Assembly (NCBI GenBank): GCA_003696445.1
Contig: RFHE01000269.1
Location: forward strand, 1 to 39,782
Length of the DNA: 39,782 nucleotides
Direction of reading: 5' to 3'
DNA from: Calditrichota bacterium
Lineage (GTDB): Bacteria; Calditrichota; Calditrichia; RBG-13-44-9; J042
Numbering within the stretch: position 1 is the stretch's first letter; every line of letters begins with the position of its first letter. The notes under the pieces are model-generated. The model saw only the letters and a program-made list of their open reading frames with translations, did no database searches and was not told the DNA's origin. The position numbers were made by a program, and so were the translations under genes. Shown here piece after piece: positions 1 through 39,782 of the stretch.

Positions 1-1050
1 ATCGTGACCGAAATGGGTGCTTCGGCCAACGCCTACACCACCGACGATTACACCTGCTACTACATGGTGGTGGCCAGCGAAAATCTGGAGCGGGTCATGG
101 AAATCGAAAGCGACCGCTTTCAGAATCTGTCCTACGACGAAACCGCCTTCAAGACCGAAGCCGGCGCCGTGTACGGGGAATACCGCAAAGGCAGGGTGAA
201 TCCCTTTTCGGTGCTTTTTGAAGAATTGCTCAACACGGCTTTCGACAAGCACACCTACAAGCACACCACCATTGGGTTCGAGGAAGACATCAAAAACATG
301 CCCAACATGTACGATTACAGCTTGAGCTTTTTCAAGCGTTACTACCGGCCGGAGAATGCGGTACTCATTTTGGCCGGCGATTTCGATGTGGAGCAGGCCC
401 GCCGTTTGATTGCCAAATATTACGGCAGCTGGCAGCCTGGCTATGTACCGCCAAAAATTACGCCCGAACCCGAACAGACCGGTGAGCGGGTGAAGGAAGT
501 CACTTATCATGGGCGCACCCTGCCCATCCTGGCCATTGCCTACAAAAACGATGCTTTCGATCCCACCAATCGCCTGTTTGTCGCCGCCGACGTGCTGGCC
601 GAACTGGCCTTTGGCCAGAACAGCGACCTGTACAAGCAGCTGGTCATTCGGGAGCAGAAAGTCCAGTTTGTGCAGGCCGAAAATAGCTGGAATCGCGATC
701 CCAGCCTATTTGCCATTTACACCATGGTGAAAAAAGAGGAAGACATTCCTTACGTCCAGCAACAGATCGACAAGACGGTGGCTCGCTTTCGCAGCCAGCC
801 CCCGGATCCGGACGTTCTGGAAAAGATTAAAAAGCACAGTTACTACGGTTTTCTCATGTCGCTGGATACGCCGGGGAATGTGGCCGCCAATCTGGCGCGA
901 ATCGTAGCGCTAACCGGCGGCATCGAGGCGGTGGATCAATACTATCGGACTCTGCGCAGCATCACGCCGGAAGAGGTGCAACAGGCCGCCGAAAAATATT
1001 TGCAGAAGAAGCATCGCACGGTGATCATCTTGAAGGGAGAAAAACAATGA
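1..1050 (+). CDS. M16 family zinc peptidase (5' end cut by window edge)
   Basis: Frame is open to the window edge. Translation has M16-type features (NAYTTDDYTCYYMVVASENLERVMEIESDRFQNL, FFKRYYRPENAVLILAGDFD). Confidence 0.85.
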   Translation: MVTEMGASANAYTTDDYTCYYMVVASENLERVMEIESDRFQNLSYDETAFKTEAGAVYGEYRKGRVNPFSVLFEELLNTAFDKHTYKHTTIGFEEDIKNMPNMYDYSLSFFKRYYRPENAVLILAGDFDVEQARRLIAKYYGSWQPGYVPPKITPEPEQTGERVKEVTYHGRTLPILAIAYKNDAFDPTNRLFVAADVLAELAFGQNSDLYKQLVIREQKVQFVQAENSWNRDPSLFAIYTMVKKEEDIPYVQQQIDKTVARFRSQPPDPDVLEKIKKHSYYGFLMSLDTPGNVAANLARIVALTGGIEAVDQYYRTLRSITPEEVQQAAEKYLQKKHRTVIILKGEKQ

Positions 1051-2552
1051 AGCACAGCAGCGTTTCCATGGCAAAAATTCTGGGACTGAGCATCCTGATG
1101 GTGGCATTTAATTGGCTTTACGCGGGGGAAAAGATGGTGAAACTGCCCGTGAGGGATGATCCAACGATTTCGTTTCGCATTTTATTTAAAGTAGGGTCGC
1201 AAAACGATCCGGCGGGCAAGGAGGGCCTGGCCGCCCTGACCGCCGCACTCATTGCCCAGGGCTCCACCAAAAAACACAGCTACGAACAGATTCTGGACCT
1301 GCTGTATCCCATGGCCAGTTCCATTTCCTATCAAGTGGATAAGGAAATGACCGTTTTCTCCGGCCGGGTTCATCGGGACAATCTGGAAGCGTTTTACCAG
1401 TTATTGAAAGAGGTGCTTCTGCAGCCGGCTTTCGAGCAGGCCGACTTTGAGCGGGTGAAAAGCGACCAGCTCAACTACGTAGAGAAAACCCTGCGCTATG
1501 CCAACGACGAGGAATTGGGCAAGGAGGTGCTCTCCGAGTTCATTTTTGAGGGCACACCCTATGGTCACCTCGAGGAAGGGCATGTTTCCAGCCTGAAGCA
1601 GATCACCCTAGATGATGTTAAAGCCTTCTACCGTCGGCATTACACGCAGGCCAATTTGCTGATCGGGCTGGGCGGCGGTTTTGATGAAGCCTTTGCCCGG
1701 CGGGTGGAAGCGGATTTCCAGCAGTTGCCGGAGGGAACCCCCAGCACCGTGCCGGCCCCCAAACCAAAGGCGATTGATGGTCTGCAAGTCCGCATTGTGG
1801 AGAAAAATGCCAGCGCAACGGCCATCAGCTTCGGCTATCCGATCGGAATTCGGCGGGGAAGCCGGGAGTTTTACGCCCTGGCCCTGGCCACCTCCTGGCT
1901 TGGAGAGCATCGCAATTCCAGCAGCCACCTCTACCAGGTCATTCGGGCAAAGCGGGGTTTAAACTACGGGGATTATGCCTACATCGAGCATTTCCCCAAC
2001 GGCGGTAGCCGGCGCTTTCCGCCGCCTAATGTGGCCCGCCGCCAGCAGATCTTTCAAATTTGGATCCGCCCGGTGCCCAACAATGCCCGCTTGTTTGCCT
2101 TCCGAGCCGCTTTGCGCGAATTGAAAAAACTGGTCGATGGCGGCATGAGCCAGGAAGACTTTGAGCTGACCCGCAAATTCCTGAAAAACTACATCCTCCA
2201 CTACGCTCCCACCACCATGTTGAAACTGGGATACGCCATGGACGACGTGTTTTACGGCATCAAGGGGCACCATCTGGAATTGTTCCGCCGTTACCTGGAT
2301 GAGCTGACCCTGGAAGAAGTGAACGCTGCCATTCGCCACAATTTTCAGTACAGCAACATTAAGGCGGTATTTGTGACCAACCAGGCCGAGGCATTAAAAC
2401 AAGCGCTGGTGGAAAATCGGCCCAGCCCCATCGAATACAGTTCGCCCAAGCCCAAAGAGATTCTGGAAGAGGACAAGGAAATTGCTTCCTTCCCGCTGCA
2501 GGTGAAACCGGAACAGGTGGACATTATACCGGTGGAGCAGGTTTTTCAATAG
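1047..2552 (+). CDS. M16 family peptidase-like protein, second (probably non-catalytic) subunit
   Basis: ATGA overlap with the upstream M16 gene. M16-like layout (FKVGSQNDPAGKEGLAALTAALIAQGST, FYRRHYTQANLLIGLGGGFD) but no HxxEH motif. Confidence 0.8.
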   Translation: MKHSSVSMAKILGLSILMVAFNWLYAGEKMVKLPVRDDPTISFRILFKVGSQNDPAGKEGLAALTAALIAQGSTKKHSYEQILDLLYPMASSISYQVDKEMTVFSGRVHRDNLEAFYQLLKEVLLQPAFEQADFERVKSDQLNYVEKTLRYANDEELGKEVLSEFIFEGTPYGHLEEGHVSSLKQITLDDVKAFYRRHYTQANLLIGLGGGFDEAFARRVEADFQQLPEGTPSTVPAPKPKAIDGLQVRIVEKNASATAISFGYPIGIRRGSREFYALALATSWLGEHRNSSSHLYQVIRAKRGLNYGDYAYIEHFPNGGSRRFPPPNVARRQQIFQIWIRPVPNNARLFAFRAALRELKKLVDGGMSQEDFELTRKFLKNYILHYAPTTMLKLGYAMDDVFYGIKGHHLELFRRYLDELTLEEVNAAIRHNFQYSNIKAVFVTNQAEALKQALVENRPSPIEYSSPKPKEILEEDKEIASFPLQVKPEQVDIIPVEQVFQ

Positions 2553-2656
2553 CGGCGGGGAACTGGATAAAATGCCGGGCCGTTTTCTGCTATGAAAATC
2601 GTCTTGATTTGCCTGCAGGGGTCGGTTAAATTTTGCTCGCTTTTTAGTAAACGGTT

Positions 2657-2729
<73 letters not shown>

Positions 2730-2740
2730 CTGCCAGAAAG

Positions 2741-2768
2741 GCTGCCGGTTTACCGGCGGCCTTTTTTT
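2741..2768 (+). terminator. Rho-independent terminator after tRNA-Phe
   Basis: GCTGCCGGTTTACCGGCGGC hairpin (one G-U pair) followed by CTTTTTTT. Confidence 0.8.
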
Positions 2769-3200
2769 GCTTAGCAAAAAAGGCCGGGGAGGATTCTGTT
2801 CTGCTCTCTGTCTTTGCCCTGCACACCTTTCGCCGAAAATCCCCAAGAGACACCTTTTGTAAACACCTCCACTTTGGCCTTTCTTTCGCTGTGGGTGAGT
2901 TGTTGCCCCGGCCAGGCTCCAAGGGCTTGGCTGGTGTAGAACCGGTCTCAACCGTCTTCCCCAGACGGCACCGCTTCCACCAATTAAATCTCTTCGTCCC
3001 CAAATTGTTTGCCGACTGGGTTAGTGGTTTGATTCGCGCCATTCCGGGGCTAAATTGACCTGCAATTGGAAATCGGCCCTGAATTTTTCCGGTGTCTGTT
3101 TTTCCCATCGGCCATGGGCCCGCCGGCGATCTTTTCCAGCACGTCCCGTTGCCAACGATTGAATTCAACCAGTTCATGTACTTTTAAAGGAGGATGTCGT

Positions 3201-4187
3201 ATGTCTCAACAACCCCCATTTGATTTAAATCAGTTTCGCCCGCCTCGCATACCCCCGGGGCTGTTGCGATTGGTGGTTCCCGCCTTGCTGGTGTTGCTTC
3301 TGCTCTTTTCGGCGGTGTTTACCGTTGGGCCGGAGGAAGTGGGCGTGATCCTGCGCTTCGGCAAGTACACCCGAACGGTCGGTTCCGGGCTGAACTTTAA
3401 ATTACCCTTTGGCATCGAACAGGTCAAAAAAGTGCCCATCGAGCGCCAGTTGAAAGAAGAGTTTGGTTTTCGCACTGCCCGGGCCGGCGTTCGAACCCAA
3501 TATTCCCAGCGCGAGTTCGGCCAGGAATCGCTCATGCTGACCGGCGACTTAAATGCCGCTGAGGTGGAGTGGATTGTTCAGTACCGCATCAGCGATCCGT
3601 ACAAATTTCTTTTCCGGGTGCGGAATGCCCGGCAGACCTTTCGGGATATGAACGAAGCCATTATGCGGGAAGTGGTGGGCGACCGCACCGTAAACGAAGT
3701 TCTGACGGTTGGCCGGCAGGAGATTGCCGATACGGTTTCGGTGATGCTTCAGGCCCTGTGCGATCAGTACGAGTTGGGCCTGCGGGTGGACCAGGTTGTG
3801 TTGCAGGACGTCAATCCGCCCGATCCGGTAAAGCCGGCTTTCAACGAAGTGAACGAGGCCCAGCAGGAGAAGGAGAAAATGATCAATCAGGCGCTGGCCG
3901 AATACAATAAGGTGATTCCCCGGGCTAAAGGCGAAGCCCTGCGGGTCATCGAAGAGGCCCGTGGTTATGCCCTGGAGCGGGTCAATCAGGCCCGGGGCGA
4001 GGCGGCCAAATTTAACGCCGTCTATCGGGAATACAGCAAGGCTCGGGAGGTCACCCGCCGCCGGATTTATCTGGAAACCATGAACGAGGTGCTCAGCAAG
4101 GTGGAGCAAAAAATCATTACCGACGAAAACCTGAAGGGACTGCTTCCTCTTCTTCAATTGAACCGTGGAGGAAAAAACAATGAATAA
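3201..4187 (+). CDS. hflK: HflK-like SPFH/band 7 membrane protein
   Basis: VGPEEVGVILRFGKYTRTVGSGLNFKLPFGIEQV; ATG at 3201 preceded by AAAGGAGGATG. The ORF track start at 3066 is judged too far upstream. Followed by hflC. Confidence 0.85.
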   Translation: MSQQPPFDLNQFRPPRIPPGLLRLVVPALLVLLLLFSAVFTVGPEEVGVILRFGKYTRTVGSGLNFKLPFGIEQVKKVPIERQLKEEFGFRTARAGVRTQYSQREFGQESLMLTGDLNAAEVEWIVQYRISDPYKFLFRVRNARQTFRDMNEAIMREVVGDRTVNEVLTVGRQEIADTVSVMLQALCDQYELGLRVDQVVLQDVNPPDPVKPAFNEVNEAQQEKEKMINQALAEYNKVIPRAKGEALRVIEEARGYALERVNQARGEAAKFNAVYREYSKAREVTRRRIYLETMNEVLSKVEQKIITDENLKGLLPLLQLNRGGKNNE

Positions 4188-5130
4188 TGTTCGAAAAATC
4201 ACTCTTTATATTGCCCTGGCACTGGGCGTCATGCTCCTTTTGTCCTCGGCCTACATAATCAACGAAACCGAGCAGGTTATTATTACCCAGTTTGGGCGGC
4301 CGGTGGGTGACCCGATTCAGGAACCAGGGATTCACTTTAAGCTGCCTTTTGTTCAAAAGGCCCATTTTTTCGACCGGCGATTTCTGGAGTGGGACGGGGA
4401 TCCCAATCAGGTGCCGACCAAAGACAAGCGCTTCATCTGGGTGGATACTTATGCCCGATGGCGTATTGTCGATCCGCTGTTGTTTTTCCAGCGGGTGAAG
4501 GATGAACGCGGTGCCCAGTCCCGCCTGGACGACATTCTGGATGGGGAGACACGCAACGCCATCGCCAGCCACGATCTGGTGGAGCTGATCCGAACCTCGA
4601 ACCGGACACCGATTGCCAATCAGGAATTTGGTGAGGACGACGCGGCCGGTTTCGTGAAGATCTCCTTCGGCCGGGAACGAATCACCCGATCCATCATCGA
4701 GGCGGCCAGCCCCCGGGTACGCGAGCTGGGAATCGAGTTGCTGGACCTGCGCTTTAAACGCATTAATTACGTGGAAGAGGTTCAAAACAAGATTTTCGAA
4801 CGGATGATTTCCGAGCGCAAGCGGATTGCCGAAAAATTCCGTTCCGAGGGTCAGGGCGAGGCCAGCCGCATTTTGGGTGAGCGGGAGCGGGAGTTAAAAC
4901 GGATTGAGTCCGAGGCCTACCGAACCGCTCAGGAGATTAAGGGCAAGGCCGATGCTGAAGCCACGGCCATCTACGCCGCCGCTTACGATCGCTCGGCGGA
5001 CAGCCGAGATTTTTTCCAGTTTTTGAAAACCATGGAAACCTACCAGAACGTCCTCACCCAGAAGGATTGGCTCATCCTTTCTACCCAGAGCGATATTTTC
5101 AAATACCTGCACAACATTCGAACGCGATAG
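4180..5130 (+). CDS. hflC: HflC-like SPFH/band 7 protein
   Basis: INETEQVIITQFGRPVGDPIQEPGIHFKLPFVQKAHFFDRRFLEWDGDPNQVPTKDKRFIWVDTYARWRI; ATG after GTGGAGG, overlapping the hflK end. Confidence 0.9.
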   Translation: MNNVRKITLYIALALGVMLLLSSAYIINETEQVIITQFGRPVGDPIQEPGIHFKLPFVQKAHFFDRRFLEWDGDPNQVPTKDKRFIWVDTYARWRIVDPLLFFQRVKDERGAQSRLDDILDGETRNAIASHDLVELIRTSNRTPIANQEFGEDDAAGFVKISFGRERITRSIIEAASPRVRELGIELLDLRFKRINYVEEVQNKIFERMISERKRIAEKFRSEGQGEASRILGERERELKRIESEAYRTAQEIKGKADAEATAIYAAAYDRSADSRDFFQFLKTMETYQNVLTQKDWLILSTQSDIFKYLHNIRTR

Positions 5131-5160
5131 TCGGCCAAAATCGCGTGGTTTGCTCACTCT

Positions 5161-5200
5161 CCGGGAGGGCGCTGCAGCTGAGCACCCTCCCGGTTTTTTT
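5161..5200 (+). terminator. Rho-independent terminator after hflC
   Basis: CCGGGAGGG...CCCTCCCGG stem followed by a T run. Confidence 0.85.
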
Positions 5201-5335
5201 ACCGGCAGTTAGGATCGGGCGGTTTCTCCCACAAAGTTTTTGCACGCTATTGTCCAGACTCGTATTTTTTTGGCTTAATCGAATACGGGTCTTCATCTCG
5301 GGTAAACCGGAACGGCATTTTAAAGGAGAGGAATT

Positions 5336-6766
5336 GTGGTTAAGACCAACTCCCGTTTTGGATTAAATGTGTTGGTTACGGTGTTAGCCGGAGGACTGGC
5401 GGCGGTACTTTATCTGATTCCCCCAACGTCGATTCCAGGGGTGCCAAAAACCGGGATTCAATTGCTGCGCTCGTTCAGCTTGCTGGTGGCACTCATCTGG
5501 GGGTTCGAACGGCTGGGCCGTTTTAAGTTGCATAGCAAAATTTTTGCCGGCATGGTGCTGGGGGTATTTGCCGGCATTGCTTTTCATTCCAGTATTGTGG
5601 AAATCAAGCCGGTTGGCACGGCCTTTATTCGGCTGATTCAGATGGTGGTGGTCCCGCTGGTGTTGGCCTCATTACTGGTGGGCACGGCCAGTTTGGGCGA
5701 CCCCAAAAACCTGGGCCGAATCGGGCTGAAAACCCTGATTTACTACCTGGCTTCTACGGCTGCCGCTATTACGGTAGGACTGGTGCTGGCCAACCTGTTC
5801 CGTCCCGGCAGCGGTCTGGATCCCTCCATTCAGGCACGCCTACTGGAGAACTACGGTGGGGCTGCCGGACAAAAAATTGCCGGCATGCAGCAGAACGTTA
5901 ATCCCGTGCAGACCTTTTTGAACATTATCCCCACCAACCCAGCAAAAGCGTTGAGTGAAGGCGAAATTCTTCAGGTCATCTTCTTTGCCATCTTTACTGG
6001 CGTGGCGCTCATCTTCATTCCGGCAGAAAAGGCCGATCCGGTAATTCGCTTTTTTGATGGTCTCTTCGATGCCATGATTCAGATTGTCACTATGGTCATT
6101 AAAATTGCTCCCTACGGGGTGTTCGCCCTCATTGCCGCCGTGGTGGGCGATTTTGGTGTGGAAATTCTGCTTTCATTACTCAAATACACCCTGGTGGTGA
6201 TTGGTGGGCTGATGATCATGTTTTTTATTTACCCCCTGGTGGTGCGGTTGTTTACCGGCATGAATCCGGGCTTTTTTCTCAAGGGCATTCGTCCGGCGCA
6301 GCTGATTGCGTTCAGCACCAGCTCCAGCGGGGCCACCTTGCCGGTGACCCTGGAGGTATGCGAGCAGAACCTGGGCGTTTCCAACAAGGTGGCCAGCTTC
6401 GTCTTACCCCTGGGTGCCACGGTGAACATGGATGGGACTGCACTCTACCAGGGGGTAGCGGCCCTGTTTATTGCTCAGGTGTACGGCATTCCGGTAACCC
6501 TTTCCGGCCAGCTGACCATTATTTTGACCGCAACCCTAGCTTCCATCGGCACCGCTGCCGTTCCCGGGGTCGGATTGTTTATGTTGATCATCGTCCTCAA
6601 GCAGGTGGGCATTCCGTTGGAAGGCATTGCCCTTATCCTCAGCGTCGATCGCCTGCTGGACATGTTCCGCACCATGATCAATGTAACCAGCGATTGCACC
6701 GCTTCGGTAATTGTGGCGCACATGGAAAAACAACTGTCCCCGCCGGAAAAAGAACCAGTTTTGTAA
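5336..6766 (+). CDS. Dicarboxylate/amino acid:cation symporter (DAACS family)
   Basis: Family features: STSSSGATLPVT, LPLGATVNMDGTALYQGVAALFIAQVYG, RLLDMFRTMINVTSDCTASVIV. GTG start after AAAGGAGAGG. Confidence 0.92.
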   Translation: MVKTNSRFGLNVLVTVLAGGLAAVLYLIPPTSIPGVPKTGIQLLRSFSLLVALIWGFERLGRFKLHSKIFAGMVLGVFAGIAFHSSIVEIKPVGTAFIRLIQMVVVPLVLASLLVGTASLGDPKNLGRIGLKTLIYYLASTAAAITVGLVLANLFRPGSGLDPSIQARLLENYGGAAGQKIAGMQQNVNPVQTFLNIIPTNPAKALSEGEILQVIFFAIFTGVALIFIPAEKADPVIRFFDGLFDAMIQIVTMVIKIAPYGVFALIAAVVGDFGVEILLSLLKYTLVVIGGLMIMFFIYPLVVRLFTGMNPGFFLKGIRPAQLIAFSTSSSGATLPVTLEVCEQNLGVSNKVASFVLPLGATVNMDGTALYQGVAALFIAQVYGIPVTLSGQLTIILTATLASIGTAAVPGVGLFMLIIVLKQVGIPLEGIALILSVDRLLDMFRTMINVTSDCTASVIVAHMEKQLSPPEKEPVL

Positions 6767-6840
6767 CCTTGCTCATGGGAGTGCTTCTACTGAGCTTTTA
6801 AAATTCGTCAAAATTTGGCCTATTAGAAGGAAACCGTGTC

Positions 6841-8139
6841 ATGCGAGCCAGCAAAACCGCCACCCCGGAAGTTCATTTAAATTTAAATGTGCGTGGATTG
6901 CCCGTATCGGCCACCTTGGCCATCAACGAATTGAGCAATCGCCTCCGCCGGGAGGGGCGCCGGGTCTATCGGTTGGGCCTGGGCCAATCGCCTTTCCCGG
7001 TCCCTCAGCCGGTGGTGGAAGAGCTGAAGGCTAATGCTCACCAGAAGGATTATTTACCCGTGCTAGGTCTGCACGAACTGCGAGAAGCGGTTTCCGATTA
7101 TTACTGCCGCACCCAGGGCCTGAGCCGGGAACCGGATGGGGTCATGATTGGGCCGGGGTCCAAAGAATTGATGTTTCTGGTGCAGTTGGTCTATTACGGG
7201 GATCTGGTGATTCCCACGCCCAGCTGGGTATCCTATGCCCCTCAAGCCCACATTATTGGCCGCCAAATTCGCTGGTTACCTACCCGGGAAGCGGAGGGTT
7301 GGAAGATTACCCCGGCTGCGGTGGAAATGATTTGCCGGGAAGACCCCCAGCGACCCCGGCTGATTATTTTAAACTACCCGAACAATCCCAGCGGGGCCAC
7401 CTACCTGGTTGAGGAATTAAAGGCACTGGCTCTGGTAGCGCGCAAATACAGGGTGTTGTTGCTCTCCGATGAGATTTACGGGGAACTCAACCACAAAGGG
7501 GTGCATGTGTCCATTGCCCGTTACTATCCGGAGGGCACCATCATCAGCAGTGGATTGAGCAAGTGGTGTGGAGCCGGCGGCTGGCGCTTGGGTACATTTG
7601 TCTTTCCCCGAAGCCTGTACTGGCTTCGCGATGCCATGGCGGCAGTAGCCAGCGAAACGTTTACCTCCACCAGTGCCCCCATCCAGTATGCGGCGGTGCG
7701 AGCCTTCCAGGGTGGGATGGAAATCGAGCGGTACTTGTGGCAATCCCGGCGCATCCTCCGGGCGCTGGGGCGCTGGTGCTATCACCATTTGATGGAGGCA
7801 GGGATCCACGCTGTGGAACCGAAAGGAGCATTTTACCTATTTGTCAATTTCGAGGCGTACCGGCCGCGGCTGGCCGAGCGCGGGATTTTTTCCTCCGAAC
7901 AGCTCTGCCGGCAATTGCTGGAAGACACCGGCGTAGCAATTTTACCCGGCCGGGCATTTGGACGGCCGGCTGAAGAGCTGACTGCCCGCCTGGCTTACGT
8001 AGATTTTGACGGCTCTCGGGCTCTGGCCGCCGCTGAACAAGTTCCTTCTACCACCACCCTGGACGAAGCATTTCTGCGCACCTATTGCCACAATGTGCTG
8101 GAGGCCATCGAGCTGATGGGCCAGTGGGCGGCACGGTAA
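6841..8139 (+). CDS. PLP-dependent aminotransferase, class I/II fold
   Basis: ILNYPNNPSGATY, LLSDEIYGEL, SSGLSKWCGAGGWRLGTFVFP. Confidence 0.9.
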   Translation: MRASKTATPEVHLNLNVRGLPVSATLAINELSNRLRREGRRVYRLGLGQSPFPVPQPVVEELKANAHQKDYLPVLGLHELREAVSDYYCRTQGLSREPDGVMIGPGSKELMFLVQLVYYGDLVIPTPSWVSYAPQAHIIGRQIRWLPTREAEGWKITPAAVEMICREDPQRPRLIILNYPNNPSGATYLVEELKALALVARKYRVLLLSDEIYGELNHKGVHVSIARYYPEGTIISSGLSKWCGAGGWRLGTFVFPRSLYWLRDAMAAVASETFTSTSAPIQYAAVRAFQGGMEIERYLWQSRRILRALGRWCYHHLMEAGIHAVEPKGAFYLFVNFEAYRPRLAERGIFSSEQLCRQLLEDTGVAILPGRAFGRPAEELTARLAYVDFDGSRALAAAEQVPSTTTLDEAFLRTYCHNVLEAIELMGQWAAR

Positions 8140-8152
8140 GCTATCATTACCC

Positions 8153-8527
8153 TCAGCAGGTTGTGTGAATCAACGCACCCACCGCCTTTTTGCCGACCAG
8201 CCGATTGTACAGTTTTACCGCTTCCGGGGTAGGTAGGATGTGCACTTCTATACCCTGTTTTTCTAAAAGCAGGCGTGTTTCCGGACACACCTGCAGTTGC
8301 TGGTAGTTCCCGGTGGCAAGGATGACCACCCGAGCACCCTTTTCCAGTAAAGGTTGCACATCGGCCGGCTGAATGCCCGGAATATGGTGCGTGTCGGTCT
8401 CCCGCCAGTCCCATTCGGCAGACCCACCTGGATAAAGCCGGGCATCCCGATAGGGCTGCGGGGCACCTTCCACCAGAATCCTGCCCCAATTAACCTCCAA
8501 TATCCGGGGCGAGCGAACCTCAGCCAT
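8153..8527 (-). CDS. Mth938/DUF498-like small protein
   Basis: Protein of 124 aa with GARVVILATGNYQQLQVCPETRLLLEKQGIEVHILPTPEAVKLYNRL, the typical Mth938-domain pattern. Confidence 0.75.
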   Translation of the reverse strand: MAEVRSPRILEVNWGRILVEGAPQPYRDARLYPGGSAEWDWRETDTHHIPGIQPADVQPLLEKGARVVILATGNYQQLQVCPETRLLLEKQGIEVHILPTPEAVKLYNRLVGKKAVGALIHTTC

Positions 8528-8617
8528 TGTTTGACCCCGCTGGATTTTTTGCTGTGTGTAAAATTAACCTCGGTGGCTAAATGCTGCAAAACTCGGGGGC
8601 AATTTTTATTTCCAGTT

Positions 8618-8643
8618 AAAGTCAATCCTTTGGCCCTCGATTA
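8618..8643 (+). promoter_or_regulatory. Weak candidate sigma-28 promoter upstream of fliK
   Basis: TAAA-N15-CTCGATTA, 5 of 8 matches to the -10 GCCGATAA, about 45-55 nt before the fliK start. Confidence 0.3.
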
Positions 8644-8687
8644 TTAGCAAGTGTAATAGGACAGTTGTTCGGGATGAACAGAATCAG

Positions 8688-11600
8688 GTGAACCGGATGT
8701 TCACACAAATCATTGACACAGTTTTTTCTTTTCTCGGACCCTCCACCCGGTCCAGAACGGCGAATTTGGAAGGACATTTTGAAGCCGACTTCCAGCAATT
8801 GCTGGCCAGCTTCAACCTTCTGCAGCCATCTCAACCTGCCCGTGCAAGGAAGGCTTCAACACTCCCAAACTCCCAGGCACCTCTCACCGTCGCCCGGCCG
8901 GCAGGTGTTCCGTTTAACATACATTTAAAGCACCTTCTCAAGAACCTTAACCTGTTTTTGAGAGGCGCAGGAAGAGGGGAGTTTGTCAGTCATCCTCGCC
9001 CAACAACCGGAACACCTGCCCGGACAGCGACGCCGGTAATAAAACAGCTGAAATCCTTCCCCGAAGACGAGCTACAAATTTTTTTTCACTTGCCGGCTCC
9101 TGCTGTCGTTGACTTACCGGCCAACGACCTATTCCCTGGGCCAGCAGTGTTGGAAGTCCAAGAAGTCAAGATGGCTGGGAAAGGGCTTATTCGATTTTCC
9201 GGCCCGGTGCAGAGGGAACACCCTGCTTCCGGTGCGGCTAATGCCCAGGCCGGGCCTTTGGCGGATTTGGCTGGGCCGGCCTTTTCCGGGCGGATGATGC
9301 CGGCTGCGCCCACCGATGGCGAGCATACTCCCGGTAAGGAAACCGTTCCGGAAGAGCTTACAGTGAAAGGAGGGCATTTTTCCCCCGATTCGGCCGCTGC
9401 CGGGCAAGGATTTCAAATAGCCGATTTGCAAAACAAAAAAAGCGGCGAGAAGACCACCAACGGTCCGGGCAAGCGTGCGGTAGAAGAGACAAACAGAGCA
9501 AAGGCCGCTTCCACCCAGAAGGCCCGGTTCGCGCAACCCATTCATGGAAATGAGCCCGCAAAGGCAGAATCCGGGGTGCAGAGCCGTGTTACAGGTGTCC
9601 AGAACCAGCGGAGGCAATTTGTTCAAACTCCCCGCATGCCAATCCTTCCTGGTTCCACAATTTTCTCTTCGCTCAAGGAAGTTGACGGAGCAAAATCGGC
9701 GGATTCACTCAGACCGTTCCCAGGTCCAGAAAAACCAAGTTTGAGCGCTATTGTTACCCTCCCCGTGGAGGTAAACTTGCAAGTGGAAGGTGGCCCGGCG
9801 CTCACTTTGATTGGTACTGCCGTGGCCGACGCGGCCGAAACAGACACAGTGTTCCTCTCTACCTCTGTAGCCCCAGCGGCGGCTCGGGAGGGACGCCTTC
9901 TAACCGAAGGGACGGCCAAGGTTGTTTACCAAAGCGGTTATTTGCCCTCCCTCAATTTTTCAAAAACGGCGCACGGGGTGTTTGGTGAAACCGATGCTCC
10001 GAGCACAGTTCCGCCCACATCCCGAGCGGTGAATCGGCCCATTGGTGAGGATGTGACTCAACCAGCCCTTGTGGAGGCCGATGGGTCAGCTTCAGTGAGC
10101 CGGCCACAGCCGGTTGCAGCGCTAAGGGAGGACCTGGCATCCATTTATTATTTGGTTCGGGAGGTGGTTGCACAATTAAAATTAGCGTCCACGGAGGGCG
10201 GCCCCGCCGTTTTTCACTTTCAGTTGAGTGCGACCGCCCCGCAGGTTCCCATGGGGGCTTCGCCCAGCGGTGCCGGCTTTGGCTTTTCAGAAAGCGCGTT
10301 TGAGCAGCACTCCACCGAGCAGACAACCACTCGGATTTTTTCCGGAGAGGCCCGCACGCCTGTGCACGTGACCATTCGCATGGGGCAGGAGGGCGTTGCG
10401 CAGGACTCGGCCGGTGGAACGGCTGCCTTGTTAGAACAGCTGGCACAAAAAGCCAGCCACAGGGGCAGTCGGATTTTGCAAACTCGCCCGGTTCGCCCGG
10501 ACGTGGCACAGGAAACAGCCTTTCAGCAGCCTGTAACCCCGGTGCAACCCTTGTCCAGAGGCGTGAAGATCCGTCCGGTGGTTCTGGCTGCCAGAGGACC
10601 TGTCATTGAAGTGATCGAAGGAAAGGTTGCTCAACCAACCACAGGGCGCATGGAAGCATCCGGCAGCAAGAGTGCCGCTTCCACGCCTTCTGTTCACGGT
10701 TCGGAGAAAGTGGTTTCGGTAAAAAACTTCACTGGCAGCTTTTTGCCCGAACCGATTAAGCTGGAAGAGGCGGCTCCTTCCTCCGCTACCCGGTCTCGAG
10801 TCCTCTCCGCGCAGGCGGTGCATCGTAATGCAGATGTTGCTGTACAGGCGGGGACTGTGTCGCTGCCCGGGCAGGGGGAACAGCAGGCGCTGAGCGCTGC
10901 ACCTGGAGGGGTAAAAATGAAAGAGCTTTCCGGGGCGCATCGGGAACGCCCGCACATGGGTGCACACGGGAGGGTTCGGTCGAGTAAGGCAAACAGGGAA
11001 CCTGCCCCGACGCCGGAAACCCATCAGCGGCTGGGCGGCCCGGGTCCGAAAAGCGCCCAGGTTGCCCGGGATCCACAAGTTGCACAGGCCGTGACGCCCG
11101 GGCAGATGGAAATGCCTCTCCGCGGAGGAGAAAGCCGGGCCATGCCCAATCCCAGGGCATTCCACATGGCCGGCGAACAGCAGATTCTGGAGACGGTGGC
11201 GACACCGGCGGGCAGGCAGGATGGGTACAGGCGGAGCGAGCCCGCTTTGCAGCCGACCCGGGAGGCGAACCCGACGCCCTCCAATGCGGGCAAGGTGGAA
11301 ACAGGCGGCCGGAGCAGCCAGCAATTTGGGGATCGGGAACAGGGCCAGGCCGAGCAGAGCACGCGCTCCTTTCACGGCACGCCCTCGGTTACCGTACAGC
11401 ATCGCCCGGTCCACATCAGTCTGGTGGTTTCTCAACCAGGGCAGTTACCGCAGCAACTGAGTGAGCTGTTCCAGCGCTGGGTGCGCCAACTGGACGCCCG
11501 TATCGGGTTCCACCAGCAGGACATTACCATTCAGTTGGAACCGGAAGCCCTAGGGGCCATGCGATTGAAACTGCAGTTAAAGGACAATGTGTTGCAGGGC

Positions 11601-11894
11601 AGGTTGGAAGTTTCTCAGCCGGAAACCGCGCGCCTGCTGCTTGCCCACCAGGGCAGTTTGACTCAGCGGATGGCCGACCTAGGGGTTCAGGTGGGGCAGC
11701 TGGAAGTTTCGGTTAATTCGGATTTGCCCTCCGGGACGCAGTTTACCGGTTCCCAGCAGGGCAATCAGCAAAACAGTGGCCATGGGGGTAACGGTACCCC
11801 GAGCGGCAGTACGGCCAGCGCCATGGCCGCTGCCGAACTGGAGACCAGCCACCATAAATGGCTGGGCTATAACACAATCGATTATCTGGCCTGA
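8688..11894 (+). CDS. fliK: Flagellar hook-length control protein FliK, very long
   Basis: C-terminal Flg_hook domain: QDITIQLEPEALGAMRLKLQLKDNVLQGRLEVSQPETARLLLAHQGSLTQRMADLGVQVGQLEVSV. Directly before flgD. Start could be 8688 or 8697. Confidence 0.9.
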   Translation: MNRMFTQIIDTVFSFLGPSTRSRTANLEGHFEADFQQLLASFNLLQPSQPARARKASTLPNSQAPLTVARPAGVPFNIHLKHLLKNLNLFLRGAGRGEFVSHPRPTTGTPARTATPVIKQLKSFPEDELQIFFHLPAPAVVDLPANDLFPGPAVLEVQEVKMAGKGLIRFSGPVQREHPASGAANAQAGPLADLAGPAFSGRMMPAAPTDGEHTPGKETVPEELTVKGGHFSPDSAAAGQGFQIADLQNKKSGEKTTNGPGKRAVEETNRAKAASTQKARFAQPIHGNEPAKAESGVQSRVTGVQNQRRQFVQTPRMPILPGSTIFSSLKEVDGAKSADSLRPFPGPEKPSLSAIVTLPVEVNLQVEGGPALTLIGTAVADAAETDTVFLSTSVAPAAAREGRLLTEGTAKVVYQSGYLPSLNFSKTAHGVFGETDAPSTVPPTSRAVNRPIGEDVTQPALVEADGSASVSRPQPVAALREDLASIYYLVREVVAQLKLASTEGGPAVFHFQLSATAPQVPMGASPSGAGFGFSESAFEQHSTEQTTTRIFSGEARTPVHVTIRMGQEGVAQDSAGGTAALLEQLAQKASHRGSRILQTRPVRPDVAQETAFQQPVTPVQPLSRGVKIRPVVLAARGPVIEVIEGKVAQPTTGRMEASGSKSAASTPSVHGSEKVVSVKNFTGSFLPEPIKLEEAAPSSATRSRVLSAQAVHRNADVAVQAGTVSLPGQGEQQALSAAPGGVKMKELSGAHRERPHMGAHGRVRSSKANREPAPTPETHQRLGGPGPKSAQVARDPQVAQAVTPGQMEMPLRGGESRAMPNPRAFHMAGEQQILETVATPAGRQDGYRRSEPALQPTREANPTPSNAGKVETGGRSSQQFGDREQGQAEQSTRSFHGTPSVTVQHRPVHISLVVSQPGQLPQQLSELFQRWVRQLDARIGFHQQDITIQLEPEALGAMRLKLQLKDNVLQGRLEVSQPETARLLLAHQGSLTQRMADLGVQVGQLEVSVNSDLPSGTQFTGSQQGNQQNSGHGGNGTPSGSTASAMAAAELETSHHKWLGYNTIDYLA

Positions 11895-11908
11895 TAGGAG
11901 GATCGAAA

Positions 11909-12583
11909 ATGGAAGTAGGCAATGTGTTCTCCTCGGTTTTTACCGGTAAGGACAATCAACCCACCTCGGAGAAAATTCTGGGCAAGGATGATTTTCTGCG
12001 TTTGCTGGTGACTCAGTTGAATTACCAGGATCCCCTGAATCCTCTGGAGGCAGCCGATTTCAGCGCTCAGCTGGCGCAATTCAGCTCGGTGGAGCAACTG
12101 GCCAACATCGGCCAGACCCTCCAGGCCAGCCAGGACAGCGACTTGTTGCTGGCCACATCGATTAACAATACCCTTGCGGCTACCATCATCGGTAAATCAG
12201 TTCGGGCTCAGGGGAACCAGGTGTATTTCGATGGCGAGCAACCGGCCAATCTGAGTTTTTCCCTGCCATCCAATGCCAGGGAGGTGACTATTGAGATTGT
12301 CAACGAAAACGGAAAGGTCGTTCGGACCATCCAGCAGAAAAACCTTGCTGCAGGAGATCATACCGTAAGCTGGGATGGTCGGGACGACGATGGCGCTGAC
12401 ATGCCTGAAGGGACCTACACGTTCCGGGTAAGCGCCCAGGATGGGGAAGGCAATCCTCTGGATGTGACCACTTACCTGAGCGGGCGCATCACCGGTGTAC
12501 GGTACGGTCAGGGCGGTGCAGTTTTGATGGTGGGCCACATCGAAATTGCATTGTCCGATGTGTACGAAATTCTGGAAGGTTAA
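11909..12583 (+). CDS. flgD: Flagellar hook capping protein FlgD
   Basis: LGKDDFLRLLVTQLNYQDPLNPLEAADFSAQLAQFSSVEQLANIG plus FlgD Ig-like domain (NENGKVVRTIQQ...HTVSWDGRDDDGADMPEGTYTF). Confidence 0.97.
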   Translation: MEVGNVFSSVFTGKDNQPTSEKILGKDDFLRLLVTQLNYQDPLNPLEAADFSAQLAQFSSVEQLANIGQTLQASQDSDLLLATSINNTLAATIIGKSVRAQGNQVYFDGEQPANLSFSLPSNAREVTIEIVNENGKVVRTIQQKNLAAGDHTVSWDGRDDDGADMPEGTYTFRVSAQDGEGNPLDVTTYLSGRITGVRYGQGGAVLMVGHIEIALSDVYEILEG

Positions 12584-12617
12584 ACCCAAAACCGATGTGT
12601 GAAAGGAGGTGAAACAG

Positions 12618-13013
12618 GTGCCGAGCAAGATCGATGGCATCAAACCGCCATTTATTCCCCTGGGCGGGCTAAATGGAGTGCCATCGCCTCAACCGGTTGT
12701 GCCACCCGGCCAGACTCCCTTTGCCGAAATTCTGAGGGAGAAGCTGGAGGGCGAATCCGGGCTCAGGTTTTCCGCCCATGCACAACACCGCCTGAAGAGC
12801 CGCAATATTCATCTGGACGAAGCCAGTTTGGAACGGCTGAATCGGGCGGTGGAGCGGGCCGATAGCAAGGGGGCCCGGGAAGCCCTGATCCTGATGAACG
12901 ACCTGGCTTTCATCGTCTCGGTGGACAACCGCACGGTTATTACAGCCATCGACTCGGATAGTATGAAAGACAGTATTTTCACCAATATCGATTCGGCAGT
13001 CATTGTGAAGTAA
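12618..13013 (+). CDS. Flagellar operon protein, TIGR02530-like
   Basis: FSAHAQHRLKSRNIHLDEASLERLNRAVERADSKGAREALILMNDLAFIVSVDNRTVITA. Sits between flgD and flgE. GTG at 12618 follows AAAGGAGG. Confidence 0.88.
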   Translation: MPSKIDGIKPPFIPLGGLNGVPSPQPVVPPGQTPFAEILREKLEGESGLRFSAHAQHRLKSRNIHLDEASLERLNRAVERADSKGAREALILMNDLAFIVSVDNRTVITAIDSDSMKDSIFTNIDSAVIVK

Positions 13014-13019
13014 GTGCAA

Positions 13020-13095
13020 TTCAGGGCTGGACCTTCCTGTGAAACTCATCCCGCAGAAGGAAGCCCTGAAGCCTCGCCGATTGACCGACGCGAGG
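13020..13095 (+). other. Tandem hairpins in the flgE upstream region
   Basis: TTCAGGGCT(13020-13028)/AGCCCTGAA(13062-13070) with inner CCTT(C)CTG/CAGAAGG pairing. Second hairpin CCTCGC(13072-13077)/GCGAGG(13090-13095). Confidence 0.65.
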
Positions 13096-13143
13096 ATGAT
13101 GCATTCAAGGATGATTCAAAAACTAAACAAGGAGGGTTAAACC

Positions 13144-15240
13144 ATGGGTTTAATGCGGTCTCTTTTTGCAGGGGTTTCAGGGTTGCGTAACCATCAGGTG
13201 TTAATGGACGTGATTGGTAATAACATTGCCAATGTCAACACGATTGGTTTTAAAGTGGGTCGTGTGACCTTTGCCGAAACCTTCGCCCAAACTCTTCGTG
13301 GTTCCACCCAGCCGCTGTCCAGCATTGGAGGGAGCAATCCCATGCAGGTGGGGTTGGGAATGTCCCTGGCCACCATCGACACTATTTTCGGTCAGGGTAA
13401 CATCGAGACCACCGGTCAGGTGACCGATCTGGCCATTCAAGGAAAGGGCTTTTTCATCGTCAGCGATGGGAAACAGCGCTTTTTTACCCGTGCCGGTTCG
13501 TTTCAATTCTCCTCGGATGGGCGGCTGATTATGCCCAGCAACGGGCTGGCGGTGCAAGGCTACATGGCCAACAGCGCCGGCGAAATTGAAGCCGGAACCC
13601 CACTGAGTGACATCGTGTTGCCGCCCAACCTGAAGGTGCCGGCACGAGCCACGACCCGGGTCGATTTGGCCGGTAACCTGGATGCCAGCGCTCAGCCGCT
13701 GGGGACCATCCTGAGCAGTAAACGCCTCTACGCCCGCGAGAAGAGCGGCGACGGCAGCGATGTGGAAGGCCTGCTGGCCACCGGTGTTTCCAATACCGTG
13801 ATCAGCGGCATGATCCCCAATAACACCACCATTACCATCAGAGATTCGGTGGTGGGAACCAAAACCTACAAATATGTAGAAGCCGATACCAGCGTAGGCA
13901 ACGGTGCCTTCCATTCTTTGGATGACCTGATTGCTGAAATCAACAACGATTTTGGCTCTTCATCCTTTACCGTTACTCTGAACAGCCAGGGTGCTCTGGA
14001 ATTCAGCGACGTGTCCGGCGCCAGCAACGTGTTGAGCATTACCAGCAACAACGCTTTGCTGGAAAAGGCCTTGCAGAGCGCTAACGGGGATGTAAACGCT
14101 GGGAATTTAACCACCGATCGCTTTTCGCATGTGGCCAAACAAACCGACAAGCTGGTGGACCTGCAGGATGAAAACGGTACCTCCCTCGGCCTGGCCAATG
14201 GTGATGAAATTACCATCAATGGCCTGCTTGGTGGGAATGCAATCAATGAATATGCTTTGGCGGTAAGCGGCAGCACCACGCTGGCCGACCTGGCCACTGC
14301 CGTAGAAACGGCCTTCAACATCACCAACCCGGACGGGGTGACCATTGATCCCAGCGAAGGGACCTTGGTGATTAACGGCGACGGCGGCAAGGCCTATGAG
14401 ATCACCTCGGTGGATATTCGTGCAGATGATACGCCTGGCGCCGGCGGCACCGCCCGGGACGTGTTTAATACCTTATTCGACAGCACCCCGGGCAACTGGG
14501 AGCAGGTTCAGGAAGCCCAGGACGTGGAAAAAGCAGCCAGCTACACTGTATTCGACTCTCAGGGTAATCCGTTAGACGTTACCATCATCTTTAAAAAGGA
14601 CGTGACTCAGCCTAACCGGTGGACCTGGGAAGCCAAGGTGGATGAACCGGCGGTGATTACAGGTGGTGCTACCGGAACCGTGGAATTTAATTCGGATGGC
14701 TCACTGAAGGCTTTCCGCTTCGACGATGGCTCCTCGCGCCTGCAGATCGATTCCGGCCTGGGTGGCAGCGACCTGCTCAGCCTGGAGCTCAACGTGGGAG
14801 CAAAGGGGGACTTCAACGGGCTCACTCAGCTCAGCAGCGCTAATTCCGCGCCTCTGATTGTGGACCAGGACGGCTATACCATGGGTGTGCTGCAAAACAT
14901 CTCCATCGACAGCTTCGGGCGGCTGACCGGTTCGTTTAACAACGGGGTCAGCAAGGTGATCGGCCAGATTGCTCTGGCAGATTTCACTAATCCGGGTGGA
15001 ATGGAACGCATGCAGGACAACCTGTTCTCCCAGTCGGCCAATTCCGGCATACCTCAGATCGGCACCGCGGGCATTAACATCAATGCCTCTATTATCTCCG
15101 GTGCCATCGAGCAGTCCAATGTGGACCTGGCTGAGGAGTTTACCAAAATGATTATCGCTCAGCGGGGTTTTCAGGCCAATGCCCGGGTCATCACCACCAG
15201 TGATGACCTACTCTCCGAAGTCACCAACCTGAAGCGATAA
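13144..15240 (+). CDS. flgE: Flagellar hook protein FlgE (698 aa)
   Basis: N-terminus MRSLFAGVSGLRNHQVLMDVIGNNIANVNTIGFK; C-terminus SNVDLAEEFTKMIIAQRGFQANARVITTSDDLLSEVTNLKR. Confidence 0.97.
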   Translation: MGLMRSLFAGVSGLRNHQVLMDVIGNNIANVNTIGFKVGRVTFAETFAQTLRGSTQPLSSIGGSNPMQVGLGMSLATIDTIFGQGNIETTGQVTDLAIQGKGFFIVSDGKQRFFTRAGSFQFSSDGRLIMPSNGLAVQGYMANSAGEIEAGTPLSDIVLPPNLKVPARATTRVDLAGNLDASAQPLGTILSSKRLYAREKSGDGSDVEGLLATGVSNTVISGMIPNNTTITIRDSVVGTKTYKYVEADTSVGNGAFHSLDDLIAEINNDFGSSSFTVTLNSQGALEFSDVSGASNVLSITSNNALLEKALQSANGDVNAGNLTTDRFSHVAKQTDKLVDLQDENGTSLGLANGDEITINGLLGGNAINEYALAVSGSTTLADLATAVETAFNITNPDGVTIDPSEGTLVINGDGGKAYEITSVDIRADDTPGAGGTARDVFNTLFDSTPGNWEQVQEAQDVEKAASYTVFDSQGNPLDVTIIFKKDVTQPNRWTWEAKVDEPAVITGGATGTVEFNSDGSLKAFRFDDGSSRLQIDSGLGGSDLLSLELNVGAKGDFNGLTQLSSANSAPLIVDQDGYTMGVLQNISIDSFGRLTGSFNNGVSKVIGQIALADFTNPGGMERMQDNLFSQSANSGIPQIGTAGININASIISGAIEQSNVDLAEEFTKMIIAQRGFQANARVITTSDDLLSEVTNLKR

Positions 15241-15249
15241 AGCTAAAAC

Positions 15250-15280
15250 GGGGTAGGCAGGCCCGGCGCCTGTCTGCCCC
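15250..15280 (+). other. Stable hairpin between flgE and flbD
   Basis: GGGGTAGGCAGGC-CCGGC-GCCTGTCTGCCCC, 13-bp stem including G-U pairs, no T run after it. Confidence 0.7.
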
Positions 15281-15291
15281 ATTGTAATTGG

Positions 15292-15318
15292 TAAAATTTT
15301 CTTCGCCCAGGCCGATGA
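15292..15318 (+). promoter_or_regulatory. Candidate sigma-28 (FliA) promoter upstream of flbD-motA
   Basis: TAAA(15292-15295)-N15-GCCGATGA(15311-15318), against the established enterobacterial consensus TAAA-N15-GCCGATAA. flbD ATG at 15350. Confidence 0.65.
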
Positions 15319-15349
15319 CAACAATTGGACCCGGAAATGCGAGTTAACC

Positions 15350-15565
15350 ATGATTACGGTAACCCGAATCAATGACCAGAGTATCACCATCAACGCCGAA
15401 TTAATCGAATTTATTGAGGCAACACCGGATACGATAATCACCACCATCACCGGAAAAAAAATTTTAGTCAAGGATTCGGTGGAGGATGTCATTGAAAAGG
15501 TGATTCGATACCGGCAACGCTGTTTCGAGAATATTCGGGTGAAATGGGAAGACGCTGAACGATGA
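15350..15565 (+). CDS. flbD: Flagellar FlbD family protein
   Basis: MITVTRINDQSITINAELIEFIEATPDTIITTITGKKILVKDSVEDVIEKVIRYR. Confidence 0.93.
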   Translation: MITVTRINDQSITINAELIEFIEATPDTIITTITGKKILVKDSVEDVIEKVIRYRQRCFENIRVKWEDAER

Positions 15566-16347
15566 AAAAAGCACTGGACATCGCTACCCTAATCGGGATA
15601 TTCGGCGGCACGTTCCTGATCCTTTTTTCCATCATGATTGGTGGTGGACTGGGAGGCTTCATTAACATTCCTTCCCTACTCATTGTTGTGGGTGGCACCA
15701 TTGCTGCTGTCTTGGTCCAATATCCTCTCGGAGACGTGCTGGGGATCATGGGGGTGATGCGCAACACGGTTATCAGCCAGAGTGCCGATCCCCAGGAAAT
15801 TATTGATTTGTTTGTGAAGATGGCCGAAGAAGCTCGCCGAGAGGGCCTGCTGGCGCTGGAAAAATATTCAAAAGAAGTGGACAACGCCTTTATTCGCACC
15901 GGCATTCAACTGGCCGTGGACGGTACCGAACCGGAATTGCTCAGGGAAATTCTAGAAAAAGAAGTAGATAACATGGAAGAACGGCACAGCCGGGGGCAGG
16001 GCATTTTGGAGGCTTTCGGCACCTTCTCGCCGGCTTTTGGAATGATTGGAACCCTGATCGGTCTGGTGCTGATGCTACGTACCATGAAGGATCCCTCCTC
16101 CATCGGCCCTTCCATGGCGGTGGCTCTGGTAACAACCTTCTATGGAGCTGTGCTTTCCAACCTGATTTTTAACCCTCTGGCCGGAAAACTGAAAGAAAAG
16201 TCCAAGGAAGAGGTCCTGATGTTGGAAATGATTATCGAAGGGATTCTCTCCATCCAATCCGGGGATAACCCTCGGTTGGTGGAACAGAAGTTAATGACCT
16301 ACCTGCCGCCAAAAAAACGGAAAAGCGACGACGAAGGGGGTGAATGA
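15562..16347 (+). CDS. motA: Flagellar motor stator protein MotA
   Basis: MKKALDIATLIGIFGGTFLILFSIMIGG...FINIPSLLIVVGGTIAAVLVQYPL; ATGA overlap with flbD. Confidence 0.96.
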   Translation: MKKALDIATLIGIFGGTFLILFSIMIGGGLGGFINIPSLLIVVGGTIAAVLVQYPLGDVLGIMGVMRNTVISQSADPQEIIDLFVKMAEEARREGLLALEKYSKEVDNAFIRTGIQLAVDGTEPELLREILEKEVDNMEERHSRGQGILEAFGTFSPAFGMIGTLIGLVLMLRTMKDPSSIGPSMAVALVTTFYGAVLSNLIFNPLAGKLKEKSKEEVLMLEMIIEGILSIQSGDNPRLVEQKLMTYLPPKKRKSDDEGGE

Positions 16348-16551
16348 GACCCGTTCCGGGAAGAAATAAATGGACGATCGAGTGTCGAAACTGCCGACGC
16401 CCAATCTGCCTCACTGTCGAAAATCGAATCAGTTGCCACTCTTTTCATCACACCTCTTTTTTAGAAAGATGGGTAAAACTGCCAGCCTAACTCTTTAAAA
16501 AACAGGCCGAAAAGGGCCAACGTCCGCCTTTTTTTGTGCCTCCCCAGAACA

Positions 16552-16567
16552 TGGCACACATGTTGCC
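16552..16567 (+). promoter_or_regulatory. Candidate sigma-54 (-24/-12) promoter upstream of motB
   Basis: TGGCACACATGTTGCC has GG at 16553-16554 and GC at 16565-16566 separated by exactly 10 nt; matches TGGCAC-N5-TTGC. motB ATG lies 33 nt after the GC. Confidence 0.72.
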
Positions 16568-16599
16568 CTTTAGGGTTTGGTAAAACCGAGGATGGGTGT

Positions 16600-17334
16600 A
16601 TGGCGGGCAAAAAGAAGAAAGTTGAGGAAAGCAAAGGGGGTGCCCCGGAGTGGATGGTAACCTTTGGTGATTTGATGTCCCTTTTGCTGACCTTTTTTGT
16701 ATTGCTGGTCTCTTTTTCTTCCATTCAACAGGTGAAATTTCAAAAAGCCCTGGGCAGCTTGCATGGCGCACTGGGTTTGTTGCCTTATCAGGAATCGGTC
16801 GTTTTTCAAAATGAGCCCCTGATACCCCAACTTTCCGATTACCAGAACAAACGATTGCGAACTCTGGCTATGGAGTTAAAGCGAATGGTTCGAGAAGGGG
16901 GTTTGGAAAAGCAAATCAGCACAGAAATGATGGACGATGGGATTCTTGTCAGAATCGATTCGCCGGTTTTGTTTGCCCTTGGCGACGACCGATTAAAGCC
17001 AAATGCGCTGCCCATTTTGAAAAAAATTGCAGAGTCCAATGCCGATTTAAGCACGATGCTTCGCATCGAAGGCCACACGGACGACTTACCCATTCACACA
17101 AACCGCTTTCCATCCAATTGGGAGCTGTCCACGGCTCGGGCCTTGAGTGTATTGCGTTATTTTGTGGAACAAGGCATTTCACCGGACCGTCTGGCGGCTG
17201 TGGGATACGGGGAATATCATCCACTGGTACCCAATACCTCTCCGGAAAATCGTGCCAAGAATCGACGCGTAGAAATCTACATCCTGAGCGAATCGCTTGA
17301 CCGCAACCTCATGGACGATGCTAATCAATCATAA
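16600..17334 (+). CDS. motB: Flagellar motor stator protein MotB with OmpA-like domain
   Basis: PEWMVTFGDLMSLLLTFFVLLVSFSSI; LRIEGHTDDLPIHTNRFPSNWELSTARALSVLRYF...NRRVEIYIL. ATG at 16600 chosen over upstream in-frame starts. Confidence 0.95.
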   Translation: MAGKKKKVEESKGGAPEWMVTFGDLMSLLLTFFVLLVSFSSIQQVKFQKALGSLHGALGLLPYQESVVFQNEPLIPQLSDYQNKRLRTLAMELKRMVREGGLEKQISTEMMDDGILVRIDSPVLFALGDDRLKPNALPILKKIAESNADLSTMLRIEGHTDDLPIHTNRFPSNWELSTARALSVLRYFVEQGISPDRLAAVGYGEYHPLVPNTSPENRAKNRRVEIYILSESLDRNLMDDANQS

Positions 17335-17345
17335 GGAGTGTGCTT

Positions 17346-17891
17346 ATGGCCGAAAAAGAACGGAACAAGGCGGGTGCCGACCAGCCGGCTGAAGAGACAG
17401 CCAAAAGGAAAGGGCGATTGCTGAAATTTGGGGTACCGGTTTTACTTATTCAAGTGATAGTGGCTTACTTTCTGGCCTCTTCGATTATCGTGCCCTCCCT
17501 GGTTAAAAAAGCCACCGCAGAAGACACCGACGAGGCCAAAGCCAAGGCCGTGGCCGACAAGGAGGAAGAGGCATCCAGCGAACAGGATTTTGGTGCCGTT
17601 TACAAACTGGAGGACATCATCGTCAATCCGGCCCAGAGCCGGGGAGCCCAATTTGTGCTGGTAAATCTGGCCTTCGAAGTAGCCAAGGATGACGAAGTTA
17701 AGGAATTGGAAAAGCGAGAAGTGCAATTGCGGGATATCATCATTCGCCTGATCAGTTCCCGTACCATCGATCAATTGGACGACGCCAGCGATAAGGATAG
17801 TTTACGGGTAGCAATCGCCGCCCAGGTTGAGTCCGCCGTTCCCAAGCTTCACCTTAGAAATGTGTATTTCTCCAACTACATCATTCAGTAA
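17346..17891 (+). CDS. fliL: Flagellar basal body-associated protein FliL
   Basis: N-terminal TM, FGAVYKLEDIIVNPAQSRGAQFVLVNLAFEV...LRDIIIRLISSRTIDQL; located motB-fliL-fliM. ATG after AAGGAG. Confidence 0.9.
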   Translation: MAEKERNKAGADQPAEETAKRKGRLLKFGVPVLLIQVIVAYFLASSIIVPSLVKKATAEDTDEAKAKAVADKEEEASSEQDFGAVYKLEDIIVNPAQSRGAQFVLVNLAFEVAKDDEVKELEKREVQLRDIIIRLISSRTIDQLDDASDKDSLRVAIAAQVESAVPKLHLRNVYFSNYIIQ

Positions 17892-17913
17892 TTGAGCAAC
17901 CATTGGAGGAGTC

Positions 17914-18900
17914 GTGGCCGAGGTTTTATCCCAGCAGGAAATCGATCGTTTGTTGGCCGGAGTCAACTCGGGCGAGGTAAAGGAAGCCGAGCTGGGTGAG
18001 CTGTTGAAGAAAAAGGAGGTCTATGAGTACGACTTCCGAAAACCCACTCGCATCTCCAAAGACCAGATTAAGACGCTCCGCAACCTGCACGAAAATTTTG
18101 CCGAGTTGTACGGTTTTCACCTGGCCTCGCGGCTGCAAACCATGGTTTCAATCGAGCTGGTGGCTGTGGACCAGCTTCGCTATTCGGAGTATGTGCTTTC
18201 TATTACCAACCCCTGTTGTGTGTACATTTTCGATGTTGGCCAGACCAACAGTCGCGCGGTTTTGGAGCTCACCACCGATCTGGTATTCATGATTGTAGAG
18301 CGTTTGTTGGGCGGGATCGGATCGCCTCCCAAGGCTCCGCGAGCCATCACCCAGATCGAACAACGCATTATCCAGCCCCTGGTGTTGCAAGCCCTGAATA
18401 ACCTGTCCACTGCCTGGCGGCCGGTCTATGAGTTGGAGTTTCCTCTCTGTGGTTTTGAGACCAATGCCGATTTTGTTCAGATTGCCCCGGCCGGTGAGAT
18501 TGTGTTGGTTTTTTCGTTTGAGGTCAAAATTGGCGATGAATCGTTTTTGATGAATCTTTGTTATCCCACCTTTGCTCTGGAAGAGATTAACGCTCAGGTC
18601 AATCTGATGCGCTCGTTGTCCAGAGCTACCGGCAAAAATCGAGAGATTGCCTACCGGGCTCTTTCTGAGAATCTCTTGAAAACCTGCATCGAAGTGCGGA
18701 CCCTCATTGGGACAACTTCCATCCGCCTGAAAGAATTGCTGGATCTGGAAGTGGGCGACATTATCTGCCTGGATACCCACGTGGACGAGTCTGTACCCAT
18801 CTACCTGAACGATAAACTCAAATTTTATGGCAAACCTGGGGTGGTGGATGGTGTGGTATCGGTAAAAATAGTGCGGGAAGCCAGCGAAGACCATGAATAG
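17914..18900 (+). CDS. fliM: Flagellar motor switch protein FliM
   Basis: N-terminal LSQQEIDRLLAG motif; YDFRKPTRISKDQIKTLRNLHENFAELYGFHLASRLQTMVSIEL; C-terminal SpoA-like domain. Confidence 0.97.
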   Translation: MAEVLSQQEIDRLLAGVNSGEVKEAELGELLKKKEVYEYDFRKPTRISKDQIKTLRNLHENFAELYGFHLASRLQTMVSIELVAVDQLRYSEYVLSITNPCCVYIFDVGQTNSRAVLELTTDLVFMIVERLLGGIGSPPKAPRAITQIEQRIIQPLVLQALNNLSTAWRPVYELEFPLCGFETNADFVQIAPAGEIVLVFSFEVKIGDESFLMNLCYPTFALEEINAQVNLMRSLSRATGKNREIAYRALSENLLKTCIEVRTLIGTTSIRLKELLDLEVGDIICLDTHVDESVPIYLNDKLKFYGKPGVVDGVVSVKIVREASEDHE

Positions 18901-18918
18901 ATAGTAAGGGAGAGACCC

Positions 18919-19308
18919 ATGGCGGAAGAAAAGAAACCAACGCAGGAAGCTCAAAGCGACGAGTCTGGTGCCCAGGAACAGCCGGAGGTTCAGAAGGCTG
19001 AGTTTGAGCAACTGGAAGGCCAGTCCAGGAATGGCCAGGCCACACGAAAAATTGAAATGCTTTACGACATCGTCTTGCCGGTTGCCATTGAGTTGGGCCG
19101 TACAAAAATGTACGTGAAGGAAATTTTGGAGCTGGAACGCGGCTCCATCATCGAGCTGGACAAAATGGCCGGGGAACCGGTAGATCTGTACATCAACAAC
19201 AAGAAGATGGCCGAAGGGGAAGTGGTGGTCGTGGATAAACATTTCGGGATCCGTATAACCAGCCTCGTTAATCCGGTTGATCGAATTAAAGGATTGGGAG
19301 GCGAATAA
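18919..19308 (+). CDS. fliN: Flagellar motor switch protein FliN
   Basis: LYDIVLPVAIELGRTKMYVKEILELERGSIIELDKMAGEPVDLYINNKKMAEGEVVVVDKHFGIRITSLV. Confidence 0.96.
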   Translation: MAEEKKPTQEAQSDESGAQEQPEVQKAEFEQLEGQSRNGQATRKIEMLYDIVLPVAIELGRTKMYVKEILELERGSIIELDKMAGEPVDLYINNKKMAEGEVVVVDKHFGIRITSLVNPVDRIKGLGGE

Positions 19309-19764
19309 GTGAAACGCGGCTTTCCGGCAGCCGGGGTGCTTTTTTCGTCTATTTGCTACTGGCAAAGCTTGTGGGGTGGGCAGCCGGAGCCACCGGCCCA
19401 GCCGTTGAATTTGGGATGGGCAGTGGCAAAGATGGTGATTGTGCTGGTTTTCATTATCGGGCTGATTTTTTTGACTGTGTTTTTTTTAAAACGGCTGGGG
19501 TTGAACCGAGGCCTTACCGGGCAGGGGAACTGGTTTCGGATGCTGGGCAAGATCAGCCTTCAACCCAAACAAGCCATTGCACTGGTTCAGGTACTGGATC
19601 GAATCGTACTGCTGGGCATTACCGAGCAATCCATTCGGACGCTGGCCGAGTTTCCCAACGACCCGGCCATTCAACAGAAGCTGAGCGCCATGGAAAACAG
19701 CACGGCGCAGACCACCGATGCAAGCAGTTTCTGGAAACTATTGAAGTCGCGCACTGAATCGTAA
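19309..19764 (+). CDS. fliO: Flagellar biosynthetic protein FliO-like
   Basis: TM segment [21 protein letters not shown], then [35 protein letters not shown]; located between fliN and fliP. Confidence 0.85.
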
Positions 19765-19807
19765 CCTAAACCGAACTTGGAGGGCAGGCAACCGCCTGTA
19801 TTTCAGG

Positions 19808-20578
19808 ATGGGCAGGCATTTTCTGGCAGTGGTGGCCTTTATTGTAATCCTGATGGGAATGGAATCCCACGCACACGCACAGCCAGGAAGTGCGCCCTCG
19901 CCCGTGGTGCTGCCAAAGGTTACCGTCGGTGTCGATACCGCTCAGAATCCGCAGGACTTTGCTGTGACCCTGCAGATTATTTTCCTGATGACGGTATTGA
20001 CACTGGCGCCTGCCATCCTGGTATTGCTTACCTCCTTTACCCGGATCGTCATTGTCTTTCATTTTATTCGCCAGGCCCTGGGCACTCAGCAAATCCCGCC
20101 CAATCAGGTGCTCATCGGGCTGGCCCTGTTTCTGACCTTTTTTATTATGGGGCCCACCTGGAATGCGGTGAACGCCCAGGCGTTGCAGCCCTATTTAAAG
20201 GGAGAGATTACCCAACAGGAAGCTTTCGAGGCAGCCAAGAAGCCGGTTCGAGCATTTCTGTTCCGCCACACGCGGGAAAAGGACCTGGCCCTTTTTGTCA
20301 GTCTTCGCGAGGGGGAAAAGCCCACCGGCCCGGAAGACGTGGATACCCTGACGCTGATCCCGGCATTCGCCATCAGTGAACTGCGGTTGGCCTTTCAAAT
20401 CGGATTTATTCTCTACATCCCCTTTCTCATTATCGATATGGTGGTGGCCAGTGTCCTGATGAGCATGGGGATGTTGATGCTGCCGCCTATGATGATCTCT
20501 CTACCCTTTAAAGTGCTTTTGTTCGTCCTGGTGGATGGATGGTATCTGCTGGTGAGTTCACTGGTTCACAGCTTTTAA
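19808..20578 (+). CDS. fliP: Flagellar type III export protein FliP
   Basis: [62 protein letters not shown]. Confidence 0.97.
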
Positions 20579-20594
20579 TGCGGAGCGGTAAAAC

Positions 20595-20864
20595 ATGACC
20601 GAACAGTTTGTTATCAAATTCGTTTCCGATGCCATTTACACGGTGATTCTGCTGGCCGGCCCGGTGCTGCTGGTGACGTTGGTGGTTGGCTTGCTGGTGG
20701 GCGTCTTTCAGGCTGTAACCTCCATTAACGAGATGACCTTGACTTTTATTCCCAAACTCATTGCGGTGATTCTGGTTTTGCTGGTGCTATTTCCCTGGAT
20801 GTTGCGGCTGATGCTGGAGTACACCGTGTCCATTTTTAACCTGATACCCATGATGGCCAAGTAA
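20595..20864 (+). CDS. fliQ: Flagellar export protein FliQ
   Basis: AGPVLLVTLVVGLLVGVFQAVTSINEMTLTFIPKLIAV. Confidence 0.96.
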   Translation: MTEQFVIKFVSDAIYTVILLAGPVLLVTLVVGLLVGVFQAVTSINEMTLTFIPKLIAVILVLLVLFPWMLRLMLEYTVSIFNLIPMMAK

Positions 20865-20865
20865 A

Positions 20866-21633
20866 ATGACGGTAACCGAACACCAGATTCTGGTTTTCTT
20901 TCTCATCTGGGTGCGGGTGAGCGCCCTGTTTCTCAGCGCGCCGGTGTTTGGCACCCGCGGTATTCCCCTGCTGTGGAAGATCGGCTTCAGCGGACTGGTG
21001 GGACTTTTGCTTTACCCGGTGGTGGAGCCCACCGTGCCGGATATCGCGCTGGAGTGGTGGACGGTGGCTGTGCTGGTGGGCCGGGAAATTCTGGCTGGGG
21101 TCAGCATAGGGCTGGTGCTTATGCTGCTGTTTGCCGCCGTGGTCCTGGCCGGGGAGTACATCGGCATGGACATGGGATTTTCCATGGTTCAAGAATTCGA
21201 TCCGTCCTTTCAGAGCAATATTTCCATTTTAGGCCGATTCAACAATATTTTGGCCATGCTGGTATTTCTGCTGCTGGACGGCCACCACCTGCTGTTGCAG
21301 GCTATGGCGCTCAGCTACCGCACCGTTCCCATCGGTACCTGGTCGCTCTCTCAGCCGGCCATTCATCGGATCATGGCCATATCGGGAAAAATTTTTGCCA
21401 TCGGCCTGCAAATTGCAGCCCCAGCGGTGGTTACCCTGTTCTTAACCAGCGTTGCCATGGGCATTATTGCCCGCGCGGTTCCACAGATGAACATCTTTTT
21501 CGTCGGTTTTCCCCTGCGCATTTTCGCCGGCCTGGCCTCGTTGATGCTGGGATTGCCCCTGTTTCTTTATGTGTTCAAGCGTTTGCTGGAAGTGTTCCAG
21601 AGCGACGTGCTGTACCTGTTGAGGGTAATGTAA
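20866..21633 (+). CDS. fliR: Flagellar export protein FliR
   Basis: FFLIWVRVSALFLSAPVFGTRGIPLLWKIGFSGLVGLLL; GREILAGVSIGLVLMLLFAAVVLAGEYIGMDMGFSM. Confidence 0.96.
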   Translation: MTVTEHQILVFFLIWVRVSALFLSAPVFGTRGIPLLWKIGFSGLVGLLLYPVVEPTVPDIALEWWTVAVLVGREILAGVSIGLVLMLLFAAVVLAGEYIGMDMGFSMVQEFDPSFQSNISILGRFNNILAMLVFLLLDGHHLLLQAMALSYRTVPIGTWSLSQPAIHRIMAISGKIFAIGLQIAAPAVVTLFLTSVAMGIIARAVPQMNIFFVGFPLRIFAGLASLMLGLPLFLYVFKRLLEVFQSDVLYLLRVM

Positions 21634-22698
21634 ATGGCGGATAGTACAGAAAGAACTGAACAACCAACCCCAAAGCGGCTGGAAGAGGCCCGCCAGAAGG
21701 GCAATGTGGCCAAGAGTGTGGAAGTGAATGCTGCGGTTTCCCTGCTGCTGGGGCTCACATTGCTGTATTTCATGAGCGGTATGTTTTTAAAACAGTTTCT
21801 GTTGATCATGCGCACCATCTTTTCCGGCGGGTATCTCACACCGCTCAGCCCGGATAACCTGCGCCACTATGTTCTGCTGGGTTTAGAGCGTTTTGGTCCG
21901 GCCCTGCTCATTTTTCTGGCCGGCATCATGCTGGTGGGCTTGGGCATCAGTGTGCTGCAGGTAGGCTTTTTATTCACCTGGGAACCCCTGCAGCCGAAGC
22001 TGGAAAAGATTAACCCGGCCAAGGGGTTCAAGAAAATTCTGTTTTCCAGGCGCTCCCTGGAAGAATTGGTGAAAAACCTCTTAAAACTGGCCGTGGTATT
22101 GCTCATCGGTTATCTGTCCTTCCGTTCGCTGGAGGACCAGCTGATACCCTTAATGGATCAGGGGGTGGCCCAGATTGGCCAGTTTATGGCCCGGGCAGCC
22201 ATGAGCATCAGCCTGAAAATTGCCGGCGTCTTCCTGTTGATTGCGGCGGCCGATTATGCGTTTCAGAAGTACGAGCACCTTCAAAACCTGAAAATGACCC
22301 GCCAGGAAGTCAAGGATGAGGCCAAGCAGCAGGAAGGGGATCCACAAATTCGCTCCAAGATCCGCGCGCGCCAAATGCAGATGGTGCGCCAGCGCATGAT
22401 GCAGCAGGTGCCCGAAGCAGATGTGGTGATTACCAACCCCACCCACTATGCAGTGGCCCTCAAATACGAGCCGCAGCAGATGGAAGCGCCCAGGGTGGTG
22501 GCTAAGGGCAAGAATTTTATTGCGCTTAAGATTCGTGAGATTGCCGAAGCGCATCAGGTGCCGATCGTTGAGGATCCACCGCTGGCCCGCGCCCTTTATC
22601 AGGCCGTGGAGGTGGACCAGACCATTCCGGCCAAATTCTTCCAGGCGGTGGCCGAGGTGCTGGCTTACGTTTACAAACTGAAAAACAAACGGCTGTAA
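21634..22698 (+). CDS. flhB: Flagellar export protein FlhB
   Basis: TEQPTPKRLEEARQKGNVAKSVEVN; autocleavage motif in VVITNPTHYAVALKY. Confidence 0.97.
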   Translation: MADSTERTEQPTPKRLEEARQKGNVAKSVEVNAAVSLLLGLTLLYFMSGMFLKQFLLIMRTIFSGGYLTPLSPDNLRHYVLLGLERFGPALLIFLAGIMLVGLGISVLQVGFLFTWEPLQPKLEKINPAKGFKKILFSRRSLEELVKNLLKLAVVLLIGYLSFRSLEDQLIPLMDQGVAQIGQFMARAAMSISLKIAGVFLLIAAADYAFQKYEHLQNLKMTRQEVKDEAKQQEGDPQIRSKIRARQMQMVRQRMMQQVPEADVVITNPTHYAVALKYEPQQMEAPRVVAKGKNFIALKIREIAEAHQVPIVEDPPLARALYQAVEVDQTIPAKFFQAVAEVLAYVYKLKNKRL

Positions 22699-22704
22699 TT
22701 CCCA

Positions 22705-24750
22705 ATGATTAAACGCAACAGCGACATTGTTCTGGCTGTGGGGGTCATTGTCATCTTGCTGCTGATGATTGTACCCATGCCCCCGGCCGTTTTGGATGTG
22801 CTGCTGGCTCTGAATATTTCCGTAGCGCTGGTGCTGTTGCTGGTTTCCATTTACTTGGTCAATCCCCTGGAGCTGTCGGTCTTCCCCAGCCTGCTGCTTA
22901 TTCTCACCCTGTTCCGCCTGGCCCTGAATATTGCCTCCACCCGGTTGATCCTGGGCGAAGCCTACGCCGGGGAGATTATCCGTTCCTTCGGCAGTTTTGT
23001 GGTGAAGGGCAATTATGTGGTGGGATTCATCATCTTTCTGATTCTGGTCATCATCCAGTTTGTGGTGATTGTAAAGGGAGCCGGACGCATTGCGGAAGTG
23101 GCTGCCCGCTTTACCCTGGATGCCATGCCCGGCAAGCAGATGAGCATCGATGCGGATCTGAACGCCGGGATAATTACTGAGGAGGAAGCCAAAGCCAGGC
23201 GCCAGCAGATTGCCCGCGAGGCGGACTTTTACGGTGCCATGGATGGTGCCAGCAAATTTGTCAAGGGCGATGCCATCGCCGGCCTCATTATTACTTCCAT
23301 TAACATTGTGGGCGGTTTAATCATCGGCATGGTTCAGATGGGCATGCCCTTAACCCAGGCCCTGCAAACCTACTCGCTGCTGACCATCGGCGACGGGCTG
23401 GTATCGCAGATCCCGGCTTTGCTGGTCAGCACTTCGGCCGGTATGGTGGTTACCCGGGCGGCCAGCGAGGACAACCTGGGCATCGATTTGAGTGAACAGC
23501 TCTTCGGCAAACCAAAAGCGCTTTACGTTGCTGCCGGAACGCTCACATTGTTCGGCTTTACCCCCGGCCTGCCGACCATTCCGTTTTTGATTTTGGCGGC
23601 CGTAGTGGGGACAATCGCCCGTACCGTTCAGCAGCGCGTACAGAGCGAGGAAGAGTTGGATGCTGGCGAGGAAGAGGCCCAGCTGCCGGCGAGCACCGAA
23701 CCGATCGAAGCCTACCTACAAGTCGATCCGCTGGAGCTTGAAATTGGCTACAATCTAATTCCCCTGGTCGATGCCGAACAGGGCGGCGATCTATTTGATC
23801 GCATCACTTCCATGCGCAAACAACTGGCCGTGGAAATCGGCATCATTGTGCCCCCCATTCGCGTGCGGGATAACCTCCAACTTTCGCCAAACGAATATGT
23901 AATCAAGATTCGAGGCAACGAAGTGGCCCGCAACGAACTGTTTGTTGGACAGTTGCTGGCCATGAATCCCGGTCATGTGGAAGAGGCCATCGAAGGCATC
24001 GAAGTGGTGGAGCCTGCCTTCGGGTTGCCCGCCGTGTGGATTTCCCCCGCCCAGCAGCAGGAGGCCGAACTGGCCGGCTACACGGTAGTGGAGCCATCGG
24101 CCGTGCTTGCCACACACTTGATGGAGGTCATCCGCAAGCATGCCGATAAATTGCTCGGCCGCCAGGAAGTCAACAAGCTCATCGAAAACCTAAAGAAGGA
24201 ATATCCAGCCGTCGTCGAAGAGCTGATTCCCGATCAGCTCAATCTGGGCGCCGTGCAAAAGGTGCTCCAGAACCTGCTGCGGGAAAACATCCCCATTCGG
24301 GACCTGGTAACCATTCTGGAAACCCTTGCCGATTATGCCAGCCTGACCAAAAATGTGGACGTACTCACCGAATATGTACGCTTTGCCCTGGCCGATACCA
24401 TCGCCAAACAATATCAGGACGAAAATGGGGTAATCCACGCCATTACCCTGGATGCCCAGATCGAGCAGTTGATTACCAATTCTGTCCAGAAACAAAAACA
24501 GGCCAGCAGTACCCTTGGATTGCCCCCGGCCGTTGTTCAGCAAATTCATCGCAGTGTGGCGCAATGTGTAGAGGTGGCCCTAAGCCATGGATACCAGCCG
24601 GTAATAGTCTGTTCGCCCACCATCCGGGCCTATTTCCGCAAGCTGATTGAGTCCGCTCTGCCCGATGTAGCGGTGATCTCCTTTGGCGAGTTGCCCAACG
24701 AAGTTCGCATTGAATCCATCGCAAAAGTGAGGATTGGCAATGAAAATTAA
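22705..24750 (+). CDS. flhA: Flagellar export protein FlhA
   Basis: LLILTLFRLALNIASTRLIL; RFTLDAMPGKQMSIDADLNAGIITEEEAKARR. Confidence 0.97.
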   Translation: MIKRNSDIVLAVGVIVILLLMIVPMPPAVLDVLLALNISVALVLLLVSIYLVNPLELSVFPSLLLILTLFRLALNIASTRLILGEAYAGEIIRSFGSFVVKGNYVVGFIIFLILVIIQFVVIVKGAGRIAEVAARFTLDAMPGKQMSIDADLNAGIITEEEAKARRQQIAREADFYGAMDGASKFVKGDAIAGLIITSINIVGGLIIGMVQMGMPLTQALQTYSLLTIGDGLVSQIPALLVSTSAGMVVTRAASEDNLGIDLSEQLFGKPKALYVAAGTLTLFGFTPGLPTIPFLILAAVVGTIARTVQQRVQSEEELDAGEEEAQLPASTEPIEAYLQVDPLELEIGYNLIPLVDAEQGGDLFDRITSMRKQLAVEIGIIVPPIRVRDNLQLSPNEYVIKIRGNEVARNELFVGQLLAMNPGHVEEAIEGIEVVEPAFGLPAVWISPAQQQEAELAGYTVVEPSAVLATHLMEVIRKHADKLLGRQEVNKLIENLKKEYPAVVEELIPDQLNLGAVQKVLQNLLRENIPIRDLVTILETLADYASLTKNVDVLTEYVRFALADTIAKQYQDENGVIHAITLDAQIEQLITNSVQKQKQASSTLGLPPAVVQQIHRSVAQCVEVALSHGYQPVIVCSPTIRAYFRKLIESALPDVAVISFGELPNEVRIESIAKVRIGNEN

Positions 24751-25939
24751 AAAGTTTACCGGGAAGTCGTTTCAAGAAGCCTTCGAGAGGATGCGTGAAG
24801 AACTGGGAGGTGAAGCGATCATTTTGAATTCGCGCAAGGTGAAACAAAACGGGCTGAATTTCATGGCCGGGCGGGAGCTGTACGAGATCACCGCCGCCAT
24901 CGATTCTGCCAATGGAACGACCCAACCTGCTGCGCCGGTTTACCGACGACCAAAACAGCTGGTTAATGAAGTGGGGAGTGCCCCAGTTCGTCACAATGGT
25001 AGCGGCAGGCAGGAAATGCCACCCGAACAAAAACTGGTTCTCCAACAATTGGGCGAGATCCGGGCTCTGAAAGACGATTTGCAGGACGTCAAAAAAGTGC
25101 TGGGCCAGGTGGCCGACTTTCTCAAATACAGCCGCATGCCGGCCCTTCCGGAAACTTTTAAAGCCCTCTTGAAAAAACTGGTGGACAACGAAGTCAACGA
25201 AGAACTGGCCACCGCTATTGTGCAAACCGTTTACGCCCGCATGGATGCCTCCAGCTTTAAGGATAGTGAGCGGGTTACCCGGGCGGTTTCCCAGCTAATA
25301 ACACGGATGTTAAAAACCGCACCACCCCTGGAGGTGGTAAAACGACGCCCCTACGTGGTGGCACTGGTTGGCCCGACCGGGGTAGGCAAAACCACCACTG
25401 TGGCGAAAATTGCCGCCAACCTCAAATTACATCACAACAAACGGGTGGCTCTGATTTCCGCCGATACGTACCGTATCGCCGCCATCGAGCAACTGCAAAC
25501 CTTTGCCAATATTGCCGGAATTTCCATGAGCGTGGCCTATAGCCCCCAGGACATGCGCGAAGCGATCAACAAATATCGAGATCGGGATTTGATTTTAATC
25601 GATACGGTAGGGCGCAGCCAGAAGCATGAGGCTCATTTGAACGACTTGCGCCAGTTTGTGGATGCTGCCAATCCAGACGAGGTGCATCTGGTGATGAATC
25701 TGACCGCCAGCCTGAAGACGCTGTTGGACGTGATTCGGCGCTTTTCGGTGATGCGCCCCAATCGGTTTCTGTTTACCAAGCTGGACGAAACCACCACCCC
25801 GGGCAACATGCTGAATGTGCTCTACAAGTATCAGACGCCGATTTCTTATGTAACCAATGGACAGACCGTACCCAACGACATTGCCAATGCTGAGGCCGAG
25901 GCGCTGGCGCAATTCATTTTGGATGGGGTAAATGATTAA
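24740..25939 (+). CDS. flhF: SRP-type GTPase FlhF
   Basis: MKIKKFTGKSFQEAFERMREELGGEAIILNSRKV; GPTGVGKTTTVAKIAANL; SADTYRIAAIEQLQTFANI; DTVGRS. Confidence 0.95.
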   Translation: MKIKKFTGKSFQEAFERMREELGGEAIILNSRKVKQNGLNFMAGRELYEITAAIDSANGTTQPAAPVYRRPKQLVNEVGSAPVRHNGSGRQEMPPEQKLVLQQLGEIRALKDDLQDVKKVLGQVADFLKYSRMPALPETFKALLKKLVDNEVNEELATAIVQTVYARMDASSFKDSERVTRAVSQLITRMLKTAPPLEVVKRRPYVVALVGPTGVGKTTTVAKIAANLKLHHNKRVALISADTYRIAAIEQLQTFANIAGISMSVAYSPQDMREAINKYRDRDLILIDTVGRSQKHEAHLNDLRQFVDAANPDEVHLVMNLTASLKTLLDVIRRFSVMRPNRFLFTKLDETTTPGNMLNVLYKYQTPISYVTNGQTVPNDIANAEAEALAQFILDGVND

Positions 25940-26799
25940 TGAAGGATCAGGCGGCACAATTACGCGAGCTGGTTCAGGATAATGGTCAATCGGTGGCTTC
26001 TTCGCCGGGCAGCGGCCAAATACACCTGGTGGCCAGCGGCAAGGGCGGGGTGGGTAAAAGTGTGTTTGCCCTGGCTCTGGCCGGTGCCTGGGCTCGCCTG
26101 GGCCTGCGCGTCCTGCTGGTGGATGCCGATTTGGCTTCCCCATCCCTCCATGTGCTCAGCGGGTTGGATGCTCCCTTCACTGTCCAGGTGATGTTGAAGC
26201 GCGGTGCGGAACGGCTCAACTTGGACCAGCTTCATTTAACGGAAAATCTCTGGCTGCTGCCGGGAAGCCATTCCGGAAGAGAGCAACACCTAGAGCAGAT
26301 GGCCGATGTGCACTATTTCGCCGAGCAGTTGGACCAACTTGCTCCCCGCTTCGACCGATTGTTGATCGACACTCGTACCGGTGTCAGCCGGTGGAACCTC
26401 GGGTTGTTCCAGTATGCGGACTGCATTTACCTGCTTACGCAAACGGAGCCGACCAGCGTAATCGAAACGTATTTGTTTGTCAAAGCGGTTCGCCCCTACC
26501 TGGATATGCGTAAGCTGCGCCTGGTGGTCAATCAGAGCCTCTCCGAAGAAGGAGCGTTGGAAGCCCATCACCATTTAAACCTTGCCCTGATGCATTTTTT
26601 GAAAACTCAGCTGCCCCTGGCCGCACATCTGCCCTTCGATCCAGAGCTGCGGGAAGCCCTAGTCAGTCAACTGCCTTTTTGGACCGAGGCACTAAGCACC
26701 ACTGCTTTAGACAAAATCCGGCAGCTGGCAAATAAAGAAAGTAACGCTGAACAAGAATCTGTGAATGTGATACCCAAAAACAGGGAGGTGCTGCCATGA
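25939..26799 (+). CDS. flhG: MinD-like ATPase FlhG (FleN/YlxH)
   Basis: N-terminal DQAAQLREL; deviant Walker A SGKGGVGKS; overlaps flhF and precedes fliA. Confidence 0.92.
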   Translation: MKDQAAQLRELVQDNGQSVASSPGSGQIHLVASGKGGVGKSVFALALAGAWARLGLRVLLVDADLASPSLHVLSGLDAPFTVQVMLKRGAERLNLDQLHLTENLWLLPGSHSGREQHLEQMADVHYFAEQLDQLAPRFDRLLIDTRTGVSRWNLGLFQYADCIYLLTQTEPTSVIETYLFVKAVRPYLDMRKLRLVVNQSLSEEGALEAHHHLNLALMHFLKTQLPLAAHLPFDPELREALVSQLPFWTEALSTTALDKIRQLANKESNAEQESVNVIPKNREVLP

Positions 26800-27053
26800 A
26801 ACAGCTCCCATTTAAGCTAAGCCTGCTGGTTTTCTTTATCGCTTTGCTCTCCGGCTTTTACAGCGAGCTCGGCCTGATGGAAAATTTGATTCGGGCTTTC
26901 GTGATTTACTTGGTTTTCTCGGTGATTGTTCTGCTGGTGATGCTGGTGCACACTCAGATTCAGTACAGTGTGCTGACCAGCCGGCAGCAGCGTAAACCAG
27001 CCGAGCAGGAAGCCCATTCGATGGCTATGGAAAATTCATTAAATCAACAATAA
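26796..27053 (+). CDS. Small two-TM membrane protein between flhG and fliA
   Basis: ATGA overlap with flhG. 85 aa with hydrophobic LSLLVFFIALLSGFYSELGL and LIRAFVIYLVFSVIVLLVMLV segments. Confidence 0.75.
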   Translation: MKQLPFKLSLLVFFIALLSGFYSELGLMENLIRAFVIYLVFSVIVLLVMLVHTQIQYSVLTSRQQRKPAEQEAHSMAMENSLNQQ

Positions 27054-27065
27054 AAGGGGCGAACC

Positions 27066-27821
27066 ATGAAAGCCACAGTCGATCCATTGTGGAAGAAGTA
27101 CTATGAATGTAAAACCGACGAGCTTCGGCAGCGCCTGATGGTGAAATATCTGGGTCTGGTTCACTATGTGGTGAACAAACTGTTCAAAAGCATTCCCCAG
27201 AACATTGAACGAAACGATCTGGTAAATATCGGCGTGCTCGGGCTCAGTGAGGCGCTGGATCGCTACAATCCCTATTTTGGAATCAAGTTCGAGACCTACG
27301 CCATTCCCCGCATCAAGGGGGCGATTATCGACGAACTACGAAAGCAGGACTGGATGCCCCGTTCCCTGCGGTCCAAATCCAACTTGATCAAAAAAGCCAT
27401 CGACGAGCTCGAGCAAACCACCCGTGGCGAGGTGTCCGACCAGGAAGTGGCCAACTATTTGGGCATCAGCGAAAAGGAATACCTGACCTGGCAGTCACAA
27501 CTGAACCGGACCAATGTGGTCTCCCTGGACAAACCTAATCCTAACTACGACGACCACAATTTGTACGAGGCCATTGAAGACCCAGCGGGGGAAAACCCTA
27601 TGGAGAACATGGAAAATGAAGAAATGAAAGCCCTGTTGGTTAAAATCATCAAGCAATTGCCGGAAAAAGCCCGCATGGCCATTACCCTCTACTATTACGA
27701 ACGACTTACCTTTAAAGAAATTGGCAAAATCCTCAATGTGTCGGAGTCGCGCATTTCTCAGATCCATTCGGAAACCATTGAGCGAATGCGAAAAATGTTA
27801 ACCAAAGAACTCTATGTCTGA
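27066..27821 (+). CDS. fliA: Flagellar sigma factor sigma-28 (FliA/WhiG)
   Basis: LVHYVVNKLFKSIPQNIERNDLVNIGVLGLSEALDRYNPYFGIKFETYAIPRIKGAIIDELRKQDWMPRSLR; region 4 LTFKEIGKILNVSESRISQIHSE. Confidence 0.97.
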   Translation: MKATVDPLWKKYYECKTDELRQRLMVKYLGLVHYVVNKLFKSIPQNIERNDLVNIGVLGLSEALDRYNPYFGIKFETYAIPRIKGAIIDELRKQDWMPRSLRSKSNLIKKAIDELEQTTRGEVSDQEVANYLGISEKEYLTWQSQLNRTNVVSLDKPNPNYDDHNLYEAIEDPAGENPMENMENEEMKALLVKIIKQLPEKARMAITLYYYERLTFKEIGKILNVSESRISQIHSETIERMRKMLTKELYV

Positions 27822-27974
27822 ATTTTCGACATCTGATGCTGGGGTGCCGGGCAGATTGGGCGCCAATTGCAAAGAGCGGGAAATTGTTACCTCAGTGTAA
27901 ACAATTACTTACGGAATGTACGGATGTGGCTGGTATTAAATTTGTAAGTTTTACTCAAGTCCGGGAGATGCACC

Positions 27975-28307
27975 ATGGCAGATCCCATTCAATTGCAGCA
28001 TCTGCAAACCGGGTCGCTTTCTGCGGAACGGCAATATCAGAGTCAGCGCAATTTACCCGAGTTGCAAAAACGTCTCTTTGAGGCTGAAGTTCTAAAACAG
28101 TTCGAGCTGACGCAACATACGGTAGAGGAGAGTGAGAAGACAGAGCGCAATCGCATTGATGGACGGCGACGTGAGCAGCAGGCCGGGAATGAACACGGCC
28201 CTGGCCGTCAAAAAAAGGACAAAGAATCTGAACAGCAGCCACCTTTTCAGCAAAAAATTGTGAAGGGTGAGGACGGGACTATTAAACATTTGGATGTAAA
28301 AATTTAG
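27975..28307 (+). CDS. Small highly charged protein downstream of fliA
   Basis: 110 aa, Q/E/K/R-rich, ends EDGTIKHLDVKI. Coding supported by position 3 nt before the next gene on the same strand. Confidence 0.65.
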   Translation: MADPIQLQHLQTGSLSAERQYQSQRNLPELQKRLFEAEVLKQFELTQHTVEESEKTERNRIDGRRREQQAGNEHGPGRQKKDKESEQQPPFQQKIVKGEDGTIKHLDVKI

Positions 28308-28310
28308 ACT

Positions 28311-29225
28311 ATGAAGAAGGAACGCATTGATCTGGATTTTCTGGAGCGGAAGGTAAAGAATCTGGCACGGCTTTCCACCCTGCCCCACGTAGCGGCCAAA
28401 GTGACCGAAATGGTGGAAAATCCTCGCACGTCCGCTTCCACCCTGGCCAAGATTATTTCTTCGGATCAGGTACTTGCTGCCCGGATTCTACGACTCGCGA
28501 ATTCGGCTTATTACGGATTTCCACGTAAGATATCCACCATTAATTTGGCCATTGTGGTGTTGGGATTTAATGCTCTACGGGACCTGGTGCTCTCCATTGC
28601 CGTGGTGGACCGGTTTCTAGAGAATCAACCCGATTCGGTGGACATGGATCAATTCTGGCGCCACGCGCTGATTGTAGGCATGGGGGCACGAGCCATTTCC
28701 CGTTTGAGTGGATATCCGGTGCCGGGAGAATGCTTTGTAACCGGTCTGGTTCACGACATCGGCTATTTGGTGCTGGTGCAGCATTTCAGTGCTCTTTTTG
28801 AGGAAATTTACCAGGTGGCCCAGGAAACCAACTGTCCCTTTCGGGAGGCAGAAAAGCGGGTTCTGGGCATCACTCATTCGGACATTGGTGCCTGGCTGGC
28901 CGAAGGATGGAACCTTCCCGAAAAACTGGTGCAGGCGGTTAAGTATCACCACGAACCGGAAAAGGCGCTGGTGCACACCGACCTGGTCTGGATTATTCAC
29001 TGGGCGGACAAAGTGAGCTACACCATTGGGGAAGGCAATGGTTTCCCTGCCGAAGAAGCCATCGACCCCGATCAGGTTGAGCAAGAACTGCAAAAACATT
29101 TCAAAGTAAACTGGCCGTTGGCCTTCTACCAGCGCAAATTTGAAGAAGAATCGCATAAAGTAAACGACTTTTTAGCCATTTTAACCCAACCTCCAAAGCC
29201 GGTTAAGCGTTTTGAATCTGTTTGA
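28311..29225 (+). CDS. HDOD domain protein
   Basis: LSTLPHVAAKVTEMVENPRTSASTLAKIISSDQVLAARILRLANSAYYGFPRKISTINLAIVVLGFNALRDLVLSIAV; GLVHDIGYLVL. Confidence 0.93.
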   Translation: MKKERIDLDFLERKVKNLARLSTLPHVAAKVTEMVENPRTSASTLAKIISSDQVLAARILRLANSAYYGFPRKISTINLAIVVLGFNALRDLVLSIAVVDRFLENQPDSVDMDQFWRHALIVGMGARAISRLSGYPVPGECFVTGLVHDIGYLVLVQHFSALFEEIYQVAQETNCPFREAEKRVLGITHSDIGAWLAEGWNLPEKLVQAVKYHHEPEKALVHTDLVWIIHWADKVSYTIGEGNGFPAEEAIDPDQVEQELQKHFKVNWPLAFYQRKFEEESHKVNDFLAILTQPPKPVKRFESV

Positions 29226-29253
29226 ACTGGCCAAACCCAAAGGGAGAATAGGG

Positions 29254-30690
29254 ATGTTTTCCAAACAGGCAATCCACCAGGACGTGGAGGATGCGTCGGC
29301 TGCCCGCAGCAAACGGGTGAGCCAGTCCGAAAAGTTGGCCGCATTGATTGAGGAATACGCCGCCGAAATTTCCCGGCTGAAAGCCGAAAACGAACGGCTG
29401 AGAGCCGCGGTGGAAAGCGAGCAGGCGGTTAGAGGGGATCTTTCGCTGTTTATGGACCAGTTTCTGACCATTCAGCGTGCCTCGAATTTGATTACACAGC
29501 ACCTGAGTTATCCCAAAATTGCCCGTGCTTTGCTGGATCTTTGCCGGCGAATTATCCCCGACGCCAACGGGGACCTGTATTTGTTCCAACACGATGGCTG
29601 GAGCGCTGCACTGAATGCCCCGGAGTTTCCTTATTACCCGCTGGTGGAACACATGCATGCCGAGGGCATTGTTGATTGGTTGTGGGAAAACGATAATACC
29701 ATTGTAGTTCCGGTGGACGATTTCGCTTTCCCGGTAATCAATCCGCCCAATGAGGGATGCTTCATTTGTGCCCCGCTGGTTTCCAATGGACACCGGTTGG
29801 GCATCTTATTGATTTACAGCCGCCAGGATCAAAAAGATTTTTCGCTGGAGAAACTGGAACTGCTAAATCTGCTGGTTAAGCAAAGTTCGGTGGCCATTCA
29901 ATACACCCGGTTGTACAAGCAACTGGAGCAGACCCACCAGGAGCTGAAAAACAGCCAGAAAAATCTGGTGCAGGCGATTCGCATGGCCACCGTGGGCGAA
30001 ATTTCGGGGGGTATAGCGCACGAGATTAACAATCCTCTGCAAATTATTCTCGGCAAAATTCAGATTTCGTTGATGAAAGATCCTAACAACGAAACCTTAC
30101 GCATGGTGGAAACCCAGGCCATGCGGATTGCAGCTATTGTGCGCGGCTTAATGACGCTGGCCCGGCAGAAGGATGTGCAAAGCCGCCAGTATGTTCCGGT
30201 GGCCTCTGTGCTGGAGCAAACCCTGGAGCTGGTCCGCGGTCAGATTGAAAAGCGCGGTGTTAAAGTAGGGATTAAAGTAGAGCCAAATCTGCCACTGGTA
30301 CATGTCAATACCGTTCAACTGCAACAAGTAATTCTGCATTTTCTGCTCAACGCCAAAAGGCAATTGGTCCACGGGGGGCAACTCACCGTGCATGTGGGCA
30401 TGCAAAAACCGGGATGGGTCAGCATTGAAATTAAAGATACCGGTGTGCCCATCGAGGCCGAGGTGCTTCAGGGGGCCCTAGAGCCGTTTACTGGAACCGG
30501 AAATCAATCCTGCTCGGAGAATCATCTGGGACTGACCGTGAGCGTTCAGATGATTCGAGAAATGGGTGGGGAGGTAGAAATGGAATCGGCTTCGGGCAAG
30601 GGCAATCGAATTGTGATTTATTTACCGCCATACAATGCGGAGGAACCAAGCAATGGCAATGGAGGCCTGCTGGAAACGGCGGCGGGGTAG
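29254..30690 (+). CDS. GAF-like domain sensor histidine kinase
   Basis: N-terminal coiled coil, GAF-like region, H-box MATVGEISGGIAHEINNPLQIILGKI, C-terminal HATPase-like region. ATG at 29254 after AGGGAG. Confidence 0.85.
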   Translation: MFSKQAIHQDVEDASAARSKRVSQSEKLAALIEEYAAEISRLKAENERLRAAVESEQAVRGDLSLFMDQFLTIQRASNLITQHLSYPKIARALLDLCRRIIPDANGDLYLFQHDGWSAALNAPEFPYYPLVEHMHAEGIVDWLWENDNTIVVPVDDFAFPVINPPNEGCFICAPLVSNGHRLGILLIYSRQDQKDFSLEKLELLNLLVKQSSVAIQYTRLYKQLEQTHQELKNSQKNLVQAIRMATVGEISGGIAHEINNPLQIILGKIQISLMKDPNNETLRMVETQAMRIAAIVRGLMTLARQKDVQSRQYVPVASVLEQTLELVRGQIEKRGVKVGIKVEPNLPLVHVNTVQLQQVILHFLLNAKRQLVHGGQLTVHVGMQKPGWVSIEIKDTGVPIEAEVLQGALEPFTGTGNQSCSENHLGLTVSVQMIREMGGEVEMESASGKGNRIVIYLPPYNAEEPSNGNGGLLETAAG

Positions 30691-32206
30691 TGGATTGACC
30701 CGCCTGGTAGCGCTCCTGCTGATCTGGACGATCTGCCAGGTGCCGCACCGTGCATTTTCTGAACTCATTGTTACCCAAACTGCACACAATAGCCATCTTC
30801 GTCTCTCCCTTCCTCCCGGCGTCGAAACGCGCCTGCTTAATTTTTCTCCTGCGCGGAAAATTTTGATCAAAATGATCGCCAATCAGCCCCTGGATACAAA
30901 ACGGTTGCTTGGCAGCTACCATTTCCCGGAAACTTCGGGTCTGATGGGGCTGCGCCTCTCCGAACTGGGAGCAAACAGCTATTTGCTGGTGGTGGAACTG
31001 GTCGATCGGCTGGAATTTACCCTCCAGTCCCAATCGGGTGCCCTCTCTCTGGAGGTGGCCGATGAGCCGTTTCACAATCTGCTCACCGCCTGGTACCTGC
31101 GCGGCCTTTACTATCAGCGCGCCGGCGATCTGGGCTCTGCGCTGCAGTACTACCGAAAAATTGTTTTTCGGAATCGATCCCACCCTTACGCTTACTTTAA
31201 AGCGGGGCAAATTCGGATGGCCTGGGGACAATACCGGTTGGCTGAAATCAATTTCAATAAGGCGCTGCACAACCAGTGCGATTCCACCGGCTTGTATCGG
31301 GATCTGGCTCGTCTTTACGAAAAAACCGGACGCGCTGCTCTGGCCACCAGGTATCGGCAAAAATACCAGCAGCATGTGCAGAAAGCTCCCTTGAAAGTGG
31401 ATTCCTCCCCGAAGAAATCAGAGAACGACCCTTTGAAGATTCGGCTGGTGGAGCATTCTACCACTTCGGACAGCGCCGGTGACACAGGAATGCAAACCTT
31501 GGCCGCTTCCGATAAGGGAGGACGCTCTGTTCGTTTGCACAAGGCTGCTTCGCTGCAACCCGCCGATCGAGCTTCTGCTAGGAACCGACCGGGAAAACAC
31601 AAGCCGATGCTTTCCGGGCAAGTGGTTTTGTTGATTGGTCTGGCATTTGCATCAATATTAATGGGGCTGGTAGTGTTTAGTTGGCTGCGGCGCCTGAATC
31701 CTTTTCCGGCACAGAAAAAACAGCCTGAACCAGAGCTGGACATGGATGCGTTTTTAGCGCAAAAAATGCGCTTGCTGAATTTGGCCAGCGAGGCCGGGTC
31801 CAATGAGCCATTGGAAGCAACCAATGGGGCTCCACTGCTCGAGGCGGAAAGCGAACCGGAACCTTCCCTTCCCGATTGGCCGGTCAGCCCTGGGGATGTT
31901 GCGCTTTCTCCGGTGGCAGAACTTGGAGAGCAGTCCGCGCCCCTGGCGGCACAGGAAAGCAAAGGTAGCAAAGTGCAGCGTTTGGCTCGGGAACTCAATG
32001 TGCCGGCTGGCGAACTGGAACTGGCGGTGAATCTTTCGGCAGGAAAAACAGATCCCTCCGTTCGAGCGGGAAATCCTGCTGCTGAAATTTTGAAACTCTA
32101 TCAGCAACATGTTCCCGTGGCCGAAATTGCGCGCAAAATGAATCTTGGACAGAACGAAGTTGAATTATATTTGAAGTTTCACAACGCACTAATGGTCAAT
32201 CCCTGA
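30653..32206 (+). CDS. AMIN-like + TPR + transmembrane protein with C-terminal helical motif
   Basis: N-terminal signal-like segment; LRLSLPPGVETRLLNFSPARKILIKMI...YLLVVELVDRLEFTLQS; TPR-like YYQRAGDLGSALQYYRKIVFRNRSHPYAYFKAGQIRMAWGQYRLAEINFNKAL; TM VVLLIGLAFASILMGLVVFSWL; C-terminal VAEIARKMNLGQNEVELYLKFH. SD GGAGG before ATG 30653. Confidence 0.75.
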   Translation: MAMEACWKRRRGSGLTRLVALLLIWTICQVPHRAFSELIVTQTAHNSHLRLSLPPGVETRLLNFSPARKILIKMIANQPLDTKRLLGSYHFPETSGLMGLRLSELGANSYLLVVELVDRLEFTLQSQSGALSLEVADEPFHNLLTAWYLRGLYYQRAGDLGSALQYYRKIVFRNRSHPYAYFKAGQIRMAWGQYRLAEINFNKALHNQCDSTGLYRDLARLYEKTGRAALATRYRQKYQQHVQKAPLKVDSSPKKSENDPLKIRLVEHSTTSDSAGDTGMQTLAASDKGGRSVRLHKAASLQPADRASARNRPGKHKPMLSGQVVLLIGLAFASILMGLVVFSWLRRLNPFPAQKKQPEPELDMDAFLAQKMRLLNLASEAGSNEPLEATNGAPLLEAESEPEPSLPDWPVSPGDVALSPVAELGEQSAPLAAQESKGSKVQRLARELNVPAGELELAVNLSAGKTDPSVRAGNPAAEILKLYQQHVPVAEIARKMNLGQNEVELYLKFHNALMVNP

Positions 32207-32229
32207 CCAGAGGCCTGTGTGGATAATCG

Positions 32230-33324
32230 ATGAGCCTGAAGATAAATCAGCTTCTGGAAGGCGACTTGCTTTCCGGGCGGGTCGTACGCCGGCTGGGGCC
32301 ATACCTGTTTGAGGTGGCCTTGTTGGGAGCTGTTCTCCCGGTCAACAGCAATGCCGGCCTGAGCGAAGGCCAACAGGTGCTGGTGCAAGTGCTGAAAAAA
32401 TCTCCAAGGCTTCATTTGAAGTTTCTAGGCACCTTGGATTCGAAAGGCCAGCGCGAGATTTTTCATCACCTCAGTCAGGTGGTGGGCAAAAGCCGCCCGC
32501 AATTTTTTGCCGCACTGCATCGTCTTCTGCAGAGCGAAACGGTTCCCCTAAACGCAACTCATTTGCGGAAATTAAACCGGCAATGGCTTCATTCCATTGT
32601 CTCCGATCCCCTGCACTGGTTATTACCCTATGCCCTTCAACGGGGGCTTTCCTTGCCCCAAGGCAGTTTTCGGGAAGACTTTCTCGTTGAGCTGTTTTTC
32701 AATTGTCCATCAAACAATTTAGATTGGGCAGCGCTCCTGTCGGATGGCGGTTGCCCTGGGGAAACGCCCGCCGGTCCGGGTTTTGAGCTGGTGGATCCAC
32801 CTGCTCTGAACGGTGGGCTCGACTGGAGAAAAGAACTGCTTAGCTTTGTGCGTCTCATGCTGAAGTTTAAAAACGGTTTTTTTCGAGTAGGACAAACCGA
32901 GAGTTTGTTGCCCGGAATCGGAGTTTTGGGCTTATATTTCCGGCGTCAAATGGATTGGCTTCGAGGCGGGAAGTGGGCTGTTTTTCCCAAAAGCGGCAAA
33001 GAGGAGAACCAGTTCTGGGGAGTGAAGATGACCGAACAGTTGATGGGGCCGCTGCAAGGGGAGTTTTTCTGGTTGTCTTCGTCGGCAAGGGCAGTATGGC
33101 TGGTTGGTGAGGGACGGTTAACGGGCGGGCGATTGAGCATTCGATTATTCGATTCCGGCCCGGTGGCACCGCTCCGAATCGAGCAAAAGGCACAGGCCCA
33201 ACTCGTTCAGGCGTGCAAGGCTTTGGGATACGAGGAGGTGTTTCTTTCCTGTACCCCGCACAGGGATGTGTTGAGCGTACTGTCCAAATTAGCCAACACT
33301 AAACACTGGGAGTGGTCATGCTGA
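32230..33324 (+). CDS. FliK-like (second hook-length-control-like) protein
   Basis: N-terminal GDLLSGRVVRRLGPYLFEVALLGAVLPVNSNAGLSEGQQVLVQVLKKSPRLHLKFLG; C-terminal LTGGRLSIRLFDSGPVAPLRIEQKAQAQLVQACKALGYEEVFLSC resembles a divergent Flg_hook fold. Confidence 0.55.
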   Translation: MSLKINQLLEGDLLSGRVVRRLGPYLFEVALLGAVLPVNSNAGLSEGQQVLVQVLKKSPRLHLKFLGTLDSKGQREIFHHLSQVVGKSRPQFFAALHRLLQSETVPLNATHLRKLNRQWLHSIVSDPLHWLLPYALQRGLSLPQGSFREDFLVELFFNCPSNNLDWAALLSDGGCPGETPAGPGFELVDPPALNGGLDWRKELLSFVRLMLKFKNGFFRVGQTESLLPGIGVLGLYFRRQMDWLRGGKWAVFPKSGKEENQFWGVKMTEQLMGPLQGEFFWLSSSARAVWLVGEGRLTGGRLSIRLFDSGPVAPLRIEQKAQAQLVQACKALGYEEVFLSCTPHRDVLSVLSKLANTKHWEWSC

Positions 33325-34529
33325 AGCGTCCCGGTACCGGTCACAAATCTGCACGAATCCTGATTGTGGAGGACAATCCGGAAAGCATTGATTTACTGGT
33401 CTATTTTCTCAAACCAGCCGGCTACGAAATCATGACGGCGCAGGATGGGCTTAGCGCCATTGAAATTGTGGAAAAAGACCCTCCGGACTTGATTTTACTG
33501 GATATCATGTTGCCCCGGCTGGACGGCTTCCAAGTTTGCGAACGGCTTAAGAAAAATGAACATACCTTCCACATACCCATTATCATGATTACCGCTCTAA
33601 AAGAATTGAAGGACAAGATCCGCGCCCTGGAAGCCGGCGCCGACGATTTTGTCTCCAAGCCTTTCGACAGCATTGAACTGCTGGCGAGGGTCAAATCGTT
33701 GCTCCGCCTCAAGTTTTACCACGACGAACTCATTCGCCGTAATCAGGAGCTGGAACGCCAAAAGCGCATGCTGCTGCGCGAGGATCAGTTAAAAAAGGAA
33801 TTAACTCATCTGATTGTCCACGACATGAAAAATCCACTGTTCGTTATTCAGGGCAATTTACAGATGATGCACATGCAGAAGCAGGCCGGCAGCGGTGAAT
33901 CCGACGAGAAATACACCCGGCGGATTGAACGCAGCAGCCGGGGCCTGCTCCGGATGATTCTGAATTTGCTGGACATCAGCCGCCTGGAGCAACGCACCCT
34001 GGATATTGAACCCATTCCTGTGCCCTTGAAAACCCTGATTATGGAAGTGGTAGAATACTTCCGGGACATGCCCGAACACGCCAGCAAAACGGTGGAATTT
34101 CGCCTTCCGGAAAACCTGCCCGAAGCGTATGTGGACCAGGAGGTGTTCGAGCGCATTCTGGACAATTTGATGAATTACGTCTTTCAGAACACCCCCGAGT
34201 ATATGCAAATCACTGTGAAAGCGGAAACCGGAGAGGACGGCTACAATTACCTGAAGATTTTTCATCAAGGTACACCCATTCCCAAACAGTATGCGGAGAA
34301 GGTGTTTAAAAAATACGCCCAGAGCGAGCTGAAAAAAGCCGGAATTAAGCCGGCACGCGGCCTCGGGCTCATCTTCTGCAAGCTGGCCATGGAAGCCCAT
34401 CATGGCGATATTCGCCTGATACCGGTGGAGGATCAGGGCAATTGCTTCATTTTGAAAATTCCCACCCTAAAGGCGCATAGCTATCTCTCCAAAAAGGAAA
34501 TGACTACCAGCGCCGTAAACAGCCCCTGA
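33318..34529 (+). CDS. Response regulator receiver fused to a histidine-kinase-like module
   Basis: Receiver: ILIVEDNPESIDLLVYFLK...DLILLDIMLPRLDGFQVCERLK...IIMITALKE...GADDFVSKPFD. H-box LTHLIVHDMKNPLFVIQGNLQ; HATPase-like C-terminus. Confidence 0.9.
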   Translation: MLKRPGTGHKSARILIVEDNPESIDLLVYFLKPAGYEIMTAQDGLSAIEIVEKDPPDLILLDIMLPRLDGFQVCERLKKNEHTFHIPIIMITALKELKDKIRALEAGADDFVSKPFDSIELLARVKSLLRLKFYHDELIRRNQELERQKRMLLREDQLKKELTHLIVHDMKNPLFVIQGNLQMMHMQKQAGSGESDEKYTRRIERSSRGLLRMILNLLDISRLEQRTLDIEPIPVPLKTLIMEVVEYFRDMPEHASKTVEFRLPENLPEAYVDQEVFERILDNLMNYVFQNTPEYMQITVKAETGEDGYNYLKIFHQGTPIPKQYAEKVFKKYAQSELKKAGIKPARGLGLIFCKLAMEAHHGDIRLIPVEDQGNCFILKIPTLKAHSYLSKKEMTTSAVNSP

Positions 34530-34610
34530 GGCCTATGCTGGTTTTCCTGGAACCTGCTGGCTGCTCTTCCGTATTGGCAACCAGGAATATCCAAAAGGAG
34601 GCTGCAAAGC

Positions 34611-34835
34611 ATGAAAAAGCTGTATCGTTCCCGCAGGGACAAAAAACTGGGTGGGCTGATTGGCGGTCTGGCTGAATACCTGGAGGTCGATTCCAATCTC
34701 CTCCGGCTATTGACCATTCTGGTGGCCTTTTTTACCGGCTTTGCTCCAGTAGTGCTCACCTATGTAATCGGCTGGCTGATTGTGCCGGAAGAGCCTGAGC
34801 TGGCCGATGAACCTCAACCAGTTAAATCCAGCTGA
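34611..34835 (+). CDS. PspC domain protein
   Basis: MKKLYRSRRDKKLGGLIGGLAEYLEVDSNLLRLLTILVAFFTGFAPVVLTYVIGWLIVPEEP; SD AAAGGAGG. Confidence 0.93.
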   Translation: MKKLYRSRRDKKLGGLIGGLAEYLEVDSNLLRLLTILVAFFTGFAPVVLTYVIGWLIVPEEPELADEPQPVKSS

Positions 34836-34856
34836 TCCTGCTAAAAATACCCCCCG

Positions 34857-36329
34857 TTACTGTTCGCTGGATGCCGGCCGAAGGCGCCGGAGAAGGAGCA
34901 GCAGATCCCGCTTTTCCCCCGGAGTGAAAAAACCGGTCATCCACAGCAAGGTAGGAAAAGCCAATAGAAGAAAGGCTTTTACCAGAACGGCCGCGAGCAG
35001 GCTCAGAGCCGGCATAAGGTAGGCCGGCGCCAGACAAAGTCCTGCCAGGGCAAACAGGCGAGCAGCCCGGGGCCAATCCCAATCCACAGGCTGGATGCGC
35101 TGCTGGGGAATGTAGGTGGTGACGGCAATGGTCAGGTAGGCAATCAGTGTAGCCACCGCCGCTCCCATGCCCCCCCACCGTGGAATGAACAGCAGATTCA
35201 ATCCGATATTTAAGGCAGCCCCGAACAGCGTGGAAAGGGCTACTACGGTGGTTTTTTCCTTCGTGGCAATTACATTGACGTAAATGACCCGCAGGCCGAA
35301 CAAAACGTAGGAGAAGGCGATGAGGGGGACGATAACATATCCGGAAAGGTACTTTGGGGCGGTGAAAACAAGCATCAGTTCCCGAGCAAACAGGGAGAGG
35401 GCCAGAAACAAAGCCATTCCGGCCAGCAGGAAATAGGTGTGGTATTTGCGGTACAGATTGCCCACATCGCCCTGCTCGGCCAGGCGGAACATGAGGGGAA
35501 AGAAGGCGGTCCGAAACGGGGTGACCAAGGCCATGTTGACGATCATTCCGAATTTGTAGGCCATCGAATAAATGCCTACTTCGGCCAGGTTACCCAGGGC
35601 CTTTAACAGATACCGATCGGCGAAGGTCAAGAGGGTGGCAGCCAGGGCCATGAAAACCAACGGAAATCCGTAGCGGAAACTCTGCTGGAGAACATCCCAG
35701 CGCAGCCGAAACCGGTATTGCCTGAACAAATACAGATGGATGACCCCGAAGTTGAGCAATGCCACATAAACTTTGGATTCTACCACCCCGCCTACCCCCT
35801 GGTTAAGCAATCCCACCTTGTAAACATTCAAACCAATCAGCAGGACGAAGCTGGCCAACAGAAAACCGCTGTACCCAACCGGCTTTTCTTCAGCCTGAAG
35901 GATGCCCAGGAAGAACATTTGGAACACGCCGGAAAAAATTACCACTAGCATCAGCCGGTAATAGCGTAGGTGTTCCGGCGAAAAATCCAGCAACCAGCTC
36001 ACCAGGGGTTTTTCCCACCAGAGTAGCAGCACCATGCCGGCCAGATTGAGAACCAAAAGGGCGCTGTAAACGGACATTACCAGATCATCTGCCCGGCCTT
36101 CCCGTTTGTAACGGCTCAAATAGCGCAGAACGGCATTGTTCAACCCAAAACAAAAGATGGTTTTGCCGAAAATTTCCATCAGCTCCAGCATGGCCACCAG
36201 GCCGTACTGGCTGGGCAGCAGTTTGCGAGCGTAAAGGGGAATGAGTACGAAGGCAACCAGTTTAATCAACAGGTTGCCGACGCCGTAAATGGCCGAATGT
36301 GAGAGCAGTTGTCGGGTTTCCTTAAGCAC
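34857..36329 (-). CDS. Polysaccharide biosynthesis flippase (Wzx/MOP superfamily)
   Basis: Multi-TM protein; AIYGVGNLLIKLVAFVLIPLYARKLLPSQYGLVAMLELM; C-terminal NIGLNLLFIPRWGGMGAAVATLIAYL. Confidence 0.9.
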   Translation of the reverse strand: MLKETRQLLSHSAIYGVGNLLIKLVAFVLIPLYARKLLPSQYGLVAMLELMEIFGKTIFCFGLNNAVLRYLSRYKREGRADDLVMSVYSALLVLNLAGMVLLLWWEKPLVSWLLDFSPEHLRYYRLMLVVIFSGVFQMFFLGILQAEEKPVGYSGFLLASFVLLIGLNVYKVGLLNQGVGGVVESKVYVALLNFGVIHLYLFRQYRFRLRWDVLQQSFRYGFPLVFMALAATLLTFADRYLLKALGNLAEVGIYSMAYKFGMIVNMALVTPFRTAFFPLMFRLAEQGDVGNLYRKYHTYFLLAGMALFLALSLFARELMLVFTAPKYLSGYVIVPLIAFSYVLFGLRVIYVNVIATKEKTTVVALSTLFGAALNIGLNLLFIPRWGGMGAAVATLIAYLTIAVTTYIPQQRIQPVDWDWPRAARLFALAGLCLAPAYLMPALSLLAAVLVKAFLLLAFPTLLWMTGFFTPGEKRDLLLLLRRLRPASSEQ

Positions 36330-36433
36330 GCTTTGCCATCCATCTAAACCGGAAGCTGACGCAATCGAACCTGTCGGTGCGAATTTACCAAGGCCACGGC
36401 GCTCGGAATAGCACTATTTTGCAGAGTGCAGCG

Positions 36434-36450
36434 GCAAAAATTGTTTTTGC
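36434..36450. repeat. Inverted repeat upstream of asnB
   Basis: GCAAAAA-TTG-TTTTTGC, perfect 7-bp arms. Confidence 0.6.
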
Positions 36451-36476
36451 GCCCCGAGGGCTTACTGGCTAACTTA

Positions 36477-36493
36477 AAGTTTAAATTAAACTT
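36477..36493. repeat. AT-rich palindrome upstream of asnB
   Basis: AAGTTTAA-A-TTAAACTT, perfect 8-bp arms, 25 nt before the asnB ATG. Confidence 0.65.
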
Positions 36494-36517
36494 ATTCAAT
36501 TTCACCAAGTCTGTTCC

Positions 36518-38356
36518 ATGTGCGGCATTGCAGGATTCATTGACTCGCAGCTTTCAGTGGACGAAGCCATAGCTTTGCTTACCGGCATGCTGCGTGCGAT
36601 CGCCCATCGGGGACCCGATTTCAGGGGCCAATGGCAGGCCGCCCCGGTTTTTTTGGGCCACAACCGATTGAGCATTATCGACGTGTCCGAGGCGGGACAC
36701 CAGCCCATGCACTACCGGCAGGCGGTGATTGTTTACAACGGGGAGGTGTACAACTACGTCGAATTGCGGCAACAATTGCAGGCGCTGGGCTACCGGTTCT
36801 CCAGCGATTCGGACACCGAGGTCATTCTGGCTGCCTACCACGCCTGGGGTCAGCGGTGCGTGGAAAAATTTGTCGGCATGTGGGCTTTTGCCCTCTGGGA
36901 TATCGAAAAACAGCTGCTGTTTTGCAGTCGGGATCGCTTTGGCATCAAGCCCTTTTACTTTATTCACCGCGATCAGCGCTTCTATTTTGCCTCCGAGTAC
37001 AAGGCGCTGAAACCGAGCCCCCTGTTCAGCGCCCGGCTGAATCTGCCCCAGATTTACCGCACTTTACAACTGGGCTGGATTGCCCATCCCAGCGAAACCT
37101 TTTTTCACTGCGTGCAAGCTCTGCCTCCGGCGCACAATCTGGTTTTTCAGAATGGGCGCCTGAAGGTTTACCGGTACTGGGATATCGACCCCGAAGCCAA
37201 CCTGGCGGGATTGCCGCCGGAAGAGAAGAAAGCCCGTTTTCGCGAGCTTTTTCTGCAGAGCGTGCGCCAGCACATGCGCAGCGACGTGCCGGTGGGCGGC
37301 TGTCTGAGCGGTGGGTTGGACAGCTCCTCTATTGTCAGCGCCATGGCCCACCTTTATCCCGGCAGCCAGATTAAAACCTTCACCATTTTTTACACCGGTC
37401 CGGATGGGGTGGACGAGCGCCCCTGGGCCCGGCAGGTGGCCGAAGCCTACCCGGCCATTCGGCCCTACTACTACTCGCCAACCAGCGACGAGCTCCAGGC
37501 CCACCTGCTGGATTTTCTGGACACCCAGGAGGTGCCGGTACCTGGTTCTTCGCCCTTCTCCCAGTATTTTCTGATGCGCCTGGCCAGGGAACAGGGCGTT
37601 AAGGTGGTGCTGGACGGCCAGGGTGCCGATGAGTACCTGGCCGGCTATTACCACAGTTTTTACCGTTACCTGGCCGCCCGGCTCAGGCAGTTGGAATGGC
37701 TTGCCGGTCTGGCCGGCTACTGGCGGCATGTGCGGAGGCAGCGCTTCGGTGCGGGCGAGGCGCTGTCCATTTTAGCCAAAACGGCGGTCCACTGGCTGCG
37801 CGACGAAAACGCAGCCCTGAAACTGGAATATTTTTACCGTTTCCCGTTTCTCCCGGCCAGCCGGGAGGCCGCCGGCTTTGCCTTTACCACCCCCTTCGAC
37901 GGGCGATGCCGTTTCCACCAGCACCTCTATTTCCTGACCTTTTATTCGGTACTGCCCAACCTGCTCCATTTTGAGGACCGCAATTCGATGCGCTTTTCCC
38001 TGGAATCGCGGGTGCCCTTCCTGGATCACCGGCTGGTGGAGTTTGTGTTTGCCCTGGGCATGGAGGACAAAATCCATCAGGCCCAGAGCAAGTACATTTT
38101 GCGCCAGTCCCTCTCCGGCATCGTGCCCGAGCCCATCTTGCAGCGCCGGGACAAAAAGGGCTTTGTTACCCCCGGCGAAGTACGCTGGATTCGTGGACCG
38201 TTCAGACACCTGCTGGAGCAAGATTACTCCGGCCTGGACATGCTGAACCAGCGGCGGGTAAAACAACTGTTGGAGCAGTACCGAAAAGGCGACAATCGTC
38301 ACGCCAAGATGGTCTGGCGGCTGGCCATGCTCAAGCTGTGGTTGAGTCGGCTTTAG
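36518..38356 (+). CDS. asnB: Asparagine synthase (glutamine-hydrolysing)-like amidotransferase
   Basis: MCGIAGFID N-terminus; HRGPDFRGQW; FVGMWAFALWDIEKQLLFCSRDRFGIKPFYF; PVGGCLSGGLDSSSIVSAM; SRVPFLDHRLVEF. Confidence 0.95.
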   Translation: MCGIAGFIDSQLSVDEAIALLTGMLRAIAHRGPDFRGQWQAAPVFLGHNRLSIIDVSEAGHQPMHYRQAVIVYNGEVYNYVELRQQLQALGYRFSSDSDTEVILAAYHAWGQRCVEKFVGMWAFALWDIEKQLLFCSRDRFGIKPFYFIHRDQRFYFASEYKALKPSPLFSARLNLPQIYRTLQLGWIAHPSETFFHCVQALPPAHNLVFQNGRLKVYRYWDIDPEANLAGLPPEEKKARFRELFLQSVRQHMRSDVPVGGCLSGGLDSSSIVSAMAHLYPGSQIKTFTIFYTGPDGVDERPWARQVAEAYPAIRPYYYSPTSDELQAHLLDFLDTQEVPVPGSSPFSQYFLMRLAREQGVKVVLDGQGADEYLAGYYHSFYRYLAARLRQLEWLAGLAGYWRHVRRQRFGAGEALSILAKTAVHWLRDENAALKLEYFYRFPFLPASREAAGFAFTTPFDGRCRFHQHLYFLTFYSVLPNLLHFEDRNSMRFSLESRVPFLDHRLVEFVFALGMEDKIHQAQSKYILRQSLSGIVPEPILQRRDKKGFVTPGEVRWIRGPFRHLLEQDYSGLDMLNQRRVKQLLEQYRKGDNRHAKMVWRLAMLKLWLSRL

Positions 38357-39434
38357 CAGGCCTGCCGGGAAAGATCCCCTCCATCAACGCTGCCACCAAC
38401 TGCAACAATTCCTCTTCCCGGCGTTTCAACGGAAATAACGTCTGGATCCGCGCTCTGGCCCGCCGGCCCAGCCGGTCTAGGTCTGAATGCAGAGCCTTCC
38501 GGATCAGGGCTTCCAGCAAATCGGGATCCCTGCGGGGAAGCAGAAATCCGCTGTCGCCTACAATCTCGGGAAGCGCGAACACCGCCGAAGCAATGGGAAC
38601 ACACTCGCACAACATGGCCTCGCAGATGGCATTGGGTAACCCTTCCGCCATGGAAAGCTGCAGGTAAAATCGGCAGCGGCTGTACACTTCGGCCAGCTTT
38701 TCCTGGGGAACAAAGGGAATTTTTTCCAGATTGCTCAGGTCTTTTCCCATCGGATGGTCCGGCGGAACACCTAGCAACACAAACCGGTAGTCCGGGAATC
38801 GCCGGGCCATTTCCAGATACAGATCGATTCCCTTGCGGAAGTACACATCGGGAATGTCGATATTGGCTACTGCGGTAACAAAGCTGGTTGTTTCCCGCCT
38901 AATGCCTGGCAGGGGCCGAAACAGGCGATCGTCGTAGCCATTCAAAATTACCCTAACTGGCGTCCGGACGTCCGGGGCAAAGTACAGAAAGCCCTGGCGG
39001 GGGAAATCCCGGTCGTCGTATTCATAAACACTATCGACCAGGCTGCCGTGGACGGGAGCCAGAACCGTGGCGTGTTTCAGGGAGAATCGCGTAAACCAAG
39101 CCAGCGCCGGCTTGCGAAAATGTCCGTAATGGATGCTGGGAAAGGAGTGGGCATCGGTGCCGATGACGATGATCAGCACTGGAATGCGAAACATTTTGCC
39201 GAGCAATACGGGAAGAAAAGACAGGTAGCCGGCGGACTGGCAGACCATTAGGCCGGTATTCCAGACATGCCGCAGGATAAAGGAGAATTGCTGCACGATT
39301 CGCCAGGGCGTAAGCCATTTGGGAGAAGAGGAAAATTTAAACCCTACCACCGGATACCGCTTGCGCAAAATGTCTTCATCTTTCCGTACAAAGGAAGAAT
39401 AACCCAGATAAAAGTGGAGAATCTTTTTCTTCAT
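38331..39434 (-). CDS. Glycosyltransferase (GT4-like)
   Basis: VILNGYDDRLFRPLPG; FVPQEKLAEVYSRCRFYLQLSMAEGLPNAICEAMLCECVPIASAVFALPEIVGDSGFLLPRRDPDLLEALI. Confidence 0.88.
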   Translation of the reverse strand: MKKKILHFYLGYSSFVRKDEDILRKRYPVVGFKFSSSPKWLTPWRIVQQFSFILRHVWNTGLMVCQSAGYLSFLPVLLGKMFRIPVLIIVIGTDAHSFPSIHYGHFRKPALAWFTRFSLKHATVLAPVHGSLVDSVYEYDDRDFPRQGFLYFAPDVRTPVRVILNGYDDRLFRPLPGIRRETTSFVTAVANIDIPDVYFRKGIDLYLEMARRFPDYRFVLLGVPPDHPMGKDLSNLEKIPFVPQEKLAEVYSRCRFYLQLSMAEGLPNAICEAMLCECVPIASAVFALPEIVGDSGFLLPRRDPDLLEALIRKALHSDLDRLGRRARARIQTLFPLKRREEELLQLVAALMEGIFPGRPAKADSTTA

Positions 39435-39782
39435 TTTCTTTTCACCAGCACCTCAATTGAGCAGCTCTTTTACAAAAGTTGTGAAGTCTGCTAAATTATT
39501 GAAAAGGAGGAGATTGCCCAATCCTTTTTTGCCCTCGATTTAGCAGGGTTGGACAAGCGGGGGCAAGCAAAGGGAGATTGTGAAGGCCACCTGCCACCAG
39601 AAGTTTCTCTTTTTCGCTGAATGGATCGGAATGTAACCCCCCCCGGGAGGGCAATTTTTTTCCGGCCTGCGGCAAAACGATCATTTTCCTGGATTGAACA
39701 TGCCGCTGCAGGAGTGCTGTATGTGCCTACGTATGGCGCCGGCAAACAGTGCCCGATCCGACAGAGACCTTCTCAATGTAAG

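Follow-up and report, generated by a model that had tools for sequence, protein, structure and literature searches.

Six open reading frames lie behind a fliA gene in the window, the 39,782-nt stretch of Calditrichota DNA analysed here, all on the + strand. In order, they encode a small charged protein of 110 amino acids (27975..28307), an HDOD protein (28311..29225; PF08668, 7.6e-65), a histidine kinase homologue with GAF, HisKA and HATPase domains (GAF-HK; 29254..30690), a protein with tetratricopeptide repeats and a transmembrane helix (TPR/TM; 30653..32206), a second FliK-like protein (FliK2; 32230..33324), and a receiver-kinase fusion with REC, HisKA and HATPase domains (RRHK; 33318..34529). 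From the small gene to RRHK, the recomputed junctions are 3 nt, 28 nt, a 38-nt overlap, 23 nt, and a 7-nt overlap, and the GAF-HK start at 29254 (MFS...) agrees with the orthologue alignment. An initial annotation had reported the same six co-directional genes, with coordinates, order and junction lengths that were all exact.

Upstream on the same strand are flhF, encoding an SRP-type GTPase (24734..25939; PF00448, 1.7e-43; syntenic in relatives), flhG, encoding a MinD-like ATPase (25939..26799) identified by ParA/CbiA/BcsQ-type Pfam matches and synteny, a gene for an 85-aa protein (26796..27053), and fliA itself (27066..27821; TIGR02479, 1.9e-76), whose product, referred to here as sigma-A, belongs to a class-wide Calditrichota paralogue of the FliA family. 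The six genes would form the tail of one flhA-flhF-flhG-flgV-fliA operon. The conserved stretch ends with a gene encoding a PspC-domain protein (34611..34835; PF04024, 6.7e-21), whose position after RRHK is conserved, although in one relative fapA intervenes. Between fliA and the six-gene cassette is a 153-nt gap holding a conserved element (27930..27946); the initial annotation mentioned neither this gap nor pspC. Across the window, sigma-70 promoter-like sites occurred at shuffle level (5 versus 5.6 expected), terminator-like sites were somewhat above shuffles (17 versus a mean of 11.2, sd 3.6), and an Rfam search matched a tRNA alone.

The cassette is syntenic behind flhF-flhG-fliA in seven flagellated Calditrichota/KSB1 genomes, the window genome and six others from three families, to the extent that contigs permit. 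A near-complete copy is found in an unrelated lineage (G229), in the order fliA-small-HDOD-GAFHK-TPR/DUF6115-FliK2-receiver-FlhX, and partial copies were identified in five more genomes (G232, G090, G333, G368, G094). Because the order is kept in seven flagellated genomes and nearly so in another lineage, the six genes form a real, conserved operon, and their co-transcription is probable from gene order and conservation. The proposal of an accessory flagellar operon tied to flhF, flhG and fliA is therefore borne out by comparing gene neighbourhoods in relatives and other lineages. A GTDB distribution scan with the TPR/TM protein returned six loci only, all from Calditrichota/KSB1 or other MAGs, which means that the cross-lineage copies were found through profiles only.

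The initial annotation also held that the gene set matches no standard flagellar operon, which is too strong, since its ground plan is that of a published flagellar sub-module of FlgV, sigma28, FapA, YjfB and a TM+HTH protein (PMC11607428). FlgV has two TM helices with a conserved intramembrane Arg in the second, and is encoded between flhF/flhG and sigma28 (PMC11607428). FlgV is further marked by its placement at the basal body and by filaments that are fewer or shorter once it is deleted. By position and sequence, the 85-aa gene before fliA is FlgV-like: it lies between flhG and fliA, two TM helices can be read from its sequence, and Arg33 in the second helix is invariant in 8 of 8 aligned orthologues. 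The window also shares with the sub-module flhF-flhG, sigma28, a gene for a small protein (here not matched to YjfB), a TM protein whose C-terminus carries an HTH-like motif, and, in relatives, FapA. It goes beyond the sub-module by adding HDOD, GAF-HK, RRHK and FliK2, and by the AMIN-like and TPR domains of its TM+HTH protein; the text of PMC11607428 does not mention HDOD, kinases or Calditrichota. What is new relative to the published arrangement is the expansion by HDOD and apparent pseudokinases, the proposed fusion landmark, and a sigma/receiver-pseudokinase pair that outlives the flagellum.

The conserved element, CTGGTATTAAATTTGTA, lies about 30 nt ahead of the small gene and has the pattern TTGGTAT-N4-TTTGTA. 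It is kept in all five genomes that have the small gene and absent from G014, which lacks it; with its -24/-12-like GG-N10-GT spacing it is a candidate internal promoter. The small protein itself had no match of assigned function in Pfam or NCBIfam. Its C-terminus is conserved in the alignment as G-x-[IV]-x-H-[LI]-D-[VI]-K-I, and its profile matches next to fliA at three loci of other lineages (L086, L139, L140). FlgM was considered and rejected as its identity, with no FlgM match in G000 and FlgM carried on other contigs in relatives.

The six genes fall into two halves. The small protein, TPR/TM and FliK2 were found only with this flagellum, whereas HDOD, GAF-HK and RRHK track the sigma factor and stay with sigma-A in genomes without flhA. 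In G005 (a single contig with no PF00771) and G009, the order FlhG-like-sigmaA-HDOD-GAFHK-RRHK is kept and the other three genes are absent; nearly all genomes compared are drafts, and gene absences in MAGs are weak evidence. The initial annotation had read all six genes as one dedicated module for flagellar placement, number or hook assembly, with HDOD and the kinases as its own regulators. This reading fits the operon, which is syntenic with flhF/flhG/fliA in each type-A genome that has flagella, and the similar gene order in flagellated members of other lineages, but it is unlikely given that HDOD, GAF-HK and RRHK remain beside sigma-A where flhA is missing, and that RRHK is also present where another fliA serves the flagellum. 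Separation from flagellar genes, which would speak against such a module, is thus seen for homologues of these three proteins, while the other three are flagellum-bound. We lean slightly towards an elaborated sigma-28 sub-module, with a flagellum-bound half that includes a TPR landmark and a sigma-bound half controlling sigma-A, functions that are read here from sequence.

The TPR/TM protein is predicted from domain matches and a model to consist of a signal anchor, a periplasmic AMIN-like beta-sandwich, TPRs, a TM helix, and a cytoplasmic FipA/SwrB-type tail. The earlier label AMIN-like is plausible rather than proven: a beta-sandwich is confidently predicted at residues 38-136, but AMIN (PF11741) had no match in the window protein and matched a single distant orthologue (0.0093), below every cut-off. 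A profile search of the PDB for AMIN in this protein found nothing, and fold searches returned TPR proteins only. Its C-terminus (32069..32173) matches DUF6115 (PF19610) at 1.5e-6 and 29.1 bits, above the Pfam gathering value of 27, over model positions 97-131 of 134 only. DUF2802, the FipA family, scored 0.0037 and 17.9 bits, below its cut-off of 33.5. Across 24 genomes, the two models pick out one common set of 25 places.

FipA is an interaction partner of FlhF in polar flagellates, described as limited to gammaproteobacteria (PMC11620751). Its G and L residues are required for FlhF binding, which a Gly to Ala mutant loses, and the invariant residues of VpFipA are G110, E126 and L129 (PMC11620751). 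In a FipA-type protein that passes the DUF2802 cut-off, G, E and L stand at positions 0, 16 and 19; the corresponding motif is G-x15-E-x2-L in most relatives and H-x15-E-x2-L in the window, so that Glu and Leu are present and Gly is replaced by His (Asn in close relatives). The TPR/TM protein resembles FipA in being a membrane protein, in carrying the motif at a cytoplasmic C-terminus and in having its gene close to flhF-flhG-fliA. It differs from FipA (about 160 aa) in its length of about 520 aa, its large periplasmic part, the motif substitution and the low DUF2802 score. The envelope-spanning protein of the initial annotation is borne out, and since it shares a motif with an experimentally known FlhF partner, the suggested role in flagellar placement becomes concrete. 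This one FlhF-adjacent motif connects DUF6115 (SwrB type) with DUF2802, two Pfam families that have been handled separately, so the landmark supplied by FipA in gammaproteobacteria may have a much broader distribution than has been described. A literature search found nothing on DUF6115.

The TPR/TM protein may therefore be a wall-to-FlhF landmark, crossing the inner membrane with its AMIN-like/TPR part touching the wall or envelope in the periplasm and its tail holding FlhF or licensing the nascent basal body. In one chain, it would do what a HubP-like landmark and FipA do in gammaproteobacteria. The likeness to HubP/FimV (a wall-side periplasmic domain, a TM helix and a cytoplasmic part reaching FlhF) is a functional analogy; HubP/FimV carry LysM and a FimV C-terminal domain in place of an AMIN-like region and FipA-type motif. 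A possible but less probable alternative is that it is an export-apparatus activator of the SwrB type, acting on FliP in basal-body completion. DUF6115, its best Pfam match, also matches one protein of Bacillus subtilis, which we take to be SwrB, and the operon holds a second FliK. SwrB has no periplasmic domains, whereas those of the TPR/TM protein are large and better suited to a landmark; in addition, DUF2802 matches the same motif and the gene sits with flhF-flhG. SwrB of B. subtilis is, like the TPR/TM protein, a single-pass flagellar protein, and it activates export via FliP (PMC4526659). The two roles need not be mutually exclusive.

FliK2 is distinct from the canonical fliK of the window (8688-11894). 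The window protein had no Pfam match, including PF02120 (Flg_hook), but the earlier FliK-like label is supported by its orthologues, which match this family: PF02120 was detected (E <= 1) in six of nine aligned relatives, above cut-off in G012 (1.6e-7) and G125, and at 5.5e-5 in G014. The model has an N-terminal OB/S1-like barrel and a C-terminal Flg_hook-like region. FliK2 also weakly matches the switch domain of PscP (5cuk), and it may work in the export-specificity switch. Second FliK proteins paired with FlhX are known as the YlqG/YlqH type, which FliK2 resembles in the Flg_hook of its orthologues and in FlhX lying directly after it in G210 and one gene later in G229; unlike that type, the window FliK2 has no adjoining FlhX.

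In the sigma-bound half, among the 11 non-orthologous proteins from 385 genomes that best match the HDOD protein, 10 are encoded immediately downstream of a FliA gene, and we found no paper tying HDOD to fliA operons as in this locus. The two proteins that the initial annotation called kinases each lack conserved ATP-site residues. GAF-HK looks catalytically degenerate, with the G2 box of the ATP lid (GxGLGL) lost in all members and the N-box residue varying (N/T/S/H/D) among relatives; the window protein may still bind ATP since it keeps the N-box Asn and G1 Asp. RRHK likewise looks like a degenerate kinase, a pseudokinase, as Phe or Tyr replaces the N-box Asn in 26 of 26 sequences and, across most of the window order, His takes the place of the G1 Asp, while the DHp His is conserved, as is the receiver Asp (26 of 27 rows in register). 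That both work as normal, active kinases of a relay, their losses tolerated, would fit the invariant DHp motifs (HEINNP in GAF-HK) and the residues kept in the window GAF-HK, but is doubtful given the uniform loss of the RRHK Asn and of the G2 box and the variable N-box of GAF-HK.

Sigma-A scored 256.7 bits against the FliA_WhiG model TIGR02479 (cut-off 189.6) and lies in a flagellar operon here, whereas orthologues elsewhere sit outside flagellar loci. In the tree, it forms one clade (100/100) with flagellar and non-flagellar loci mixed, separate from the fliA of type-B flagella. It adjoins RRHK in 27 of 29 loci examined across the class, eight of which belong to genomes lacking flhA. This adjacency could reflect common regulation. 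Alternatively, it could be a historical leftover of an ancestral flagellar operon with no functional coupling, and operon remnants (FlhG-like, FliL-like, FlgV-like, PspC) do surround sigma-A in G005, G006 and G009. Such a leftover is quite improbable, as the pair is kept across all families sampled while other neighbours are shed, and none of the other five proteins is as conserved as RRHK (59-73% within the order).

With coupling as the preferred reading, HDOD, GAF-HK and RRHK would together set sigma-A activity: some donor would phosphorylate the RRHK receiver, and the invariant DHp with the degenerate GHKL domain would then serve as an output binding a sigma or anti-sigma partner, and not as a kinase. 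More tentatively, the receiver-pseudokinase, as the near-universal partner of sigma-A in Calditrichota, might control it directly as a phospho-gated GHKL-type sigma switch. This switch would act beside FlgM in flagellated genomes and alone where the flagellum was lost. FlgM is present in five type-A flagellated genomes and was not found in G004, G005, G007, G008 and G009; the FliA consensus TAAA-N14-16-GCCGATA showed no clear excess over a reversed-pattern control in eight genomes. The role of a "flagellar" sigma factor without flagella, as for WhiG and Chlamydia (its sigma28 is treated in PMC10597470), is an old question. It becomes testable here through a conserved signalling partner that, with the sigma factor, outlives loss or replacement of the flagellum. 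WhiG and the chlamydial sigma28 are sigma-28-family factors retained without a flagellum, as sigma-A is in some relatives, but sigma-A differs from them in keeping a receiver-pseudokinase as its partner, joined in some of the genomes by HDOD and GAF-HK.

The window spans all of contig C310, from a draft genome of 3.3 Mb with a completeness of 89%, and recomputation reproduced exactly the six ORFs behind fliA (27975-34529, +) and the five junction lengths reported in the initial annotation. These genes encode a small charged protein, an HDOD protein, a GAF-domain kinase homologue (GAF-HK), a TPR/TM protein, a second FliK-like protein (FliK2), and a receiver-kinase homologue (RRHK). The flagellar gene order upstream is standard: fliK (8688-11894, PF02120), flgD, flgE, motA, motB, fliL, fliM, fliN, fliO, fliP, fliQ, fliR, flhB, flhA, flhF, flhG, an 85-aa 2TM gene (26796-27053, +), and fliA (27066-27821, +), with fliN and fliQ assigned from position and matches in relatives. 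A tRNA gene (2657-2729) was the sole Rfam match in the window.

The order flhF-flhG-2TM-fliA-(small)-HDOD-GAFHK-TPR/TM-FliK2-RRHK was the same in all six flagellated relatives compared, from the window's family (G001, G002, G003) and two further families (G012, G014, G013), for genes on available contigs, several of which break off within the cluster. Confidence in the gene order and in this synteny is high. The small gene (27975-28307) was absent from G012 and G014. Protein identity to the window within the order was lowest for FliK2 (20-22%) and highest for RRHK (59-73%; 33318-34529). In G002, RRHK is followed by fapA (PF03961, by Pfam) and then pspC, and genes matching this fapA in length and position occur in G003 and G014; the window keeps pspC, but without fapA at that place.

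The cassette had been thought to match no standard flagellar operon, which goes too far, as its ground plan is that of a recurrent sub-module of flhF-flhG, FlgV, sigma28, FapA, YjfB, and a TM+HTH protein (PMC11607428). The 85-aa gene fits FlgV, with Arg33 invariant in the alignment, and the TPR/TM protein fits the TM+HTH protein; the ground plan was therefore already known. The HDOD protein, two kinase homologues, FliK2, and AMIN-like/TPR fusion were not found in the literature searched, nor was a sigma/RRHK pair without flagella.

A near-complete cassette was present in G229 of a 385-genome sample (fliA-small-HDOD-GAFHK-TPR/DUF6115-FliK2-receiver-FlhX), and in G232, G090, G333, G368, and G094 fliA is followed by HDOD and, where contigs permit, by a kinase plus a protein with DUF6115 or TPRs. 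When HDOD and FliA positions were compared by eye among the matches listed, 10 of the top 11 non-orthologous HDOD matches began ~80-520 bp downstream of a co-directional FliA match, which places the window protein in a fliA-linked subfamily; the remaining one (G138) begins at a contig edge. Next-ranked matches were not adjacent to fliA, among those listed whose fliA permitted the check. In G194, an HDOD gene occupies a different site within the flagellar operon, between fliQ and fliR (L088 17451-18377).

Two sigma lineages are present in the class. The flagellar fliA of families f4-f6 and some f2 genomes (type B) is only ~30% identical to that of the window and has behind it an OB-like protein (~100 aa), then a kinase. 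The orthologue of the window fliA (sigma-A) in these genomes (52-77% identity) is sited elsewhere, with RRHK downstream of it. RRHK was near sigma-A on the same strand in 27 of 29 loci examined, the window included; the exceptions were G030 (contig edge) and G008 (pspC instead). We have high confidence in both the two lineages and the pairing, and low confidence in direct control of sigma-A by RRHK. In type-B flagellar loci of the class (L072 5093-5377, L077 5071-5391), the ~95-105-aa protein after fliA resembles the N-terminal OB-like barrel of the window FliK2, and a PAS or GAF kinase follows this protein.

In a tree with long branches elsewhere, all sigma-A sequences grouped in a single clade with full support, flagellar and non-flagellar loci being interspersed. 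This clade adjoins flagellar FliA of G094, G368, and G237, behind which lie cassette-like genes; the type-B flagellar sequences formed a distinct clade. A PF00771 match was absent in eight genomes having the pair (G004, G005, G009, G016, G019, G025, G028, G038), of which G005 is one contig of 4.06 Mb. The G005 and G009 locus, which reads FlhG-like, sigma-A, HDOD, GAFHK, RRHK, lacks the small, TPR, and FliK2 genes, and TPR and FliK2 proteins had zero matches anywhere in either genome. The proposed co-occurrence of the set with flhF, flhG, and fliA stands in the six flagellated relatives for genes on available contigs, but HDOD, GAF-HK, and RRHK also occur without a PF00771 match. FlgM accompanies the flagellum that has sigma-A as its fliA (G001, G002, G003, G012, G014), and was looked for and not found in G004, G005, G007, G008, and G009. 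Most simply read, the data point to an ancestral flagellar operon whose flagellum would have been repeatedly lost or replaced, with sigma-A and its signalling genes retained. A flagellar-operon remnant in G006 (L144 5106-10049; FliL-like, FlgV-like, sigma-A, kinase homologue, RRHK, PspC) lies apart from that genome's type-B flagellar locus. G008 (L230 3006-9999) and G015 (L231 3-5293), which have no normal flhA, carry two adjacent copies of large ORFs (~620 to >1600 aa) matching the C-terminal part of FHIPEP/FlhA at ~22-24% identity.

Loss of ATP-site residues in RRHK is clear. The N-box Asn position is Tyr in the window protein, aligned against KdpD, and Phe or Tyr in 26/26 homologues, and within the window's order the G1 Asp has mostly become His. 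The DHp His is conserved and the receiver Asp kept, with 26 of 27 rows in register and G004 diverging around the Asp. GAF-HK has lost the G2 box throughout; its N-box Asn is gone from most relatives but remains in the window. Given these losses, both likely act more as signal-receiving or binding proteins than as kinases. A 111-aa Hpt gene (PF01627) in G021 (L154 4107-4442), ~1 kb upstream of sigma-A, is a candidate source of phosphate for the RRHK receiver; other f5/f6 genomes have genes matching it in size and place.

The TPR/TM protein (30653-32206; 517 aa) is predicted to have a beta-sandwich (38-136) behind an N-terminal helix, then TPR helices (143-244), a TM helix (323-348), and, after a disordered stretch, a helical C-terminus; fold searches confirmed the TPRs and nothing beyond them. 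Its final 35-40 residues match DUF6115 above and DUF2802 below cut-off. By coordinate comparison, hits of the two models fall at an identical set of 25 places, spread over 24 sampled genomes, and so the models describe one motif. FipA binds FlhF, is required for polar flagella, needs its G and L for binding, and is described as confined to gammaproteobacteria (PMC11620751); SwrB activates the export apparatus (PMC4526659). The FipA spacing G-x15-E-x2-L recurred in 29 aligned tails (G in 20, with N in 6; E in 26; L in 22, the remainder other hydrophobics), a retention that is partly by construction, as the rows were chosen by profile. A 150-aa G321 protein with an N-terminal TM, over the DUF2802 cut-off, has G, E, and L at 0/16/19. 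Because the Gly position is occupied by His in the window protein, this protein is not called FipA. Judged from the motif, it probably works like FipA, or like SwrB, and we have moderate confidence that the motif denotes shared function.

A TTGGTAT-N4-TTTGTA block ~30 nt before the small-gene start codon was conserved in all five genomes having this gene, and was missing from the aligned gap behind fliA in G014, which has no small gene. The exact pattern occurs once within the window, and we infer a resemblance to a -24/-12 promoter, with GT replacing GC. An imperfect short hairpin (27815-27840) spans the fliA stop codon and is seemingly kept in relatives via paired changes (AGTGT/ACACT, ATGTC/GACAT, and TGTTT/AAACA, as judged by eye in the alignment).
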